Shown: positions 1 through 64,000 of the stretch, in pieces | How the letters are laid out: each line of letters begins with the position of its first letter | How positions within the stretch are numbered: the first letter of the stretch is position 1 | Source: Methylobacter sp. | Lineage (GTDB): Bacteria; Pseudomonadota; Gammaproteobacteria; Methylococcales; Methylomonadaceae | Direction of reading: 5' to 3' | DNA: 64,000 bases | Assembly: GCA_030679035.1 (NCBI GenBank) | Contig: JAUXTH010000042.1 | Span: forward strand, 1-64,000 | Notes under the pieces: model-generated | Seen by the model: the letters and a program-made list of their open reading frames with translations, nothing else | What the model was told of the DNA's origin: nothing | Database searches by the model: none | Made by a program: the position numbers and the translations under genes

Positions 1-40
1 ACAATCCATCACAAGCACCCACACAAATTATTTTGATCAG

Positions 41-53
41 GTTTTTAAAGAGC
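41..53 (-). promoter_or_regulatory. boxA-like antitermination element of an rRNA leader
   Basis: Read on the minus strand this is GCTCTTTAAAAAC, followed by a segment containing AATTTGTGTGGGTGCTT. That closely resembles the boxA and downstream leader of gammaproteobacterial 16S rRNA operons. The 16S gene itself would lie off the left edge. Identification rests on recall of the leader sequence and on the promoters just upstream. Confidence 0.75.
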
Positions 54-82
54 GTGGAGCTAAGCCCCGGTTGAGCTGGACA

Positions 83-110
83 ATTATACAGATCCAATTC
101 AACTTGTCAA
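83..110 (-). promoter_or_regulatory. Proximal sigma-70 promoter of an off-window rRNA operon
   Basis: The minus strand carries a perfect TTGACA (110-105) and a perfect TATAAT (88-83) separated by 16 bases, about 30 bases ahead of the boxA element. Two exact consensus hexamers ahead of a leader are typical of stable RNA promoters. Transcription runs leftward out of the window. Confidence 0.8.
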
Positions 111-176
111 CATCCCGTTAACTTTTCTTTTTCTTTCCGTCCCTGTCGGAGCTAGCTAGCCCCTAACAAGCCGCCC

Positions 177-204
177 ATTATAACCCGTTCAGCCCCGCTG
201 TCAA
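177..204 (-). promoter_or_regulatory. Distal sigma-70 promoter of the same rRNA operon
   Basis: A second minus-strand promoter with perfect TTGACA (204-199), a 16-base spacer and perfect TATAAT (182-177). The stretch downstream of the -10 is GC-rich. It lies 94 bases upstream of the proximal promoter, giving a tandem arrangement like rrn P1/P2. Positions 205-361 hold no other feature that I can support. Confidence 0.75.
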
Positions 205-361
205 CTTCCATACCAACTTTATTTTCTATCGACGACACTCAAAGACTTTGCCCTGAAAGGGGCCGAACAATGGGCATCCGTCACCTACAGCTTCAAGCGG
301 TTATTTTTATTGTAAATAATTGACGCACACCCAACATATACCTAAGAGAAACCCACAGGTC

Positions 362-1765
362 TTAGCAAATAGCAACCGTCTCACCCACTCCAGGAATATG
401 CGCATTCCATCCGGAGCGCTTGAAACAGGTTTGCAATGATAACGTCGCCGCCTTTTCGCCATGAATCAAATAAAGTCTCGGCTTGGGCTCCTTAAAGTGC
501 CCGGCCCATTGCAACAACTGACTTTGATCAGCATGAGCGCTTAACGCACCCAGCGTATGCACCTTGGCCGCTACATTGACTTCAGCGCCCAAAATTTTCA
601 AATGCGACCTTTTACCGTCAACAATAGCCCGGCCTAAGGTGCCTTCGGCCTGAAACCCTGCGATGATGATATGCGCATTACGTCGCCATAGGTTGTATTT
701 AAGATGGTGACGGATGCGCCCGCCGTTACACATGCCGCTACCGGCAATAATAATCACGCCACCGGCAATACGGTTGACGGCCATGGACTCTTCGGCTGTC
801 TGCGAATAGATCAACCCCGGCAACCAGGCTTGCCAGCCGCCGGGGGCGACTTTGGTAAATTCAGGATCATCAATATTGAATAAATGTACATTATCGGCGT
901 AGATATTGCTGGCGCTGATTGCCATCGGGCTATCCAGATAAATTTGTTGCTGCGGCAACCCACCCTGACGCTGAATTTTACCCAACCAGTAAATCAGATC
1001 CTGAGTCCTGCCCACGGCAAAAGCCGGAATAATGACATTGCCACCGCTTTCTGCGGCTTCCGCCAATGCAGCACGCAATTCATCCAGAGTGTTTTCCAGT
1101 GGTTTATGGTCGCGATCGCCGTACGTGGATTCGAGCAACAATACATCCGCTTCGGTTAAAACTGTTGGATCACGTAGCAACGGCGAATTCAGGTTGCCCA
1201 AATCACCGGAAAAAACCAGTGTTTTGGTTTTATCTTTGTCGTTGATGTGCAATCGCACAATGGATGAACCGAGTATATGCCCGGCCTCATGAAAAGAAAC
1301 GCTTAGATCGGAAAGTATTTTAGTCTCCACGCCATAAGCTATCGGTTGACGCAACGCCAACAAAGCCTTTACATCCGCCTCTGTATATAAAGGTTCCAGC
1401 AGCGGCTTACCTGCGCGCTCCCTACGCTTGTTTTCCCATTCAGTATCCCGCAATTGCAGATGAGCAGCATCCATTAACATCAATTCCAGCAACGGAAAAC
1501 TAGCCTCAGTCAGAAATACCGAACCCTTGAATCCATCCTTAACCAGCTTGGGCAAGCGTCCGCAATGATCAAGATGGGCGTGAGACAACACCACGGCATC
1601 AATGCCAGCCGGATCAAAGGGAAAATCGGCTTCATTTTGCTTTTCTGTTTCTCTTGAACCCTGAAACATTCCGCAATCCAGCAGAATGCGGCTGGAATCA
1701 GTTTCCAGTAAATAACAGGAGCCGGTAACTTGGCCAGTTGCGCCTAAAAAAGTGAGATTTGCCAT
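362..1765 (-). CDS. Beta-CASP metallo-beta-lactamase fold hydrolase (RNA-processing type)
   Basis: A 467-residue protein of the metallo-beta-lactamase/beta-CASP family, which contains RNA and mRNA 3'-end nucleases of the YSH1/CPSF-73 type. The metal-binding motif HAHLDH is at residues 62-67. A second His lies in EAGHILGSS and an Asp in SGDLGN. The beta-CASP part carries GSGMCNGGR and the C-terminal HTLGALSAHAD block. I chose the ATG at 1765, preceded by AAGGCAAGG and giving the usual MANLTFLGA N-terminus. An in-frame upstream ATG at 1795 would add ten residues. It faces the L,D-transpeptidase gene divergently. The substrate cannot be told from sequence, but soluble nuclease action is likely. 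Confidence 0.88.
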   Translation of the reverse strand: MANLTFLGATGQVTGSCYLLETDSSRILLDCGMFQGSRETEKQNEADFPFDPAGIDAVVLSHAHLDHCGRLPKLVKDGFKGSVFLTEASFPLLELMLMDAAHLQLRDTEWENKRRERAGKPLLEPLYTEADVKALLALRQPIAYGVETKILSDLSVSFHEAGHILGSSIVRLHINDKDKTKTLVFSGDLGNLNSPLLRDPTVLTEADVLLLESTYGDRDHKPLENTLDELRAALAEAAESGGNVIIPAFAVGRTQDLIYWLGKIQRQGGLPQQQIYLDSPMAISASNIYADNVHLFNIDDPEFTKVAPGGWQAWLPGLIYSQTAEESMAVNRIAGGVIIIAGSGMCNGGRIRHHLKYNLWRRNAHIIIAGFQAEGTLGRAIVDGKRSHLKILGAEVNVAAKVHTLGALSAHADQSQLLQWAGHFKEPKPRLYLIHGEKAATLSLQTCFKRSGWNAHIPGVGETVAIC

Positions 1766-1810
1766 GGCCTTGCCTTGTAGTGGGTGAACTTTCATTAAAT
1801 GATGATTGCG

Positions 1811-1862
1811 CTTCTCGGCAACTACTCCTGTGTTGCTCTACCTCCTGCATCCATGCAGTCGT
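1811..1862. repeat. Dispersed 52-bp repeat, copy 1
   Basis: This segment (CTTCTCGGCAACTACTCCTG onward to CATGCAGTCGT) matches 26618-26669 with only a few substitutions. It lies in the divergent spacer between two genes. The function is unknown, and it may be the edge of a decayed element. Confidence 0.6.
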
Positions 1863-1888
1863 CAAAATTTCCTCGAATGATATAGTTG

Positions 1889-3769
1889 ATGTTAAAATCG
1901 CGCTATCATCGAAACGTACAACAAAAGACTGATTATCCTAAATTAAAAGAGGCTTGCCGTACCCCAACCGCAAAACTTAATATCACGAACATTCAGCGAA
2001 GAAATAAATTGAAAAAGACCATAAGACACGCTCTTCCCCGACTGCCAATGTTTCTCTTTTTGGGCCTGCTCTTGGTTCTCCCCACACAGGCCTTGCTTGC
2101 CGAAGAAACAATCAATCAGGAACCCGGCATAGCTCAGGAAATTACCGCGATTATTACGGCAAAACAGCATCCTTTCCTGATGTTGGCCAATTTTCCAAAT
2201 CGTACCGATGATCTTGAGTCTCTCTACAAGATGACAAACCACCAGTTGCTGTGGCTAGGCAACGAGAACTCAGAAAAAAACATCGCCGTTGCGCTCGATC
2301 TATTGGCAAACGCGACCGTCCACGGCTTAAACCCTAAAAATTACGATACCGACACACTGCGGCAAAAACTACAGCCCACCCTAAAGCTCAAGCCGGATGC
2401 GTACAAAGAATCAGCGCTATACGATACGGCACTCAGCATCTCGTTGCTACGCTTTCTGCATGACTTGCATTATGGCAGGGTAAATCCACAAGGCATCAAT
2501 TTTAACTTAAAGTTAAGAGAAAAAAAGCTGATTGACCTGCCCTCGTTAATTAAAAACAGCTTGGCGCAAAACACACTGACTGAATTACTGCTATCGGTTG
2601 AACCTAAGTTAAAGCAATATCAAAAGTTAAAGCAAGCACTGGCTAATTACCGTGAACTTGCCGCGAACGCTCCGCTGTTTAAACTGAATCTCCAAAAAAC
2701 CTTGCATCCCGGCGAGACCCATCCGCAAATTGCCGAGCTACGCCGGTTTTTAAGCACCGTAGGTGACTTACCTGAAGACAAGAAAGTTATCAGTGCGGAA
2801 AAGTCCTCGCTATACACCGACGCTCTCGCTGCCGGCGTTAAGAAATTTCAAAAGCGGCATGGACTTACAACTGACGGACATATCGGAACAAGTTCTGCAG
2901 CCGCACTCAACGTACCCTTAAGCGAACGCGTAACACAAATCGAATTGGCTATGGAAAGGCTACGCTGGTTACCGGAGTTCAATACCGGAGCTTCCATTAT
3001 TGTTAATATCCCAGCCTTCCAATTATGGGCCTTTGATTCAATTGATCAGGCAGATGCCAACATAATCAATATGAGAGTCGTGGTCGGCAACGCACTAAAA
3101 ACCCAAACACCAGTATTGATGGCGGAAATGCACTTTATTGATTTCATGCCTTACTGGAATGTGCCTTACAGCATCATAAAAAAAGAGCTATTGCCCAAGA
3201 TAATTCAAGACAGGAATTATCTTGATAAGGAAAATATGGAAATGGTCTCTGTTTTTCGCGACGGAGAAAAACCTACCGCGCTTAACGAAGAAACAATGAA
3301 TCTGCTCAAAGAAGGCAAGTTAAGGATCAGACAGCGGCCTGGCGGGAAGAATGCCTTAGGCAGAGTGAAATTTATTTTCCCCAATAAGGATGATGTGTAT
3401 TTGCATGATACGCCGGCAAATGCCTTGTTTAGCAAGTCAAGACGGGATTTTAGTCATGGCTGTGTGCGAGTGGCGGACCCTCAAAAACTGGCTGAGTTTG
3501 CACTTAAAAACCAGGATGACTGGAACCCAGAGACCATACAAATCGCCATGAACACGCCCAAAACGCAGCGGGTCATCTTGAAAAAACCGATACCGGTGTT
3601 GTTTTTTTATATCACCGCCTTTTTCGACCAAAATGATAATTTAGAGTTTTACCCTGACATTTATGGTCATGACGCTGTATTGCTGGGAACTCTGAGTAAA
3701 CCGGATGACCTATCGGATCAGTCGATTTTCATCAGCACCAATACTGCGCAGGAAGCGCTAATTAAATAG
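1889..3769 (+). CDS. L,D-transpeptidase, YcbB/LdtD type
   Basis: A periplasmic peptidoglycan transpeptidase that would form 3-3 cross-links between stem peptides. The order is a basic N-terminus, a hydrophobic segment ending in an Ala-rich cleavage site (PTQALLAEE), a helical scaffold region, a PG_binding_1 domain (GVKKFQKRHGLTTDG) and a C-terminal YkuD catalytic domain. The catalytic motif SHGCVRV is at about 3452-3472, with Cys as nucleophile. At more than 600 residues it has the length of the YcbB class, not of the short Ldts. No start has a clear ribosome site: the ATG at 1889 gives a long pre-signal tail, whereas a TTG at 2009 would give a normal signal peptide. Convergent with a YcbK-like endopeptidase gene, a pairing also known in E. 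coli, where the genes are co-oriented. Confidence 0.9.
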   Translation: MLKSRYHRNVQQKTDYPKLKEACRTPTAKLNITNIQRRNKLKKTIRHALPRLPMFLFLGLLLVLPTQALLAEETINQEPGIAQEITAIITAKQHPFLMLANFPNRTDDLESLYKMTNHQLLWLGNENSEKNIAVALDLLANATVHGLNPKNYDTDTLRQKLQPTLKLKPDAYKESALYDTALSISLLRFLHDLHYGRVNPQGINFNLKLREKKLIDLPSLIKNSLAQNTLTELLLSVEPKLKQYQKLKQALANYRELAANAPLFKLNLQKTLHPGETHPQIAELRRFLSTVGDLPEDKKVISAEKSSLYTDALAAGVKKFQKRHGLTTDGHIGTSSAAALNVPLSERVTQIELAMERLRWLPEFNTGASIIVNIPAFQLWAFDSIDQADANIINMRVVVGNALKTQTPVLMAEMHFIDFMPYWNVPYSIIKKELLPKIIQDRNYLDKENMEMVSVFRDGEKPTALNEETMNLLKEGKLRIRQRPGGKNALGRVKFIFPNKDDVYLHDTPANALFSKSRRDFSHGCVRVADPQKLAEFALKNQDDWNPETIQIAMNTPKTQRVILKKPIPVLFFYITAFFDQNDNLEFYPDIYGHDAVLLGTLSKPDDLSDQSIFISTNTAQEALIK

Positions 3770-3818
3770 ATAACGTTTATAGAGGACGATCCAGCTGATT
3801 TTTTAGACTAACGGACTA

Positions 3819-3870
3819 AAGCAAGCTTTGGACTCCAAAAAATATAACTACTGGAGTTCAAAACTTGCTT
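3819..3870. terminator. Long hairpin between convergent genes
   Basis: A 19-base arm (AAGCAAGCTTTGGACTCCA, 3819-3837) pairs with 3852-3870 with only two non-Watson-Crick positions, around a 14-base loop. It lies between the convergent transpeptidase and endopeptidase genes. No T-tract follows on either strand, so it may be a bidirectional terminator or an mRNA-stabilising hairpin. Confidence 0.5.
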
Positions 3871-3980
3871 TGGTCGTTCTGAATATAACGTATTGTGACG
3901 CGTGACTGCGGGGAGTAATTGCGGAGAACACGAGTACCCTTAGGTTTCTTTCGTGAATGCCCTGATTTTAAGCTGAGAAC

Positions 3981-4685
3981 CTAACCAGCCCAGGTTCTAA
4001 CACTGCCGGTATCCAAATGCACAAAATCGGATCTTCCGTAATAACCGACACCGCCACGCTGCATGGCTAGCGCTGCATTTCTAATCCTTCTGGTATCAAG
4101 GCCCTCAATGCGTATATCAATCGCCCTGCCCTGCATGTGCAGACTATTTTTGGCGACGCCATCGCTGTGTTTACGCAAGTCAGCATTGGTGGCCGGCGAA
4201 CGATACCCGGAAACGATATGAAACGGCTTTCTGACTTCGAGAGTATCTTTTAAATCATACAGCTGATCCAACAATGCCGGATCGATGGGATGAACGCTAC
4301 CGTCATGGTAGTCACGGAACAAATGATTGATTTCGTGGAGTGCGTCTTTGATATAACGGCCCTGCTCAAAATAAGTCAGCTTTAACTGGTCGCCGGTATG
4401 GGTGTTATGGAAAGCAAGCACCTTATGAGAGGGTGAGTTCCGATCAAATACATTATAAGTATCTATATTGCGAAAAGTATCTATCTTGTGCGAGAACTTG
4501 TTTGAGGACAAATGCTGATGCAACGTGTCATGAACACGTGACTTGTGGGAAGTGGGCACTGCATGTGAGGTTATATGTTTAGCTTTAGCGTTTGCGACTC
4601 CGATTCCTCCCACCATCAGCAGGGAGCCATAAGCCATATTTTTCAGAAACTTGCGTCGTGCTGAAATAATGTCACTTTCATTCAT
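3981..4685 (-). CDS. DUF882/YcbK-family peptidase with Tat signal (MepK-like)
   Basis: A 234-residue protein of the DUF882 (YcbK) family within the peptidase M15 fold. E. coli MepK cuts 3-3 peptidoglycan cross-links. The N-terminus has a twin-arginine signal (SARRKFLKNMAYGSLLMVGG), so export folded through Tat is expected. The C-terminal half has the zinc motifs HMQGRAIDI and FVHLDTG, preceded by SGYRSPATN. A basic, His-rich linker of about 60 residues separates signal and domain. The start at 4685 places the RR motif ten residues in. It lies tail to tail with an L,D-transpeptidase, so the two may make and break the same bond. This is inference from family knowledge. Confidence 0.88.
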   Translation of the reverse strand: MNESDIISARRKFLKNMAYGSLLMVGGIGVANAKAKHITSHAVPTSHKSRVHDTLHQHLSSNKFSHKIDTFRNIDTYNVFDRNSPSHKVLAFHNTHTGDQLKLTYFEQGRYIKDALHEINHLFRDYHDGSVHPIDPALLDQLYDLKDTLEVRKPFHIVSGYRSPATNADLRKHSDGVAKNSLHMQGRAIDIRIEGLDTRRIRNAALAMQRGGVGYYGRSDFVHLDTGSVRTWAG

Positions 4686-5055
4686 AGTCGGTTCTACTCG
4701 TGTTCATGCTTCGTACGTAATAATACTGATGGTGCCATTCTGATCACTTAACCTTAAATTACTCTTAATTAACCTTAACTATCCCCTATAAAATTATTCC
4801 CCTGACGCTGAATATGTGAACTATTAAGCACTTATTTAAAGCTAATCGGTAAACTATCCATAAATCATCCGTCATCTGTTGGATACAATAGGCATATCAG
4901 CAGTATCGCGGCCTTCCCCACGCGGAAAAACATAAAACCGGCCTTGGTTTTTTTGAATTTGGTCGAATTGGAATTCCGTTGGGCTCTGTCAATCTGTTGC
5001 TATACTGAAGCTGATTTCACTGAACTAAACACTGCACTGCTAATGGACGACACAC
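4686..5055. other. Non-coding spacer with TTAACCTTAA repeats
   Basis: No gene is seen in this 370-base spacer between divergent genes. Positions 4747-4782 are AT-rich and hold reiterated CTTAACCTTAA and TTAATTAACCTTAA words. They could be operator half-sites, but I cannot assign a regulator. The promoters of both flanking genes should lie here. Confidence 0.4.
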
Positions 5056-6348
5056 ATGCGTAAAAAAGCCATTAAACCCTCCGCGTACCTGACCGAAGTC
5101 AAAGCGCTATCGGATCGGATCGTCAAGGCTCAACAGCCGATACGGATACTAGATGCTATTAAATGGGATGATCAAATCAAGCAGGCTTTTTTTGAGGGCA
5201 ACTGCAAAAAATCGCCGATAGTCACGCCGGATTATTATCAAAAACGCCCCTTAGGCTTTGACCCGAACGAAAAGAAACACGAGTTTTACCAGATTGAGCG
5301 CGACTTAATGCGTAAGCTCGGCCAGCTCAACCCGCTCAGCGTGATCATGCGCCGGATATGCAAGGAATACCTGGACGTAGTGCGTATGCTGGAAGCCAGA
5401 GGAAAACCGACCTTCTCCAATATTTCCCAGGAATTATACGGCTCATCCCAGGATGTTTTTCATGTCGGCGACCCGACTATTGCCGATCTGGGCAGCATGA
5501 TGGAAGGAACCCTGTCGCAATTATTACAACTGGATTTCCTGGTCGAGGAACCCAAGACCATCAATGCCAAGGATGCGGTAGACATTCTTAACGAAAAAAT
5601 CCAGGCCGTGTTCCCTGGCGAAGGCCTGCGCGCGATGCTCAGCGACGGTATTGTCGCCGATGCCGCCGCCGGTACCGATTACATCAAACTGCGCACCGAT
5701 GCGCTGTTCAACATGCGCGACCTGCGCGTGCTTGAAGTTCACGAAATATGGGTGCATCTGGGCACTACGCTGAACGGGCTGGCTCAACCTTATTGCACCT
5801 TTCTCGGCAAAGGGCCTCCGTCAGCAACCGTCACCCAGGAAGGATTGGCGGTATTGATGGAAATCTTAACCTTCAGTTCCACACCGAACCGGCTGATGCG
5901 ATTAATCAACCGGGTGCGCGCGATCACGCTGGCTGAAGAAGGCGCGGACTTTATAGACATATTCGATTTCTTTAGAGATAAAGGATTGGACAAGGAAGAA
6001 AGTTATACGCTCAGCAGCCGGGTATTTAGAGGCAGCAGTTCCGACGGCATGCCGTTTACCAAAGACCTGACCTATATCAAAGGCTTCGTGCTGACCTATA
6101 ATTTCATGCGTCTTGCAGTCAACAAGGGCAAACCGGATCGCATCCCGTTGCTGTTTTGCGGCAAAACCATGCTCGAAGATATGAAGGTGCTGGTCGATCT
6201 GGTTGAAGAAGGCACGGTGATTGCGCCGCGCTTTCTGCCGCCGCAGTTCAAAGACCTGATGGGGCTATCGTCCTGGCTGAGTTTCAGCCGCTTCATGTCG
6301 TCAATGAATTTCAAGCAACTGGAACAGGACTACGCCAATGTTTTATGA
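5056..6348 (+). CDS. QEGLA-motif (DUF1704) putative metallopeptidase
   Basis: A 430-residue protein of the TIGR02421/DUF1704 family, often named flavohemoglobin expression-modulating QEGLA motif protein. Its eukaryotic relatives (MATCAP) are zinc tyrosine carboxypeptidases. The signature VTQEGLAVLMEIL is visible near residue 258, and the metal-binding-like HEIWVH lies about 30 residues before it. No signal peptide is present, so it is cytosolic. The start ATG at 5056 follows GGACGACACAC. It stands alone between a long regulatory spacer and a small secreted protein. The bacterial substrate is unknown, and the family name reflects a historical annotation more than a proven role. Confidence 0.85.
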   Translation: MRKKAIKPSAYLTEVKALSDRIVKAQQPIRILDAIKWDDQIKQAFFEGNCKKSPIVTPDYYQKRPLGFDPNEKKHEFYQIERDLMRKLGQLNPLSVIMRRICKEYLDVVRMLEARGKPTFSNISQELYGSSQDVFHVGDPTIADLGSMMEGTLSQLLQLDFLVEEPKTINAKDAVDILNEKIQAVFPGEGLRAMLSDGIVADAAAGTDYIKLRTDALFNMRDLRVLEVHEIWVHLGTTLNGLAQPYCTFLGKGPPSATVTQEGLAVLMEILTFSSTPNRLMRLINRVRAITLAEEGADFIDIFDFFRDKGLDKEESYTLSSRVFRGSSSDGMPFTKDLTYIKGFVLTYNFMRLAVNKGKPDRIPLLFCGKTMLEDMKVLVDLVEEGTVIAPRFLPPQFKDLMGLSSWLSFSRFMSSMNFKQLEQDYANVL

Positions 6349-6454
6349 TGAATCGTCATTTATGAATATAATTGGCGGCACGGGCGATTTCAGCTACAAA
6401 TCTTCCCGCCTTTTATACGGACCACGACAAAAATAATAATTGAAAGGTAAACTG

Positions 6455-6871
6455 ATGAAAACACCAAGACTACTCGCCATTTTTTTTATAGTTTCTTGCT
6501 TTAATATCAGCGCTGCTTACGCCTCAGAGCACCATAGCGGACACAATATGGCCGGCGGTGGCGGTGGTGAAACTGGTTGTTTAAAAGCACAGCTAAACAA
6601 ATTTATGCCCGCCAACCTGGCAACCGTAGCTCCTGGATCAGCATTCTCTTTTTGGGCTTTTAATGTGGAAAAACCAGAGCAAATTAAAGTCACTGTAAAA
6701 TCAATCCCGGTTGAAGTGACTGCGGAAAGCAAAGAAGGTTTTTATCTGGTCAAAGGTAAATTGCCTGCCGAGTTAGTTAATACAGCAGCAAGAATCAATA
6801 TCAAGGTTATTGCCAAAAACCCAAAATGTAATGGCGAAAATGGCTGGCTGGTAAAAATTGCAGAGCAATAG
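6455..6871 (+). CDS. Small secreted protein with His/Met/Gly-rich N-terminus
   Basis: A 138-residue protein that I do not recognise. The ATG at 6455 is chosen because AAAGG lies just upstream and the result is a clean signal peptide ending in AAYASE. The mature N-terminus reads EHHSGHNMAGGGGGETGC, with closely spaced His and Met that could bind a soft metal such as copper (inference). The rest looks like one small beta domain with two Cys, near the start and end, that could form a disulfide. It appears monocistronic. Confidence 0.75.
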   Translation: MKTPRLLAIFFIVSCFNISAAYASEHHSGHNMAGGGGGETGCLKAQLNKFMPANLATVAPGSAFSFWAFNVEKPEQIKVTVKSIPVEVTAESKEGFYLVKGKLPAELVNTAARINIKVIAKNPKCNGENGWLVKIAEQ

Positions 6872-6985
6872 CCGTTATTTTCAGTGGTATCAGCCGATGG
6901 TGTCTGTTGATGCAACAATGGGATAACATAAACGAAAGCTTGTCACCCCACAGTTACATTGAATATTAACTTTTGAGGGCGCTTT

Positions 6986-7780
6986 ATGTCTGAAAATCAG
7001 TCCATTAAGAAATGTGTAGCTTATTGTTTAGCGCAAGGTTTTGACATCAGTGCATTGGCAAGATTGCTGTCGGACTCAACGCTGATAAGGATTATTAAAG
7101 GCGCATTATTGATTGAAGATGATCAATCCTGGTCGATTGTCTTTGCTTATGGCGCCGTTGTGCACTGGAATGTCAGCTTAGAGCAGCAGGCCAAGTTGCA
7201 TCAGTTATTATTGGATCATGCAGAAAACCCGCTAACTTCTCCGGAGGAAGACAACTTCACTTTCGCTCTCGACTGCCCCAGTACCCGTATTATTGAAGAT
7301 CATATTGAAATCGAGTCTTCGGATCCCATTCTGATATTTGCCTTATCCCAAGGCATGGCGCAATCGATTAAGCTGGCCTCCTTTGAAACCAATGCGATCA
7401 CCACCATCAACAACACCAGTTACATTCCCAAGTCATTAGCTGAAAACGGCAGAATCAAGTTAAGCCGCAATAAAATCGCAAAAATCCGCGGACAACTGTT
7501 TTTAACCAAAAGCGACATTATTTTGAATTACGACCTGCTGGATACGCCTGATTTCTTTTGGGAATACCCGGAATATGAGGCCTTTTACGGCATCACCGCA
7601 AAATACCTGGAAATAGTCCCGCGAACCGAGGTATTGTCAAAAAAGCTGGAAACCATCCATGAGTTATTTGAAATGCTGGCAGACGAGCAAAAACACAGAC
7701 ATTCAACAATACTGGAATGGATTATTATCTGGCTGATTGCTTTTGAAATAGGCATGACGATATTCGACAAAATACTCTAA
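6986..7780 (+). CDS. RMD1/YagE (DUF155) family protein
   Basis: A 264-residue protein of the RMD1/DUF155 family. In yeast its members act in meiotic nuclear division and mitochondrial translation; the bacterial role is not known. The family hallmarks are visible: an acidic central part with IIEDHIEIESSDPILIFALSQGMAQS, then LDTPDFFWEYPEYE. A single C-terminal transmembrane helix (IIIWLIAFEIGMTI) ends close to the C-terminus and would tail-anchor it. GAGGG lies ahead of the ATG. It ends 15 bases before rlmJ, so co-transcription is likely. Confidence 0.85.
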   Translation: MSENQSIKKCVAYCLAQGFDISALARLLSDSTLIRIIKGALLIEDDQSWSIVFAYGAVVHWNVSLEQQAKLHQLLLDHAENPLTSPEEDNFTFALDCPSTRIIEDHIEIESSDPILIFALSQGMAQSIKLASFETNAITTINNTSYIPKSLAENGRIKLSRNKIAKIRGQLFLTKSDIILNYDLLDTPDFFWEYPEYEAFYGITAKYLEIVPRTEVLSKKLETIHELFEMLADEQKHRHSTILEWIIIWLIAFEIGMTIFDKIL

Positions 7781-7795
7781 ACAATTAAACCTATC

Positions 7796-8638
7796 ATGCT
7801 CAGCTACCGACACTCCTTTCATGCAGGCAATTTTGCCGACGTTTTAAAACACATCATCCTGATACAAAACCTTGAATACTTAAGAACAAAAGACAAGCCC
7901 TTCTGCTGCATCGATACCCATGCCGGCCCCGGAAAATATGCGCTAGACGGCGACTACACATTAAAAAACCGGGAGTTTGACAACGGCATCGCCAAGTTAT
8001 GGCAACGCAACGACTTACCGGAATGCGTTGCCCACTATGTCAGCCTGATCAAACGTTTTAACAGTACTGACAAATTAACCCGCTATCCCGGATCGCCGTT
8101 AATTGCCAAACAGTTGCTGCGCGACAAAGACCGCCTGTGCTTATTTGAACTGCATACCACCGAAATAAAGTTATTAACCGCCGAAGCCCATAAAGACAAG
8201 CGCATCAGCGTATTTCATGCCGATGGTTTAACAAGCTGTTTGAAATTACTGCCGCCGTTCGAGCGCCGGGGACTGGTGCTGATCGATCCTTCTTATGAAA
8301 TGAAAACCGATTACCAACAAGTCGTTGAATCGCTGATTGCCATGCACAAACGCTTCGCCACCGGCACTTATGCGCTCTGGTATCCGGTCATCGAGCGCAG
8401 CCGCAATCAGAAACTGGAGCGCGCCATTCAAGCGACCGGCATCAAAAATGTACAATTATTTGAGCTGGGCATACGCACGGACAGCGGCGAACACGGCATG
8501 ACCGCCAGCGGCATGATCGTCATCAACCCGCCGTGGACTTTGGCCGCTGAAATGAAGCAGGTTTTGCCTTGGCTGGCCGATGTTCTGGGCAATAACGGCG
8601 AGGGCTTTTACCGAATCCAGACGCTGGTTGAGGAATAG
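7796..8638 (+). CDS. rlmJ: 23S rRNA (adenine(2030)-N6)-methyltransferase
   Basis: A 280-residue RlmJ, which methylates N6 of A2030 in 23S rRNA using S-adenosylmethionine. The N-terminus LSYRHSFHAGNFADVLKH is the family signature. The DTHAGPGKYAL loop forms part of the cofactor site. VLIDPSYE is the catalytic motif, corresponding to the DPPY-type motif of N6-adenine methylases. The length is normal for the family. It follows the RMD1-family gene by 15 bases and precedes a palindromic repeat and glnS. Confidence 0.95.
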   Translation: MLSYRHSFHAGNFADVLKHIILIQNLEYLRTKDKPFCCIDTHAGPGKYALDGDYTLKNREFDNGIAKLWQRNDLPECVAHYVSLIKRFNSTDKLTRYPGSPLIAKQLLRDKDRLCLFELHTTEIKLLTAEAHKDKRISVFHADGLTSCLKLLPPFERRGLVLIDPSYEMKTDYQQVVESLIAMHKRFATGTYALWYPVIERSRNQKLERAIQATGIKNVQLFELGIRTDSGEHGMTASGMIVINPPWTLAAEMKQVLPWLADVLGNNGEGFYRIQTLVEE

Positions 8639-8680
8639 CCTCGTAGCAGCCATTCAATGTATAATTGCAGTTAGAAAAAT

Positions 8681-8733
8681 CACCACGAAGACACGAAGGA
8701 CACGAAGAAATAAACTTCGTGTCCTTCGTGGTG
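8681..8733. repeat. Palindromic intergenic repeat (CACCACGAAG type)
   Basis: A left arm CACCACGAAGACACGAAGG is followed, after an internal ACACGAAGAAATAAA stretch, by CTTCGTGTCCTTCGTGGTG. The arms can form a long stem-loop. It sits between rlmJ and glnS and could end rlmJ transcription or protect its mRNA. Similar CACGAAG palindromes are widespread in environmental bacteria. Confidence 0.75.
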
Positions 8734-8773
8734 AATAAATTGACACAACCTCCCTAATAACAAATACAACCCA

Positions 8774-10438
8774 ATGTCCACAAACGATACCCAACCTGCG
8801 TCAAACTTCATCCGCCAGATCATCGCTACTGATCTCAAAGACAACAAAAACAACGGCAAAGTCGTCACCCGCTTCCCTCCCGAACCTAACGGCTATCTGC
8901 ATATCGGTCATGCAAAATCGATCTGCCTGAATTTCGGCATCGCCGCCGAAAATAACGGCCGTTGCAATCTGCGTTTTGACGACACCAATCCCGAAAAAGA
9001 AAGCGACGAGTATGTGCAATCGATCATGCGCGACGTGCAGTGGCTGGGATTCGAGTGGTCGGAACTGCATCACGCATCGGATTATTTTGAACAACTTTAC
9101 GACTACGCCGTGCAATTGATCGAACAAGGCCTGGCCTATGTGGACAGTTTGTCCGCAGAACAAATCAGGGAATATCGCGGCACACTGACCCAACCCGGCA
9201 AAGAAAGCCCCGACCGTAGCCGCCCGATTGCGGAAAACCTCGATTTATTCAAACGCATGCGCGCCGGTGAATTTGCCGACGGCCAGTACGTGCTACGCGC
9301 CAAAATCGATATGGCCTCGCCCAACATCAACATGCGCGACCCGGCGTTGTACCGCATTCGCCGCGTGCATCACCAGCGCACCGGCGACGACTGGTGTATC
9401 TATCCGATGTACGATTACACCCACTGTATTTCCGACGCGCTGGAAGGCATCACCCATTCGCTGTGTACGCTGGAGTTTGAAGATCACCGCCCGCTTTACG
9501 ACTGGGTGCTGGATCAACTTAAAACACCCAGTCATCCGCAACAAATCGAATTTGCCCGCTTGCAGCTGGAATACACCATCGTCAGCAAGCGCAAACTCAA
9601 CCAGTTGGTCACCGAAAAACACGTGGGCGGCTGGGACGACCCACGCATGCCGACTATCGCTGGTTTGCGCCGCGCAGGTTTTACGCCCAAATCGATCCGC
9701 GACTTTTGCGAGCGCATCGGCCTGACCAAGCAAAACTCATGGATCGAAATGGGCGTATTGGAATACTGCATCCGCGAAGATTTAAACGAGAATGCGCTCA
9801 GGGCCATGGCGGTTTTACAGCCGCTGCGCGTGGTCATCGATAATTATCCTGACGGCCAAACCGAGCAGCTGGAAGTCAGCAACCACCCGCAAAAACCTGA
9901 GCTGGGCAAACGCATCGTGCCCTTCTCTAAAGTCATACTAATTGAACAGGATGATTTTGCTGAAATCCCGCCGCCGAAATTCAAGCGTTTGGTAGAGGGC
10001 GGCGAAGTCCGTTTGCGCGGTTCTTACGTTATCCGATGCAACGAAATCATCAAGGATGCCGACGGCAACATCACCGAACTGCGTTGCAGCTACGACCCCG
10101 ACACCTTGGGCAAAAACCCCGAAGGCCGCAAAGTCAAAGGCGTGATCCACTGGGTTTCCGAGCCGCACTCAAAACCGGCGGAACTGCGTCTGTATAACCG
10201 CTTATTCAGCGTACCTGCCCCGGACAATGAAGAAAACTTCCTGGATGCGATAAACCCCGACTCGCTGGAAATCCTGACCGATTGCAGAGTCGAAGCCAGC
10301 CTGGCTAATCCACAACCGGAAAGCCGTTACCAATTCGAACGCACCGGCTATTTTTGCTTCGATGCGATAGACAGCGTTAATGGCAAACTGGTATTTAACC
10401 GCACCGTGACCTTGCGGGAAAACTGGGTAAAAGACTAA
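8774..10438 (+). CDS. glnS: Glutaminyl-tRNA synthetase
   Basis: A 554-residue class I aminoacyl-tRNA synthetase that charges tRNA-Gln with glutamine. The HIGH motif is exact at residues 43-46 in [12 protein letters not shown]. The KMSKS equivalent is VSKRKL at 270-275, as in other Gln[10 protein letters not shown] and the C-terminal anticodon-binding beta barrels follow. Length matches the bacterial enzyme. The ATG at 8774 gives [12 protein letters not shown] with the usual short N-terminal lead. It is followed 37 bases later by a SnoaL-like gene. Confidence 0.97.
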
Positions 10439-10475
10439 TCGAATATCACTCTAACTTATTGACCACGGAATCACT

Positions 10476-10886
10476 ATGAACCAACAAGACAGCATCAAGC
10501 TTGTAGAACAATACTATGCCGCATTCAACGGCGGCGACATGGATACCTTTCTTAACCTGCTGACCGACGACGTCATTCATGACATCAACCAAGGCAAACG
10601 CGAAACCGGCAAAGACGCATTCACCCAGTTCATGGCCTGCATGAACAACAATTACAAAGAACAGCTGATCGATATGGCCATCATGGCGACAGCCGACGGC
10701 AAACGCGCGGCTGCAGAATTTGTAGTACTGGGCGAATATATTAAAACCGACGAAGGCTTACCTGCCGCACAAGGGCAAAAATACCGCCTACCAGCCGGTG
10801 CTTTTTTTGAAATCCGCGACAACAAAGTTGCCCGCATTACCAACTATTACAACCTGCAAGACTGGATTGCCCAAGTTAGCGAATAG
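10476..10886 (+). CDS. SnoaL-like / NTF2-fold protein
   Basis: A 136-residue single-domain protein of the nuclear transport factor 2 superfamily (SnoaL, ketosteroid isomerase-like). The pattern is typical: an N-terminal helix VEQYYAAFNGGDMDTFLNLL, then DDVIHDINQGKRETGKDAF, and a C-terminal strand with FEIRDNKVARITNYYN. The fold forms a ligand-binding cone; the substrate cannot be predicted. It lies shortly downstream of glnS, and CACGG rather than a strong ribosome site precedes its ATG. Confidence 0.85.
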   Translation: MNQQDSIKLVEQYYAAFNGGDMDTFLNLLTDDVIHDINQGKRETGKDAFTQFMACMNNNYKEQLIDMAIMATADGKRAAAEFVVLGEYIKTDEGLPAAQGQKYRLPAGAFFEIRDNKVARITNYYNLQDWIAQVSE

Positions 10887-10904
10887 TTAAGCATAGCTCA
10901 CGCT

Positions 10905-10954
10905 GGTTCCCAATCTCCAGATTGGGAACCTCGAAGGCGAAGCTCCAGCTTCGC
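10905..10954. repeat. Two adjacent short hairpins
   Basis: GGTTCCCAATCT/AGATTGGGAACC (10905-10930) forms a perfect 12-base stem. GCGAAGCT/AGCTTCGC (10937-10954) forms an 8-base stem. Together they lie directly after the SnoaL-like gene. No T-tract follows, so this is a REP-like unit or a transcript end, not a clear intrinsic terminator. Confidence 0.6.
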
Positions 10955-11056
10955 GACAGCCGCATTTTTAATTTCACCCCGCGAAATAAGCAAAGTTGAC
11001 CCGGCTCCACACTGCAACCATTATGTTGATAGTCTGACTTACTGAGTTTAAACATC

Positions 11057-11302
11057 ATGCCTGCATTAACCATAAAAAACATTCCCGATGACCTTTACCT
11101 CACACTAAAACAAACTGCCGAAAGCCACAGACGCAGCATTAACAGTGAAGTGATTTTTGTCTTGAAAGCGCGTTGATGCCTAAAAAAGATATTAACGCCA
11201 TCCGAACAATTAGCGCGGGTTGAGTCATTGCCCTCAGCCATTCAAGCAAATGTGATTACGGCTGATGAAATTTCGAACACAATCGACAATGGCCGCCCAT
11301 GA
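11057..11302 (+). pseudogene. Frameshifted ribbon-helix-helix antitoxin (FitA/VapB-like)
   Basis: The first 39 codons (11057-11176) read as MPALTIKNIPDDLYLTLK then AESHRRSINSEVIFVLKAR, a typical FitA-like RHH antitoxin N-terminus, and then stop. A second frame downstream gives EQLARVESLPSAIQANV through NTIDNGRP and ends in TGA at 11300-11302. That TGA overlaps the ATG of the PIN remnant in the usual ATGA coupling. A frameshift in the middle therefore broke the gene. The RHH fragment alone might still be made. Confidence 0.72.
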
Positions 11303-11489
11303 TCGTCGCCGATACCAATATCATCAGTTATTTCTATTTGCCAACGGATTATTCGCAAAGTGTTAGCCAGCTCTATCAACACGATTCGGTATGGATAGCG
11401 CCGCTCAGGTGTTGGCATTAACAAACGCCAGCACTTGTTCTGCTTATGATTGCGAATTCGTTGCGCTGGCCGCCAAATGTCGGATTTAG
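11299..11489 (+). pseudogene. Internally deleted PIN-domain toxin (VapC-like) remnant
   Basis: ATG 11299 starts MIVADTNIISYFYL, the hallmark first strand and acidic residue of a PIN-domain RNase. After about 38 codons the frame ends. Another frame carries a match to the last PIN motif (SAYDCEFVALAAK) up to 11489. A full PIN toxin is about 130-140 residues; less than half remains, so the middle of the domain is deleted and the toxin is dead. It is coupled by ATGA to the broken antitoxin gene before it. Confidence 0.72.
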
Positions 11490-11561
11490 AAGGACAATCT
11501 ATGGTTAACAAAGTTTCCGATGATTATCAAGCGTGGTAAACTAAAAACAGGAGGTGGCGCT

Positions 11562-11843
11562 ATGGCTGCTATTACATTTGATACATTAAAATATGCCAAC
11601 AGGCTTAAGTCTGCTGGCGTTCCTGACAAACAAGCCGAGGCGGAGGCCGAAGCACTGTCAGAGGCGCTTGAGGTTAACCTAAAGGAATTGGTGACCAAGG
11701 AAGATTTACACCATGAAATTGAGTCCCTTCGACGAGAAATGCTCTCTGGTTTTATCCAAGTTGAACAGCGACTAGTCATTAAATTAGGGGGTCTAATGGC
11801 CTTGTCCATCGGCATTGTGGCCGCACTGGTTAAGCTGCTTTAA
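11562..11843 (+). CDS. DUF1640 coiled-coil membrane-anchored protein
   Basis: A 93-residue protein of the DUF1640 (CCDC90-like) type. The ATG at 11562 is preceded by a strong AGGAGG. An upstream in-frame ATG at 11520 has no such site. The order is FDTLKYANRLKSAGVPDKQA, an Ala/Glu-rich coiled coil (AEAEALSEALEVNLKELV), a second helix and a C-terminal transmembrane segment (GGLMALSIGIVAALVKLL). Function is unknown. The family often lies near toxin-antitoxin and mobile genes. It sits between the dead RHH/PIN pair and the giant NTPase. A frameshifted relative is at 29215-29486. Confidence 0.8.
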   Translation: MAAITFDTLKYANRLKSAGVPDKQAEAEAEALSEALEVNLKELVTKEDLHHEIESLRREMLSGFIQVEQRLVIKLGGLMALSIGIVAALVKLL

Positions 11844-12080
11844 AGCCAATGGGCCGCATCGCACACCATTTACGAATGCGGAATAACCGGGCTACTCTAA
11901 AGCCCTCCAACTGGCAATCCATTCGGCATCATATTTTCACATCGAAAAGAGACGCGTTGCGCCCCCCTACCGGGCTCAATTGATCCGCTTCACTGTGTTC
12001 GTGCAACCTCTCGATCTAACGTTTTATCCCATAAATCGATAAATTGGTGAGCTTGAATACCGTCAAAACATAGCCTGGAC

Positions 12081-15000
12081 ATGAAATATATAGATTTAAA
12101 CCGAAGCTTTGTTCCAATTAAAAAAGACGAAGAAGTTGATCTTGACGTTGGCCGCTATTGGGGCAAACGGATTGGTGGCTGGCTGGATTGGGACGCGTTG
12201 CTAAATAAACAACGAGTGGTTATTTTGGCCGAAGCTTCCAGCGGAAAAACCGCCGAATTTAAAGGCGCGGTAGACAAAATTCGTAATACTGGAAAAGCTG
12301 CTTTTTTCATTCCTATTGAAGAGTTGGCCGATGAAGGATTTGAACAATCATTAAATCCAGATGATGTGTTTTTATTCGAAAACTGGAAGCAAGACTTTAA
12401 CGAAGGCTTATTTTTCCTGGACTCGGTCGACGAAGCTCGACTTAATCACAAAAAATTCACAACGGCTTTAAATAAATTCGCACGTGCGGTTTCACCTCAT
12501 TTACCACGTTGCCGAATTTTTATTTCTTGCCGCGTAACCGATTGGAAAGGAATGGAAGATTACCAAGTAATCAAACAGCTTCTGCCGTTGCCCGACCATA
12601 ATAACTTGCCGAAGCCGGAGATTGACCCAGAAACCGCGTTGCTTGCCCCTTTGTTCAAGGATCGTGGAACGAACAAACATGTCGAGAATGAAAAAGCTAA
12701 CATCGATGACGAAATAACCATAGTCAGGCTTACTCCATTGGACAATGAGCAACAACGGACACTAGCCCAAGAACATGGCATTGAAGATGTCTCGCAATTC
12801 TGCTCCGCTATCTGGCAACAGGGACTGGAAAATTTGGCTGAACGACCCGGCGATCTACTTGAACTGGCCGACTATTGGAAAAGCCATCAAAAATTCGGCT
12901 CGCTTTCAGAGATGACTGAACATGCAGTAAACCAAAAACTGACTGAGCGAGACACTTATCGGGCTGACAATGATGTTTTAAACCTCCAAAAGGCGCGGGA
13001 AGGTGCTGAACGAATTGCCGCCGCTTTAACGCTCGGCAAAACTTTTACACTTCAAGCGCCTGATTCAATCCCATTCGCCGATGTTTTAGAGCCGAGAAAA
13101 CTATTGCCGAAATGGTCAGACGCAGAACGCAATGCGCTTCTTCGGCGGGGAATATTTGCACCGGCAACGTATGGGCGCGTCCGCTTTCATCATCGTTCGA
13201 CACAAGAATACCTAACGGCCCAGTGGTTTAAGCGTTTGCTGCAACAGGGCTGTCCGCGCTCTGAAATTTTTAAATTGCTGTTCGCCAAAGTTTACGGAGT
13301 AAAAACAGTAGTTCCCAGCCTAAAGCCGATAGCAGCTTGGCTTGTCAGCCAAGATGATATTCGGGACGAAATTCTCAAGAGAGACCCGTTAATTCTGATC
13401 CAGTATGGCGATCCCGGTTCAGTTCCGATTGAAACCCGATGCAGGCTGCTTCATGCCTATGCCGAAAAACACGAAATAGGCGACATTGCCAATGACAGCC
13501 TCGACCACCGTGCGCTATGGATGTTTGCTCATCCCGATTTGGCGAACACCATTCGCGAAGTTTGGCATCGCTGCGACCAGGATGATTTTCGCGGCGATCT
13601 CATTAGATTGATTCGTGAAGGCGCTATAGCTGCTTGTAACGACCTTGCCACACAGGTTGCCGAAGATACGAAAGCGCATGATTACCATCGTATTGTCGCA
13701 GTTCAAGCATTAAACAAATTCAACAGTACGACGACACTGTCAACCATTGCAGAAAAGCTTGTTCAAGATGCTCCCAACATCAGCGCAAGGCTCGCAGCCG
13801 GTTTTGTCAAGGAACTATTTCCTGATTATCTGAACATCGAACAGCTCATTGCGTTCATTGCAGATAGCCAAGCGCCAGCCAGAAATTCGACACATGAGCT
13901 TAGTTATGCGCTTGAAGAGCTATGGGAAAAATGCCCTGCCGAGTGGAAAACACGTTTTATCGGCGGCCTTGCCGAACTTGCGCTATTGAACCCCGTGGAT
14001 GAATATCGGCATATTTCCAAAAAATACGGTTTTCTCGCCGATAACTTTGAGCCTATCGCGCGTCAAGTAATTGTCGATCTTGGTCATAACGATCCGGCAA
14101 ACGAGTTGATACGTTTTTTAATGGCTATTGAACGTGTAGAGCATTCGTCTTCGTTCAGCGAATTAAAACCTTCCCTTAGTGAACTGGTACAAACTTCCCC
14201 CAAAGTGCAACGTGCCTTATTTTGGGCTGATGTCGCAGAAGCTAGGGAAAATTGGACTGGCACAGAACCTCCAATCCAATACGGATTGATTTACCCTTAT
14301 GAAAAGGCATTGTGGGAGTTTGGTGTCGATGACCTGCCTTGGCTTATCGACGATTTGGAAGAGCGCTTATTGATGGACGATAAGCGGATCGTTTTAAATG
14401 TTATTGCGCAAATTTTGAAGCATGTGAATGATGTAAATGCCTTAGAGGAGATAAAGGCATCTCTTTATCGATACGTGCAAAATTTTCCACTGCTTGCTGA
14501 AGACTTGGAAAATTATTTTAAACCGCAACAGGAAAGCGACGGAATGCGCGAACATCGTTTACGCCGCGAACGGCGCGAGAAAAAACAACGCGACGAAAAA
14601 TCTGAAGCGGAAGCCTCGTGGTTAAAATTCAGAAATGACCTGATCTCTGATCCTGACCAACTTACTAACCCTGACCAGTGTTTATGGTGCATAGACAACC
14701 TAACACGTTGGCTAGGGTTCGAAACAAACCAAGAACCAACAAAATCAGCAAGGCACTGGTATTTGATCAAACAATCTTTCAATAATGATGTCGCTGAAGC
14801 TTATCGCGATGCCATGAAAACCCTTTGGCGAGACACCAAGCCAGAACGACCAAAGCGAAAGGGAAATCAAGTGACTTTTAAACGGGCCATGGCTTATGCC
14901 TATGCCGGAATTGGCATTGAAGCCGACGAAAACATGCGCTGGGCGACACAGCTGACGTCGGATGAGGTCAAACGCGCTGCCAAGCACGGCTGCATATCTG

Positions 15001-16469
15001 GACAAGGTTACCCCGACTGGCTGGATGCCTTATTGGACGGGCATCCCACTGTGGTTATGCCTATCATTGTTAAAGCGTTCCGCTCCGAATGGACGACTAC
15101 ACAGGATAGACACAGCGATTTTCTATACCACTATCGCAACTCCGAAAAACCATTTCACCCAGATATCGCTGCCAAACTATTTGACATAATGAGCAGAACC
15201 AACCCTGGAACGCTCCATAGCTTAAAATGCGGGCTTAAGATTTTCCAGCAAATGACATTATCGGAAAGCCAGAAAAAGCATCTAAAAAGACGGGCAACAG
15301 CTCAGTTTGATCATTTCCTTGAACACGACGATAAAGAGTCTGCAATATGCTATCTCGTGCTGTTATTTCAAGTTGACCCGCTATATGCATTGCAAAAGAT
15401 GGAGACTTGGATAGCGACGGCCAAACCGGAAGCACAAAATGAGTTGGCGACCCAAATTATTGGGGGCGTTTTCAATCGCGATGATTGGTGGCTTATTGCC
15501 AACGCGCTCAAAGACGCCCCGATACAAATGCTTAAAAGCTTGGTTTCTCTAGCTTATCGGCTAATACGCCCTACCGAAGATATTAAACACGACGATGTAT
15601 CTACTCAGGGTACTCGTGATCGAGCAGAATCCGGCCGCAGTGCGATTCTTTCTGCATTGCTTAATTCAGTAGGAGACGATGCCTACCAAGCGATGAACGA
15701 ATTAGCAGATACCCCTGAAATCGGCGAACGCAAGTATCGGTTTCGGCAACTAGCACGAGGCATGGCGGAACGCGATGCCGAATTTCCTGCATGGACTGAA
15801 AACGAAACGCTAACGTTTGAAAACAAACACATCGCCTCTATCAAAAACGGAGATGCGCTGTATCAATGTGTCCTAAACGTTCTGGATGACATACGTCACG
15901 GATTTGAACGGAGCGATGCATCGTCAAAACTGTTATTGTCCAAATTGTCCAGGAAAGGACTGGATGACATACCTCTTGAACTCAAACAAAACGACGTATT
16001 TTCAAAATGGCTCTTATCCAAACTGGCCGAAATTGGAAAAGACGACGAAAAAAGTGTACAAAATTGGCTTGCTGAACAATTGACGCTTCGCGCAAACGGC
16101 CGATACCACGTCCACCGTGAGGCGGAAGTCGCTGATATAAAGGAACCGGACATCATCATTTCAGGAGCAACAGGACAATTTGAAATCGCCATTGAGGTCA
16201 AGCAGGCAGACTCATGGTCACCAAAGGAACTTAAAACTGCGTTAACGCGGCAACTGGCGGAAGATTACTTAAAACCTCTAAGTCGCAGACATGGAATATT
16301 GTTTTTAACTGATCACGGGCGGCGTCAATGGAAACACCCAGTTTCCCAAAAAAATAGATTCACTTTCATCGAACTACAAGCTTTTTTATCGGACGTTGCA
16401 ACCACCACAAAAAGCAACGATACCGGCAACATTACCGTGTCCGTTTTTGGTATTAATGGAATAGAATAA
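12081..16469 (+). CDS. NACHT-like NTPase with C-terminal PD-(D/E)xK nuclease-like domain
   Basis: A 1462-residue protein that I cannot place in a named system. Near the N-terminus lies a STAND/NACHT-like P-loop: Walker A A50-EASSGKT (first Gly replaced by Ala), Walker B LFFLDSVDE at 110-118 with the NACHT-type Asp-x-x-Asp-Glu, then a FISCRVTDW sensor strand. A helical winged-helix region (RFHHRSTQEYLTAQWFKRLL) follows. About 900 residues of alpha-helical, HEAT-like sequence come next, with a charged coiled coil near 830-850. The C-terminus carries a PD-(D/E)xK-like core: E1347, D1357 in KEPDIIISG and E1372-V-K1374. Such a layout is typical of anti-phage sensors with an effector nuclease, but Avs proteins carry the nuclease at the N-terminus. 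Upstream are a dead toxin pair and a DUF1640 gene. Gene integrity is good. Confidence 0.82.
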   Translation: MKYIDLNRSFVPIKKDEEVDLDVGRYWGKRIGGWLDWDALLNKQRVVILAEASSGKTAEFKGAVDKIRNTGKAAFFIPIEELADEGFEQSLNPDDVFLFENWKQDFNEGLFFLDSVDEARLNHKKFTTALNKFARAVSPHLPRCRIFISCRVTDWKGMEDYQVIKQLLPLPDHNNLPKPEIDPETALLAPLFKDRGTNKHVENEKANIDDEITIVRLTPLDNEQQRTLAQEHGIEDVSQFCSAIWQQGLENLAERPGDLLELADYWKSHQKFGSLSEMTEHAVNQKLTERDTYRADNDVLNLQKAREGAERIAAALTLGKTFTLQAPDSIPFADVLEPRKLLPKWSDAERNALLRRGIFAPATYGRVRFHHRSTQEYLTAQWFKRLLQQGCPRSEIFKLLFAKVYGVKTVVPSLKPIAAWLVSQDDIRDEILKRDPLILIQYGDPGSVPIETRCRLLHAYAEKHEIGDIANDSLDHRALWMFAHPDLANTIREVWHRCDQDDFRGDLIRLIREGAIAACNDLATQVAEDTKAHDYHRIVAVQALNKFNSTTTLSTIAEKLVQDAPNISARLAAGFVKELFPDYLNIEQLIAFIADSQAPARNSTHELSYALEELWEKCPAEWKTRFIGGLAELALLNPVDEYRHISKKYGFLADNFEPIARQVIVDLGHNDPANELIRFLMAIERVEHSSSFSELKPSLSELVQTSPKVQRALFWADVAEARENWTGTEPPIQYGLIYPYEKALWEFGVDDLPWLIDDLEERLLMDDKRIVLNVIAQILKHVNDVNALEEIKASLYRYVQNFPLLAEDLENYFKPQQESDGMREHRLRRERREKKQRDEKSEAEASWLKFRNDLISDPDQLTNPDQCLWCIDNLTRWLGFETNQEPTKSARHWYLIKQSFNNDVAEAYRDAMKTLWRDTKPERPKRKGNQVTFKRAMAYAYAGIGIEADENMRWATQLTSDEVKRAAKHGCISGQGYPDWLDALLDGHPTVVMPIIVKAFRSEWTTTQDRHSDFLYHYRNSEKPFHPDIAAKLFDIMSRTNPGTLHSLKCGLKIFQQMTLSESQKKHLKRRATAQFDHFLEHDDKESAICYLVLLFQVDPLYALQKMETWIATAKPEAQNELATQIIGGVFNRDDWWLIANALKDAPIQMLKSLVSLAYRLIRPTEDIKHDDVSTQGTRDRAESGRSAILSALLNSVGDDAYQAMNELADTPEIGERKYRFRQLARGMAERDAEFPAWTENETLTFENKHIASIKNGDALYQCVLNVLDDIRHGFERSDASSKLLLSKLSRKGLDDIPLELKQNDVFSKWLLSKLAEIGKDDEKSVQNWLAEQLTLRANGRYHVHREAEVADIKEPDIIISGATGQFEIAIEVKQADSWSPKELKTALTRQLAEDYLKPLSRRHGILFLTDHGRRQWKHPVSQKNRFTFIELQAFLSDVATTTKSNDTGNITVSVFGINGIE

Positions 16470-16605
16470 TATTGTTCTAACCCTGACAATTAAACTGCGT
16501 TGAGGTGAGCTTGGCGAACCCCAACAATACAGGCATATAAGCTTTTTGTTGGAGTTTGTGCCTTAGAAAAAACAACCTAAATCTATACCCTGCAGCCCCC
16601 CCCAA

Positions 16606-16887
16606 TCAATCATACGAATAATGCTTTTTCAGCGCTTTTTTGACTTCCCAGCTGCAAGACAATCCGGCAGGGAAAACCACTAAATCGCCCGCCGCGAAAC
16701 TGACCGGCGCGCTGCCGTCATTGGGCGTGATCACGCATTCGCCTTCAAGGATATACGCGGTTTCCTGATCGTCAAACTCAAATGGAAATACCGATACTTC
16801 CTTCTCCCATGTCGGCCATTTGGCTACGCCCAACTCACTCAAACGGGCTTCATCTGGGTTATGCTCGATAGTAACGTTGCTGCTCAT
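16606..16887 (-). CDS. Small cupin protein (paralogue A)
   Basis: A 93-residue single cupin domain of the Cupin_3 (ureidoglycine aminohydrolase-like) type. The core reads AYILEGECVITPNDG and FAAGDLVVFPAGLSCSWEV, with the usual GD and P-x-G turns. The consensus metal His residues of motif 1 are replaced, so enzymatic activity is uncertain. It matches the cupin at 22374-22664 over its full length at more than half of positions, so the two are paralogues. It is convergent with the NTPase gene. Confidence 0.88.
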   Translation of the reverse strand: MSSNVTIEHNPDEARLSELGVAKWPTWEKEVSVFPFEFDDQETAYILEGECVITPNDGSAPVSFAAGDLVVFPAGLSCSWEVKKALKKHYSYD

Positions 16888-17157
16888 GCGTTAATCCTTT
16901 CAGTGCACACAACCCTGAAAAACAGTGCCATATTAATGTTAAAAATCAGATCGGGGCATCACCTTGACACCCTGTTCGGAGAGGGCCGTATTGCAAAGGG
17001 TTTCAGTATTGCCTGCCAGTTCTTTGTCGGCTGAATTTATTTCAGATGAACTTAAGATTTTTCGTATATCATAGCGTCTGGGAAGCGATTAATTGCCTTT
17101 CCAATTATTTATTTTCAGGCATTGTCTGAAAATCACACCAAAACACTTCATAGGTAT

Positions 17158-17496
17158 ATGATGAATTTAATCAAAAAAGCAGTACTCACCATCGTTATGG
17201 CTATCTCTTTTGGTGCAAGCACCGTTGCTTTCGCTGAAAATGCAAAAGCCGCTGAAGTTATTGCACATCTTGAAGAAGCTATAGCTGAAATCAACAAACA
17301 CGATTTCAATGCCGCTTATACACATGAAAAAGCAGCACGTACCGCTTCTGATGAAATCGTAGGCAACGAAGCTGCTGTAAAAGAAGGACTTGCAAGCATC
17401 ATTAAAGCGCAAATCATCGGTAAAAGCGCTGATGAACCAAAAGCTATTGCTGAATTAAACAAAGCAATAGGCTTTTACAAGTCAATCACTCAATAG
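17158..17496 (+). CDS. Small periplasmic helical protein
   Basis: A 112-residue exported protein that I do not recognise by name. The ATG pair at 17158/17161 is preceded by ATAGG and starts a good signal peptide (KAVLTIVMAISFGASTVAFAE). The mature part is Ala- and Glu-rich and predicted helical: AEVIAHLEEAIAEINKHDF, then a second helix and a C-terminal AIAELNKAIGFYKSI, suggesting a helical bundle. A farther upstream TTG is possible but would bury the signal. It is monocistronic. Confidence 0.75.
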   Translation: MMNLIKKAVLTIVMAISFGASTVAFAENAKAAEVIAHLEEAIAEINKHDFNAAYTHEKAARTASDEIVGNEAAVKEGLASIIKAQIIGKSADEPKAIAELNKAIGFYKSITQ

Positions 17497-17615
17497 ATTC
17501 GACTTTTAATTGGGGCAGGGTTAACTTAAGTTGATCCTGTCTTCCATTCAAAACAATCGTTTGCCCCCTTCTACAACTTTTACCCGGCTAACCGCGTAAA
17601 AGCCCCTTGTTTACC

Positions 17616-18449
17616 ATGCACCAAGCTCAGCCAACTTCCCGTTATTTATGCCCGATTTGCGCGGCCTCGCTACAGCGGAATCCATCAGCTAAAAGCTATG
17701 CTTGCGAAAACAATCATCATTTTGATCTTGCCAAAGAAGGTTATTTGAATCTGTTGCCGGTGCAATTTAAGCACTCCGCAGAACCCGGTGATAACAAGAC
17801 AATGATGCAGGCCAGACGCGAGTTTTTGGAAGCAGGGTTTTATGAACCAATGGCCAAAGCGGTGGCGATGATAATCGATGCAACCCAGCCCAAGCATCTG
17901 CTGGATCTGGGTTGTGGCGAGGGCTATTACAGCCGGGCAATTGCAGCTCATTGCCAAAATCCGATGATGCAGCACGGCGTCGACATTGCCAAATTTGCCG
18001 TAGCCGCAGCCGCCAAAAAACAGCCCAACGCCCGATTTATAGTCGCCAGTTCAAACCGGTTGCCTTATGCAACCCAGTATTTCGATTTTGTGCTGAGGGT
18101 GTTTGCCCCGTCAAATGACGATGAACTGGAACGGGTGCTGAAACCGTCAGGACTTTTACTAACAGTAACGCCGGGGCCAAGACATTTATGGCAACTGAAA
18201 AAATTTATCTATGCCGAAGTAAAGGAGCATGCGTTGGAAAGCATTGTGCCGGAAGGCTTTGAGCGCATAGACACGCAGCGCATCAGCTATAAAATCACCC
18301 CGAACCCCCAACAAAGAATAGCCCTGTTACAGATGACGCCTTTTGCTTGGCGGGCCAATGAAGGCGTTCAGCAAGCCATTAAAGACGTTGCAGAACTCGA
18401 AATAGAAACCGATTTTATTTTGACGCTGTCGGTGAAAACAGCGGTTTAA
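17616..18449 (+). CDS. rlmA: 23S rRNA (guanine(745)-N1)-methyltransferase
   Basis: A 277-residue RlmA family protein, which methylates N1 of G745 (or G748 in TlrB relatives) of 23S rRNA. The N-terminal zinc site is clear: C12-P-I-C15, C30 and H34 in YACENNHHFD. The substrate-recognition segment EGYLNLLPVQ follows. The Rossmann methyltransferase core has LLDLGCGEGYYS. Length is normal. The ATG at 17616 is preferred to the upstream in-frame TTG at 17607. Confidence 0.92.
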   Translation: MHQAQPTSRYLCPICAASLQRNPSAKSYACENNHHFDLAKEGYLNLLPVQFKHSAEPGDNKTMMQARREFLEAGFYEPMAKAVAMIIDATQPKHLLDLGCGEGYYSRAIAAHCQNPMMQHGVDIAKFAVAAAAKKQPNARFIVASSNRLPYATQYFDFVLRVFAPSNDDELERVLKPSGLLLTVTPGPRHLWQLKKFIYAEVKEHALESIVPEGFERIDTQRISYKITPNPQQRIALLQMTPFAWRANEGVQQAIKDVAELEIETDFILTLSVKTAV

Positions 18450-18567
18450 AATCTTAGCCTTGGCACTGCGCAAAATACGTAATTTGCATCATCCTGCCCT
18501 TCCGGCATTGCGCCCGATACCTCGAACGTAATACCATCTAACCATCGATTGCATCGGGGTTATCATC

Positions 18568-20121
18568 ATGAGCAACAATACAGTGCAGGATTCAAGCCTC
18601 ACCCTGATCAATGCGTTATTTGATATTAATGCCTGTAACATTATTGAAACCCATATTTCCTGGGTACTGCTGATCGGCCAACACGCCTACAAAATTAAAA
18701 AACCGGTTAACTTCGGTTTCCTGGATTTTTCCACACTGGAAAAACGCCGCTTTTACTGCAATGAAGAATTAAGACTGAACAAACGTTTGGCTGACGAACT
18801 GTATCTTGACGTCGTGCCGATAACAGGAACTCCGGATCATCCCCAGCTAGGCGGCACCGGCGATCCCATTGAGTACGCGGTCAAGATGATCCGGTTTCCC
18901 GTGGGCCAGTTGCTAAGCGATTGCGCCGGGCGCGGACAGCTGAGTGCAGATCAAATCGACCAGCTTGCCGATATAGTTGCCGGTTTTCATGAAACGATTG
19001 AACAGACGGACGAAAACTCTCCCTATGGCGACAGCGCCAACATCCAGCATTGGTTTGTCGAGAATTTCGACCATATCAGGCCTTTGCTGGTCGATGACGA
19101 TCAAAAACAGCAGTTGCAAAAGATCCAGCAATGGGGCGATAGCGAATGGCGTAAGCAAGCCGGATTAATGCGTCTGCGAAGGCAACAAGGCTATGTACGC
19201 GAATGCCACGGCGACCTGCATCTGGGCAACATGACGCTGATCAACGGCAAGGTCACACTGTTCGATTGCATAGAGTTTAATCCGATGCTGCGCTGGATCG
19301 ATGTCACCAGCGAGGTGGCTTTTCTATTTATCGACCTGCTGCACTTTGGTTACGAGCGCTATGCTTACCGCTTCCTTAATCGCTATTTGCAGCACACCGG
19401 CGATTATCAAGGACTGGCGCTGTTACGATATTACCTGGTTTACCGTGCGCTGGTTCGGGCTAAAGTGGCCTTATTGCGCATGGCGCAGCAACATGATGAT
19501 GCCGCAGCCAAACAGGCGCGTTCCGAATACGCCGCTTTTGCCGATCTGGCCGAGCGTTTTACCAAGCGCCGCCAAACCGTTTTAATAATCACCCACGGCT
19601 ATTCAGGCTCCGGCAAATCGACCATGGCCTGCCAGCTCGCCGAAAAAATCGGTGCATTCCAGATACGCTCCGATATAGAACGCAAACGACTGTTCGGCTA
19701 CCAGGCATTAATGCAGACCGGCAGCGGCATTGACGACGGACTTTATACCCAAGAGGCAAGCCTGAAAACCTACCAGCATCTTAAAGAACTTGCCAAAGCC
19801 GTGCTTGAAGCCGGTTTCCCGGTCATTATCGACGCGGCCTTTCTTAAAGCCGAGCAACGAGCCCCCTTCCGACAGCTTGCAGCTGACTGCGGCGTGCCAT
19901 TTCATATCATCACTTTTCAAGCGTCCGATGAAGAGTTATGCCGCCGCATCAAGCAACGGCAAAACGATGCATCGGAAGCGACCGTGGCCGTGCTGCATCA
20001 ACAGCTGCAATCGGCGCAGCCGCTGTCGGAACAAGAGCAGTCCGGTGCAATTACAGTTGATACCGAGAGCAGCAATGCCCTGGAAACCCTGCTGGCTGGA
20101 TTTGACCATTATTGCCAATAA
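18568..20121 (+). CDS. Bifunctional aminoglycoside phosphotransferase-like / P-loop kinase protein
   Basis: A 517-residue fusion. Residues to about 330 form an aminoglycoside-phosphotransferase-like kinase domain with the catalytic loop ECHGDLHLGNMTL and the metal-binding FDCIEF. The C-terminal part is a P-loop kinase of the AAA_33 type, with Walker A G344-YSGSGKS and a downstream RSDIERKRLFG. This pairing is widespread in proteobacteria as an uncharacterised family; the phosphorylated substrate is unknown. No membrane segment is present. The ATG at 18568 follows GGGG. It stands alone. Confidence 0.88.
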   Translation: MSNNTVQDSSLTLINALFDINACNIIETHISWVLLIGQHAYKIKKPVNFGFLDFSTLEKRRFYCNEELRLNKRLADELYLDVVPITGTPDHPQLGGTGDPIEYAVKMIRFPVGQLLSDCAGRGQLSADQIDQLADIVAGFHETIEQTDENSPYGDSANIQHWFVENFDHIRPLLVDDDQKQQLQKIQQWGDSEWRKQAGLMRLRRQQGYVRECHGDLHLGNMTLINGKVTLFDCIEFNPMLRWIDVTSEVAFLFIDLLHFGYERYAYRFLNRYLQHTGDYQGLALLRYYLVYRALVRAKVALLRMAQQHDDAAAKQARSEYAAFADLAERFTKRRQTVLIITHGYSGSGKSTMACQLAEKIGAFQIRSDIERKRLFGYQALMQTGSGIDDGLYTQEASLKTYQHLKELAKAVLEAGFPVIIDAAFLKAEQRAPFRQLAADCGVPFHIITFQASDEELCRRIKQRQNDASEATVAVLHQQLQSAQPLSEQEQSGAITVDTESSNALETLLAGFDHYCQ

Positions 20122-20177
20122 CGTGGCGGTTAATAAGCGGAACGTAGCTATTCAGTGAATACTACCTACGATGAATA

Positions 20178-20294
20178 GAACACGGATGACGCGGATTAGA
20201 CTGATTCACGCGGATTTTTAAAAAATCCGAAGCCAAGTTTATTATGCACTTTTTAATCTGTGTTTATCAGCCTAATCCGTGTCATCTGCGTTCC
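20178..20294. repeat. 117-bp imperfect palindrome (ACGGATGACGCGGATTAG type)
   Basis: The left end GAACACGGATGACGCGGATT pairs imperfectly with the right end, which holds AATCCGTGTCATCTGCGTTCC. An internal pair lies around GATTCACGCGGATTT and AATCTGTGTTTATC. It lies between convergent transcript ends and new starts and has the look of a miniature element or REP-type repeat. Confidence 0.75.
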
Positions 20295-20405
20295 ATTTCA
20301 TTATGGGCTGAATAGTTATAGCGATACTTACTTATTCCTTTTTTCTTTGGGACGTAATACAGTCCACAATGCGCTTGACTAAAACTTTGCCTTTAGGAGG
20401 TCAAA

Positions 20406-20612
20406 ATGAATGAAGATACATTAAACCTGGAAATCAGAAAATTCCTCAAACATGTCGGCATCACTTCACAACGCGAGATCGAACATGCGGTGCTTAAAGC
20501 CGTCGAAGCCGGGAAATTGAACGGTTCCGAAACCATAGCGGTCAAAATGACGCTGGAAGCGCCCGCTATCGGCGTCATCCATTGCATCGAGGAAAAAATA
20601 GCACTCGAATGA
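20406..20612 (+). CDS. DUF6494 family small protein
   Basis: A 68-residue protein beginning MNEDTLNLEIRKFLKHVG and continuing TSQREIEHAV, the pattern I associate with the DUF6494 family. It is a compact alpha/beta protein with no signal or Cys pair; function is unknown. The start has an optimal AGGAGG site six bases upstream. It leads a three-gene set with the MazG-like gene (24 bases on) and the class V aminotransferase. Confidence 0.82.
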   Translation: MNEDTLNLEIRKFLKHVGITSQREIEHAVLKAVEAGKLNGSETIAVKMTLEAPAIGVIHCIEEKIALE

Positions 20613-20636
20613 AATACCGGACAGAGGACAAAAACC

Positions 20637-21125
20637 ATGAACAAGCACCTGAAGTTAGTTAGAGAATTTCACGACGCATGCTCTGTTCCGCAAGCAGAAC
20701 ATGGCGCCAATACGCGGTTATCCGATATGGATGTTGTTTTGCGCCAAGCGTTACTGATGGATGAAGGCAGCGCGGCATTAAAAGCGATTAAATCCGGCGA
20801 CATGGTTGAAATATTGGCAGGTTTAGTCAACCTTGCCTACAGTGCGTTGGGCGCTGTTGCGATGCAAGGCGGCGACGTTACAGACAGCCCCGTAACGTGG
20901 CGGCATGATGGTTTTGTCTTATCGATCATGCGCATCCTGTCCGATAAAATCAATCATTGCAGCTCCGGCAGCAGCGATGATTATTCAGCCGTTTATTGCT
21001 TGTGCATTCATTTAGCCCGAGGTTTTATCAACGCGGATTTCGATAAAGCCTTTCAAATGATTCATGACGGCAAGATGTCCAAACCGGTTAAAATACCGGA
21101 TTTGAGCGACTGTCTTTATGAATAG
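20637..21125 (+). CDS. MazG-like / phosphoribosyl-ATP pyrophosphohydrolase-like protein
   Basis: A 162-residue all-alpha NTP-pyrophosphohydrolase-like protein. The N-terminal LVREFHDACSVPQ and the central DMVEILAGLVNLAYSALGAV match the PRA-PH/MazG-like family, where acidic residues in such helices bind magnesium. The substrate is probably a nucleoside triphosphate or analogue, not proven. Its end overlaps the next gene by eight bases (ATGAATAG), so translation is coupled. Confidence 0.78.
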   Translation: MNKHLKLVREFHDACSVPQAEHGANTRLSDMDVVLRQALLMDEGSAALKAIKSGDMVEILAGLVNLAYSALGAVAMQGGDVTDSPVTWRHDGFVLSIMRILSDKINHCSSGSSDDYSAVYCLCIHLARGFINADFDKAFQMIHDGKMSKPVKIPDLSDCLYE

Positions 21126-22254
21126 CAGCAAGCACCCGGAATTCCCGCTGACCGACGAATTAATTTATCTCAACCATGCCGCCGTAGCACCCTGGCCGAA
21201 AAGAACCGGCGAAGCTGTGATCAAGTTTGCCGAACAAAACACCCGCTACGGCTCGCATTTTTATCTGGACTGGCTGAACAAGGAAGCCGAACTGCGCAGC
21301 CAATTGCAGTCTTTATTAAACGCCCCCTCCGCTGACGATATTGCGCTGGTTAAAAACACCTCGGAAGCCCTGTCCTTTGTCGCCTACGGTTTGGAGTGGC
21401 AGCCCGGCGACAATATCGTGTCCAGCAATGAGGAATTCCCCTCCAACAGGCTGCCGTGGGAATCCTTGGCCGATCAGGGCGTAGAGTTTCGCCAAGCCGA
21501 TTTGCGTAGCGCTGATACGCCCGAGGATGCTTTATTTGCGCTGGTCGATCCCAACACCCGCTTATTGACTATCAGCTCTATACAATTCGCCTCAGGGCTG
21601 CGCATGGACTTGGAAAGGATCGGTGAATTCTGCAAGCGGCGCGGCATCCTGTTTTGCATAGATGCGATCCAGAGTCTGGGCGCAGTGCAGTTTGACGCGC
21701 AGGCTTATCAGGCCGATTTTGTGATGGCCGACGGTCACAAGTGGATGTTCGGCCCCGAAGGCTTGGGCGTTTTTTACACCACGCCCGAAGCCAGGGACAA
21801 GCTGAAGCTGACCCAGTACGGCTGGCACATGATGCGAGATATCCATAATTACGAAAACCAGCCGTGGGAAGTTCATCCCACCGCCCGCCGTTTCGAATGC
21901 GGCAGTCCCAATATGCTGGGCATTCATGCGTTTTCCGCCAGCTTGTCGTTATTGCTGGAAACCGGCATGGCGGCAGTCGAAGCACAGGTTTTGGAAAAGT
22001 CCGATTATTTGGCGGATGCGATTGATAAAAACGGGCAGCTGGTTTTATTGTCGGGGCGGCACAATCGATTGAAATCCGGCATTGTCATCTTCAAACACCG
22101 GACGGTTGCAAACGAAGTACTGTATAAACACTTGCAGGACAACGGCGTGGTTTGCGCCTTACGCGGCGGCGGGATCCGGTTTTCGCCGCATTTTTATAAT
22201 ACGTTTGAGGAAATTGACCGGGCGCTGGGGCTTGCTTCAAGCGTAGAGTTATAG
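21118..22254 (+). CDS. Class V aminotransferase-fold PLP enzyme
   Basis: A 378-residue fold-type I PLP enzyme of aminotransferase class V, which includes cysteine desulfurases and isopenicillin-N epimerases. The Schiff-base lysine is K208 in ADGHKWMFGPEG. CIDAIQS gives the Asp that binds the pyridine nitrogen, and KNTSEAL is a phosphate-binding stretch. No conserved desulfurase Cys loop is evident, so an epimerase or lyase role is more likely. Overlaps the MazG-like gene by eight bases. Confidence 0.87.
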   Translation: MNSSKHPEFPLTDELIYLNHAAVAPWPKRTGEAVIKFAEQNTRYGSHFYLDWLNKEAELRSQLQSLLNAPSADDIALVKNTSEALSFVAYGLEWQPGDNIVSSNEEFPSNRLPWESLADQGVEFRQADLRSADTPEDALFALVDPNTRLLTISSIQFASGLRMDLERIGEFCKRRGILFCIDAIQSLGAVQFDAQAYQADFVMADGHKWMFGPEGLGVFYTTPEARDKLKLTQYGWHMMRDIHNYENQPWEVHPTARRFECGSPNMLGIHAFSASLSLLLETGMAAVEAQVLEKSDYLADAIDKNGQLVLLSGRHNRLKSGIVIFKHRTVANEVLYKHLQDNGVVCALRGGGIRFSPHFYNTFEEIDRALGLASSVEL

Positions 22255-22283
22255 GATAGGCTGACGCAGGAAGCCCATCCTAT
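22251..22283. repeat. Short hairpin overlapping a stop codon, copy 1
   Basis: ATAGGAT pairs with ATCCTAT, with a loop containing GCTGACGCAGGAAGCCC. A close relative lies at 55363-55395 (TATAGGATGGGCAG with AGGAAGCCCATC). The left arm includes the TAG of the aminotransferase gene, so it may act as its terminator. Confidence 0.55.
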
Positions 22284-22373
22284 GCACTACCAAGACTAAT
22301 CACAGGTGGCGACATAAAGGCAGGCCTAATGCTAAAATTGCCGTTTCAATAAGTTTAATTTTTTAGGAAGAGC

Positions 22374-22664
22374 ATGAGCAAAATCACCATCGAACACAAT
22401 CCTAGTGAAGAGCGTTTAAAAGAACTGGGTGTTTCCAACTGGGAAATCTGGGAAAAAGAAATTTCAAAATTCCCAATAGATTTTGATGACACTGAATGCG
22501 CCTATATCCTGGAAGGCGAAATTTTGGTAACGCCGGCTAACGGGGAACCGGTACGAATTCTGCCGGGCGATCTGGTGTCGTTCCACAAAGGATTGGATAG
22601 TCAATGGGAAGTAGTCAAACCATTGCGCAAGCATTACAGCTACGATTATCCCAACGGCATTTAG
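22374..22664 (+). CDS. Small cupin protein (paralogue B)
   Basis: A 96-residue Cupin_3-type protein. It opens SKITIEHNPSEERLKELGV, mirrored in paralogue A at 16606-16887, and shares the AYILEGE strand and the WEV with C-terminal KHYSYD. GDLVSFHKG marks the second cupin motif. AGGAAG precedes the ATG. The pair has opposite orientation and is separated by about 5.5 kb of ordinary genes, so they may be an old duplication or independent acquisitions. Confidence 0.88.
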   Translation: MSKITIEHNPSEERLKELGVSNWEIWEKEISKFPIDFDDTECAYILEGEILVTPANGEPVRILPGDLVSFHKGLDSQWEVVKPLRKHYSYDYPNGI

Positions 22665-22738
22665 CCGGTGAATTGCGCTTCTCAAGCCATGTAGATCATG
22701 GTTAGCTTATTTAGCGTAGCCAGATAACGTAAATACAA

Positions 22739-22842
22739 GCCGGGCGAGGCATGTTGCCCCGTCCGAAACGTAGGCGTTGGTTAAGCGTAACCACTTTACG
22801 AGGATCGCAGAAACGTTAGGAGTGGGGATGCAACCCCCGCCC
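22739..22842. repeat. Dispersed repeat with GGCATGTTGCCCCG core, copy 1
   Basis: The segment carries GGCATGTTGCCCCGTCCGAA and, about 70 bases later, AACGTTAGGAGTGGGG. The same two blocks in the same order recur at 54451-54531 with a different middle. No coding capacity is seen. Confidence 0.6.
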
Positions 22843-22856
22843 CGCGTGGGAAATTG

Positions 22857-23654
22857 TTATGTGATTTTTTCTGCTTCAACTTCAATCATTACCATAGCCA
22901 CATGAGCGTTACCATCTGTTCCTAGCGGCACTTTAGCGAGATAGTTTGCAGAAACCTCTTCGATAAAGTCATCCCTCATTTCTTTTGGAATTCGCTCCGT
23001 ATAGGGTAACCATGTGGTTCGAATCCATCCTTCCAGCCCTGATTTTCCATCATGCGTCATATCTTTAGGAATCAGTTCAACACGAATTATAGAAAATCCA
23101 GCCTCTTTCAATAGCACTTGATAGTCATCGACACCCAGGAAAGTAAAAGGAAATTCAAAACCGGTAAAATACTGCGCCCATTTATTTGCAGCTCTAACCT
23201 CGTTCATAACCGAAAGTATCCCTTCAGCATCGCCTTTTCCGCCCATGCGCAGAAGAATTTTTCCTCCAACCCTGAGGCTTTTGTATAAGCCTTCAACAAC
23301 AGGTTTATGGTTCTTTACCCAATGCAGTACCGCGTTCGAGAAAACCATATCAAAACAGCCTTCAAACGATAAATCGCTTGCATCCATGACTTGAAACGAA
23401 AGATTAGGACGCTGGTTTTGCGGATATTTTTCCTTTGCCAACTCTATCATTTGCCTTGAGTTATCAACGCCGACCACCGAGCCATCACCGACTAAACTAG
23501 CGATTTCCGCCGATACTTTGCCATCGCCGCAACCTAAATCAAGAATGTCTTCTGCGCCGGTTAAATTTAGATTTGCAATAAGTTCCCTTGCCCATTTTTG
23601 TTGGGCTAGTGAGTTTCTCTCATAATCTTTGGCATTCCAACTGTAGGTATTCAT
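22857..23654 (-). CDS. Class I SAM-dependent methyltransferase (Tam-like)
   Basis: A 265-residue methyltransferase resembling trans-aconitate methyltransferases. Motif I is ILDLGCGDGKVS, followed by VVGVDNS (acidic residue for ribose), the QVMDASDLSF adenine loop and FDMVFSNAVLHWV. The C-terminal half with WIRTTWLPYTERIP is the typical Tam tail. The small-molecule acceptor cannot be assigned. It is followed by a lipoprotein gene on the same strand, about 60 bases upstream. Confidence 0.87.
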   Translation of the reverse strand: MNTYSWNAKDYERNSLAQQKWARELIANLNLTGAEDILDLGCGDGKVSAEIASLVGDGSVVGVDNSRQMIELAKEKYPQNQRPNLSFQVMDASDLSFEGCFDMVFSNAVLHWVKNHKPVVEGLYKSLRVGGKILLRMGGKGDAEGILSVMNEVRAANKWAQYFTGFEFPFTFLGVDDYQVLLKEAGFSIIRVELIPKDMTHDGKSGLEGWIRTTWLPYTERIPKEMRDDFIEEVSANYLAKVPLGTDGNAHVAMVMIEVEAEKIT

Positions 23655-23714
23655 GTTTTTCTTATCACATAACGTAAAGCTAACCGGGCACGACGGAAAA
23701 TTATTTTTTCAGGC

Positions 23715-24044
23715 CTATTTTTTATAAAACTTTTTGGTGTAACAGGACATAAGCAGCCCTTTGACCGTTGCAATATCACTTTGTTTATAAATCTTACTGT
23801 CCTTATCACTGATAGTAGGCATCAGGTTTTTTGTTTCATCGGAAATACTGCTATTGCCAAACACTGAATCAGCCGCACAATCACAGTAAGATTTGGCCTG
23901 TTCCGCAGAACGCGTGGAACTCTCCTGCGTTATACAGTTATTAACGAAAGCTGATTTAACCTGGATTCCATTCCCCTTCTCTCCACTGCATGCTGATAAG
24001 CCGAGGCATAAAGCCGCGATAGACATTAAAATTTTCTTATTCAT
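23715..24044 (-). CDS. Small lipoprotein with Cys-x-Cys motif
   Basis: A 109-residue lipoprotein: signal KKILMSIAALCLG then the lipobox LSAC, with Cys19 as the lipidated residue. The mature part has ITQESSTRSAEQAKSYCDCAADS, a spacing (YCxC...D) seen in several short gammaproteobacterial periplasmic proteins, and another Cys near the C-terminus in LLMSCYTKK. I do not know the function. Gene integrity is good. Confidence 0.75.
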   Translation of the reverse strand: MNKKILMSIAALCLGLSACSGEKGNGIQVKSAFVNNCITQESSTRSAEQAKSYCDCAADSVFGNSSISDETKNLMPTISDKDSKIYKQSDIATVKGLLMSCYTKKFYKK

Positions 24045-24122
24045 TTTGTTCCTTATTATCGATTATCGTTATGGAGACACGTTGGGCGAACTGCTTATGC
24101 CGATATTCACATACATCAAGAT

Positions 24123-24150
24123 GTCGGGCAACAAAAAGCTGTTGCCCGAC
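24123..24150. repeat. GTCGGGCAAC hairpin, copy 1
   Basis: GTCGGGCAAC and GTTGCCCGAC are perfect 10-base arms around AAAAAGCT. The sequence before it (GATATTCACATACATCAAGAT) also resembles that before the copy at 27619-27646, so the repeat is longer than the hairpin. Confidence 0.6.
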
Positions 24151-24222
24151 AACACGCTGCTGAAAATAAGCGGTTACACAAATTCATTTATCCCTCTTGC
24201 GAAGCTCCAAATCCACCGAAGA

Positions 24223-25536
24223 TTAATAACAAAGCCGGTTTCTGCCGTCGGCTTTTGCCTGAAACAGATTATGATCGGCAACTGCCAGCATCTGTTCGAA
24301 GCCATCAAAGCTAAGATCGTCATTCAGGCCTATGCTCATGGTAACCTGTAGATCAGGATGTATCGCTGACCAAGGGAAATTTTCAATCTTTTTGCGTAGT
24401 CTTTCGCATTGTTCCACTGCTTGCATCAACGGCGTTTCAGGAAAAACAACGACAAATTCTTCGCCGCCATAACGGGCAACAATATCGCTTGCGCGTGTGC
24501 CATCTTTCAATATACCGGAAACTGCTTTTAGCACTTCATCGCCGATGGCGTGAGAAAACTTGTCATTCACCTGCTTAAAATGATCAATATCGCCAATCAT
24601 AAAACTCAATGGATGCTTATATCGTTTCATCTGGATAAAAAGCTTATTTGCCTGCTCATTAAAATAGCGGCGATTATAGAGTTGAGTCAATTCATCGCGG
24701 ATGCTCAGCTCTTTTAACAGTAATGCCTGCTCGCTGATGGTGCAGTTGGACGCCTCCAGTTTCTCGTAAGCATGGGCCAGATCAGCACTCATACGATTAA
24801 ATGCTTGTGCAAGGATAGCTGTTTCGTCCTTGCCATGCACCGTCACTGTCTGGCGGAGTTCCCCTTGGTTCATGGCTCTGATAGCCATTGTCAGTTCATG
24901 AAGCGACTTGCTTAAGCGTTTGCTGAACAGAAAGCCGAGAAAAATCGCCAATGTGCTGGCAATAATAAATGCATAGATCAGTGCTTCCCTGATTATCGTC
25001 AGATAATTCCGGTCTATCGCAGATAAATTGGGCTTGCCCTGCGGAATCGCCAATGCCAGCACCTGATTTTCCAGCATAATGGGAGTCACTCCCAAACGGT
25101 CCGATACCGGCACAAATTCTCCATCTTCATATTTTCCGCCACCCAGTAACACCTTACCCTGCGGATCGAGCAATATGAACAGAAACGGCGGAGCCCACTC
25201 CGGCTCATCCGGCATCGGCGGTTTTAATCGCCGCCCGGCAGGCTCTATCCTATTTTTTGGCCCGGAAAAGAACGGCTCATCCGGATGTGTGCCTGTTAAC
25301 GCGCGCTTGCGCCTGACAAACTGGCCAAACCGTTCGACCTGTCGCGCCTCGTTCCAAGACCCGTAAGAGACAATATAGGCCGTAACATCCGCTTGAAAAT
25401 TTTCAAAGGCGCGTTCCATCGCCATTTGATCGAATCTTGTCGATACCCGCCACTGGGCAATAATGCCGACAACGATGACAGCGCTCATACTGGTGATGAT
25501 AAGCGCTAATGAAAATTTAAACCGGAGTGAATGCAT
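24223..25536 (-). CDS. HAMP-GGDEF diguanylate cyclase
   Basis: A 437-residue membrane enzyme that would make cyclic di-GMP from two GTP. The order is TM1 (residues about 9-27), a periplasmic sensor region of about 155 residues, TM2 (near 190-210), a HAMP segment, a coiled coil and a GGDEF domain. The active site reads GGEEF at 357-361. An allosteric I-site R348-A-S-D351 stands exactly five residues ahead, so product inhibition is likely. No EAL domain. Sensor ligand unknown. Confidence 0.92.
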   Translation of the reverse strand: MHSLRFKFSLALIITSMSAVIVVGIIAQWRVSTRFDQMAMERAFENFQADVTAYIVSYGSWNEARQVERFGQFVRRKRALTGTHPDEPFFSGPKNRIEPAGRRLKPPMPDEPEWAPPFLFILLDPQGKVLLGGGKYEDGEFVPVSDRLGVTPIMLENQVLALAIPQGKPNLSAIDRNYLTIIREALIYAFIIASTLAIFLGFLFSKRLSKSLHELTMAIRAMNQGELRQTVTVHGKDETAILAQAFNRMSADLAHAYEKLEASNCTISEQALLLKELSIRDELTQLYNRRYFNEQANKLFIQMKRYKHPLSFMIGDIDHFKQVNDKFSHAIGDEVLKAVSGILKDGTRASDIVARYGGEEFVVVFPETPLMQAVEQCERLRKKIENFPWSAIHPDLQVTMSIGLNDDLSFDGFEQMLAVADHNLFQAKADGRNRLCY

Positions 25537-25772
25537 TATTGATCGATAGGGTATGCAATTTGATTTTATCCATGATTATAACTGATGTTACGCTGTCTTT
25601 ATTGTGGCAGCTCAGAATAAGCCATCTGATCTGCTTTAATCGGCAGCTTTGCCCGTATGTTTTATTTTTTAGGCATTACAACTTGAATACGGCATAAATT
25701 GCCATAAAAATGGGTTGTTTTTGTGTCGTGCGGGTTAGGGATTTTGCCAGTCCTGCATTGGCTTTCAGCCCT

Positions 25773-25891
25773 ATAGGGGGCGCATCGCGCCCCTTTTCGG
25801 AATCCAAGCGTTCTGGACCTGAATGGACTGACCTTTGGGATGTTTTAGGTCATTCTGATATTCGTAATAGGGTGCGCGATGCGCCCCCTAC
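25773..25891. mobile_element. Miniature inverted-repeat element, copy 1 (119 bp)
   Basis: The left end TAGGGGGCGCATCGCGCCCC and the right end GGTGCGCGATGCGCCCCCTA are inverted repeats of about 20 bases. The interior (CTTTTCGGAATCCAAGC ... TCATTCTGATATTCGTAA) recurs in three further copies at 26471, 27806 and 30550. There is no coding capacity, so it is a non-autonomous element of MITE type. It ends five bases from the stop codon of the next gene. Positions 25537-25772 hold nothing I can identify. Confidence 0.82.
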
Positions 25892-25895
25892 TTGG

Positions 25896-26231
25896 CTATT
25901 TTGACGTAGCGGGAACACTGTTCCATGATTTTTTGTTAAAGCCTAAAGCTGTTGCGGCCGCCCGTTCTTCTTTGCTTAATTTATTCCACGAAGCACCATC
26001 AGATAAAACACTCCAGAGTTTCTGTTCCTCAGCGGACATATCATTCCAATCTATTTCATCCCAAAATTTATTTACATCCCCCGTAGGTGTACGCACACCT
26101 GTTTTTGCTCCATCCTTTTTAGCTTCGGCAGCTTTTTCAACAGGCGTAACAGCTTCGACGGCAGGTGCTGACTCAGCGTAAACCCAATTAGAAACAACAG
26201 CTAATGCTAAAATATAAACTAACTTTTTCAT
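25896..26231 (-). CDS. Small secreted acidic protein
   Basis: A 111-residue exported protein with a signal peptide (KKLVYILALAVVSNWVYA). An Ala/Lys/Pro-rich linker follows, then a compact C-terminal region with FWDEIDWNDMSAEEQKLWSVL and SWNKLSKEERAAATALGF. It is Trp-rich with two helix-starting WxxLS/EE repeats. I do not recognise it. Its stop codon lies five bases from miniature element copy 1. Confidence 0.68.
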   Translation of the reverse strand: MKKLVYILALAVVSNWVYAESAPAVEAVTPVEKAAEAKKDGAKTGVRTPTGDVNKFWDEIDWNDMSAEEQKLWSVLSDGASWNKLSKEERAAATALGFNKKSWNSVPATSK

Positions 26232-26470
26232 AAAATCCCCTTCAGTAAAATTAAATTTCAGTAATTGGTAATTAGAATAACATATTGATATTTTTTTGAT
26301 AAATTTGTGCTTCCGCTTTACGACCGGAGCAGAAAAAGGAACGCTGGGGAATTAGCTAAAGTCATTAACTCAATTGATTATGGTTTGGTGCATCCGGTAT
26401 TTTGATGTGTTAACACCGTTTCAGACAACAACACGGGCTAAGCGGCTTTTGTTCTGCGGTTCACAGCTCG

Positions 26471-26607
26471 GTAGGGGGCGCATCGCGCCCCTTTTCGGAA
26501 TCCAAGCATACTGGGAATCTTGATACCTGAAATGGATTACCCGTTAGAATGTTTTAAAAAGCCCGGTCATTCTAATATTCGTAAATGGTGCGCAATGCGC
26601 ACCCTAC
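26471..26607. mobile_element. Miniature inverted-repeat element, copy 2 (137 bp)
   Basis: It starts GTAGGGGGCGCATCGCGCCC and ends GGTGCGCAATGCGCACCCTAC, with the same interior as copy 1 plus about 17 extra bases, as in copy 3. The intervening 26232-26470 is without a visible gene or repeat. Confidence 0.82.
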
Positions 26608-26617
26608 CTGGCTTCCG

Positions 26618-26669
26618 CTCCTCGGCAACTGCTCCTGCGTTGCCCTACCTCCTGCATCCTTGCAGTCGT
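26618..26669. repeat. Dispersed 52-bp repeat, copy 2
   Basis: CTCCTCGGCAACTGCTCCTG onward through CTTGCAGTCGT matches 1811-1862 with a handful of substitutions. It lies directly beyond miniature element copy 2. Confidence 0.6.
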
Positions 26670-26750
26670 GCTCACGCCCCTTACCTACATTCATGTAGGC
26701 AACACCAGCTCTCGCTGTCGCTCGAACCGGCTTATTCCGGCTACACATCA

Positions 26751-26844
26751 GGACCCCAGCGGGGTTCAAGCCGTTAGCCGGGGGTTGAAGCGTAGCGACA
26801 CCCCCGGATGGCATGAGGCAAAGAGCCTCGACCCCGGCGGGGTC
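26751..26844 (+). repeat. RAYT-associated palindromic repeat, copy 1
   Basis: The unit has an ACCCCAGCGGGGTT palindrome at one end, AGCCGGGGGTTGAAG/GACACCCCCGG in the middle and GACCCCGGCGGGGTC at the other end. It lies just beyond the 3' end of the transposase gene. The same unit recurs inverted at 27332-27428 and direct at 27654-27746. Confidence 0.8.
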
Positions 26845-26857
26845 GCCGTAATTCGGG

Positions 26858-27301
26858 CTACAAATAATCCGGGTTATAATCCACACCGGATTTTTTCAGC
26901 ATTTCAACCAACTCATCCCGGAACGATTTCATTTTATGGTGTTGTTCCTGATTGGCGATATATTTTGCCACAGCGTCCAGCCCGGACGCGCTAACGGTGA
27001 AAGCCGCATAACCTTCTTGCCATGCAAATTGCTTTTCTCCTAATGTATCATGAACCCACACGGAAGATGCTTTCTTCAATTCCCGCATCAGATCTGCAAG
27101 ATTGTGCGTGGATTTTAAAGACACCAGCAAATGGACATGGTCATCGATTCCACCAATTCGTTTTGAAAACCCGCCCAGTCTATGGACAATTCCACCGAGA
27201 TAATCATAAAGCCGAGGACGCCATTTTGCATCGATGACGGGAGCACGGTTTTTGGTTCCAAATACGATATGGTAATGCAGGCTAAGATAGGTGGATGCCA
27301 T
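26858..27301 (-). CDS. IS200/REP-associated tyrosine transposase
   Basis: A 147-residue Y1 transposase of the IS200/IS605 TnpA (PF01797) superfamily, acting on single-stranded DNA hairpins. The HUH motif is DHVHLLVSL, and the catalytic Tyr lies in VAKYIANQEQHHK. The N-terminus is the family's LSLHYHIVFGTKNRAPV. It is flanked on both sides by inverted copies of a palindromic ~95 bp repeat, the arrangement of RAYT genes and their REP sequences. Both strands of the flanks look intact, so it may be active. No TnpB is nearby. Confidence 0.93.
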   Translation of the reverse strand: MASTYLSLHYHIVFGTKNRAPVIDAKWRPRLYDYLGGIVHRLGGFSKRIGGIDDHVHLLVSLKSTHNLADLMRELKKASSVWVHDTLGEKQFAWQEGYAAFTVSASGLDAVAKYIANQEQHHKMKSFRDELVEMLKKSGVDYNPDYL

Positions 27302-27331
27302 GGTGAATTTCGCTTAAATGTTGTGTTTCTG

Positions 27332-27428
27332 CGACCCCGTTGGGGTCGGGGATGTTTTATGCCATTCGGTCCGGGGGTGTCGCTACGCTCAACCCCCGGC
27401 TAACGGCTTGAACCCCGTTGGGGTTCCT
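27332..27428 (-). repeat. RAYT-associated palindromic repeat, copy 2 (inverted)
   Basis: Read on the minus strand it gives AGGAACCCCAACGGGGTTC, then CCGGGGGTTGAGCG/GACACCCCCGG and GACCCCAACGGGGTCGC. It mirrors copy 1 about 30 bases upstream of the transposase start, so the two copies form long terminal inverted repeats around the gene. Confidence 0.8.
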
Positions 27429-27502
27429 GATGCGGTAGGTTTCAGCATCACTTAAAGCCTATTGTTGGTATCGTTAACCCAATATTTCCGTACGAATGTA
27501 TT

Positions 27503-27520
27503 GGGTTGGGTTGGGTTGGG
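27503..27520 (+). other. Potential G-quadruplex tract
   Basis: The plus strand reads GGGTTGGGTTGGGTTGGG: four G3 runs separated by TT, a perfect match to the simplest intramolecular G-quadruplex pattern. It lies in the non-coding stretch between the transposase unit and the third repeat copy. Confidence 0.6.
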
Positions 27521-27618
27521 AAAAGCCGTGTAGCCATGTCGGGTTAGCGTAACCCGACTTACGTTACTTATTACGACCTACAGGACTGTTTACGTCCGAT
27601 ATTTACATAGATCAAAAT

Positions 27619-27646
27619 GTTGGGCAACAAAAAGATGTAGCCCGAC
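27619..27646. repeat. GTTGGGCAAC hairpin, copy 2
   Basis: GTTGGGCAAC and GTAGCCCGAC form an imperfect stem around AAAAAGAT, matching the hairpin at 24123-24150 in sequence and in its upstream context. Confidence 0.55.
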
Positions 27647-27653
27647 ACGTGAA

Positions 27654-27800
27654 TAACCCCAGCGGGGTTAAAGCCGTTAGCCGGGGGTTGAGCGTAGCGA
27701 CACCCCCGGATAGCATGAGACAAAGAACATCGACCCCGGCGGGGTCACAGCAATTCGGGCTACAAATAATCCGGGTTATAATCGTCGCCGGATTTTTCCA
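27654..27800. mobile_element. RAYT repeat copy 3 with a 3' transposase remnant
   Basis: Positions 27654-27746 repeat the unit found beside the transposase. They are followed by about 50 bases that on the minus strand encode SGDDYNPDYL and a stop, nearly identical to the last codons of the transposase gene. This is the end of a second element whose gene body has been deleted. Confidence 0.75.
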
Positions 27801-27805
27801 GCTCG

Positions 27806-27941
27806 GTTGGGGGCCCATCGCGTCCCTTTTCGGAATCCAACTACACAAGAAATCTTAATGCCTGAAATGGATACCCATTAGAATATTTTAAAAAGCCCGG
27901 ACATTTAAATATTCGTAAATGGTGCGCGATGCGCACCCTAC
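27806..27941. mobile_element. Miniature inverted-repeat element, copy 3 (136 bp)
   Basis: It starts TTGGGGGCCCATCGCGTCCC and ends GGTGCGCGATGCGCACCCTAC; the interior is almost identical to copy 2. The left end has decayed. It abuts the transposase remnant and lies about 30 bases from the end of the DUF2971 gene. Confidence 0.8.
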
Positions 27942-27970
27942 TCGGCTTGGAAGAACAGCCCGTACCAATG

Positions 27971-29098
27971 CTATTCAACTGGGTCATCATAAAGGGAGGA
28001 TCGAACTGGCCTTTGCTTCAATCCGTAACGTATACAAATGCGCTCGACTAGTTCGAGAAACCATTCTGCTGACTTCGGAGCAACATAAATCTTGTTTAGT
28101 AGCCGATTAAGGTCGATAGGTACTTTGAGTCCGAGCTCGACTTCTTGACCGATCAAAGGGACTTCAGGCGCTCCTAGGTCAATCAGGGCGCGGAGTTCAT
28201 GCTCATGTTGGAACGATAGCCTCTTGTGCATAAAGCGATGAAGCGGACGGTCTTCAGGAATCCACGCCTTTTTATAGTTCACATATTTAATAAGCCCAAG
28301 GCGGGTGACCGGTGGCAACAATTGGCGCAGTTTCTTATAGGTTGTGCAAATTGCAATTGCATCAGTCGACTTCGCATACAAATTCCACATCGCAGCCGAC
28401 TCATGCTGTGCTGCATACCAACAGCTAACAACTACTTTTATTCGGTCAGTAGCGTCCGATGACTGGACGATTTGCCCGGTTCGAGAGTGTACAAAATTTC
28501 GACTCGTTTTATTAGCTTGCGACAGTGAGCCTTCATATGGGTCTTCGAAATTTTCAGGCGCTGAAAAGAACAATGCAGAATCTTCTAAAAGCGAAACAAA
28601 TCGAGTCAAATCCATATAACGCCATAGAGTAGCGTTAATATTTTGCGGTGCCTCAAAAAAGGGATCTTCACCCAGCGCGATTGCTTGAATTGCTCTACTG
28701 CGTGTTTCGAGAGCCGCCTGTTTTGCGCCTTCCTCCCCAAGCTTCTTGATCGAAAACCTGCGGGCTTCTTCTTTTCCGGCAGCGTTAGTCCAGTATGCTT
28801 GCCAATGAGCATCAGTACGAAGCTTCCCGTTCGATTTCGATACTCGTTCGGACTCGGTACGACTAACACCTGGGTGTGGGCTATCCGGTTTTTGCAGACG
28901 TGATGTGATTCCAAAAGTATTCATCAAATTATTGCGATGAGCGATGGCTGCGCTAAGAGCTTCCTTTTCGCCTCCGCATTTCTTGTCGGAGAAAGTTTTT
29001 GAGTGGATCTTGCCTTGCCACGGTACCTGTACAACCGATGCTCCCGATTTCTGATCGGCAGCTGGTTTTTTTCTGTATATGTAGCGATGTTCTGTCAT
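27971..29098 (-). CDS. AP2-like DNA-binding / DUF2971 fusion protein
   Basis: A 375-residue fusion. Residues about 20-60 and 95-140 resemble two AP2-type DNA-binding modules. The first has VPWQGKIHSKTFSDKK; the second has HWQAYWTNAAGKEEARRFSI with KLGEEGAKQAA. Residues about 155-355 form a DUF2971 domain, with LWRYMDLTRFVSLLEDSALFFSAP, FEDPYEG, ESAAMWNLYAKSTDAIAI and FQHEHELRALI. DUF2971 has no established biochemistry. AP2 modules in bacteria occur in phage integrases and homing nucleases. No signal or membrane segment. It lies alone between a transposon nest and a broken DUF1640 gene, suggesting horizontal origin. Confidence 0.75.
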   Translation of the reverse strand: MTEHRYIYRKKPAADQKSGASVVQVPWQGKIHSKTFSDKKCGGEKEALSAAIAHRNNLMNTFGITSRLQKPDSPHPGVSRTESERVSKSNGKLRTDAHWQAYWTNAAGKEEARRFSIKKLGEEGAKQAALETRSRAIQAIALGEDPFFEAPQNINATLWRYMDLTRFVSLLEDSALFFSAPENFEDPYEGSLSQANKTSRNFVHSRTGQIVQSSDATDRIKVVVSCWYAAQHESAAMWNLYAKSTDAIAICTTYKKLRQLLPPVTRLGLIKYVNYKKAWIPEDRPLHRFMHKRLSFQHEHELRALIDLGAPEVPLIGQEVELGLKVPIDLNRLLNKIYVAPKSAEWFLELVERICIRYGLKQRPVRSSLYDDPVE

Positions 29099-29214
29099 GC
29101 CGTTCTAACGTAATTTATACGATATTGATTGTCGTATAAAAAATGGTGTGTTGGAAACACGGTGTCTGGCCTTGCAATCACGCATCCGGTCTAATCTTAG
29201 CCCTATAACCACCA

Positions 29215-29486
29215 TCAAAAAAACGCCTTCAATACCAACGATATAACGCCAGCCAATAATACGCCGAGCATCCATCTGTTTAGCTTTAATTCACCGTCAA
29301 TACGCTCAAAACCCGCATCTAGGCGTAATTCGGTTTCTTTTAAGCGGTGGTCTAATGTCAGATTAGAAACTAAGGTATCTTGCGCCTCGGAAATCACCCA
29401 CACAAAGCCTCTGCTTGTGCCTGCGGGAAACCTGCTGATTTTAGCTTGGCTACCAGTTCAAGGGTATCAAAAGTAACGGTGGTCAT
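29215..29486 (-). pseudogene. Frameshifted DUF1640 coiled-coil protein
   Basis: An ATG at 29486 with AGGAG upstream starts TTVTFDTLELVAKLKSAGFP and continues QAQAEAL, then hits a stop after 25 codons. The adjacent frame continues SEAQDTLVSNLTLDHRLKE, a coiled coil and a C-terminal transmembrane helix (RWMLGVLLAGVISLVLKAFF), down to 29215. The order matches the intact DUF1640 gene at 11562. A one-base slip near 29400 breaks it. Confidence 0.75.
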
Positions 29487-29549
29487 GGTATTGACTCCTG
29501 CTTTTAGTTTAACGCTCAGTCTACCACGACCTGACAGCCGCCGGAAACT

Positions 29550-30194
29550 TCAGCCAACATTTTTAACCCCGGCTTTAACCAACTCAGCCATTGCCACCGC
29601 CTCGCTTTGCCCGCTGGCATTCAGTCCTTGTATAACGCTACGCTGGTTTTGCGGCGGTTGATTTTGACTGACTTTCCACTTGCCGATTAATCGGGTGATA
29701 ACCATTTCAATACCGACTACAGCCCCAAGCAGCTTTTCGGTAAAATCCTCCGGCGCATCCGATACTACCCACGGCTCGGGAAAAGCGGCTTCGTTATGCT
29801 GCGTTAACGCTTCAAGCTGAGTACGAACCCAAACTGCATCATCGATAATCCGCAAAGAACCGTAGGCGTGAACTACCGCGTAATTCCAGGTCGGAACCAC
29901 TTTTCCTGCTTCCTGTTTAGTCGCATACCAGGATGGGCTGATATAAGCGTCCGGGCCGTGGAATATGGCCAGCGTTTCAACATCCGCCGCAAGGTCGCGC
30001 CAGAGCGGATTTGCCTTCGCTATATGGCCGCGCAACACGCCAAACGGTTCCGGTGTCGGTTCAAGATGCAATGGAATATGATTGGCGTCAATGCCGTTTG
30101 AGCCGAGTGTTACCAATGTCGCAAGCGGCCGGTTGTAAATTAGCTCGTGCATGACCTCAACATCGGGCTGTTCAAACTGTGCTGGTGTGTACAT
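29550..30194 (-). CDS. FMN-binding negative transcriptional regulator, PaiB family
   Basis: A 214-residue PaiB/FMN_bind_2 protein with the flavin split-barrel fold. The N-terminus MYTPAQFEQPDVEVMHELI and the following RPLATLVTLGSNGIDANHIP are characteristic. ISPSWYATKQEAGKVVPTWN and VVGIEMVITRLIGKWKVSQN complete the family pattern. In Bacillus, PaiB represses sporulation and protease genes; in proteobacteria the role is unclear. It lies four bases downstream of the truncated EthD-like gene, so it was probably in its operon. Confidence 0.92.
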   Translation of the reverse strand: MYTPAQFEQPDVEVMHELIYNRPLATLVTLGSNGIDANHIPLHLEPTPEPFGVLRGHIAKANPLWRDLAADVETLAIFHGPDAYISPSWYATKQEAGKVVPTWNYAVVHAYGSLRIIDDAVWVRTQLEALTQHNEAAFPEPWVVSDAPEDFTEKLLGAVVGIEMVITRLIGKWKVSQNQPPQNQRSVIQGLNASGQSEAVAMAELVKAGVKNVG

Positions 30195-30198
30195 GAGT

Positions 30199-30504
30199 CT
30201 ACTCGGAAATAAGGACTTCGCTAATTTGGATAACCGGCTCTATGTCGGTGTAATTGGGCATATCGCCTTGCAGCACTGCGGCATGCGGAGTGAAAGCGAC
30301 CATGAAGTCTTCAGCCGAATTAAACAGAAAGTGGCACATGGCGGTATAGGCTGCATCCGTTCCCGGCATTGCGCCGCCAAGTCCGCGCTCGACTGAAACG
30401 CCCTTGAATCCTGAATGGGCGCTCAAAAGTCCAATCGACAACGGCATGTGCGTGTCGATGTAATAGCCCATATCGAAGCGTTCGCTTGGGTTGTTGGGGT
30501 ACAT
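30199..30504 (-). CDS. EthD-like protein, 5'-truncated copy 1
   Basis: A 101-residue form of an EthD-family (dimeric alpha+beta barrel) protein: [29 protein letters not shown] and [15 protein letters not shown]. The original start codon, present in the copy at 36156-36479, is lost here; the sequence reads CATATAAAA where the other copy has CATGATAAAA (minus strand). The first usable ATG is at 30504, removing the first beta strand. A miniature element sits 46 bases upstream and cuts the remains of the preceding gene. Probably a weakened or dead duplicate. Confidence 0.62.
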   Translation of the reverse strand: MYPNNPSERFDMGYYIDTHMPLSIGLLSAHSGFKGVSVERGLGGAMPGTDAAYTAMCHFLFNSAEDFMVAFTPHAAVLQGDMPNYTDIEPVIQISEVLISE

Positions 30505-30549
30505 AATGCTGACTTTTATATGAATAGCTCTTAGGTGGTGAGTAGCCCT

Positions 30550-30668
30550 GTAGGAGCCGCATCGCGCCCCTTTTCGGAATCCAAGCATACTGAACCTGAA
30601 ATGGATTGCCCATTGGAATGTTTTAGGCCATTCTGATATTCGTAAATGGTGCGCGATGCGCCCCCTAC
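30550..30668. mobile_element. Miniature inverted-repeat element, copy 4 (119 bp)
   Basis: It starts GTAGGAGCCGCATCGCGCCC and ends GTGCGCGATGCGCCCCCTAC, with the short-type interior of copy 1. It lies at the left boundary of the glycan island, where homology between the two EthD regions stops. Confidence 0.82.
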
Positions 30669-30721
30669 TTGGCTACGCCGATATCATGTCCGATAGATCG
30701 GGGCAAGATCAGTTAAGTCCA

Positions 30722-31414
30722 TTATGAATTGTCGAACTCTGATCCTATCATGACGAATATTAGAGATAGGTGTGCCCATGATCGTAAAACGTAACCACTT
30801 TTAATTAAGTATTGGTAGGTTTCTCCTATACATATCTTCTGAATATCCTTAAGTTGATCTTCAATGATAATTATCTTTGGTTGATAACGTTTAAGATCGA
30901 TAGACTTTAGGACTGAAAAATCATTTCCTTCACAATCTATTGAAAGAACGTCAATAAATGTATCGCAATATGGACTCGATTCAATAATGTCATTGAGAGT
31001 TCTTGTTTCAATTGTTAATCGCTCGACCTTACCCCCAACACACATCCGCTCTCCCATCGTTGGATTAATAGTTGCGCCAAGAGAAAATTCTCGATCCCTG
31101 TAAATGGTCACCTGCTGCTTATCACAAGAAATAGCGGCGACAACATTAAAATCATTTGGACGAGCAAGTCTGAAGCAAAAGATCTTATCTTCCTCCATGT
31201 CTATATTTATTCCAGACCATCCTCTTTTATGTAGAAGGTAGGTGTTAGAAAATCTTTTTGGATGGTAGCAACCAACATCCACATATATGCCAGACTTTTT
31301 ACGTCCAATCATATTTTCAAGAATTGCATCTTCTCCAAATTGTGAATAATAAACACGTCGATGTTTAGTAAGAAAAGTTTTCCTTGCAAGTTTCAATATA
31401 TTGAAAATATCCAT
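30722..31414 (-). CDS. FkbM family methyltransferase
   Basis: A 230-residue SAM-dependent methyltransferase of the FkbM family, which often methylates sugars in surface polysaccharides. Visible are GIYVDVGCYHPKRFSNTYLL (SAM-binding Gly loop), GWSGINIDME, and DVLSIDCEGNDFSVLKSI. The gene is markedly more AT-rich than its neighbours, which suggests transfer. It lies last in a minus-strand glycan cluster, about 90 bases after the O-antigen ligase gene. Confidence 0.88.
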   Translation of the reverse strand: MDIFNILKLARKTFLTKHRRVYYSQFGEDAILENMIGRKKSGIYVDVGCYHPKRFSNTYLLHKRGWSGINIDMEEDKIFCFRLARPNDFNVVAAISCDKQQVTIYRDREFSLGATINPTMGERMCVGGKVERLTIETRTLNDIIESSPYCDTFIDVLSIDCEGNDFSVLKSIDLKRYQPKIIIIEDQLKDIQKICIGETYQYLIKSGYVLRSWAHLSLIFVMIGSEFDNS

Positions 31415-31505
31415 TAATACCCAGTTGTCTTCTGTCTACGTTAGTAGGAATGTGAAATTATAAGCTCAAGAAGCTGGCATTACCGTATCGAATCCTCGAT
31501 GAGGA

Positions 31506-32804
31506 TCACTGACAGTCTTGACGGTTCTCGTTGTGACTGTTTTGAAGAAGTGTTAAACGACTAGTATAAACTTCCTCCGCCTTATTTGCCGACGGCCGGG
31601 CCAGTAAACAACCGACGAAAAAAGCCAGCAAATGCCCTTCGGGAAAAGTTTTAAAGTTAGAATTAAACAAACTAGCGGCTGCAATTGCAACTAGGACACT
31701 AGCACCAATTGCTCCGTAAGGTTGTTGACTTAACCCTTGCCTGACAGCAGTATAAATATAAGCCAAAAATATCAACAAGCCAATTAAACCGTTTTCCAGC
31801 CAGACAAATAAATATTGATTATGCGGATCGGATACCGGATCGCCGCGCCAGTTATGATATTTAGCGGCAACATGAGAGCTATAAATGCTCTTAAAAGAAG
31901 ATGTTCCGTAACCCAGCAAAGGTTTTTGCTGAATCAATTCCAACGTATTTTGCGCGAAAATAACCCGAACCCCTATGGATGTCATGTTTTCACTAGTCTG
32001 GATATTTGTCATTTCTTCCCACCCTAATTTAATTCGCTGCTGTAAAGTACTAGAAGTTAAAACTATTAGTAAAAGCGCTACGGCTGTAATTCCTAATATT
32101 TGCGGAATTTTTTTATATTTGTAAAGAGTGGTAAACGCAAAAAAAACGGCAACAGGGCAAGCAAGATAGCCGCTACGAGATTGACTGATAAAGAAGATGT
32201 TAAATAAAAACAAAATCAGCATTCCTGCTAAAAGATACTTTTTTTGTAGACTTAGTGATTCTTTAAGCAGAAAAATACAGCATAAGGCGGCAGCTACAAA
32301 CGCCAAACTTTGCGAGGAGTAATTGGTCATAAAAATGCCGAACCCTCTATTCAGCCCCGGCCTTACCTCGATATCCAGGAGCCACAAAGGAACGGCGATA
32401 ACGGCGGCGAAGGACATCACTGCTAAATAGTAATTAACAAAACGCGTTTTCCATTGCGTGTGATTGAACAGCCCTAACAACACAAACGTATAGAATAATT
32501 TTTTCCAACTAGAAAGTGTGACGAGTTTGTCCACCCAAGCAGTGTCCGCATATAAACTGCTGATAATAAGCCAAACAAAAAACAGTAACAGCATTTTCCC
32601 CGCAGGTTGCGCCGCCGATATTTTCAGGCTCTGCCAAACTTGTCCTGACATAAGCCAAGCTATTAACATGGCAATACAAAGCGCGCTGGTAACAGCTGTT
32701 GAAATGGGGGCGGCAATAGCCGCAATGATTGCCAGATAGCGACAAGTTAATAGGGATTTTTCGGTAACTAAGTAAGAAAACATAGCTTTTTTGGTTAACT
32801 CCAT
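31506..32804 (-). CDS. O-antigen ligase / polymerase family membrane protein
   Basis: A 432-residue polytopic inner-membrane protein of the Wzy_C/WaaL family. About ten or more hydrophobic helices are visible. The large periplasmic loop between late helices holds LLGYGTSSFKSIY and DPHNQYLFVWLENGLIGL, the family signature including the conserved His. It would join O-antigen to lipid A-core or act on a related polymer. It overlaps the GT25 gene by ten bases, so the two are translated together. Confidence 0.9.
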   Translation of the reverse strand: MELTKKAMFSYLVTEKSLLTCRYLAIIAAIAAPISTAVTSALCIAMLIAWLMSGQVWQSLKISAAQPAGKMLLLFFVWLIISSLYADTAWVDKLVTLSSWKKLFYTFVLLGLFNHTQWKTRFVNYYLAVMSFAAVIAVPLWLLDIEVRPGLNRGFGIFMTNYSSQSLAFVAAALCCIFLLKESLSLQKKYLLAGMLILFLFNIFFISQSRSGYLACPVAVFFAFTTLYKYKKIPQILGITAVALLLIVLTSSTLQQRIKLGWEEMTNIQTSENMTSIGVRVIFAQNTLELIQQKPLLGYGTSSFKSIYSSHVAAKYHNWRGDPVSDPHNQYLFVWLENGLIGLLIFLAYIYTAVRQGLSQQPYGAIGASVLVAIAAASLFNSNFKTFPEGHLLAFFVGCLLARPSANKAEEVYTSRLTLLQNSHNENRQDCQ

Positions 32805-33520
32805 AATTGATAGATATATTTGCGTTTTAACTTTTCAAAGTTAAATAACAACTTTTGTAACCATGCCGGCGGGGCTTTTTCCAGGGCGCTCATATATAAA
32901 CCGGTTTTACTGCCTTGTTCTATCACGGGCTCTTCGAGCCATAACATGCTGATCCCTAATTCCCTATCCATTTTTTCAAATTGATTATCGATAGGCAATG
33001 AAACCTTGTTGGTAATAATCCAATCCATCCGTTTTTGCGCGGTGTTACTATCGATAATATAAGAATCAGCAAAACGGCCTCTAACGCCTTTATATAAATG
33101 CTGGCCAAAGTTTCTAAGGCTTTTTGGCGTATAAAAATTGCCGCCGCAACCGATAAAAACAACCTTTAGCCCATCAAAACATGAGCTTTCTTCCAGCGCA
33201 TAACGCAGGCCTTGATCAAAATGTGGCAAAAAAATCGCATCATCTTCCAGAACCAACGCCTTTAGCTGCTTTTTTTCAACGATGCTTTCCAATGCCATGA
33301 TGTGCTTTAAAGCGCACGACATTTGGTTGAGCGATAAATTGTCGCCAATAAAATACTTGTTAATAATTTCTGCCGTTAGCTCATCAGGGTCACCGTCAAG
33401 GATGAATTCAGCAGTCATATCGTGTCTTAAAAGCTGCGTCTCCATAAATTCACGACGCTCCCGGAAAGCTTTTACGTTAATTACGTAAACGCCATCAAGT
33501 TGTTTAGTTGTTAAATACAT
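32795..33520 (-). CDS. Glycosyltransferase family 25 (LPS)
   Basis: A 241-residue GT25 protein that would add a sugar to lipopolysaccharide. The N-terminal DGVYVINVKAFRERREFM, the SLNQMSCALKH His region and the nucleotide-sugar LVLEDDAIF (EDD in place of DxD) are characteristic. Cytosolic with a basic C-terminus. The gene overlaps the ligase gene downstream. It is separated from the carbamoyltransferase gene upstream by an IS30 remnant. Confidence 0.9.
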   Translation of the reverse strand: MYLTTKQLDGVYVINVKAFRERREFMETQLLRHDMTAEFILDGDPDELTAEIINKYFIGDNLSLNQMSCALKHIMALESIVEKKQLKALVLEDDAIFLPHFDQGLRYALEESSCFDGLKVVFIGCGGNFYTPKSLRNFGQHLYKGVRGRFADSYIIDSNTAQKRMDWIITNKVSLPIDNQFEKMDRELGISMLWLEEPVIEQGSKTGLYMSALEKAPPAWLQKLLFNFEKLKRKYIYQLWS

Positions 33521-33703
33521 TCTGGCCGTTACCTTGGAAAACTATTGACTGCAACGAAGAACCTTACCAAAAACCGCTAGTAAAATGAAATCAATTACCT
33601 AAAAATTATCGGTTATGTTTGATGAGGCTTTATACAGCTCCTTTACCGAGCGCCAATCGAATAGCTTCTTCGATACACGCCGGGCTAAGCGTATCGAGGC
33701 ATA

Positions 33704-33935
33704 GTGCGACTTTACTTTGCCGGTGTTTTTCGCAGCCCTAAAGAAGTCGTAGGCAACACTTTGCCAAAGGGCGGTTTTGAGAACATTACCGATGACGAAG
33801 TTGAGGCAGTCATGCATAAGCTCAATCATCGCCCTCGAAAAATACTCAATTTTAAAACACCACATGAGGTCTTATTTGCTGAACAAGGAAGAGAAACCGC
33901 ATGATTACTACGAGTGCATTTCGGAGTTAAATCTG
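33704..33935 (+). mobile_element. IS30-family transposase 3' remnant
   Basis: A 66-codon frame ending at 33904 contains FENITDDEVEAVMHKLNHRP and RKILNFKTPHEVLFAEQ, the C-terminus of IS30-type DDE transposases. The part between RLYFA and LPKGG, where the catalytic region belongs, is missing or scrambled. The right end continues to about 33935 (TGCATTTCGGAGTTAAATCT), which resembles an IS30 terminal repeat and overlaps the end of the carbamoyltransferase gene. Upstream bases 33521-33703 hold no gene I can support. Confidence 0.78.
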
Positions 33936-35617
33936 CTAATTAAAAATGGCCCCAAAACCAACGCATCTAGGTCGGCGGACTGAAAAGCGAGTATGGCTTC
34001 GTCGGCAGTGCGAACAATAGGCTCTTCGTGCATATTAAAGCTGGTGTTAATTACGCTGGGTACGCCTGTAATACCGTAATATTCTTTAATAATGTCGTAA
34101 TAGTCCGAATTGTCTTCCCGGCGTAGCACTTGGGGGCGTGCAGTGTTATCAATATGCACTGCGGCGGGAATGTTTTTCTTGGCTATATCGGAAACATTGT
34201 AGGTAAGTGTCATAAAACGCGCGCTAATATGATCATCCTTCCATTCTGGAAAATATTCTTTTGCCTGTTCCTGAAGAATTACAGGAGCAAAAGGCATGAA
34301 TTCGGTGCGGGCAAACTTTTTATTCAACCAAACGTTAATGGTCGGATCATTGCAAGCTGCCATCACGGTGCGATTGCCTAAGGCGCGGGGACCGTATTCC
34401 ATTTTGCCGTCGGCGCGGGCAATGACTTTTCCGTCGGCTAATAATCGGGCAACGACGAAAGCAAGGTTGTCAGGTTCTTCATAAGCGAGTCCTTGTTTTT
34501 CAAGCGCGGCTAACGCATTGTCGCGATTGATCTCGGTGCCAAGATAAACTTGTTGATTAAACTGCGGTTCAAAACCGTGGTTCAAGCGTGAAAAAACCTC
34601 AAATGCGGCGCCCGTTGCCAAGCCGCCGTCCCCCATGTTCGGATGTACATAAATGGTTTCAACTTCCGGCAATGCCAGGATCAGTTGGTTCAGTTTTACA
34701 TTGGAAAATACGCCGCCGGCCAAGGCCAATTTGCTGGTCTTTAATTCCTTGACCTGATCTTGCACCCACTTGCAAATCAACTTTTCGGTATAGGCCTGAA
34801 TACCGGCTGCTACATCTTCTTTGGGCAAGTCGGCGCACAATTCTTTAATCACCGATTGGCCGAGATCGGATCCGAATTTCAATGAAACCCGCACCAATTT
34901 GGGATCGAAAAGTTCATCCCAATTGTCGCTGTTGGTATGCGCAAGTAAGCGGGATAGCAATGGCTCGGGATTACCGAAAGCGGCGAGGCCCAACACTTTG
35001 CCTTCATGCCTGATGGCCTTAAAGCCCAGGTAGATGGTAATGGCGGAATACAATAAACCGATGCTGTTTATCTGATGCAAATGGTCTACATGCCGTAATT
35101 TTCCGTGTTCGCCTATCCAAACCGACCCCCAGGAAAAATCACCTACGCCGTCCAGAGTAATTACCCCTACACGTTCCTTTCCAAAAGGCGAAGTATAATA
35201 AGCCGATGCCGCATGGGCTAAATGATGTTCAACCGTTTGATAGGGTTTTTGCGCAAAAATACCCCGCGGTTTTTTGCGGCGGGAAAGTACGCGACGATAA
35301 CGTTCAAATTGCTTTTTCCAGAAAATGTTTCTGATTGCAGTATCGGTTTTGCCTATCTGGGCCAGATGCCGGTAATATCGATTAAGATAAGGTATTTGCT
35401 CCCAGCGCGACAAGTTAGCCTTGGCGACTATATCGACATCTTCGGGGCTCAAACCGGCAATGGCTAAAGCTTCATCGATTGCAGCATGGGGAAAGGAGCT
35501 GTCATTCTTAATTCTGGAAATGCGTTCCAGTTCAACCGAAGCAACCAATTTTCCATTAACTAAAATTGTAGCCGCGGAATTATGGTGGCAGCCATCATTA
35601 ATGCCGAGAATAATCAA
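33908..35617 (-). CDS. Carbamoyltransferase, NodU/TobZ family
   Basis: A 569-residue carbamoyltransferase of the NodU/CmcH family, which transfers carbamoyl from carbamoyl phosphate to a sugar hydroxyl. The Kae1-like N-terminal part has ILGINDGCHHNSAATI and HHLAHAASAYYTSPF (metal and nucleotide site). The C-terminal YrdC-like part has KMEYGPRALGNR and GVPSVINTSFNMHEEPIV. I chose the TTG at 35617, which has GAGG six bases upstream and gives the normal N-terminus; a TTG four codons earlier has no such site. The last ten codons (SRFNSEMHS) are contributed by the IS30 end. Confidence 0.9.
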   Translation of the reverse strand: MIILGINDGCHHNSAATILVNGKLVASVELERISRIKNDSSFPHAAIDEALAIAGLSPEDVDIVAKANLSRWEQIPYLNRYYRHLAQIGKTDTAIRNIFWKKQFERYRRVLSRRKKPRGIFAQKPYQTVEHHLAHAASAYYTSPFGKERVGVITLDGVGDFSWGSVWIGEHGKLRHVDHLHQINSIGLLYSAITIYLGFKAIRHEGKVLGLAAFGNPEPLLSRLLAHTNSDNWDELFDPKLVRVSLKFGSDLGQSVIKELCADLPKEDVAAGIQAYTEKLICKWVQDQVKELKTSKLALAGGVFSNVKLNQLILALPEVETIYVHPNMGDGGLATGAAFEVFSRLNHGFEPQFNQQVYLGTEINRDNALAALEKQGLAYEEPDNLAFVVARLLADGKVIARADGKMEYGPRALGNRTVMAACNDPTINVWLNKKFARTEFMPFAPVILQEQAKEYFPEWKDDHISARFMTLTYNVSDIAKKNIPAAVHIDNTARPQVLRREDNSDYYDIIKEYYGITGVPSVINTSFNMHEEPIVRTADEAILAFQSADLDALVLGPFLISRFNSEMHS

Positions 35618-35784
35618 AATAAACCTCAAGGAAATTGTTCTGAAAGTGGAAGTTAGTGTTTAATTGCGCAAATTAGGCGTTCATGCAACTGCACGATAAC
35701 TTGTTTCACTGTTTGTAAATGATAAGAAAACGATACCGAAAACCCTACAAGATCAGGTTTCTCCTTCGCTATCTGTCCGACTAG

Positions 35785-36120
35785 TGATCTTCACCTGATT
35801 TCACGGACACTTTGCTAAGAGACCATTTTGGCTTCAAAAGCTTCTGGGCTAAGCTAGCCTAATTTTGAATAAAACTTTTGCGATTGTAATACACTTCAAT
35901 ATATTCGAATACATGTTGTTTTGCCTCGGCGCGAGTCATGAATTTCTCGCCATGGATGGCTTCGACTTTAAGACTGTGATTCCAGCTTTCCATCGCCGCA
36001 TGTCGTAGCAATCGCCTTTCTAGCTCATGCTACAGATCAGCTGATGCTTATCAAAAAGCTTTTGATAAACTGCCGAGCAATATTGGCTGCCAAGATCAGA
36101 ATGAACGATGACGCCTTTCG
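35785..36120 (-). mobile_element. IS3-family OrfB 3' remnant
   Basis: On the minus strand, in shifting frames, are [20 protein letters not shown], then GDCYDNAAMESWNHSLKVEA, IHGEKFMTRAEAKQHVFEYI and SPEAFEAKMVS with a stop at 35815. These are the integrase-core C-terminal motifs of IS3 OrfB, broken by stops and at least two frameshifts. The segment near 35785 (TGATCTTCACCTGATTTCAC) looks like an IS3 terminal repeat. Positions 35630-35784 hold nothing else clear. Confidence 0.8.
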
Positions 36121-36155
36121 GCCTTTTTCGCCGCCATAACGCCATTTTAAGTGGT

Positions 36156-36479
36156 CTACTCGGAAATAAGGACTTCGCTAAGTTGAATAATCGGTTCTAT
36201 GTCGGTGTAATTGGGCATATCGCCTTGCAGCACTGCGGCGTGCGGCGTGAAAGCGGCCATGAAGTCTTCAGCCGAATTAAACAGGAAATGGCACATGGCG
36301 ATATAGGCAGCCTCCGTTCCCGGTATTGCCCCGCCAAGTCCGCGCTCGACTGAAACGCCTTTGAACCCGGAATGGGCGCTCAAAAGTCCAATCGACAACG
36401 GCATGTGCGTGTCGATGTAATAGCCCATATCGAACCGTGCGCTTGGGTTGTTGGGATACATAATGCTGACTTTTATCAT
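36156..36479 (-). CDS. EthD-like protein, intact copy 2
   Basis: A 107-residue dimeric alpha+beta barrel protein of the EthD family. The first strand [12 protein letters not shown], the [10 protein letters not shown] helix and [19 protein letters not shown] are visible. The family includes a protein needed for ethyl tert-butyl ether oxidation, but most members have unknown function. The ATG overlaps the stop codon of the SnoaL-like gene (ATGA). Its DNA is about 94 percent identical (by eye) to 30199-30516. Confidence 0.88.
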
Positions 36480-36847
36480 GGAGATTCCGTGAGTGGTGAA
36501 TAATGCGCAAACGCTTTGGTCACTTTTTGCTCTTGGTTAAAATGAAACACCTCGGCTGCCAAACGACCTTGAGCCCCTTGGTAGTAAAGAGTGATGCTGT
36601 TCACGCCGACCAGTATCGTTATCAATTCAAAATGTAAATCGGGAATGAGTTGCAGCGCTTTAGCCCAATAGGCTCCAACCTCAATTTTACCATGTAGGGT
36701 TCCGCTGGGTTCATCGGCAAGCTGAATGATTTTAGGCGATGACATTTCAAAATCGTCAGTATAGTGGGATAAGATGCGCTGCAAATCGTGGCTGTTCCAC
36801 GAGTCTATCCAGTTGCTGGCAAAATGTTCGGCAAAGGTGTTGTCCAT
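36476..36847 (-). CDS. SnoaL-like / NTF2-fold protein
   Basis: A 123-residue NTF2-superfamily protein: FASNWIDSWNSHDLQRILSH, DDFEMSSPKI, HGKIEVGAYWAKAL and a C-terminal strand with AEVFHFNQEQKVTKAFAHYS. It probably binds a small hydrophobic ligand; the reaction is unknown. It is coupled by ATGA overlap to the EthD-like gene and follows the transglutaminase-like gene by 16 bases, forming a minus-strand operon. Confidence 0.87.
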   Translation of the reverse strand: MDNTFAEHFASNWIDSWNSHDLQRILSHYTDDFEMSSPKIIQLADEPSGTLHGKIEVGAYWAKALQLIPDLHFELITILVGVNSITLYYQGAQGRLAAEVFHFNQEQKVTKAFAHYSPLTESP

Positions 36848-36863
36848 GAGTAATCTTTAAGGT

Positions 36864-37502
36864 TCAATGTGATGGGCGTATTGTAAGAGGGCGAAGTCTT
36901 CTCGGCAGAACATTGATAACTTCAGCATCCGGCAGATTCTCAAAGACCTGCTCTACCGTCTTGTTCTCGGTCAATGCTTTTACCACCAGCGGCAACGGCT
37001 CAGCCAATATTTGCGGAAAGTCTCTTTCCAAAGCATTTATAATCGGGAAAGCCAGTTTTTCTATAGGCGGGCAAAAATCGGCAGATACACCCGGCTTATT
37101 GCCTCGGGCGTCAATGCGATACCAGCCATGCTGCTCAAGATAAACCGCATTCAATCCATGAAGACAATAAGGCGGACCATCGGTTTCAACCATCAAGCGT
37201 TGATAGCAAAGCGCCGCCGGAATGGCATTGGCTCTTAACAGCGCCGCTAACAAATGACTCTTGGCATAACAGTAACCCGTGCCGTGAATTAACACGTCAG
37301 AGGCTTTACAGGTGACGGGATTCATCCGGTAATCCCAGCTGTGTTTAATGGCATCGCGGACGAATTCAAAACAACGTTTCGCTACAGATTCATCGCTAAC
37401 ACAGCCCTCAGCGAGTTCCGCCGCCTTGGCAACCACCAAAGGATGATTCCAATCGATATACTCGCTGCTGTCGAGATAGTGTTCCATACCTGCTTTCATC
37501 AT
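36864..37502 (-). CDS. Transglutaminase-like cysteine peptidase domain protein
   Basis: A 212-residue transglutaminase-like protein. The triad is apparent: Cys in HGTGYCYAKSHLLAALLRA, His in YCLHGLNAVYL and Asp in WYRIDARGNKPG. Such cytosolic bacterial proteins probably hydrolyse or transfer on peptides or amides. I chose the ATG at 37502 because its ATGA overlaps the TGA of the GFA gene. It is in the same operon as the GFA and SnoaL-like genes. Confidence 0.85.
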   Translation of the reverse strand: MMKAGMEHYLDSSEYIDWNHPLVVAKAAELAEGCVSDESVAKRCFEFVRDAIKHSWDYRMNPVTCKASDVLIHGTGYCYAKSHLLAALLRANAIPAALCYQRLMVETDGPPYCLHGLNAVYLEQHGWYRIDARGNKPGVSADFCPPIEKLAFPIINALERDFPQILAEPLPLVVKALTENKTVEQVFENLPDAEVINVLPRRLRPLTIRPSH

Positions 37503-37894
37503 CGCCCCGACTGCCATTCCGGATAACAAGGAATATCGTCATATTCAAGCCACGGAACATCGTGCGATGTCCAGATATGCGCTTGCGGAGTAATGTTTGG
37601 ATCTTCATCCAGCGTTGCCACCCGAACAATAACATGAGGCTGGTTCACCCGCTCAGCTACCAGATGTGAACCGCACACCGAACAGAAATAGCGCAGCTTC
37701 CCTGGAGAAGACTCGAAGAATGAAAGTTTTTCTTCACCTTTCAGCCAGCGAAAATGCTCACGCATTACACCGGCAGTTGAGGCGAACGCAGCCGCATGCG
37801 CTTTTTGGCAAGTCCGGCAATGGCAGTGAGCGATAGGCATATCAATGCTGTCGATTTCGTACTCAATGGCTCCGCATAAACAACTACCCCTCAT
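37499..37894 (-). CDS. GFA-family zinc protein
   Basis: A 131-residue GFA/CENP-V-domain protein. The zinc cysteines are in RGSCLCGAIEYEI, HCHCRTCQKAH and YFCSVCGSHLVAE. The family is named after glutathione-dependent formaldehyde-activating enzyme, but most members act on other, unknown, glutathione adducts. The ATG at 37894 begins two bases after the stop of the preceding gene. A second GFA gene is at 45565. Confidence 0.88.
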   Translation of the reverse strand: MRGSCLCGAIEYEIDSIDMPIAHCHCRTCQKAHAAAFASTAGVMREHFRWLKGEEKLSFFESSPGKLRYFCSVCGSHLVAERVNQPHVIVRVATLDEDPNITPQAHIWTSHDVPWLEYDDIPCYPEWQSGR

Positions 37895-37895
37895 T

Positions 37896-38510
37896 TTATT
37901 TCCGACCATTTAGATACCTATGTGAAATCTCCAGTTTTTCAATAAAGTCTTCACCAATATCAGGAAAGCCATCTGTAAAAACATCACGATCTATCTTCTT
38001 AAACAGATAATATTGAGGTTGGCGATATTTAGGGCCGACGTATACGGATTTAAACGGGATATATGATGCGAATTGACCATTTAATTCATCAATATCGATC
38101 TTGTTATACTGATCCGATGTAATATCTATAAGAATTTCACCTACCTCTAACCAATAATGACTGATTTCATCAAGACCTTTCCAATTCTTTGCACGTCCAG
38201 AAACTCCATGAATAATCAAATTGGGGTACTTAAATATCAAATGGTAAGCCACAAGCATTGAGGATAACTTGCAATTCATTATTGGGAAATCTTCTGTTAT
38301 TAAAGGAATATTTTTCTTGTCTGACTGTTCCAGTCTATTGCGTACCCAAACAGCTTCTTGTTCTAAATTAAGAGTTTCTTCTTTCATAACCAAATCGGAT
38401 TCATTAGTCCGGCCGGTTACACCCGACTCAGGGCGATATGCGCTATTGGCGAGTTGCGCTATTGTCTCGGCATCAGGATTGCGTGCCGCGCGGAATTTAT
38501 CAATATCCAT
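37896..38510 (-). CDS. Chimeric ORF: GNAT N-terminal fragment fused to a Cys-His-Asp protein
   Basis: A 204-residue protein. Residues 10-40 (DAETIAQLANSAYRPESGVT, then ESDL) are the recognisable first helix of a GNAT acetyltransferase; the rest of that fold is missing. From about 47 on, another protein begins: LEQEAVWVRNRLEQ, NCKLSSMLVAYHLI (C80), EISHYWLEVGEILIDIT (H118, D129), which looks like a papain- or transglutaminase-like triad. Met42 may be the start of the original second gene. It overlaps the ketopantoate reductase gene by 11 bases. The fusion probably arose by recombination. Confidence 0.65.
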   Translation of the reverse strand: MDIDKFRAARNPDAETIAQLANSAYRPESGVTGRTNESDLVMKEETLNLEQEAVWVRNRLEQSDKKNIPLITEDFPIMNCKLSSMLVAYHLIFKYPNLIIHGVSGRAKNWKGLDEISHYWLEVGEILIDITSDQYNKIDIDELNGQFASYIPFKSVYVGPKYRQPQYYLFKKIDRDVFTDGFPDIGEDFIEKLEISHRYLNGRK

Positions 38511-39432
38511 GTCTCTGCCTAGTCAATTCGTATGCCTGAAGATGGGAATATGCGAGCTTAAGTAACGGAACACTAATACCGCTCGCGTCCGCCCGGCGAA
38601 CCATATCTCCAACAGTGTGCTCCGCTTCTATAGGGCCGCCGCGTTCAATGTCGCGTAGCATTGACGCCGTAGAACTTGATCCTTGCTCAGTGAGCTGATT
38701 ACGATAGGTCAACAGTTGATCAGGATTGGGGATACGATGATTAGCCGTAGCCACTCTTTCGCATTCATCAAGCAGCCCGGTAATAAACGACTCTCCGGCC
38801 ACGGTACTCAATATTTCACCGATATTGGCTCGCATGGTGCAAGTCGCGCCAGCCATCGTGCAGAGAAAGATAAATTTATTCCACATATCCTGTTCGATAT
38901 GACTGGAGAGGGAAAAATCGATGGATGTAGATGACAGTAACTCCGCCAGTGAAGAAACTTGCTTTGAAAATGACGTACAGCGGGAGCCTATAATCAAACG
39001 ATTAATGCTGTTTAAATGTTTAATCTCACCTGAAGGAGTCAAGGTAACGGCTAGATGGGCGAGGCCGCCCAATACCCGTTCACGGCCAAATAGGGCGTCT
39101 AACGTATCCAAATGGGCAACACCGTTTAGTAGCGGCAGAATTAAGCTATTGCCCCCTATCGCAGGTAAAATTGACGCTAGTGCTGAGTCAAAATCATAAG
39201 CTTTGCAAGTAATAATAATGAGATCGAAAGCCTCGCATGGGGTTTCTATGGATGTAACGACCCGTGGCGTAACATGAATATCGCCCAGTGTGCTTGATAC
39301 ATAAAGTCCGTTGGCTATGAGGTTCTGCGCACGGGCAGGACGCACCAAGTAGGTGACATCGCCCCCCGCACGTTGAATCTGCGCTCCGAAATACCCGCCG
39401 ATTCCGCCGGCTCCCAAGATAAGTATCCGCAT
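38500..39432 (-). CDS. 2-dehydropantoate 2-reductase family protein
   Basis: A 310-residue ApbA/PanE-family NADPH oxidoreductase. It would reduce ketopantoate to pantoate (coenzyme A synthesis) or a related 2-oxo acid. The Rossmann motif ILGAGGIGGYFGAQIQRAGG is at the N-terminus and the catalytic Lys is in IIITCKAYD. NKFIFLCTMAGATCTM marks the C-terminal helical domain. The start at 39432 is the second of two close ATGs. Its C-terminus runs eleven bases into the chimeric gene. Accessory context makes a non-pantothenate substrate possible. Confidence 0.85.
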   Translation of the reverse strand: MRILILGAGGIGGYFGAQIQRAGGDVTYLVRPARAQNLIANGLYVSSTLGDIHVTPRVVTSIETPCEAFDLIIITCKAYDFDSALASILPAIGGNSLILPLLNGVAHLDTLDALFGRERVLGGLAHLAVTLTPSGEIKHLNSINRLIIGSRCTSFSKQVSSLAELLSSTSIDFSLSSHIEQDMWNKFIFLCTMAGATCTMRANIGEILSTVAGESFITGLLDECERVATANHRIPNPDQLLTYRNQLTEQGSSSTASMLRDIERGGPIEAEHTVGDMVRRADASGISVPLLKLAYSHLQAYELTRQRHGY

Positions 39433-39480
39433 TACCATGCTCCTTGTTCGCGAATATTGGTGGAGATCGCTAACATACTG

Positions 39481-39916
39481 TTACACCGCTTCCGCTTGAT
39501 TCTTTAACGCCTGATTCATCGCGATAAACCCTGACTTTGTTTCACCCTCAAGCTTAGACTTGGCAAGCCCGACCAAAATGCCGGAAAACTTTTCGCCGTG
39601 AATCAAGCGCACTCGACCCGACGAGACCGGCTCGATTTTGAAGTAATGCTCGCCATCAAAAACTCTAGGCAACAGGAAATGTCCGAGCCAACGCAATTCA
39701 TGATTCGGCAGCGCGACAAGTACGGTAGGACGGAAGGTCATGCCTTTGCTGCCAGTCGGTTGAATGAGTGCGGTTAGTCGCTCACCGGTCTTGGCTACGC
39801 CTTTTATGGATCGAATAAACGGATTCCACTGGGGATACGCGACGAAGTCAATGAGTAATCGACCAGACCCGCTCCGGTGTTGCGGTTATTTCAATTTCAG
39901 TGTTAATTTCGTGCAT
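39481..39916 (-). pseudogene. Frameshifted SRPBCC-family protein
   Basis: The ATG at 39916 begins HEINTEIEITATPERVWSI and soon meets a stop. The next frame continues FVAYPQWNPFIRSIKG and KTGERLTALIQPTGSKG into MTFRPTVLVALPNHELRWLG and YFKIEPVSSGRVRLIHGEKF, ending at 39481. Together these make a normal polyketide-cyclase-like (START/SRPBCC) protein of about 145 residues. One indel near 39850 disrupts it. The last 86 codons alone lack the first strands of the fold. Confidence 0.8.
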
Positions 39917-39943
39917 AGTAAACGCCCTATTCCGGTTTTATAT

Positions 39944-41338
39944 TTATGGAAAGATCGCCCTGTCCCGGGCATTTACGAAAGCAGCTACGGAACGCTCCAC
40001 ATCAGCCACTGTCGTTGCCCATGAGCATACACTAATTCTAATGACCGGTTCGCCATTCCAAACTGATCCGCCACACCAGCATTCTCCTGATTTTTGGATA
40101 TTTTCCAATGTTACTTTTGTGTGTTCCGGGCTGTCGCAAGCAACAAGAACTTGATTGAAGACCACATCATTCAGAATACGAAAACCCTCGGCACGTAAAT
40201 TTTCGGCAAACCGTTTGGCGTGGTCGCAAAGACGATCAACCAGTTCTTCCACGCCGTCTTTGCCCAGGAATTTCAGCGTTGCCCAAAGCTCAACCACGCG
40301 CCCACGCCGCGACATCTCCGGCGTGTAATGCATACCGTCACGTTGTTCGCCGTGGGGAATATATGCAGCCGTTGCCTGCATGGCTGCGACCAGAATCTCG
40401 CTATGCTTGCATAGGATAATGCCCGAATCATATGGAGCATTAAGTGTTTTATGGGCATCGACAGCCCACGAGTCGGCTTTATCGATGCCTTGCGTAAGGA
40501 TTTTTTTAGTGCGCGATCCTGCCGCCCAAAGACCGAAAGCGCCGTCAACGTGAACCCAGGCATTCACGCGCCGAGCGAGATCGCATATCTCATCAATCGG
40601 ATCAAACGCCCCTGTATTGACGTTTCCCGCTTGGGTTATCACCAGACAACTTTCAGGCATTTCGTCGACAATCATGCGTCCTTGGTTATCAGTAGGCACA
40701 ATTTCAACCCGCGACTTGCCAAGACCTAACAGAGCGAGTGCTTTAAATATTGTGGCGTGAGCCTGCCCACCCAAAACAACGCGAAGTTTGGGCGCATCAA
40801 ACAACCCGTCTACGTTCACATCCCAACCCTGACGATTTAACAATTCGTTGCGTCCGGCTGCAAGCCCACACAAATTTGCAGTTGAAGAGCCGGTAACAAA
40901 ACCTGCCCCGGTGCCTGCGGGTAATCCCAGCAAATCAACCAGCCATTTTTCGCAGGTAGCTTCTAGCTGGGAGCTGATAGGCGACATAACATATAAGGCG
41001 GTATTTTGATCCCACACATCCGACAGCCATTTGGCGGCTAAAGCAGAGGGAACCGAGCTTCCGGTCACGAAGCCAAAGTACCTTCCACCCGTTTGGGTGA
41101 CGGTTGCCGGTGAACCGTATTCATGCAACATTCGAAGCAGTTCAGTTGGATTAATGGACATTGCGGGGAAAGGTTCGTCAAAAACAACCAGATTTTTAAT
41201 GGCCTCGTCGTTTGGAAAAACGTTCCGCTCGTGTACGCCATCCATGTAGGCATACGTGTAGGATTTTGCCTGCTCGAATAGTTCCTTGCCAAGGATTTGC
41301 GAGTACATTTCTTGCTGAATATCTATTTTTTTTATCAT
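39944..41338 (-). CDS. Pyridoxal-dependent amino-acid decarboxylase (group II)
   Basis: A 464-residue group II PLP decarboxylase-like enzyme related to aromatic amino acid, glutamate and aspartate decarboxylases. The Schiff-base lysine is K297 in WAVDAHKTLNAPYDSG. VHVDGAFGLW gives the PLP-stacking and Asp residues, and GFVTGSSTANLCGLAAGRN is the phosphate loop. The substrate is not decided by sequence. It lies about 80 bases from the amidotransferase-like gene, both on the minus strand. Confidence 0.88.
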   Translation of the reverse strand: MIKKIDIQQEMYSQILGKELFEQAKSYTYAYMDGVHERNVFPNDEAIKNLVVFDEPFPAMSINPTELLRMLHEYGSPATVTQTGGRYFGFVTGSSVPSALAAKWLSDVWDQNTALYVMSPISSQLEATCEKWLVDLLGLPAGTGAGFVTGSSTANLCGLAAGRNELLNRQGWDVNVDGLFDAPKLRVVLGGQAHATIFKALALLGLGKSRVEIVPTDNQGRMIVDEMPESCLVITQAGNVNTGAFDPIDEICDLARRVNAWVHVDGAFGLWAAGSRTKKILTQGIDKADSWAVDAHKTLNAPYDSGIILCKHSEILVAAMQATAAYIPHGEQRDGMHYTPEMSRRGRVVELWATLKFLGKDGVEELVDRLCDHAKRFAENLRAEGFRILNDVVFNQVLVACDSPEHTKVTLENIQKSGECWCGGSVWNGEPVIRISVCSWATTVADVERSVAAFVNARDRAIFP

Positions 41339-41419
41339 TTAAAAATTTCTTCTGGTATTGTTGCCAGGCGTTTAAACCGAGGGAAGAACGAATAGTTGCA
41401 TATTCTTTCGACTGCAATA

Positions 41420-42115
41420 TTAGGTCGCATGACCAATCACAGCCGCCAAAAAAGCCGTAACCAACGGATGCGACTTTTCAGGCGTAGACCGCGTTTGCGG
41501 CACGAACAACGTCCCGATAAAAAACGGATGATCGGGATTTTCAATGACGCGAATTTCACCCTCGGCATCGGAGCCTGAAATATTCAACGGCCCTTGCTTC
41601 AACTCATCAATGCAATCGGGATTGACTCCGAAGTTGCAGTAGTAGTTTTCTTTAGCGGACAACCCACCATAGATTGTAGCTACCTGAGACCCCGGCACAA
41701 AATCAAGCTGCATCTCGCGGCCTGCCAGAGAACACGCCAGTTGTGAGATGAACAGGCTTGAGGCGCAAGGATCGTACTCGGCATGTTGCGCATCTTTAAA
41801 ACCAAGGACATTACGGGCATACTCGATCACCATATGCTGAAACCCACCGCAGGTGCCGAAGCAGGGGATTTTGTTTTCCCTGGCATAACGAATCGCCCAC
41901 AGCGTAAGCTCCATGTTTTTATACGGGCTTCCAGGCGCAACCCATATGCCCGAATAATGCTCAAACAGCTTTGGGCCGATGTCGTCAGTTGAAATCCAGT
42001 CAGCCGTTAACTCCACATCCAGCAGATTTTGAGCATGCTTGATGGCCACATTGGTCGAAATGTGAGGCGGGAATGTCGGCGTGTATTCGCCGAGCAAAGC
42101 TATAGCTTTAATCAT
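41420..42115 (-). CDS. Class I glutamine amidotransferase-like (CTP synthase C-terminal-related)
   Basis: A 231-residue protein of the family named CTP synthase C-terminal region-related (seleno)protein. It has the class I amidotransferase fold: a Gly-rich oxyanion loop VAPGSPYKN, the nucleophile Cys in FGTCGGFQHMVIEYARN and a C-terminal HPFFIGTLF/TRSTPEKSHPL with the catalytic His and acidic residue. It has no synthetase domain. The nucleophile codon is an ordinary Cys codon, so no selenocysteine is needed. It starts five bases from the stop of the GNAT gene. Confidence 0.86.
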   Translation of the reverse strand: MIKAIALLGEYTPTFPPHISTNVAIKHAQNLLDVELTADWISTDDIGPKLFEHYSGIWVAPGSPYKNMELTLWAIRYARENKIPCFGTCGGFQHMVIEYARNVLGFKDAQHAEYDPCASSLFISQLACSLAGREMQLDFVPGSQVATIYGGLSAKENYYCNFGVNPDCIDELKQGPLNISGSDAEGEIRVIENPDHPFFIGTLFVPQTRSTPEKSHPLVTAFLAAVIGHAT

Positions 42116-42120
42116 GCTGT

Positions 42121-42585
42121 TTATTTTCCTATTTGAGGAATGGCAAAATGATAAACAAAGAACTGCTCATCGCGCTGCCAACCGGCTGCTTGATAAAGCC
42201 TTTGGGCTGCTTCGTTGGTTGTCGCGGTTGACAGCGAAATGCGGACAGCACCCAAGGAACTTGCATAGTCAACGGCGGCGGACATCAGTTTTGAGGCTAC
42301 GCCTTTTCTGCGGGCGTTCTCGTAAACGAAGAGGTCGTTGAACACAAATATCCGGGCCAGCGATACCGATGAAAAGCTCGGATAAAGCTGGGTGAAGCCG
42401 ACAGGTTTATTGCCTTCATGCGCAATGAACAAGACCGATTCATTATGATTGAAACGTGCCGACAAAAACTCTGTTGCGGCAGGTAAATCACTGGCGCGAC
42501 CGTAAAATTGGCGATAGCTGTCGAAAAGCGGCGCGAGCGCTTCAAGATCGGACAGAACGGCTTGACGAACGGTGATTGTGTTCAT
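42121..42585 (-). CDS. GNAT family N-acetyltransferase
   Basis: A 154-residue acetyltransferase. Motif A reads VYENARRKGVASKLMSAAVD, with the acetyl-CoA-binding RxxG/A loop; the N-terminal ITVRQAVLSDLEALAPLFD and AQRLYQAAGWQRDEQFFVYH are typical. The substrate is probably a small amine. It precedes the amidotransferase-like gene by five bases, so the pair is co-transcribed. Confidence 0.88.
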   Translation of the reverse strand: MNTITVRQAVLSDLEALAPLFDSYRQFYGRASDLPAATEFLSARFNHNESVLFIAHEGNKPVGFTQLYPSFSSVSLARIFVFNDLFVYENARRKGVASKLMSAAVDYASSLGAVRISLSTATTNEAAQRLYQAAGWQRDEQFFVYHFAIPQIGK

Positions 42586-42644
42586 ATTTTTCCAAAATAG
42601 TTTTGTAACGTATAAGGGTGTCTGCTTTAGCTTTCATGAAGTTT

Positions 42645-42728
42645 GGAGCCGCGACTTTAGTCGCGCAGATGGTTGTTATCATCACCGTCTGTGTATGATG
42701 CCTCATGCGCGACTAAAGTCGCGGCTCC
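42645..42728. repeat. Miniature palindromic element (GGAGCCGCGACTTTAGTCGC)
   Basis: The arms GGAGCCGCGACTTTAGTCGC and GCGACTAAAGTCGCGGCTCC are perfect inverted repeats of at least 20 bases, 84 bases end to end. Each arm also contains an internal CGACTTTAGTCG palindrome. It lies between convergent-looking spacers of the GNAT and EamA genes. It resembles a REPIN or MITE. Confidence 0.8.
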
Positions 42729-42771
42729 ATTTATGCTTTCCCCTACCTTTCAAAGTAGATACGTATAAGAC

Positions 42772-43650
42772 TTAAGCCGACCGAAAGCGAATCGCAATGC
42801 GGGCAGCAAACAGGTTGATGCACAAACCCACAATAACCAAGGCGGCGGCGCTTATCTTCCAGAGGGAAAGAGGTTCATCCAAGATCAGCGTTGAAGCTGT
42901 AAAACCGAATATAGGCACCAGCAACGTAAACGGGGCTACTGTTGCAGCCGGATAGTGACTCATTAACCAACTCCATGCGGCAAATCCAAGCAGGGTCACC
43001 GGATACACCATATAGCCAATCGCGCCGATAGTGAGCCACGACATATGCGAAATGACTTCAGCATTCCAACTGTTTTGTTCCAGAAAAAACGACAGAACCA
43101 ATAACGGCGGCCAAGCAACGAGACTTCCCCACACGACCAGCGCAAGCATATCGACTTTGCCGAGCTTCTTTGAAATCAGGCTGCCTACCCCCCACGATGC
43201 AGCGGCGGCGATTATCAAAATCAGGCCATAACTCGAAATTTCACCACCAATATTTGCTGCAACCAGCCCGATTCCGGAAAATGAAACCAAAGCCCCTGCG
43301 ATTTGCCAAATGGATGGTTTTTCGGCCAAGAATAAGACAGCAAGCAAGACAGTGAAGAACACCTGCACCTGAAGCAATAAAGACGCCAGACCTGCGGTTG
43401 TCCCTGCATACATGCCGGAAAACAGCAATGCAAACTGTAACGAGAACATCACCAGCCCGAAGCCGACAACCATACGCCACGAAGCGGCCGGGCGCTTGAT
43501 GAAAAAAACCGCCGGAAACGCGGCCAGAAAGAACCTGAGCGCGCAAAGCAGAATGGGCGGAATTTCTTTAAGCCCGACCTTGATTACAACAAAGTTGACT
43601 CCCCAAATTGCAACGACCAATATTGCCAACGTCATATGATGTAATCGCAC
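42772..43650 (-). CDS. EamA/DMT-family transporter
   Basis: A 292-residue membrane protein with ten predicted helices in two five-helix EamA halves. The first half opens ILVVAIWGVNFVVIKVGLKE and the second has IIAAAASWGVGSLISKKLG. Such drug/metabolite transporters export amino acids or other small molecules. The C-terminal GFTASTLILDEPLSLWKISA is typical of the superfamily. Same-strand context with metabolic genes suggests metabolite efflux. Confidence 0.9.
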   Translation of the reverse strand: MRLHHMTLAILVVAIWGVNFVVIKVGLKEIPPILLCALRFFLAAFPAVFFIKRPAASWRMVVGFGLVMFSLQFALLFSGMYAGTTAGLASLLLQVQVFFTVLLAVLFLAEKPSIWQIAGALVSFSGIGLVAANIGGEISSYGLILIIAAAASWGVGSLISKKLGKVDMLALVVWGSLVAWPPLLVLSFFLEQNSWNAEVISHMSWLTIGAIGYMVYPVTLLGFAAWSWLMSHYPAATVAPFTLLVPIFGFTASTLILDEPLSLWKISAAALVIVGLCINLFAARIAIRFRSA

Positions 43651-43674
43651 TGTCGCTCCTGTGACCTGTTATCT

Positions 43675-44664
43675 TCAATATAATAAGGGAGACACCGCTT
43701 TTGGCACGTCCCGCCTGACCGCAATGTCATGCGTTCGTTGGAGTAGACGAGATAGCTCTGCGAAAAACTCATCTCGATGAGAAACACCGTTACCGTTCAA
43801 ACGGTGGTCCGATTCCGGATAGACTTTCAGGGTGAGGTTGTTTTTACCCGCTTCCTTGAATTTGGTATCCAGGAAAAATGCGGATTCAACAGGCACACTC
43901 TCATCTTTCTCGCCCATTCCGATGATAATGGGGATATTCAACTTTAGGAAGTCGGGTAGCGGGTCGATGTCCATGATGTCTGACCACCAACGATAGGGGT
44001 TGCCATACCAATCCTTTTCGATGCTACGTGGGTCGGAAAGGATCATGTTCCACCCCGCCTCAACATCAAACCGTATGGCTCCTTTCTGTGCAAGCGTGGA
44101 GAGCGATTTGCGCATTGAGTAGCCGCCGCTGCCGATGATTGCAAGGTGGGTAACTTCGGAGGACTGCCCGGCAATCTTGGTTGCGGGAAACGCGCCTTCT
44201 GAGACACCAATCAAGACTACATTTCTGGGCTTGGATGCGAAGGAGTTTATTTGTGCCGCGATGAATTCGGAATAATCGTTAACCCATTGGCTGGGGTTGT
44301 TAGCAAGTTGAAATTCTTCGCCGCAGTCGAACATTCCGGTTGAACGGTCAGTCACAAAGCGTTTGTTGAGCGCGAAAACACGGGCGCTGACAGTAAGACC
44401 GTTCACATATTCAGGCATTACCGATTTCCAACTGGGGCAGCCTGTGCCGCCATAAAAGAAAATGACCGTTTCAGGTTGGAGTGCATCGCCAATGGTAAAC
44501 GCATAATAAACACTTGAGCCGCCATCTTTATATTTGAAGGAAAGCGGCGATGAAGCCTCATTGCTATACATGTGGACTGTTCGCTGAATGGTTGTGCAGC
44601 CAGACAAAACGACGAGAGCAACCGAAAAAACGAATTGTTTGAGTTTGAAATCAATCTTCTGCAT
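43675..44664 (-). CDS. Alpha/beta hydrolase-like lipoprotein
   Basis: A 329-residue lipoprotein with a hydrolase-like core. The start at 44664 has GGAGG upstream; a farther ATG would bury the signal. The signal ends in the lipobox VLSGC. The nucleophile elbow reads LIGVSEGAFPATK (GxSxG), the oxyanion stretch is FFYGGTGCPSW, the acidic residue lies in IIIGMGEKDESVPV and the His in YPESDHRLNG. Periplasm-facing esterase or peptidase activity is expected. The start overlaps the end of the next hydrolase gene by 14 bases. Confidence 0.82.
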   Translation of the reverse strand: MQKIDFKLKQFVFSVALVVLSGCTTIQRTVHMYSNEASSPLSFKYKDGGSSVYYAFTIGDALQPETVIFFYGGTGCPSWKSVMPEYVNGLTVSARVFALNKRFVTDRSTGMFDCGEEFQLANNPSQWVNDYSEFIAAQINSFASKPRNVVLIGVSEGAFPATKIAGQSSEVTHLAIIGSGGYSMRKSLSTLAQKGAIRFDVEAGWNMILSDPRSIEKDWYGNPYRWWSDIMDIDPLPDFLKLNIPIIIGMGEKDESVPVESAFFLDTKFKEAGKNNLTLKVYPESDHRLNGNGVSHRDEFFAELSRLLQRTHDIAVRRDVPKAVSPLLY

Positions 44665-45538
44665 GAATGCCTCCTGACAATGCCGGATACTCGCGCTGAC
44701 CTCCAGAAGCCGCACCTAACTGACGGCATATTTCAGGCGCCGCCCGATAGAGGCATGAGTAGTGCGACAGGCCGCCAAATATTTCGGTCGAGGTGCAACC
44801 GGGAATCGCCGATTGCAAATATTCCGCCATAGAGACCGGCGACCAGTTGTCATCCGCGCCGTGCCAGATGTGCGTATTGACGCCGATGCCTGAAAGCGTG
44901 TCTTTCCAGGGTTGGACATAAGTTTTGATGTCTCTAACATACCCTTGGATGCGGCCAATAAAGCACGATCTCAATACTTTGGTGATGCCTGATTGAAACA
45001 CGCGGTCGACGGACAATGCTTTATCGCCACCAGCGGCGCCGGCAAACAGCAAACGAAATAACGCATTCGGAAAAAGCAAAGCGAGTAGCCCTTGCCAGTA
45101 AGACAATAGAACAAATAGGATCGGAAATGTCTTTGCTAACTGAAAAACCTGCTTCCCGGCCATCGCTTCAAGAAAATCGCCCGCATCCAGCGGTGCGGCA
45201 GCCGAGATTAAATGCAAATTTCGGACTCCGTTACCCAAATAACGGCAGGTCTGTAAAGCGATGAATGCGCCGATTGAAAAACCGATGACATCTACTTGTT
45301 TCCCGTCGGCTTGCTTTCCAATCTCCTGGGCCAAGAGCTGATAATACGCTTCACCGGCTATCGAATAATCGCCGGAAAACCGATCGAAACAAATAAAATT
45401 CAACCCATGTTCTTTGGCATAAAGATCGAAAATTGCGCATTCTTCCGGTGCTCCGGGCGCACCATGAAAGTAGATAACTATTCTTCCATTATCGGAACCG
45501 AACTGACTAAAATTCAATGGGTGCTCCAGTTGATGCAT
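44651..45538 (-). CDS. Alpha/beta hydrolase
   Basis: A 295-residue cytosolic alpha/beta hydrolase. YFHGAPGAPEE is the oxyanion turn, VIGFSIGAFIALQTCRYLG the nucleophile elbow, THIWHGADDNWSPVS gives the Asp and GGLSHYSCLY the His. No signal peptide is present. Substrate is unknown. It overlaps the lipoprotein hydrolase gene by 14 bases, so the two are one transcript but act in different compartments. Confidence 0.87.
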   Translation of the reverse strand: MHQLEHPLNFSQFGSDNGRIVIYFHGAPGAPEECAIFDLYAKEHGLNFICFDRFSGDYSIAGEAYYQLLAQEIGKQADGKQVDVIGFSIGAFIALQTCRYLGNGVRNLHLISAAAPLDAGDFLEAMAGKQVFQLAKTFPILFVLLSYWQGLLALLFPNALFRLLFAGAAGGDKALSVDRVFQSGITKVLRSCFIGRIQGYVRDIKTYVQPWKDTLSGIGVNTHIWHGADDNWSPVSMAEYLQSAIPGCTSTEIFGGLSHYSCLYRAAPEICRQLGAASGGQREYPALSGGIHAED

Positions 45539-45564
45539 AACTGATGTTACGCAGTTATTCGAAT

Positions 45565-46002
45565 TTAGACTGCATTAACATTTTTATTATTAAAGTGTCG
45601 CTGTTGCGTGCGATCAGCCGGATGGTTAACGCCATCGTTCGTTGGAACATTCTCGATTTCAAATGGATTGACTCCTTCCAGGCAGCCGACATTGTAGCCG
45701 TACTGATTGGGATTCGAGCGGCGCTGATGGTGCGTATAAATGCCGCAGATTGAGCAAAAGTAATGCTTCGCGGTCAGGGTATTGAACTGGTAGAGCTTCA
45801 ATACATCTTGGCCTTTGACGATCTTGATGCCAGAGAGCGGAACCGAAGCGACTATCGCCCCTTTTCTTCGGCAGATCGAGCAATCGCATCGGCGAGGGTC
45901 AACGATGCCGTCAGGCAAGTCGAGTTCCAGCACAACGGCTCCGCAGTGGCACGTTGCCAGATGCTTCGGGTTAATAATCGTTTTCCCAACCTGCTTAATC
46001 AT
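45565..46002 (-). CDS. GFA-family zinc protein (second)
   Basis: A 145-residue GFA-domain protein: HLATCHCGAVVLELDLP, RRCDCSICRRKGAIVAS and HYFCSICGIYTHHQRRSNP hold the zinc ligands. The C-terminal 20 residues after YGYNVGCLEGVNPFEIE are low in homology and run on to NKNVNAV. I chose the ATG at 46002; an upstream one at 46026 is also in frame. Only distantly like the GFA at 37499. Confidence 0.88.
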   Translation of the reverse strand: MIKQVGKTIINPKHLATCHCGAVVLELDLPDGIVDPRRCDCSICRRKGAIVASVPLSGIKIVKGQDVLKLYQFNTLTAKHYFCSICGIYTHHQRRSNPNQYGYNVGCLEGVNPFEIENVPTNDGVNHPADRTQQRHFNNKNVNAV

Positions 46003-46050
46003 GCCAAAACGCCTCTTTGCTCCCAATGTTACGGTGTTCAGTACGAATGC

Positions 46051-46740
46051 CTAACATACACTAACACGGTAATCATTCAGCCAGGTTCCGGCATTTCGCG
46101 CTATCACCTCGTGCGCCTCATCGCGCCACGTCTCAAGCAAAGCTGCGGCATACCAATCCTGCATGGAAGGCAACGCCAGCAGGCGCTTGGCGTATAAGAG
46201 TGAGTCCTCTGACATTACCGGTTCATAAGTCTGTACGCGGAATGCGACAGGCGCGAAAAATGCGTCGACAGCGGTGAACGACTGTCCGGCAAGATACGGG
46301 CCGCCAAAACGGAAAAGACTCTGGAGCCACAGTTCATCGAGCCGAGCCAGATCCTTTTTCAGGGCTGGAGAGTATGAACCGATTTGCACTCTCAGCCCGC
46401 AATTCATCGTGCAACATTCACGTAGCGCCTGAAACCCCGAGTGCATCTCGGCAACCGCGCTACGCGCCCAAGCGCGTGCCGACGCATCGGCAGGCCAGAC
46501 TTGCGGCGCTTGTTCCGCCAAGTATTCAGTGATGGCCAATGAATCCCAGACGGCGGCAGCCCCGTCAATCAGGCACGGCACTTTTCCGCTAGGCGAAAAG
46601 CTGCTAAATGCATTTGCTTCCATGTTGTCGCCGAAAGGCACCAAGCGCTCAACGAACGGAATTTCAAGCTCGCGCATCAGCACCCAGGGTCTCAACGACC
46701 ACGATGAGTAGTTCTTGTTAGCAATGTAGAGTTCCAGCAT
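46051..46740 (-). CDS. Glutathione S-transferase family protein
   Basis: A 229-residue GST with an N-terminal thioredoxin-like domain (LELYIANKNYSSWSLRPWVL, where Ser in SSWS is the likely active residue; then GKVPCLIDG with the cis-Pro and WDSLAITEYLAE with the glutathione-gamma-Glu Ser). The all-helical C-terminal domain includes AVDAFFAPVAFRVQTY. It would conjugate or reduce electrophiles with glutathione. It is about 48 bases from the GFA gene, same strand. Confidence 0.9.
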   Translation of the reverse strand: MLELYIANKNYSSWSLRPWVLMRELEIPFVERLVPFGDNMEANAFSSFSPSGKVPCLIDGAAAVWDSLAITEYLAEQAPQVWPADASARAWARSAVAEMHSGFQALRECCTMNCGLRVQIGSYSPALKKDLARLDELWLQSLFRFGGPYLAGQSFTAVDAFFAPVAFRVQTYEPVMSEDSLLYAKRLLALPSMQDWYAAALLETWRDEAHEVIARNAGTWLNDYRVSVC

Positions 46741-46805
46741 GGATCGATTATCCTTTGTTTAGGTTTAGATGCCCAACATGAGCCCAGTAGGCGGCAGAAA
46801 TGTTT

Positions 46806-47528
46806 TTAAAGAGCCAAAATACGCTCTCTCAACGCCATAACCTCTTCTATTGACTCCCTGTGTTGGCGATAGAACTCAGGATAAAGCTGATATTGTTTTC
46901 TGTCATTAGCAATTTGTTCCGGCAAAAGATCGAAGTCTGTTACCTTGCTTTTGTAATGAGTGACAACCACATTCGGTTGTTTTGCTATTTCCTGCATTGC
47001 TTTCCCAGCTGAACGACCATCCAAAAATTCACGTACAACCCCGGCTAACTTGTTGCTAGCAAAAAAACTACCGTCTTTGTAGAGCTTTGCAACTATATTG
47101 CCTGTAGCGTCACGCGCCACAGCTTCTACTTCTTTGGACATCAGGTATTTCTTCTGTCCTTCAGGCGTACCGGATTCCGCTGCTGCTTTCGCATTTTCTT
47201 GTTCAATTTTTTCACGCTCAGCCCACGATTTTTTATGCTCAGCTGCCATTTTTGCAAATTCTGCTTCTGCCTCTTTGCTAAGGCCTGGCTTTTTAATAGT
47301 CATAGGCTCAAGGTTTATACGCCGATAATTCTTAAGTTCAATGACTTTACCATCCTCCATTTTCATTTTGAGGTCAGAAAACGTCTGTGCTGTATTTTCA
47401 GCTTGCATTGTTTTTTCTAAGGTTGACTGAAAATCAGTAGTGGTTTTTTGTTGGTCATTGGTTGATTTGTTAATTGCCGATGTTGCAGTTGAAGCGGTGG
47501 CTGTGTTGCTTACATTTAAATTTGACAT
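46806..47528 (-). CDS. Conserved hypothetical protein with disordered N-terminus
   Basis: A 240-residue protein that I do not recognise. The ATG at 47528 has AGGAG upstream. The first 60 residues are Ser/Thr/Asn/Ala-rich without a signal peptide (SNLNVSNTATASTATSA), then a charged helical coil with AEAEFAKMAAEHKKSWAERE, then a compact C-terminal domain (ATGNIVAKLYKDGSFFASNK and TDFDLLPEQIANDRKQYQLY). The flagellin-like disordered start recalls secreted flagellar or type III substrates. No export system is in view. Confidence 0.68.
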   Translation of the reverse strand: MSNLNVSNTATASTATSAINKSTNDQQKTTTDFQSTLEKTMQAENTAQTFSDLKMKMEDGKVIELKNYRRINLEPMTIKKPGLSKEAEAEFAKMAAEHKKSWAEREKIEQENAKAAAESGTPEGQKKYLMSKEVEAVARDATGNIVAKLYKDGSFFASNKLAGVVREFLDGRSAGKAMQEIAKQPNVVVTHYKSKVTDFDLLPEQIANDRKQYQLYPEFYRQHRESIEEVMALRERILAL

Positions 47529-47708
47529 ATCAGACTCCTGATTTTGATTAAAAATGACACCAAGAAATTTTGTAGCGCTTCCTTGACGTTTCACGCGAAT
47601 TCGCTTGCTTATGATTACTTTATTCCAGTTACCATGACGATCTACTTAGTTAATTTAGAAATCAATGGAAATCAGTATTCACTCCTAACGCTCAAAGTGG
47701 CCTACTGA

Positions 47709-48179
47709 TCAATGCGTACTTTGAAGGCGCTCAAGCGCGGAAAGTGCTTTCTGGGCATAAGTAACACCTGCGTCATTATGGATGGACTTGTTGAAGGCAA
47801 TCATTTTTTCCAAACTGGAAAATAAATTTATTGGCTGATTTGTGATGCCGGATTTGCCCATGGCGGCATTCAATTCAGTCGGCGGTACAAAAGCCAAGAG
47901 TGAACTGGATTCATCCAGCGACATCTTGCCATTTTTTATCAGGCTGTTGATGGTGTTCAACATATCGTTCGGAGCAATATTGGTGAAATCGTAGGTGCTA
48001 TCCCCCTTGGGCTCGTCAGCTAACCGGTCTCGTGCGGCTTGCGAAATAGTGGTCTTGTCGGCAAGGCTAGGCGCAAAAGCGGCTGATGTTTCCGTAGCAC
48101 CGGCAGAAGCTTGCCGCTGTTGCGGCGAGCTAGAGCCTGACGTAAGGGCTGTGTAGGTTCTATAGGTCTGGATTTCCAT
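47709..48179 (-). CDS. Conserved hypothetical protein
   Basis: A 156-residue protein that I cannot name. The first 45 residues are disordered (TSGSSSPQQRQASAGATET) and contain DKTTISQAARDRLAD, a motif often seen near the N-terminus of flagellum- or filament-related hypothetical proteins. A helical region follows (NDMLNTINSLIKNGKMSLDE, then YAQKALSALERLQ). Codon use and spacing look real. It lies beside another N-terminally disordered gene. Confidence 0.66.
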   Translation of the reverse strand: MEIQTYRTYTALTSGSSSPQQRQASAGATETSAAFAPSLADKTTISQAARDRLADEPKGDSTYDFTNIAPNDMLNTINSLIKNGKMSLDESSSLLAFVPPTELNAAMGKSGITNQPINLFSSLEKMIAFNKSIHNDAGVTYAQKALSALERLQSTH

Positions 48180-48314
48180 GTAATAATCCTCAAATATTGT
48201 TATTCTCAGATACCTACAGCAATTGACATGCCATGCTACTAAAACGATATTGTTTGCTGGATGGAACTCTTAATCGCAGTCGAATGGACTGACTTAACGG
48301 CAATATTTGTGAGT

Positions 48315-49775
48315 TTATGGCACATAGCCCGGCGGCGGTTGAAACCCGCCTACGATGTCCTCAATTACCAGACAATTATCCAGTAACGCCTCATCACGCC
48401 AACGTTGCCCCACGAGCTGAACTCCGACCGGCAAATCATTTACCACGCCGACGGGTAATGTCACGACTGGGCTTCCCGTCAATGAAAACGGCACAGCCAT
48501 GCTAATGGTGCCTTCCAAATAGGACAACCGATGATCGTCAATCGTAATAGTTGGCGGATTGCCAAACTTTCCGGGTCGTTGATGCGGAAAGGCAACGCTC
48601 GGGGTGACCGGACACAACCAGACATCCCATAAATCAAGAAACTGCTCTAGCCGGGAAATGAGTCGCTCCCGGATATTGAGCGCTTCGTTATACTGACGGA
48701 AATCGAACCTCAATCCTGTAGCGAAAGAGCGGATGAGCGGTTGGGATTTAGGCAAAAACCGTCCAATCATTGATAAAGGCAAGCGTTCCATAGCAGGCAT
48801 GCCCAAACCGACTTCCGCTCCCGCGATAATGCCATAGGCATACCACGCTTCTTCGAAATCGAAACCGTTTGGGCAACAGCGTTCGACCGTCATACCAGCC
48901 TGAATCAATTGCTGAACAGTGCGATCCAAGCCGGTTCTGGTGCGGCTGCATAGCGGCAATCCGCCAAAATCATCCCACCACGCCACACGCAAAGGCCGCG
49001 TTTTCGTGGGATTGGCGGCACTAATTGGCCGCGAAAGAACCTCAGCATCGATGCCGTCAGGCCCCGCAATGCTGTCGAATCCTAAGCGTAGGTCATCGAC
49101 GCATCGGGCGAGTACGCCGAATGACAGCAAGTGCCGCACGGAACGTTCGGCACCGGGAAGATGCGGAATATGGCCTGTGCGAGGCACGCGATTTTCGGTA
49201 GCTTTAAGTCCCGCCACGCCGCAATACGCTGCCGGAATGCGTATTGACCCTGCAAGGTCGCTGCCAATATCCAGAAACGAAAAATTCATGGCTACTGCTG
49301 CCGCACTTCCGCCGGAACTTCCGCCACTGGTTAGTGCAAGATTCCACGGATTATTCGTTCGGCCGAACAGCGGACTCCAGCACTGAAGATCTCCGGCGAG
49401 TTGCGGCAAATTGGTTTTTCCAAGAACGATGGCTCCGGATTCTTTCAGTCGTGCTACAACCGTTGCATCTTTTGTGGGAACAAAATCTTTGAGCGGCGGA
49501 TGACTGGCGGTTGTCCTGAGGCCTTGGGTTTCAAACGCATCTTTAACGGATATGGGTACTCCGAATAGTGGCGGCAAAGCCCCGCCTTGAGCGATACGGA
49601 TGTCGGCCGCTTTCGCTGCATTCAGCGCGGCTTCTTTGTCCAAGGTAACAATGGCGTTTATTGCAGGATTGTGGCGATCAATATGATCAAAGCACGACTG
49701 TACTTCATCGGTTACGGTAACGTTTCCTTCACGAATGGATTGAATTAAACCTTTGGCGGAATTACGCATATTCAT
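48315..49775 (-). CDS. Amidase signature family hydrolase
   Basis: A 486-residue amidase-signature protein. The catalytic Lys is in PISVKDAFETQGLRTTAS, and the Ser-cisSer pair in SGGSSGGSAAAVAMN. The GSDLAGSIRIPAAYCGVAGL block binds the scissile amide. The family includes GatA, indoleacetamide and 6-aminohexanoate hydrolases; absence of GatB/C neighbours argues against GatA. Its ATG overlaps the HemJ stop (ATGA). Cytosolic. Confidence 0.92.
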   Translation of the reverse strand: MNMRNSAKGLIQSIREGNVTVTDEVQSCFDHIDRHNPAINAIVTLDKEAALNAAKAADIRIAQGGALPPLFGVPISVKDAFETQGLRTTASHPPLKDFVPTKDATVVARLKESGAIVLGKTNLPQLAGDLQCWSPLFGRTNNPWNLALTSGGSSGGSAAAVAMNFSFLDIGSDLAGSIRIPAAYCGVAGLKATENRVPRTGHIPHLPGAERSVRHLLSFGVLARCVDDLRLGFDSIAGPDGIDAEVLSRPISAANPTKTRPLRVAWWDDFGGLPLCSRTRTGLDRTVQQLIQAGMTVERCCPNGFDFEEAWYAYGIIAGAEVGLGMPAMERLPLSMIGRFLPKSQPLIRSFATGLRFDFRQYNEALNIRERLISRLEQFLDLWDVWLCPVTPSVAFPHQRPGKFGNPPTITIDDHRLSYLEGTISMAVPFSLTGSPVVTLPVGVVNDLPVGVQLVGQRWRDEALLDNCLVIEDIVGGFQPPPGYVP

Positions 49776-50182
49776 GGCTTAACTATTGCCAGCACCAGTA
49801 TTGGTACGACAAGTAACAAAGAGATTTCATTAAACACCCGAAAACATACGCTCTTAGTGAGTGTTCGTCCTGACTTAATGTGCCTCAGAATCAAACCGCA
49901 AGCCGCGTGATAAAGCAGCAGACCAAACACAAACAGCAACTTAATATGCAACCAAGAACCGCTAATGCCGTAACCTAGCCACAGAATACTACCAAACAAA
50001 ATGGCAGCGACAGCCATGATCGTCATGAAAACAAAAAGATGCCCTGCCATAATAATTAGCCGCCGTACATCTTCCTCCCTGCTTTGACCTTCAGCATAAT
50101 GGACAAATATCCGCGGTAAATAAAAAATGCCGACAAGCCAGGCAATAACGCCAAGTACATGAAAGGTTTTTATCCAAAGCAT
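49772..50182 (-). CDS. hemJ: HemJ-type protoporphyrinogen IX oxidase
   Basis: A 136-residue protein with four transmembrane helices. The first helix has LWIKTFHVLGVIAWLVGIFY, with the conserved His8, followed by LPRIFVHYAEG, the HemJ signature. The conserved Lys in SWLHIKLLFVFGLLLYHA completes the pattern. It would oxidise protoporphyrinogen IX in haem synthesis, in the inner membrane. It is coupled to an amidase gene, unusual for a haem gene. A CopD-like protein of the same fold is the alternative. Confidence 0.82.
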   Translation of the reverse strand: MLWIKTFHVLGVIAWLVGIFYLPRIFVHYAEGQSREEDVRRLIIMAGHLFVFMTIMAVAAILFGSILWLGYGISGSWLHIKLLFVFGLLLYHAACGLILRHIKSGRTLTKSVCFRVFNEISLLLVVPILVLAIVKP

Positions 50183-50222
50183 GGGAATCTCTTAACTAAC
50201 GACAAGTGTCTTGGCAAAAGGG

Positions 50223-50705
50223 TTAACCATTTGTAGCTAAATTTTGTCTCATTTTACGACCGCCAACAGGAACGAGACCATTCTCCTGATAAAAGCTTAA
50301 TGCACGCTCAAATTCAGGAAGCGGCGGCGTGCATAACTCAATGCACGACCAACTGCGTTTTTGCCCATAATTTCTTACCTGCTCTATCAGCATTGAGCCG
50401 ACACCTGAACAGCGAAACTCAGGAATAACGTAAAATTCTTGAATTACCCCTATCTTTCCACCCGCATATAAAGCGTAGGTCTCAGTGATTGTCGAAACAG
50501 CAACGGGGGTAACATCTGACCAGCCAATAATAGCCGCATAGTGGCCTGCCGATAACAACGCTTCACACCTCTGAACTGTGCCTTCCAAATCAATATTGAA
50601 ATGTTGTGTATTAGTACGTTCACAGATTTCCTGTGTAAGCTGGACAACCAGTGAACCTATAATTTCTGCTTTGTCCGGTGTTGCTTGTATAAATTCCAAT
50701 TTCAT
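50223..50705 (-). CDS. GNAT family N-acetyltransferase (second)
   Basis: A 160-residue GNAT protein: MKLEFIQATPDKAEIIGSLV at the start, IQEFYVIPEFRCSGVGSMLI with the RxxGxG acetyl-CoA loop, and ELCTPPLPEFERALSFYQEN near the end. The substrate is unknown. It lies 40 bases upstream of hemJ on the same strand. Confidence 0.86.
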   Translation of the reverse strand: MKLEFIQATPDKAEIIGSLVVQLTQEICERTNTQHFNIDLEGTVQRCEALLSAGHYAAIIGWSDVTPVAVSTITETYALYAGGKIGVIQEFYVIPEFRCSGVGSMLIEQVRNYGQKRSWSCIELCTPPLPEFERALSFYQENGLVPVGGRKMRQNLATNG

Positions 50706-50793
50706 TCAGATGCTCACTTAAGATGGCTTGTTTAGTGGCTTATAGAACGCCGCATGCTATCTTTTGCAAATAAAGAGTTCTTGCACTAAACGG

Positions 50794-50954
50794 CTAAACA
50801 TTGATTTTGTAATTTAACACGACTTCATCGCCATGTTGTCCACGAAATCCCCAGTTACAACCTTCCATAACCGTAGGCTCTTCACCCTGGACAATGTACC
50901 TTCCTGAATGCTTTTTATCGAAACGCCCCCCATTGATTGTGATTAGCAGATAAA
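50794..50954 (-). pseudogene. Small protein remnant
   Basis: A minus-strand frame without a start codon reads GRFDKKHSGRYIVQGEEPTV, then MEGCNWGFRGQHGDEVVLNY and KINV with a stop at 50794. The text is protein-like and has a single conserved-looking beta domain, but no ATG or ribosome site precedes it. Likely the tail of a deleted gene. Confidence 0.3.
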
Positions 50955-51587
50955 TTATAAGACTTCCTGTTCCCGTTTTTGCACACGAAGAAATGCCTCA
51001 CGAGAAAGCATTCGTTCCAAGTATTGCTCGATATTATCATGCCTTAAAGACATTGCTCGTTTACCGCCTCGTTTGGCCCAGCTAAGAATATTGGCAACTA
51101 TTAAATCAGCACAAGTAAACCTGTCACCCACTAAAAATTCACTATCACTAAGGCGTAAACTGAATACATCCAGTGCTTTATCAAACTCATAATTCGCTGT
51201 TATCAACATTTCCCGAATTCTGTATTCTTTAGGTAATGCAAACCGATGTTTCGCCATACTCCAGAGTGGTTGTTCAAGTTCAGTCATGGCGAAATAACAC
51301 CATTGATTATAGATGGCGCGTTCTGAAGTTCTACAGGCTGGTATCAGATTCGAATCTGGAAATAAATCGCCAATATAAGTGCAAATCGCTGCTGATTCTG
51401 TCAAAACCAAATCGTCATGAATTAAAGTTGGTACTTTGCCACTTGGGTTGAGTTTCAGATAAGATTCCTCTCTTGCCTCACCTTTTCCAAGATCAACTTT
51501 AATAAACTCATAATCAGCGTTTGCTTCCTCCAACACCCAGAGAACTCTTGTACTACGTGTGTCTGGCATGCCATAAACTTTGATCAT
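50955..51587 (-). CDS. Glutathione S-transferase family protein (second)
   Basis: A 210-residue GST. IKVYGMPDTRSTRVLWVLEE is the thioredoxin-like start, GKVPTLIHDDLVLTESAAIC holds the cis-Pro and the Ser-binding glutathione site. The helical C-terminal domain has FTCADLIVANILSWAKR. There is little identity to the GST at 46051. It is the last gene of the long minus-strand run. Confidence 0.9.
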   Translation of the reverse strand: MIKVYGMPDTRSTRVLWVLEEANADYEFIKVDLGKGEAREESYLKLNPSGKVPTLIHDDLVLTESAAICTYIGDLFPDSNLIPACRTSERAIYNQWCYFAMTELEQPLWSMAKHRFALPKEYRIREMLITANYEFDKALDVFSLRLSDSEFLVGDRFTCADLIVANILSWAKRGGKRAMSLRHDNIEQYLERMLSREAFLRVQKREQEVL

Positions 51588-51971
51588 ATTCAACCTGTTA
51601 TAGTGTGTTTTTAAACGACAATTCTTCTATTTTTGCGTGACGTGAGTTTGCAATCTTTTGTATTAAAGCTCATTCGTGGGAGCTAACGTATATATACGAC
51701 ATCAATTGTCTGACAAAAACTTACCGTCGTATATTTCTCAAAGATTCATCGTCTGCTTGTTTTTACTGAGTCGAGTCTGCAATGGTTCAGAGCTAATCGT
51801 CTGTAACGACGAATATTCTCTATCCTAAATAGGGCTGATTAGACTGGATTTTGTGACCGGGAACAACTGTTAATATTGACAGGTTCTGCCGCTTTTAATC
51901 GAGCATATTCCAGACTCAGGCATCATAATATAGCCACTAGCAAAACCTGATATATGTAAGCGAAGAAACTC
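51588..51971. other. Non-coding spacer upstream of the LuxR solo
   Basis: The 384-base divergent spacer holds a perfect 12-base palindrome CGTATATATACG (51687-51698). An inverted pair ATATACGAC/GTCGTATAT (51692-51700 and 51726-51734) overlaps it. These could be operator sites. I see no canonical lux box and no gene. Confidence 0.4.
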
Positions 51972-52682
51972 ATGATCACTTGGCAGGAAAATCAACTTCA
52001 AGCATTGCAATCCATTCAATCTGAACAGCCGCTTTTTCAAACCATTCTTTCGTTTGGCAAGGAACTTGGCTTTGACCACTGCGCCTATGGTCTGCGCATG
52101 CCGTTTCCTCTGGCGACACCCAAGACCGTAATATTCAGTAATTACCCAACGGCTTGGCAAGCACAATATCAAGCCAAAGATTATGTTGCGATTGACCCTA
52201 CGGTGCAACATGCTATGCTTTCACCCCTACCTATTCTATGGACAGATAATCTATTCAGTCCCGCGCGCGAACTATGGGAGGAAGCACAATCATTCGGGCT
52301 GCGTTATGGCAGGGCGCAATCCATCCGCGATTTCAATGGCGTTATAGGCATGTTAACGCTGGCGCGCTCAAATGATCCGATCTCCGAAACAGAACTTGAA
52401 GCCAAACAATTCAAGATGGTCTGGCTGACTCAGGTAGCGCACTTAGGCATGTCGCGATACTTGACGCCGAAATTGATGCCGGAAGCCGATGCGAAATTAT
52501 CAAACCGCGAGATAGCGGTGCTTCGTTGGACTGCCGATGGCAAAACGTCTGGCGAGATTTCGAGCATCCTCAATATTGCGGAGCGAACAGTCAACTTTCA
52601 TGTCAATAATGCCATCATCAAGTTGAATGCCACCAACAAAACTTCAGCGGCGGTAAAAGCTGCGATGCTTGGATTGTTGTAA
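51972..52682 (+). CDS. LuxR-family regulator with autoinducer-binding domain (solo)
   Basis: A 236-residue LuxR/TraR-type quorum-sensing regulator. The N-terminal ligand domain keeps the acyl-homoserine-lactone residues W62, Y66, D75, P76 and W90, each exactly five positions off TraR W57, Y61, D70, P71 and W85. The C-terminal GerE helix-turn-helix reads LSNREIAVLRWTADGKTSGE and NIAERTVNFHVNNAIIKLN. No luxI-type synthase lies anywhere in the window, so it is an orphan or is served by a distant synthase. It probably senses an AHL. Confidence 0.93.
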   Translation: MITWQENQLQALQSIQSEQPLFQTILSFGKELGFDHCAYGLRMPFPLATPKTVIFSNYPTAWQAQYQAKDYVAIDPTVQHAMLSPLPILWTDNLFSPARELWEEAQSFGLRYGRAQSIRDFNGVIGMLTLARSNDPISETELEAKQFKMVWLTQVAHLGMSRYLTPKLMPEADAKLSNREIAVLRWTADGKTSGEISSILNIAERTVNFHVNNAIIKLNATNKTSAAVKAAMLGLL

Positions 52683-52847
52683 GGCTGTGAAAGTGCTTTG
52701 AATCGAATTACCCGATAGATCATAGCCATCTACACCACTTTTTTTGTGTTATAAATACAATCGGTTGTAAGTTGACTTGAGTCACTCACCTGCTGGACGC
52801 GCGCGTTAAACTTGATTCGGTCCGATAAAAATCGTTAAGGTGGTAAA

Positions 52848-52875
52848 CACTACTGACACCACGCTGTCAGTAGTG
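52848..52875. promoter_or_regulatory. Perfect inverted repeat upstream of the VOC gene
   Basis: CACTACTGACA and TGTCAGTAGTG are perfect 11-base arms separated by six bases. They lie 48 bases ahead of the VOC start. A regulator site, for example for the neighbouring WYL-domain protein, is a reasonable guess; a hairpin in the leader is the alternative. Confidence 0.5.
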
Positions 52876-52922
52876 CTGTCATACCATAGTTGCTCGTTAA
52901 CACTTAAAACACGGAGATAAAA

Positions 52923-53294
52923 ATGAATAATGTAGCAACCTGGTTTGAAATTCCAGTCACCGACCTGCAGCGCGCTAAAGGCTTTTACCAAAATGTTCTA
53001 CAAGCGGGCTTTAAAGACGAAGCAATGGGCGATTATCAACTGGCGATTTTCGCCGCCGACGAAGGCGCTGTCAGCGGTATGCTGGTTCTGGGCGAACATT
53101 ACCAGCCCAGCGAAACTGGCGCAGTGGTTTATTTCAACGGCGGCGAAGATTTAAGCGTTCCGTTGGATAGGGCCGTTCAACACGGCGGCAGCGTGCTCAT
53201 GCCTAAAACGCCGATTCATGACGGCGACTGCGGCTACTTCGCGCTGTTTTTAGACAGCGAAGGCAACCGCGTCGGCTTGTATTCAGCATCCTGA
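52923..53294 (+). CDS. VOC-family (glyoxalase/bleomycin-resistance fold) protein
   Basis: A 123-residue vicinal-oxygen-chelate protein. NNVATWFEIPVTDLQRAKGF starts the first beta-alpha-beta-beta-beta unit; YFALFLDSEGNRVGLYS ends the second. The DLQRAKGFYQNVL helix is characteristic. CGGAGA lies six bases ahead of the ATG. The likely partner is the WYL regulator gene 49 bases downstream; the pair is common in proteobacteria. Confidence 0.9.
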   Translation: MNNVATWFEIPVTDLQRAKGFYQNVLQAGFKDEAMGDYQLAIFAADEGAVSGMLVLGEHYQPSETGAVVYFNGGEDLSVPLDRAVQHGGSVLMPKTPIHDGDCGYFALFLDSEGNRVGLYSAS

Positions 53295-53343
53295 TCATTA
53301 TTGATCCGTAGGCGGCCAGGGCTTTGGCCGCCTATTCAAAAAC

Positions 53344-54024
53344 ATGCGACGCGCCGACCGTTTATTTCAAATCGTACAAATCCTGCGTAACAAGCGCTTG
53401 GTTACCGCCAAGACTCTTGCCGAACGCCTGGAAGTGTCCGAGCGCACCATTTATCGGGATATTCAGGATCTCAGCCTGTCCGGCGTGCCGGTTGAGGGCG
53501 AAGCCGGTGTCGGCTATCGGTTGCGGCACACCATCGACATTCCCCCGATCATGTTTACCTCGGACGAAATCGAGGCACTGGTCATCGGTGCTCGAATGGC
53601 AAAGACCTGGGCGGGAACCGAGCTGGGTTATTCGGCACAATCGGCGCTGGACAAAATTACCGCCGTCACTCCTGCCGAACTGAGGAATAAGATCGAAAAC
53701 AGCAAGCTGTTTTCGTTACGCTTCGATCAGCGCCAGGATCTCGATATCAACCTGGATATTTGCCGTAAAGCCATCGATGGCAAACGCTTGTTACAGATGA
53801 GCTATTGCCGTGCCGACGGCGAACAAAGCCTGCGCCGCATCCGGCCGCTGGGCCTGTATTTTTGGGGAAACGTCTGGACCTTGGTCGGTTGGTGCGAACT
53901 GCGCGACGATTTCCGTAATTTCCGGCTGGATCGGATTCAGAGCATTCAACCGGAAAACGCGACTTTTATAGATATTGAAGGTCAAAGCTTGCAGGACTTT
54001 GTCAAACGTATGACCTGCATGTGA
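53344..54024 (+). CDS. YafY-type HTH/WYL-domain regulator
   Basis: A 226-residue regulator: N-terminal HTH_11 winged helix (RRADRLFQIVQILRNKR, LEVSERTIYRDIQDL), a linker, and a WYL domain with LYFWGNVWTLVGWCELRDDF. WYL domains bind small ligands or nucleic acid and occur in stress and anti-phage regulators. It may repress the VOC gene through the inverted repeat at 52848. The N-terminal Met follows a glycine-rich spacer without an obvious ribosome site. Confidence 0.9.
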   Translation: MRRADRLFQIVQILRNKRLVTAKTLAERLEVSERTIYRDIQDLSLSGVPVEGEAGVGYRLRHTIDIPPIMFTSDEIEALVIGARMAKTWAGTELGYSAQSALDKITAVTPAELRNKIENSKLFSLRFDQRQDLDINLDICRKAIDGKRLLQMSYCRADGEQSLRRIRPLGLYFWGNVWTLVGWCELRDDFRNFRLDRIQSIQPENATFIDIEGQSLQDFVKRMTCM

Positions 54025-54074
54025 CTCATGTTTTAAGCCATCAGTCTCAGATTTGGCATTTCACTTTTCAAAAT

Positions 54075-54398
54075 TCAAATCTTCGGTATCGTGGAGCAAG
54101 CTTCTTGAGATAAATGTTTGCTGATTACAGAGGGTAAATTCTTAGGCGACTTAATCCGCAGTTGTTTATTGACATTGAACCTGCCAAACACAACTTCAAT
54201 ATCCTTGGATGTCACGCCAAATTCTTTTGCCAGGAATCGAACCATGTGATCAGTTGCCCTGCCTCCCACCGGCGCGGCGGTGACGCTGATTTTGAGCTGA
54301 TTGCCTTTAACCTTGCCAATAGCATCCTGTTTTGCGCTGGGTTGGCCGAGAATATTAAGCACTAAGGTTTCACCGTCCCAGGCGCAGAAAGAATTCAT
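54075..54398 (-). CDS. DUF167/YggU family protein
   Basis: A 107-residue YggU (UPF0235/DUF167) protein. VLNILGQPSAKQDAIGKVKG, ISVTAAPVGGRATDHMVRFL and FGVTSKDIEVVFG are the conserved blocks. The C-terminal extension NLPSVISKHLSQEACSTIP is a little longer than usual. The ATG at 54398 has AAAGGACTGGCG upstream. Function is unknown although the fold is solved; it is normally near yggT and proC, which are absent here. Confidence 0.9.
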   Translation of the reverse strand: MNSFCAWDGETLVLNILGQPSAKQDAIGKVKGNQLKISVTAAPVGGRATDHMVRFLAKEFGVTSKDIEVVFGRFNVNKQLRIKSPKNLPSVISKHLSQEACSTIPKI

Positions 54399-54450
54399 CG
54401 CCAGTCCTTTGTTTTTCATAAATTCATGTGGTTGATTGTTTTACCCTAGA

Positions 54451-54531
54451 GCCGGATGGGGCATGTTGCCCCGTTCGAAATGTTTTGCTTTGGCTAAGAT
54501 TCGGGCATTGCAAAACGTTAGGAGCGGGGTT
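54451..54531. repeat. Dispersed repeat with GGCATGTTGCCCCG core, copy 2
   Basis: It contains GGGGCATGTTGCCCCGTTCG and AACGTTAGGAGCGGGG in the same order as copy 1 at 22739-22842. GGGGCATGTTGCCCC is close to a palindrome. Confidence 0.6.
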
Positions 54532-54600
54532 GAATGTAATGAAACCCAGCGGGTTTCGCATCAAATCTGGGTTTCGCGTTGCTCTACCCAGCCTACCGCG

Positions 54601-55317
54601 CTATGGCTGTTCGCAAAGCCTAGTCCCTTCTACGAGTAGGGCTCGAACTGATTCCGCTAGCCAAGCCAGCATATCTTTAAGAAATAATTCGTTGATCGTG
54701 AGCTCTGTCTCTTCTCCATATAATTTGGTGCTATTTGTTTTTGCAAACACCTGATGAGCATTATTACTGATGCTCAAAGTCTGATTACGCGGTAGATTTG
54801 AACGATGGGTCACTCTGTCGCGTAGTTGTTTCAATCTCTCGAATTCATTTGAACCTGTAAGCTCGTGGAGCTTTGTTTTTAACGCAACTGTCTTAGGCCG
54901 TTCCAACAGACGTTTCTCGAGATCCTTGGGGTATAGGTACCATTTTTTGTCCATTTTTGAGGGTAAATCTAATAATGCTAGGTGGTAAGCCAAAGCCGAA
55001 AGCGCATAACAAGTGCTTTCGATACAAGATAAGCCTGCTGTAAAAAATCCGAAAAGGGCGCGGTCGCGCAGGTATTCTTCCTCGAAATCTCCGTTCTCGC
55101 CATGCATATTCAATGAACCGATCCACCTCTCCATATCCTCGTGACAGTTTCTAAAGCGCCAGCCGATGAGGTTTATTGCGCCAGCATATTCCTGCCACTC
55201 CTCAATAATAGATGTTTCCGGCATCAAAAGCCTATCGGCTGCCGCTTTAAAAGCATCCATCTCGGTGAAAGGGAAATTACTTGGCAAATAGAGCTGATGA
55301 GTTTTACTGAAAACCAT
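54601..55317 (-). CDS. HEPN-like hypothetical protein
   Basis: A 238-residue, mostly helical, soluble protein of unknown family. The conspicuous motif is LKQLRDRVTHRSNLPR, with R166-x4-H171, the active-site pattern of HEPN RNases (R-x4-6-H). Before it is a helical bundle with FFTAGLSCIESTCYALSALA and YHLALLDLPS. The layout recalls Cthe_2314-type HEPN proteins. No partner antitoxin or nucleotidyltransferase is beside it. Function is inferred only from the motif. Confidence 0.68.
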   Translation of the reverse strand: MVFSKTHQLYLPSNFPFTEMDAFKAAADRLLMPETSIIEEWQEYAGAINLIGWRFRNCHEDMERWIGSLNMHGENGDFEEEYLRDRALFGFFTAGLSCIESTCYALSALAYHLALLDLPSKMDKKWYLYPKDLEKRLLERPKTVALKTKLHELTGSNEFERLKQLRDRVTHRSNLPRNQTLSISNNAHQVFAKTNSTKLYGEETELTINELFLKDMLAWLAESVRALLVEGTRLCEQP

Positions 55318-55362
55318 AATTCATAAATCCTTACGTAATATATTCAACTTCGAAATAAGTAC

Positions 55363-55395
55363 TATAGGATGGGCAGACTAAGGAAGCCCATCATT
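55363..55395. repeat. Short hairpin, copy 2
   Basis: TATAGGATGGGCAG and AGGAAGCCCATC give a GATGGGC/GCCCATC stem. It is close to 22251-22283 in sequence and lies between the HEPN-like gene and the lipoprotein gene. Confidence 0.5.
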
Positions 55396-55431
55396 CGGGA
55401 TTGAATGGATGGAGCAATATTTAACATAGCC

Positions 55432-55953
55432 TTAATGCCAGCCACCATATTGTGTGGTCGGATCACCTTTCCAACCGCCAGTGGTTTTATTGGCATCGGG
55501 AGTGGATACCGTATCGGCCGCCGCACGAGTCATATTGGCATGGGTGTATCCACCCATCGCTTTTGCTGATTTGGCAATCGCCGTAGTTAATGGGTTAATC
55601 TCATATTTCGTGATCGTGTCATGAATGACGGCGGTAACTAATTTCTCCCCGCCCGAAGCAGGAGAAAACGTCAATAGAATCGGCAGAACCGTACCGGCTG
55701 GAATTTCCACGCTGTAATGCCCATTTTCTACAGTTACTCCGGTAATTATGCGGCCGTTTTCATCGCTCACTTCTACCTTGCCCTCTTTAACCACTCCGCT
55801 GTCATTACTGACCACGCCTTCCAGGGTCGTGGCTTGTGCGTATTTTTTTACCGCTATCGGAATTACTTTTGCCGTTTTTTGGCTATTCTCGCATCCTGTG
55901 ACCGCAACACTGCCTAAGATCACTACTGCTGTAAATAAAACTGTGCGTCTCAT
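55432..55953 (-). CDS. Lipoprotein with carboxypeptidase-regulatory-like domain
   Basis: A 173-residue lipoprotein. The signal is followed by the lipobox AVTGC. The middle holds one beta-sandwich repeat (LEGVVSNDSGVVKEGKVEVS, then ITGVTVENGHYSVEIPAGTV), typical of carboxypeptidase-regulatory-like folds. The C-terminus TTGGWKGDPTTQYGGWH is short and Trp/Gly-rich. It is probably surface- or periplasm-exposed. Role unknown. Confidence 0.72.
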   Translation of the reverse strand: MRRTVLFTAVVILGSVAVTGCENSQKTAKVIPIAVKKYAQATTLEGVVSNDSGVVKEGKVEVSDENGRIITGVTVENGHYSVEIPAGTVLPILLTFSPASGGEKLVTAVIHDTITKYEINPLTTAIAKSAKAMGGYTHANMTRAAADTVSTPDANKTTGGWKGDPTTQYGGWH

Positions 55954-56047
55954 AAAAATTCCTCGTAGTTCATGGTCTATGAATTAAGCAATCTTATTGG
56001 TAACTATTCAAGCTCACAAATCGCTGAGAGCTTACTCCCTCACCCTA

Positions 56048-56067
56048 CCCTCTCCCGCTGGAGAGGG
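56048..56067. terminator. CCCTCTCC/GGAGAGGG hairpin
   Basis: A perfect 8-base stem with a CGCT loop in the 158-base spacer downstream of the MFS gene. No T-run follows, so termination is uncertain. This CCCTCTCCCGC word is a frequent intergenic repeat. Confidence 0.4.
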
Positions 56068-56111
56068 ACGTTGTGCTTCGCGCTGAATAGTTACTATTAT
56101 TGCTCATCTCT

Positions 56112-57386
56112 TTACAACCAATGATTATTACGGGTTTCTCGCATTATGTATACAGCAAGTAGGCTGATAGCCGCAGCCAATGAGACATAGCCGCCGACCC
56201 AGGCCAACCCTCCCTCGGCGACCAACCGTTGCGCGATATAGGGGGCAAATGACGCGCCGAGTATGCCGCCTAAGTTGTAGGCCGTTCCCGCACCGGTATA
56301 GCGTACCTTGGAAGGAAACAGCTCCGGCAGCAAAGCACCCATCGGCGCGAATGTGGCTCCCATCAGGAATAGCTCCAAGGACAGGAAGGCGGTAATCAAC
56401 AACGGCGAGCCGCTTTCCAGCATCGGCTTTAACAGGAAACCGGACAGGAATGCGGCGCTACCTGCGACCAGCAAAACGGGGCGTCGTCCGAATCGGTCGC
56501 CCGCCCAGGCCGATAGCGGCGTGGCGGCGGCCATAAACAGCACCGCCACGCACAACATGCCGAGAAATTGCTGACGCGGGATATGTAGCGCGGTGGTGCC
56601 ATAGCTCAAGGAAAACACGGTCGAAATATAGAACAACGCATAGCAGACGACCATCGCCATCGCTCCCAGTGCCAGCGGGGCGGCATGGGATTTGACTATT
56701 TCCTTAAGCGGCAAGCCGACCTGCTGGTGTTGCTGCAACACTTTGGCGAATACCGGGGTTTCGGCCAAGGCCAGACGCACATACAGACCGATCATGACCA
56801 GCACCGAACTGGCAAGAAACGGCAGTCGCCAGCCCCAGTCTTTAAACTCTTGTTCAGTCAGAAAATGAGCCAGCAGCAAAAAACTGCCGGTCGCCAACAA
56901 AAAACCCACCGGCGGCCCCAATTGGGGAAACATGCCGTACCAGCCGCGCTTTCCGGCCGGTGCGTTCTCGGTCGCCAACAGCGCCGCCCCGCCCCATTCT
57001 CCGCCCAAGCCGATACCCTGGCCGAAACGCAACAGGCACAGCAACGCCGGAGCCCATGCGCCGATAGCATCATAGCCCGGCAACACGCCGATCAGTGTGG
57101 TAGAAACGCCCATGACCAGCAGCGATGCGACCAAGGTGGTTTTGCGCCCGATGCGGTCGCCGAAATGTCCGAACAGCGCCGCGCCCAAAGGCCGGGTGAG
57201 GAAAGCCACGGAAAAGGTAAGGAAGGCGTTGAGCGCTTGGGTTGTCGGGTTGCCGCCGGGGAAAAACACCGGGCCGATAACCAAGGCCGCCGCCATGCCG
57301 TAGATGTAAAAATCGTAGAATTCGATAGCGGTGCCGATGAAGCTGGCTAAGGCGATGCGGGTAACGGAGGGGGCGATTTTGGTCAT
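56112..57386 (-). CDS. MHS-family MFS transporter
   Basis: A 424-residue 12-helix major facilitator of the metabolite:H+ symporter family. IALASFIGTAIEFYDFYIYG begins helix 1, GHFGDRIGRKTTLVASLLVM is the loop 2-3 signature, and GGEWGGAALLATENAP with GKRGWYGMFPQLGPPVGF lies in the middle of the first half. MHS carriers take up organic acids, betaines or shikimate. It lies alone; no catabolic gene indicates the substrate. Confidence 0.92.
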   Translation of the reverse strand: MTKIAPSVTRIALASFIGTAIEFYDFYIYGMAAALVIGPVFFPGGNPTTQALNAFLTFSVAFLTRPLGAALFGHFGDRIGRKTTLVASLLVMGVSTTLIGVLPGYDAIGAWAPALLCLLRFGQGIGLGGEWGGAALLATENAPAGKRGWYGMFPQLGPPVGFLLATGSFLLLAHFLTEQEFKDWGWRLPFLASSVLVMIGLYVRLALAETPVFAKVLQQHQQVGLPLKEIVKSHAAPLALGAMAMVVCYALFYISTVFSLSYGTTALHIPRQQFLGMLCVAVLFMAAATPLSAWAGDRFGRRPVLLVAGSAAFLSGFLLKPMLESGSPLLITAFLSLELFLMGATFAPMGALLPELFPSKVRYTGAGTAYNLGGILGASFAPYIAQRLVAEGGLAWVGGYVSLAAAISLLAVYIMRETRNNHWL

Positions 57387-57520
57387 AGGTCTGGTGCCGG
57401 GTTAAGTCAGACGCAGTGCATCGGATTGGGTTGTTAGCCGCACGATTATGAATTGCGGGTTTTACAAAATTCTTACCTCACGCCTATTCTCTGTTTAAAG
57501 CCCTGGCATCCAAACAACTC

Positions 57521-57656
57521 GTCATCCCGGCAGGGAATGCCGGGATCCAGAGCACAGGGATGTGAAAGTCAGATCAAAAAAAAATTTATCGCTTAGCATG
57601 ATATAGATTCATGCCATCCATGGCATCTGGATCCCGGCATTCCCTGCCGGGATGAC
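57521..57656. repeat. 136-bp element with GTCATCCCGGCAGGGAATGC termini
   Basis: Perfect inverted ends of more than 25 bases (GTCATCCCGGCAGGGAATGC ... GCATTCCCTGCCGGGATGAC) surround an interior with a TCAGATC and a T-rich part. No coding capacity. It occupies the spacer between the MFS gene and the gene at 57706, and such GTCATCCCGGC repeats are widespread. Positions 57387-57520 hold nothing else. Confidence 0.82.
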
Positions 57657-57705
57657 GTTTTAACTCAATGGCAGCGAACTACAAAAATATGGATCGCCTT
57701 ATCAA

Positions 57706-57993
57706 TCAATCCAATTTAATCCAATCTTCCAGCGCTTCGATAATGGCTTTCGCCTGATCTTTGCTGGAAATATTAAACTTCGATTTTTGCTTATACTCGC
57801 CATTTTGCTTCTGATAACGGCGAATGGTGTATTTATCCGGGCCGTATTCTTCCTTGGCGCGGTTCCAGTCCTGGTAACGGTACATAATCGTAGCCCAAGC
57901 ACCTTTGGTCAGCACTTTTTTGTCCAGTTCCTTGACTGTCTCAATACCGCCGTCTTCGTATGTTACAGTCAATTCATCTACAGTTTCAGCCAT
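57706..57993 (-). CDS. Conserved hypothetical basic protein
   Basis: A 95-residue soluble protein: TVDELTVTYEDGGIETVKEL, GAWATIMYRYQDWNRAKEEY and KYTIRRYQKQNGEYKQKSKF, then ISSKDQAKAIIEALEDWI. The alpha/beta pattern and charged surface recall PC4-like single-strand binding folds, but this is weak. A good GGAGATAAC site precedes the ATG at 57993. It lies upstream of purA in the opposite-end order, same strand. Confidence 0.72.
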   Translation of the reverse strand: MAETVDELTVTYEDGGIETVKELDKKVLTKGAWATIMYRYQDWNRAKEEYGPDKYTIRRYQKQNGEYKQKSKFNISSKDQAKAIIEALEDWIKLD

Positions 57994-58106
57994 GTTATCT
58001 CCAGGTAATCAGTGCGATATTATTTTTTACGCGAAATGCCCTTCGACAAGCTCAGGGCGAACGGATGGGGGCTTAAGTCGATAGCCCCTCCAGCCTGAAA
58101 CCCCGT

Positions 58107-60601
<2,495 letters not shown>

Positions 60602-60657
60602 TTTTTATATGTCCACTCAAACAAAACGCCCCGCATGCGGAGCGTTGGTTACGGATA

Positions 60658-60715
60658 GTAGGGGCAATCCCTTGTGGTTGCCCTTGATCTGGGCAGGCAC
60701 AAGGCCTGCCCCTAC
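60658..60715. repeat. REP-like palindrome ending in the hflC stop codon
   Basis: GTAGGGGCAATCCC and, in the second half, GGGCAGGCACAAGGCCTGCC end in CCCCTAC, the inverse of the left terminus. The CTA at the right end is the TAG of hflC on the minus strand, so the repeat overlaps the gene's end. Confidence 0.65.
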
Positions 60716-61566
60716 TTTTGTTGTTTAAAATATCTAAAGAAATCGGAATCAGGATCAAGCACCATCATGCTTGAGCTGGTAAAGGTCTTTTTATAGGCAT
60801 TCAAACTGCGATAAAACGTGAAAAACTCGGCATCTGCGCCATAGGCTTTGGCATAGATTTCCGCCGATTTTGCATCGCCTTCACCACGCAACATTTCTGC
60901 ATCCCGGAACGCGTTCGCCATCGTAACGACACGTTGTCTGTCGGCGTCGGCACGAATTCTTTCTGCGGCTTCCGCGCCTTGCGAGCGGAATTCACGGGCG
61001 ACTCGCTCACGTTCGGCTTCCATCCTGCGGAACACGGAACTGCTGACTTCCTCAGGCAAATCGATCCGCATCACCTGAACATCGATAATTTCCATACCCA
61101 AAGCGGCTGCAAGAGGTCTGGCGTTTTTAATCAATATCTCACGAATTTCCTGGCGATCGGTTGAGACCAATTGCTGGATATTTCGTTTACCGAATTCACC
61201 CCGGAAAGCATCTTTAACGATTTGATCCAGACGCAAATTAGCCTGATCAACATCACCGGCAACCACCGTATAAAACGTGGTGACATCACCGATGCGCCAT
61301 TTAACGAAAGAATCGACAATGACGTTTTTCTTTTCAGCGGTTAAAAACCGTTCCGGCTTAGCTTCCATCGTTTGAATGCGTTTATCAAACTTTTTTACAT
61401 TGTTGATAAACGGCCATTTAAAATGCAGCCCAGGTTCGTAATCGTTCTTTACGATCTCGCCTAAACGGAACTTGAGTGCCTTTTCTGTTTCACTGACGGT
61501 AAATATGCACATCATGCCGATAAACAACAATGCACCCAAACCTACCAATATTTTATTCTGTGTCAT
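60712..61566 (-). CDS. hflC: Membrane protease modulator HflC
   Basis: A 284-residue band-7/SPFH protein, partner of HflK and modulator of FtsH. One N-terminal transmembrane helix (ILVGLGALLFIGMMCIFTVS) is followed by the SPFH domain with ETEKALKFRLGEI and VDSFVKWRIGDV. A helical coil with RAEAERERVAREFRSQGAEA-like sequence and the C-terminal EFFTFYRSLNAYKKTF complete it. Its ATG overlaps the hflK stop by one base. Confidence 0.97.
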   Translation of the reverse strand: MTQNKILVGLGALLFIGMMCIFTVSETEKALKFRLGEIVKNDYEPGLHFKWPFINNVKKFDKRIQTMEAKPERFLTAEKKNVIVDSFVKWRIGDVTTFYTVVAGDVDQANLRLDQIVKDAFRGEFGKRNIQQLVSTDRQEIREILIKNARPLAAALGMEIIDVQVMRIDLPEEVSSSVFRRMEAERERVAREFRSQGAEAAERIRADADRQRVVTMANAFRDAEMLRGEGDAKSAEIYAKAYGADAEFFTFYRSLNAYKKTFTSSSMMVLDPDSDFFRYFKQQK

Positions 61567-62768
61567 TAGCGTCCCCTTGCGTCACGGCCGCGCGTTGAAG
61601 AGCGCACGACAGGTTGTTGCACCGTTTCGACCTTAGTCTGTGCAGGCTGATCTGCTGTGCTTTGAGGAACATTGGGTTGTTGAACCGAAGGCTGCTGCTG
61701 AATCATTTTATCCAAGGGCAAATAAAGCATGTTGTTACTGCCTTTAACATCAACCATCACCGTATTGGTTTCAGACAATACCGCTTCCATCGATTCGATA
61801 TAAAGACGTTTCCGGGTCACCTCCGGCGCTTTGGTATATTCCGTCAGCAATTTGGAAAACCGGTTGGATTCGCCTTCCGCCTGAGCAATAACCTGTTCTT
61901 TATAACCTTCGGCTTCCTGTATTTTTCTTGCTGCCGCGCCGCGTGCTTTTGGCACCACGTCATTGGAGTAGGCTTCCGCCTCATTAATCAAGCGTTGCTG
62001 ATCTTCACGCGCCTTGATGGCGTCTTCAAATGCGTTTTGCACCTGCTCAGGCGGCTGTGCATCCTGAAGGTTGACGCTGGTAACCTGGATGCCGGACTTA
62101 TAGTTATCCATAACATCCTGAATTTCTTTCTTAATCTGGGCCACGATTTCGCTACGGCCCTCGGTCAAAACAAAGTCCATTTTGCTGCTGCCGACCACGC
62201 CACGCTGCGCGCTTTCGGTGACCTGTTTCAAGGTAGCCGCAGGATTTACAACACTAAAGATGAAATCCTTTGCATCCTTGACTTGATACTGCACCGCCAA
62301 ACGGACATCGACGATATTTTCATCTTTGGTCAACATCAATGCTTCTTTCGGCACCGAACCCAGACCCTGCTCAGTCCCGCCGCTACGATAACCAACTTCG
62401 ATATAACGCTGTTGTTTAACATCAACGACAGTAACACTCTCGATTGGAGACGGAAAATGCCAGTTCAAACCTGACTGAGTCGTCGCAACATATTTGCCGA
62501 ACCGGGTTTCAACACCTTGAGTACCTTCATCGACAATATAAAAGCCGCTTGCGCCCCATAATACGACTGCGCCTGCCATGACTAAACCCAGGCTTTTTAA
62601 TGGCGGAATACCCGAAGAGCCGTCGCCACCTTCTTTGCCACCGCCAAAAAAACCGCTTAACTTCTCTTGCAATGAACGTATTGCTTCGTCCAGATCGGGT
62701 GGGCCTTTTTGGTCACCACGACCGCTCCAGGGGTCTTTCTTATCGCCGCCAGGCTCATTCCAGGACAT
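61566..62768 (-). CDS. hflK: Membrane protease modulator HflK
   Basis: A 400-residue SPFH protein forming the HflKC complex around FtsH at the inner membrane. The Gly-rich N-terminus (SWNEPGGDKKDPWSGRGDQ) and a single transmembrane helix near 70-90 precede the SPFH core GFYIVDEGTQGVETRFGKYV. DAIKAREDQQRLINEAEAYS is the coiled segment, and a Pro/Gln-rich tail ends in TRGRDARGR. It overlaps hflC by one base and follows hflX by 103 bases. Confidence 0.97.
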   Translation of the reverse strand: MSWNEPGGDKKDPWSGRGDQKGPPDLDEAIRSLQEKLSGFFGGGKEGGDGSSGIPPLKSLGLVMAGAVVLWGASGFYIVDEGTQGVETRFGKYVATTQSGLNWHFPSPIESVTVVDVKQQRYIEVGYRSGGTEQGLGSVPKEALMLTKDENIVDVRLAVQYQVKDAKDFIFSVVNPAATLKQVTESAQRGVVGSSKMDFVLTEGRSEIVAQIKKEIQDVMDNYKSGIQVTSVNLQDAQPPEQVQNAFEDAIKAREDQQRLINEAEAYSNDVVPKARGAAARKIQEAEGYKEQVIAQAEGESNRFSKLLTEYTKAPEVTRKRLYIESMEAVLSETNTVMVDVKGSNNMLYLPLDKMIQQQPSVQQPNVPQSTADQPAQTKVETVQQPVVRSSTRGRDARGR

Positions 62769-62871
62769 AACTTTGCTCCATACAGGTTAACCAACTCATG
62801 ATCGACATTCTATCGTAAATATCGGCGAAAGGCTAAAAGCAACGACTTTCACCTTTGCCTTTCGCCCTTTT

Positions 62872-64000
62872 TTAAAGTATTTCCTCTATCTCAACCGTTT
62901 TCAGCAGCCCCAAATACTTGGTATCAATTTCAATGACTAATTCACAGCCACCCAAATCATCGGTTTTCTCACTTATTATCTTGGCGCAGGCAAATAATTT
63001 CGCCCGGATATCGCCTTGATCAGGTCGCAAATGACAGGTTCTTTTAACTTTGGTATTTGAAAATATTTCAGCCAAGACCTGATAAAGCAGATCGATACCG
63101 GCCCCGGTTTCGGCGGACAACCAGACCCGAACCGGATTGCCTGCATCATCCCGTTCAACCCGGGGCTGAATGCCTTCCAACAAATCTATTTTATTGAAAA
63201 CCTCAAGCTGCCTGACTTCATTAGCCTCAATGTCTTCAAGAACCTGGTTGACCTGATAAATTGTCTCGACCCTGTCATCGCTGCTCGCGTCAATCACATG
63301 CAGCAATAAATCCGCTTCGCTGGCTTCCTGCAACGTGGATTTAAATGCCGCGACCAGCTCATGCGGCAAATGCCGTATAAAGCCCACCGTATCGACCAAC
63401 ACAACTTCGCTGTTATTGGGCAACTGGCAATTGCGCAAGGTCGGATCGAGGGTGGCGAACAGTTGATCCGCCACGTAAATATCGGCGCCTGTCAGCCTGT
63501 TAAACAGGGTTGATTTACCGGCGTTGGTGTAGCCCACCAGGGAAACCGCCGGCACTTCGGCTTTTTTCCGTTTACTGCGCCCTTGATGCCGTTGTTTATC
63601 GACTTTATCCAGGCGCTGTTGAATCTGTTTGATGCGTAAACCCAATAATCGCCGGTCGGTTTCCAGCTGGGTTTCGCCCGGCCCGCGCAGGCCGATACCG
63701 CCTTTTTGACGTTCCAAATGCGTCCAACCGCGAACCAACCGGGTTGATAAATGCTGCAATTGCGCCAATTCAACCTGTAGCTTGCCTTCAAAGGTTTGCG
63801 CACGCTGGGCAAAAATATCCAGAATCAGCCCATTTCGATCGACCACACGAACGCCTAAAAATCCCTCAAGATTTCTTTCCTGGCTGGGTGAAAGCGGGTG
63901 ATTAAATAAGACGATGTCGGCTTCGTAAGCTTCGATAACGCCCTTAAGCTCTTCAAGCTTGCCTTTGCCGACAAAATATTTTGGATCGGGTTTTTTGCGG
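62872..64000 (-). CDS. hflX: GTPase HflX, 5' end beyond the window
   Basis: The reading frame stays open to the right edge, so the N-terminus is cut off. At least 375 residues are visible. The HflX N-domain (VDRNGLILDIFAQRAQ, LVRGWTHLERQKGGIGLRGP) and the G domain are clear: G1 LVGYTNAGKSTLFNR, G3 VDTVGFIRHLP, G4 FNKIDLL. HflX splits stalled or heat-damaged 70S ribosomes. It heads the hflX-hflK-hflC order; hfq would be expected upstream, off window. Confidence 0.96.
   Translation of the reverse strand, partial: RKKPDPKYFVGKGKLEELKGVIEAYEADIVLFNHPLSPSQERNLEGFLGVRVVDRNGLILDIFAQRAQTFEGKLQVELAQLQHLSTRLVRGWTHLERQKGGIGLRGPGETQLETDRRLLGLRIKQIQQRLDKVDKQRHQGRSKRKKAEVPAVSLVGYTNAGKSTLFNRLTGADIYVADQLFATLDPTLRNCQLPNNSEVVLVDTVGFIRHLPHELVAAFKSTLQEASEADLLLHVIDASSDDRVETIYQVNQVLEDIEANEVRQLEVFNKIDLLEGIQPRVERDDAGNPVRVWLSAETGAGIDLLYQVLAEIFSNTKVKRTCHLRPDQGDIRAKLFACAKIISEKTDDLGGCELVIEIDTKYLGLLKTVEIEEIL

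Follow-up and report, generated by a model that had tools for sequence, protein, structure and literature searches.

Cassettes can land outside integrons, and their insertion by the integron integrase IntI at secondary sites was reportedly described by Francia in 1993, by Recchia and Hall in 1995 and by Loot et al. in 2024. According to PMC2426708, IntI recombines attC with secondary sites, and a cassette placed in this manner is hard to excise; attG sites are mentioned, citing Loot et al. 2024, in PMC12901181 and PMC12444791. The locus studied here shares several traits with secondary-site insertions as these three sources portray them: a cassette-type gene stands outside an array, it is joined at a G^TT, and the host carries intact intI. 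It differs in that both attC and the 3' part of the target are missing and that target and cassette ORF form one continuous frame. Fused gene cassettes, as described in PMC4670013, are similar in that attC is lost and an ORF is fused to an adjacent ORF, yet there two array cassettes fuse, whereas here a cassette-type ORF is joined to a gene of a chromosomal operon. In the literature searched, which included few subscription journals, no report was recognised of this chimera or of an in-frame fusion between a cassette and a gene of a chromosomal operon, and little was found on the fate of cassettes that have landed outside integrons.

The window, i.e., the whole stretch of 64,000 nucleotides analysed, contains the ORF at the coordinates given in a preliminary description (37896-38510), to which the minus strand can be added; the product has 204 residues. 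It is close to certain that this ORF is a real chimera, in which the 5' end of a GNAT gene runs on into a thiol-enzyme gene of the cassette type. Of an ordinary gene for an acetyltransferase, the rear three quarters are swapped, in frame, for a foreign gene, and the chimera is no acetyltransferase. The features of the locus are as follows, G150 (locus L028) being the genome of another genus of the same family that serves as reference.

37896-38510, minus strand: chimeric ORF, 204 residues
38389-38510, minus strand: 5' stub of the GNAT gene (residues 1-40 and two bases of codon 41), from alignment to the intact GNAT of G150
38386-38391, minus strand: left breakpoint, gatttgG^TTatgaaag (G at 38390), where homology to intact GNAT ends and the cassette-like G^TTATG begins
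37903-38388, minus strand: low-GC insert of 486 bp with a YunG/phrog_26734-like thiol-enzyme domain
38271-38273, minus strand: codon of C80, invariant in 24/24 aligned members
38157-38159, minus strand: codon of H118, invariant in 24/24
38124-38126, minus strand: codon of D129, invariant in 24/24
37892-37908, minus strand: right breakpoint with stop and start, TCGGAAATAAAATG; the TAA stop lies within the former GFA leader
37499-37894, minus strand: GFA-family gene, native downstream neighbour, 84.3% identical in DNA to G150
38500-39438, minus strand: ApbA/PanE-type ketopantoate reductase gene, native upstream neighbour

The frame is open across all 204 codons, with neither a stop nor a frameshift. 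Its ATG overlaps the stop codon of ApbA (ATGGATATTGA), and its TAA stands one base ahead of the GFA start (TAA-A-ATG); like the strand, both of these go beyond the preliminary description.

The GNAT stub and the intact operon of a related genus

In G150 (L028/L073), the genes for ApbA, an intact GNAT of 176 residues and GFA occur in the same order as in the window, and the GNAT ATG overlaps the ApbA stop, as does that of the chimera. This operon likely represents an earlier state of the one in the window. In BLAST comparisons of the two, the left DNA alignment covers ApbA and the gene before it and runs to window position 38389 (78.6% over 1577 columns), while the right one starts at 37902 (84.3% over 408); between 38389 and 37902 BLAST reported no alignment, and the 486 bp of the window there stand opposite 428 bp of GNAT gene and leader in G150. 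Homology ends on the left within gatttgG^TT and restarts on the right at the GFA start. At the level of sequence, this comparison shows the GNAT stretch to be replaced by the insert relative to G150.

The preliminary description had read the N-terminus as the first part of a GNAT fold that then breaks off, and the protein comparisons agree: the chimera matches the intact GNAT of G150 at 62% over residues 2-43, the highest match to the start of the fold in the first 40-odd residues, and that of another genome (G039) at 57% over residues 1-42. Homology to the intact gene stops at 38389, and the chimera lacks what would follow in a GNAT, including the motif that binds acetyl-CoA. At E <= 1 it has no match to any GNAT model, and a search of the window for the remainder of the GNAT gene did not detect it (best E 4.5). 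When the first 46 residues of the chimera were used as query against 221 genomes of the family, 33 had matches at E <= 0.001, the window's own genome counted. A different GNAT, 42% identical to that of G150, is located on another contig of the host genome.

The fused gene itself is present in one of 23 genomes of the genus; a second match, in G021, concerns the GNAT part only. No fused homologue appeared in the sampled genomes (family to phylum sets and plasmids, with one genome per species), and the frames read in the 23 other aligned members of the domain family, of which the longest were checked by eye, have no GNAT N-terminus. A fused family common to several taxa, the alternative raised against the chimera in the preliminary description, was accordingly rejected for these genomes.

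Several further arrangements were seen around these operons. The gene upstream of ApbA (39481-39964, minus strand), which we take to be SRPBCC-like, is frameshifted in the window compared to an open copy in G150, and the operon may thus be partly decaying. G150 carries a second GFA-like gene after the first (L028 250-657, minus strand), which has no counterpart at the same place in the window. In G186 (L030 728-1339, plus strand), the sequence in frame ahead of a related GNAT (CYLCEAIKYKVDS) resembles, by eye, a GFA N-terminus; this is perhaps another rearranged GFA/GNAT junction. Among plasmid records, the best DNA match to the neighbourhood is a Methylomonas plasmid; it falls in the transglutaminase gene, covers 22% of the query at 72.8% identity and makes a methanotroph of the Methylococcales the likely host.

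The low-GC insert and its thiol-enzyme-like domain

The GC content drops to 0.34 in positions 37896-38390, and the step is sharp: the stub has 0.53, GFA 0.51 and ApbA 0.49. The trend is also reflected at third codon positions, where GC3 is 0.29 in the insert and 0.47-0.48 around it. The insert looks foreign. Relatives of its domain are rare: with the window's own genome included each time, they were found in 1 of 201 genomes of the family, 2 of 301 of the order and 1 of 369 of the class, by profile in 5 of 398 of the phylum, and by a wide profile in 5 of 311 of the order. Matches to the domain occur in 2 of 72,556 plasmid records, and a narrower profile retrieved 26 loci in viral contigs. Phage records, E. 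coli genomes, PADLOC and a first viral scan returned no match. The weak matches L068, L111, L112 and L113, together with one in Proteus mirabilis (H35), lie outside the study set.

The closest aligned member is 34% identical to the insert, and in a search of the whole host genome the chimera matches itself alone at E <= 0.001, so that neither the aligned members nor the own genome yielded a close copy that could be its donor. On the strength of the latter result, an origin from the neighbouring transglutaminase gene was rejected. The preliminary description had drawn attention to this gene as a neighbour, and as a source or relative of the insert it does not hold up; the DNA of G150 homologous to it also lies by the intact GNAT operon.

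Alignment of the domain comprised 24 members, and C80, H118, W120, D129, T131, D133 and Q134 are invariant in all of them, the chimera having kept all seven. The Cys, His and Asp named in the preliminary description as resembling a papain/transglutaminase-like site are at the positions given there. Unfused homologues, which it had proposed to look for, have their first residue at the position matching Met42 or close to it, and at the other end the domain reaches about as far as the C-termini of the relatives L025 and L026.

The closest described families are YunG (PF24585) and phrog_26734. The former matches the chimera at 14.6 bits (E 0.038), below the curated cut-off of 27 bits, and 23 of the 24 aligned members at E <= 1 (best 3e-9); the latter matches the chimera over residues 51-156 (E 0.00058) and 20 of the 24 members at E <= 0.01. 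The chimera has in common with both families the conserved Cys, His-x-Trp and D-[IL]-T-x-D-Q-[FY] of the aligned members, but it falls under the Pfam cut-off and carries the GNAT stub; the listed function of phrog_26734 is "unknown". Another family, phrog_12251, matches 4 of the 24 members. Transglut_core (PF01841) matches three of them at E <= 1 (best 0.00016), and does not match the chimera at this threshold.

In the AlphaFold model computed from 24 rows (an earlier model from 3 sequences, with a pLDDT of 48.6, was set aside), the chimera has a mean pLDDT of 83.3 and a pTM of 0.79. Averaged in blocks of ten, pLDDT is 52-65 across residues 1-40; from residue 41 onwards there are 17 blocks, and in 13 of them it is at least 85. 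Papain/transglutaminase-like folds have a Cys at the start of a helix, and His and Asp on successive strands; in the predicted model C80 is at a helix start, H118 within a strand and D129 at the end of the strand that follows, an arrangement in common with the fold matches protein-glutaminase, LapG, NTAQ1, vasohibins, SseI and the PMT catalytic domains. The top VIA-align rows are SseI (Z 7.4), LapG (7.0), PMT (6.5), protein-glutaminase (6.3) and NTAQ1 (5.5), all below Z 8, and the absence of a row above Z 8 excludes no fold. Identity is 6-13% in the ten best rows, which together with the low Z sets the chimera apart from these enzymes; nearly all of the 50 rows shown are presumably papain/transglutaminase-type enzymes. 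Foldseek against the PDB gave no match at E <= 0.001, and neither did BFVD at E 0.001, where the two best hits (E 0.0023 and 0.0052; Foldseek probability 0.97 and 1.00) are uncharacterised proteins. By sequence, a first search of solved structures found none, and the two matches of a later one (E 0.43 and 0.8) were taken as chance.

At Z values below 8, the model suggests a papain/transglutaminase-like fold and nothing further, which, with the invariant Cys, His and Asp, agrees with the likeness seen in the preliminary description. Residues from about 43 to 204 probably fold and work as a papain/transglutaminase-like thiol enzyme with C80 as nucleophile, although its catalytic activity is read from these likenesses. 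The putative enzyme may be an amidase, a deamidase or a protease. A deamidase is our first guess, because several of the fold matches, as we assume, act on glutamine. That the chimera is a working enzyme we consider an evenly poised matter.

Integron cassettes and the proposed route to the fusion

The relatives of the domain found in plasmids and genomes provide the link to integrons. In Vibrio sp. HA2012 (L025) the gene is situated in an array of repeated attC-like sites and is preceded by gggcG^TTATG, and in L076 (G905) it lies between two attC-like sites, in a stretch with 7-8 copies, and is preceded by gcggcG^TTATG. The relative in L005 (G220) adjoins an integron integrase scoring above the TIGR02249 cut-off (438 bits vs 265). 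A 62-base hairpin resembling attC is situated at the stop codon of this relative, and the G^TT point that precedes it reads G^TTATAC. A decayed attC follows the relative on a Vibrio parahaemolyticus plasmid (L003), while none was seen near that of Rheinheimera A13L (L026) when the locus was read. In all, four of the eight plasmid or genome relatives adjoin attC, one of them beside intI and one with the site decayed; L065, L067 and L069 were outside the attC scan. The long Vibrio-type sites were recognised by their repetition in arrays, and that of L003 by likeness to them; they fold no better than shuffles (z -0.56, 0.23 and -0.20). The 61-62 base sites of L005 and of the host do fold better (z -2.79, -2.99 and -2.91).

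The host genome codes for two intact integron integrases (495 and 497 bits; cut-off 265). A 61-base attC occurs twice beside one intI, the two copies being 98% identical, and strong matches to it are confined to contig C203, where the host integron (L070 3134-4130, G000:C203) holds at least two cassettes with these sites. Integrase-like matches at E <= 1e-20 are present in 14 of the 23 genomes of the genus, and intI alone is thus no special mark of this host.

The left break of the chimera, gatttgG^TTATG, is at a G^TT of the cassette type. By manual count, 20 nt separate G^TT from the conserved Asn/Asp-Leu codons in the window, compared to 25 in L025, 26 in L076 and 30 in L005 (Asp-Leu in the last). 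Since GTT lies within 1 base of a random position in 5.4% of the local sequence, the boundary match taken alone is of modest weight. Together, the G^TT boundary, the similar distance to the core and the cassette relatives would constitute fair support for a cassette boundary, and the source of the insert is, as far as these likenesses indicate, an integron-cassette-type gene. The 3' end of the chimera is without attC: two stretches there form no hairpin above shuffles. The insert is hence not a complete cassette, so that a deletion step has to be assumed and the IntI step is deduced.

The best explanation, which we hold with slightly more belief than doubt, is the insertion of a cassette at a secondary site in the GNAT gene, followed by deletion of attC and of the GNAT remainder. 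A mobile gene of the integron-cassette type would have inserted at the G^TT inside codon 41 of the GNAT gene of an ApbA-GNAT-GFA operon, most likely through one of the two integron integrases of the host, with a secondary (non-attI) site as target. The attC of the cassette and what remained of the GNAT gene, up to the GFA leader, would have been deleted later. The outcome would be one in-frame gene with a GNAT start, the whole cassette domain as its body and a stop from the GFA leader. IntI is somewhat favoured as the agent of insertion; both its part and the order of the events are deduced from the end product. If this account is correct, one locus permits a base-by-base comparison of the states before and after, including the target gene, the cassette-type boundary, the loss of attC and the in-frame fusion in a native operon.

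A different origin, by illegitimate recombination or by natural transformation with a linear fragment that ended near the cassette boundary by chance, would require no integrase, and we consider it possible yet doubtful. It would produce both junctions in one event, with no separate deletion, and would agree with the missing attC, with the frequency of GTT in the local sequence and with a cassette setting established for four of the eight plasmid or genome relatives. The position of the left break at a cassette-type point, with a distance to the core near that of the cassette relatives, and the intact IntI of the host speak for the integrase instead. An assembly artefact that joined two places is very improbable: the junction occurs in a single draft assembly of 216 contigs, but the frame is kept at both junctions and the contig is syntenic with G150 on both sides.

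Predicted expression of the chimera, and the wider domain family

Since its start overlaps the ApbA stop, the chimera is probably coupled to ApbA in translation, and as a single base separates its own stop from the start of GFA, translation of GFA may now occur by re-initiation. In the window, a simple scan for matches of 4-6 bases found no Shine-Dalgarno ahead of Met1, Met42 or the start of GFA, and the same scan found one before both GNAT (GAGG) and GFA (GGAG) in G150. The missing motif at Met1 and Met42 counts against the best explanation, under which the chimera would be expressed.

Translation could also begin at Met42, in which case the stub would remain untranslated and the product would be an ordinary unfused cassette protein. 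The start points of the unfused relatives, near Met42, and the poor modelling of the stub (mean pLDDT of 52-65 in blocks of ten) are in line with this, but Met42 has no more of a Shine-Dalgarno than Met1, and the overlap of Met1 with the ApbA stop is common to the intact GNAT of G150; we regard such a start as unlikely. The preliminary description had left the choice between recombination debris and a new protein. A random join that merely happens to stay open, yields no useful protein and is bound to decay would suit a fused gene found in a single genome of the genus, a destroyed GNAT and an operon that may be decaying, given the frameshift upstream of ApbA. Yet 204 codons have remained free of stops and frameshifts, seven invariant residues are kept, and the domain extends about to the C-termini of L025/L026, with the stop one base before the GFA start. 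The term debris looks too weak for a locus in which a complete domain stays open across the two junctions and the source appears to be an integron-cassette-type gene, and we deem that outcome improbable; the possibility of a new protein is the part of the choice that stands.

The fullest form of the integrase account, in which an integron integrase made a new chromosomal gene by one insertion and one deletion and the enzyme works under host control with attC lost, is put forward tentatively, as the less probable case. The captured gene could then no longer be excised. If the enzyme is active, the locus would illustrate a route by which genes leave the mobile pool and become permanent, and, if the account is true, ordinary operons would gain newborn genes from the integron pool via a captured start codon and translational coupling.

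The survey also points to an uncharacterised thiol-enzyme family common to integrons and viral contigs. Of the 26 viral loci, 21 entered the alignment (A6), with start codons chosen by the analyst; L099 was left out for the placement of its domain, and L088, L089, L092 and L094 as copies or near-copies. Ten neighbours from six loci were scanned around the viral-contig members. Two of these members (L084 3965-4453 and L089 3950-4456) are divergent beside genes for terminase small subunits and appear cargo-like. A further family member (L100 3974-4384) is near a 947-residue LRR-Roc-COR protein, and in the viral contig of L099 (2798-6859) the YunG-like domain resides inside a very long open frame.
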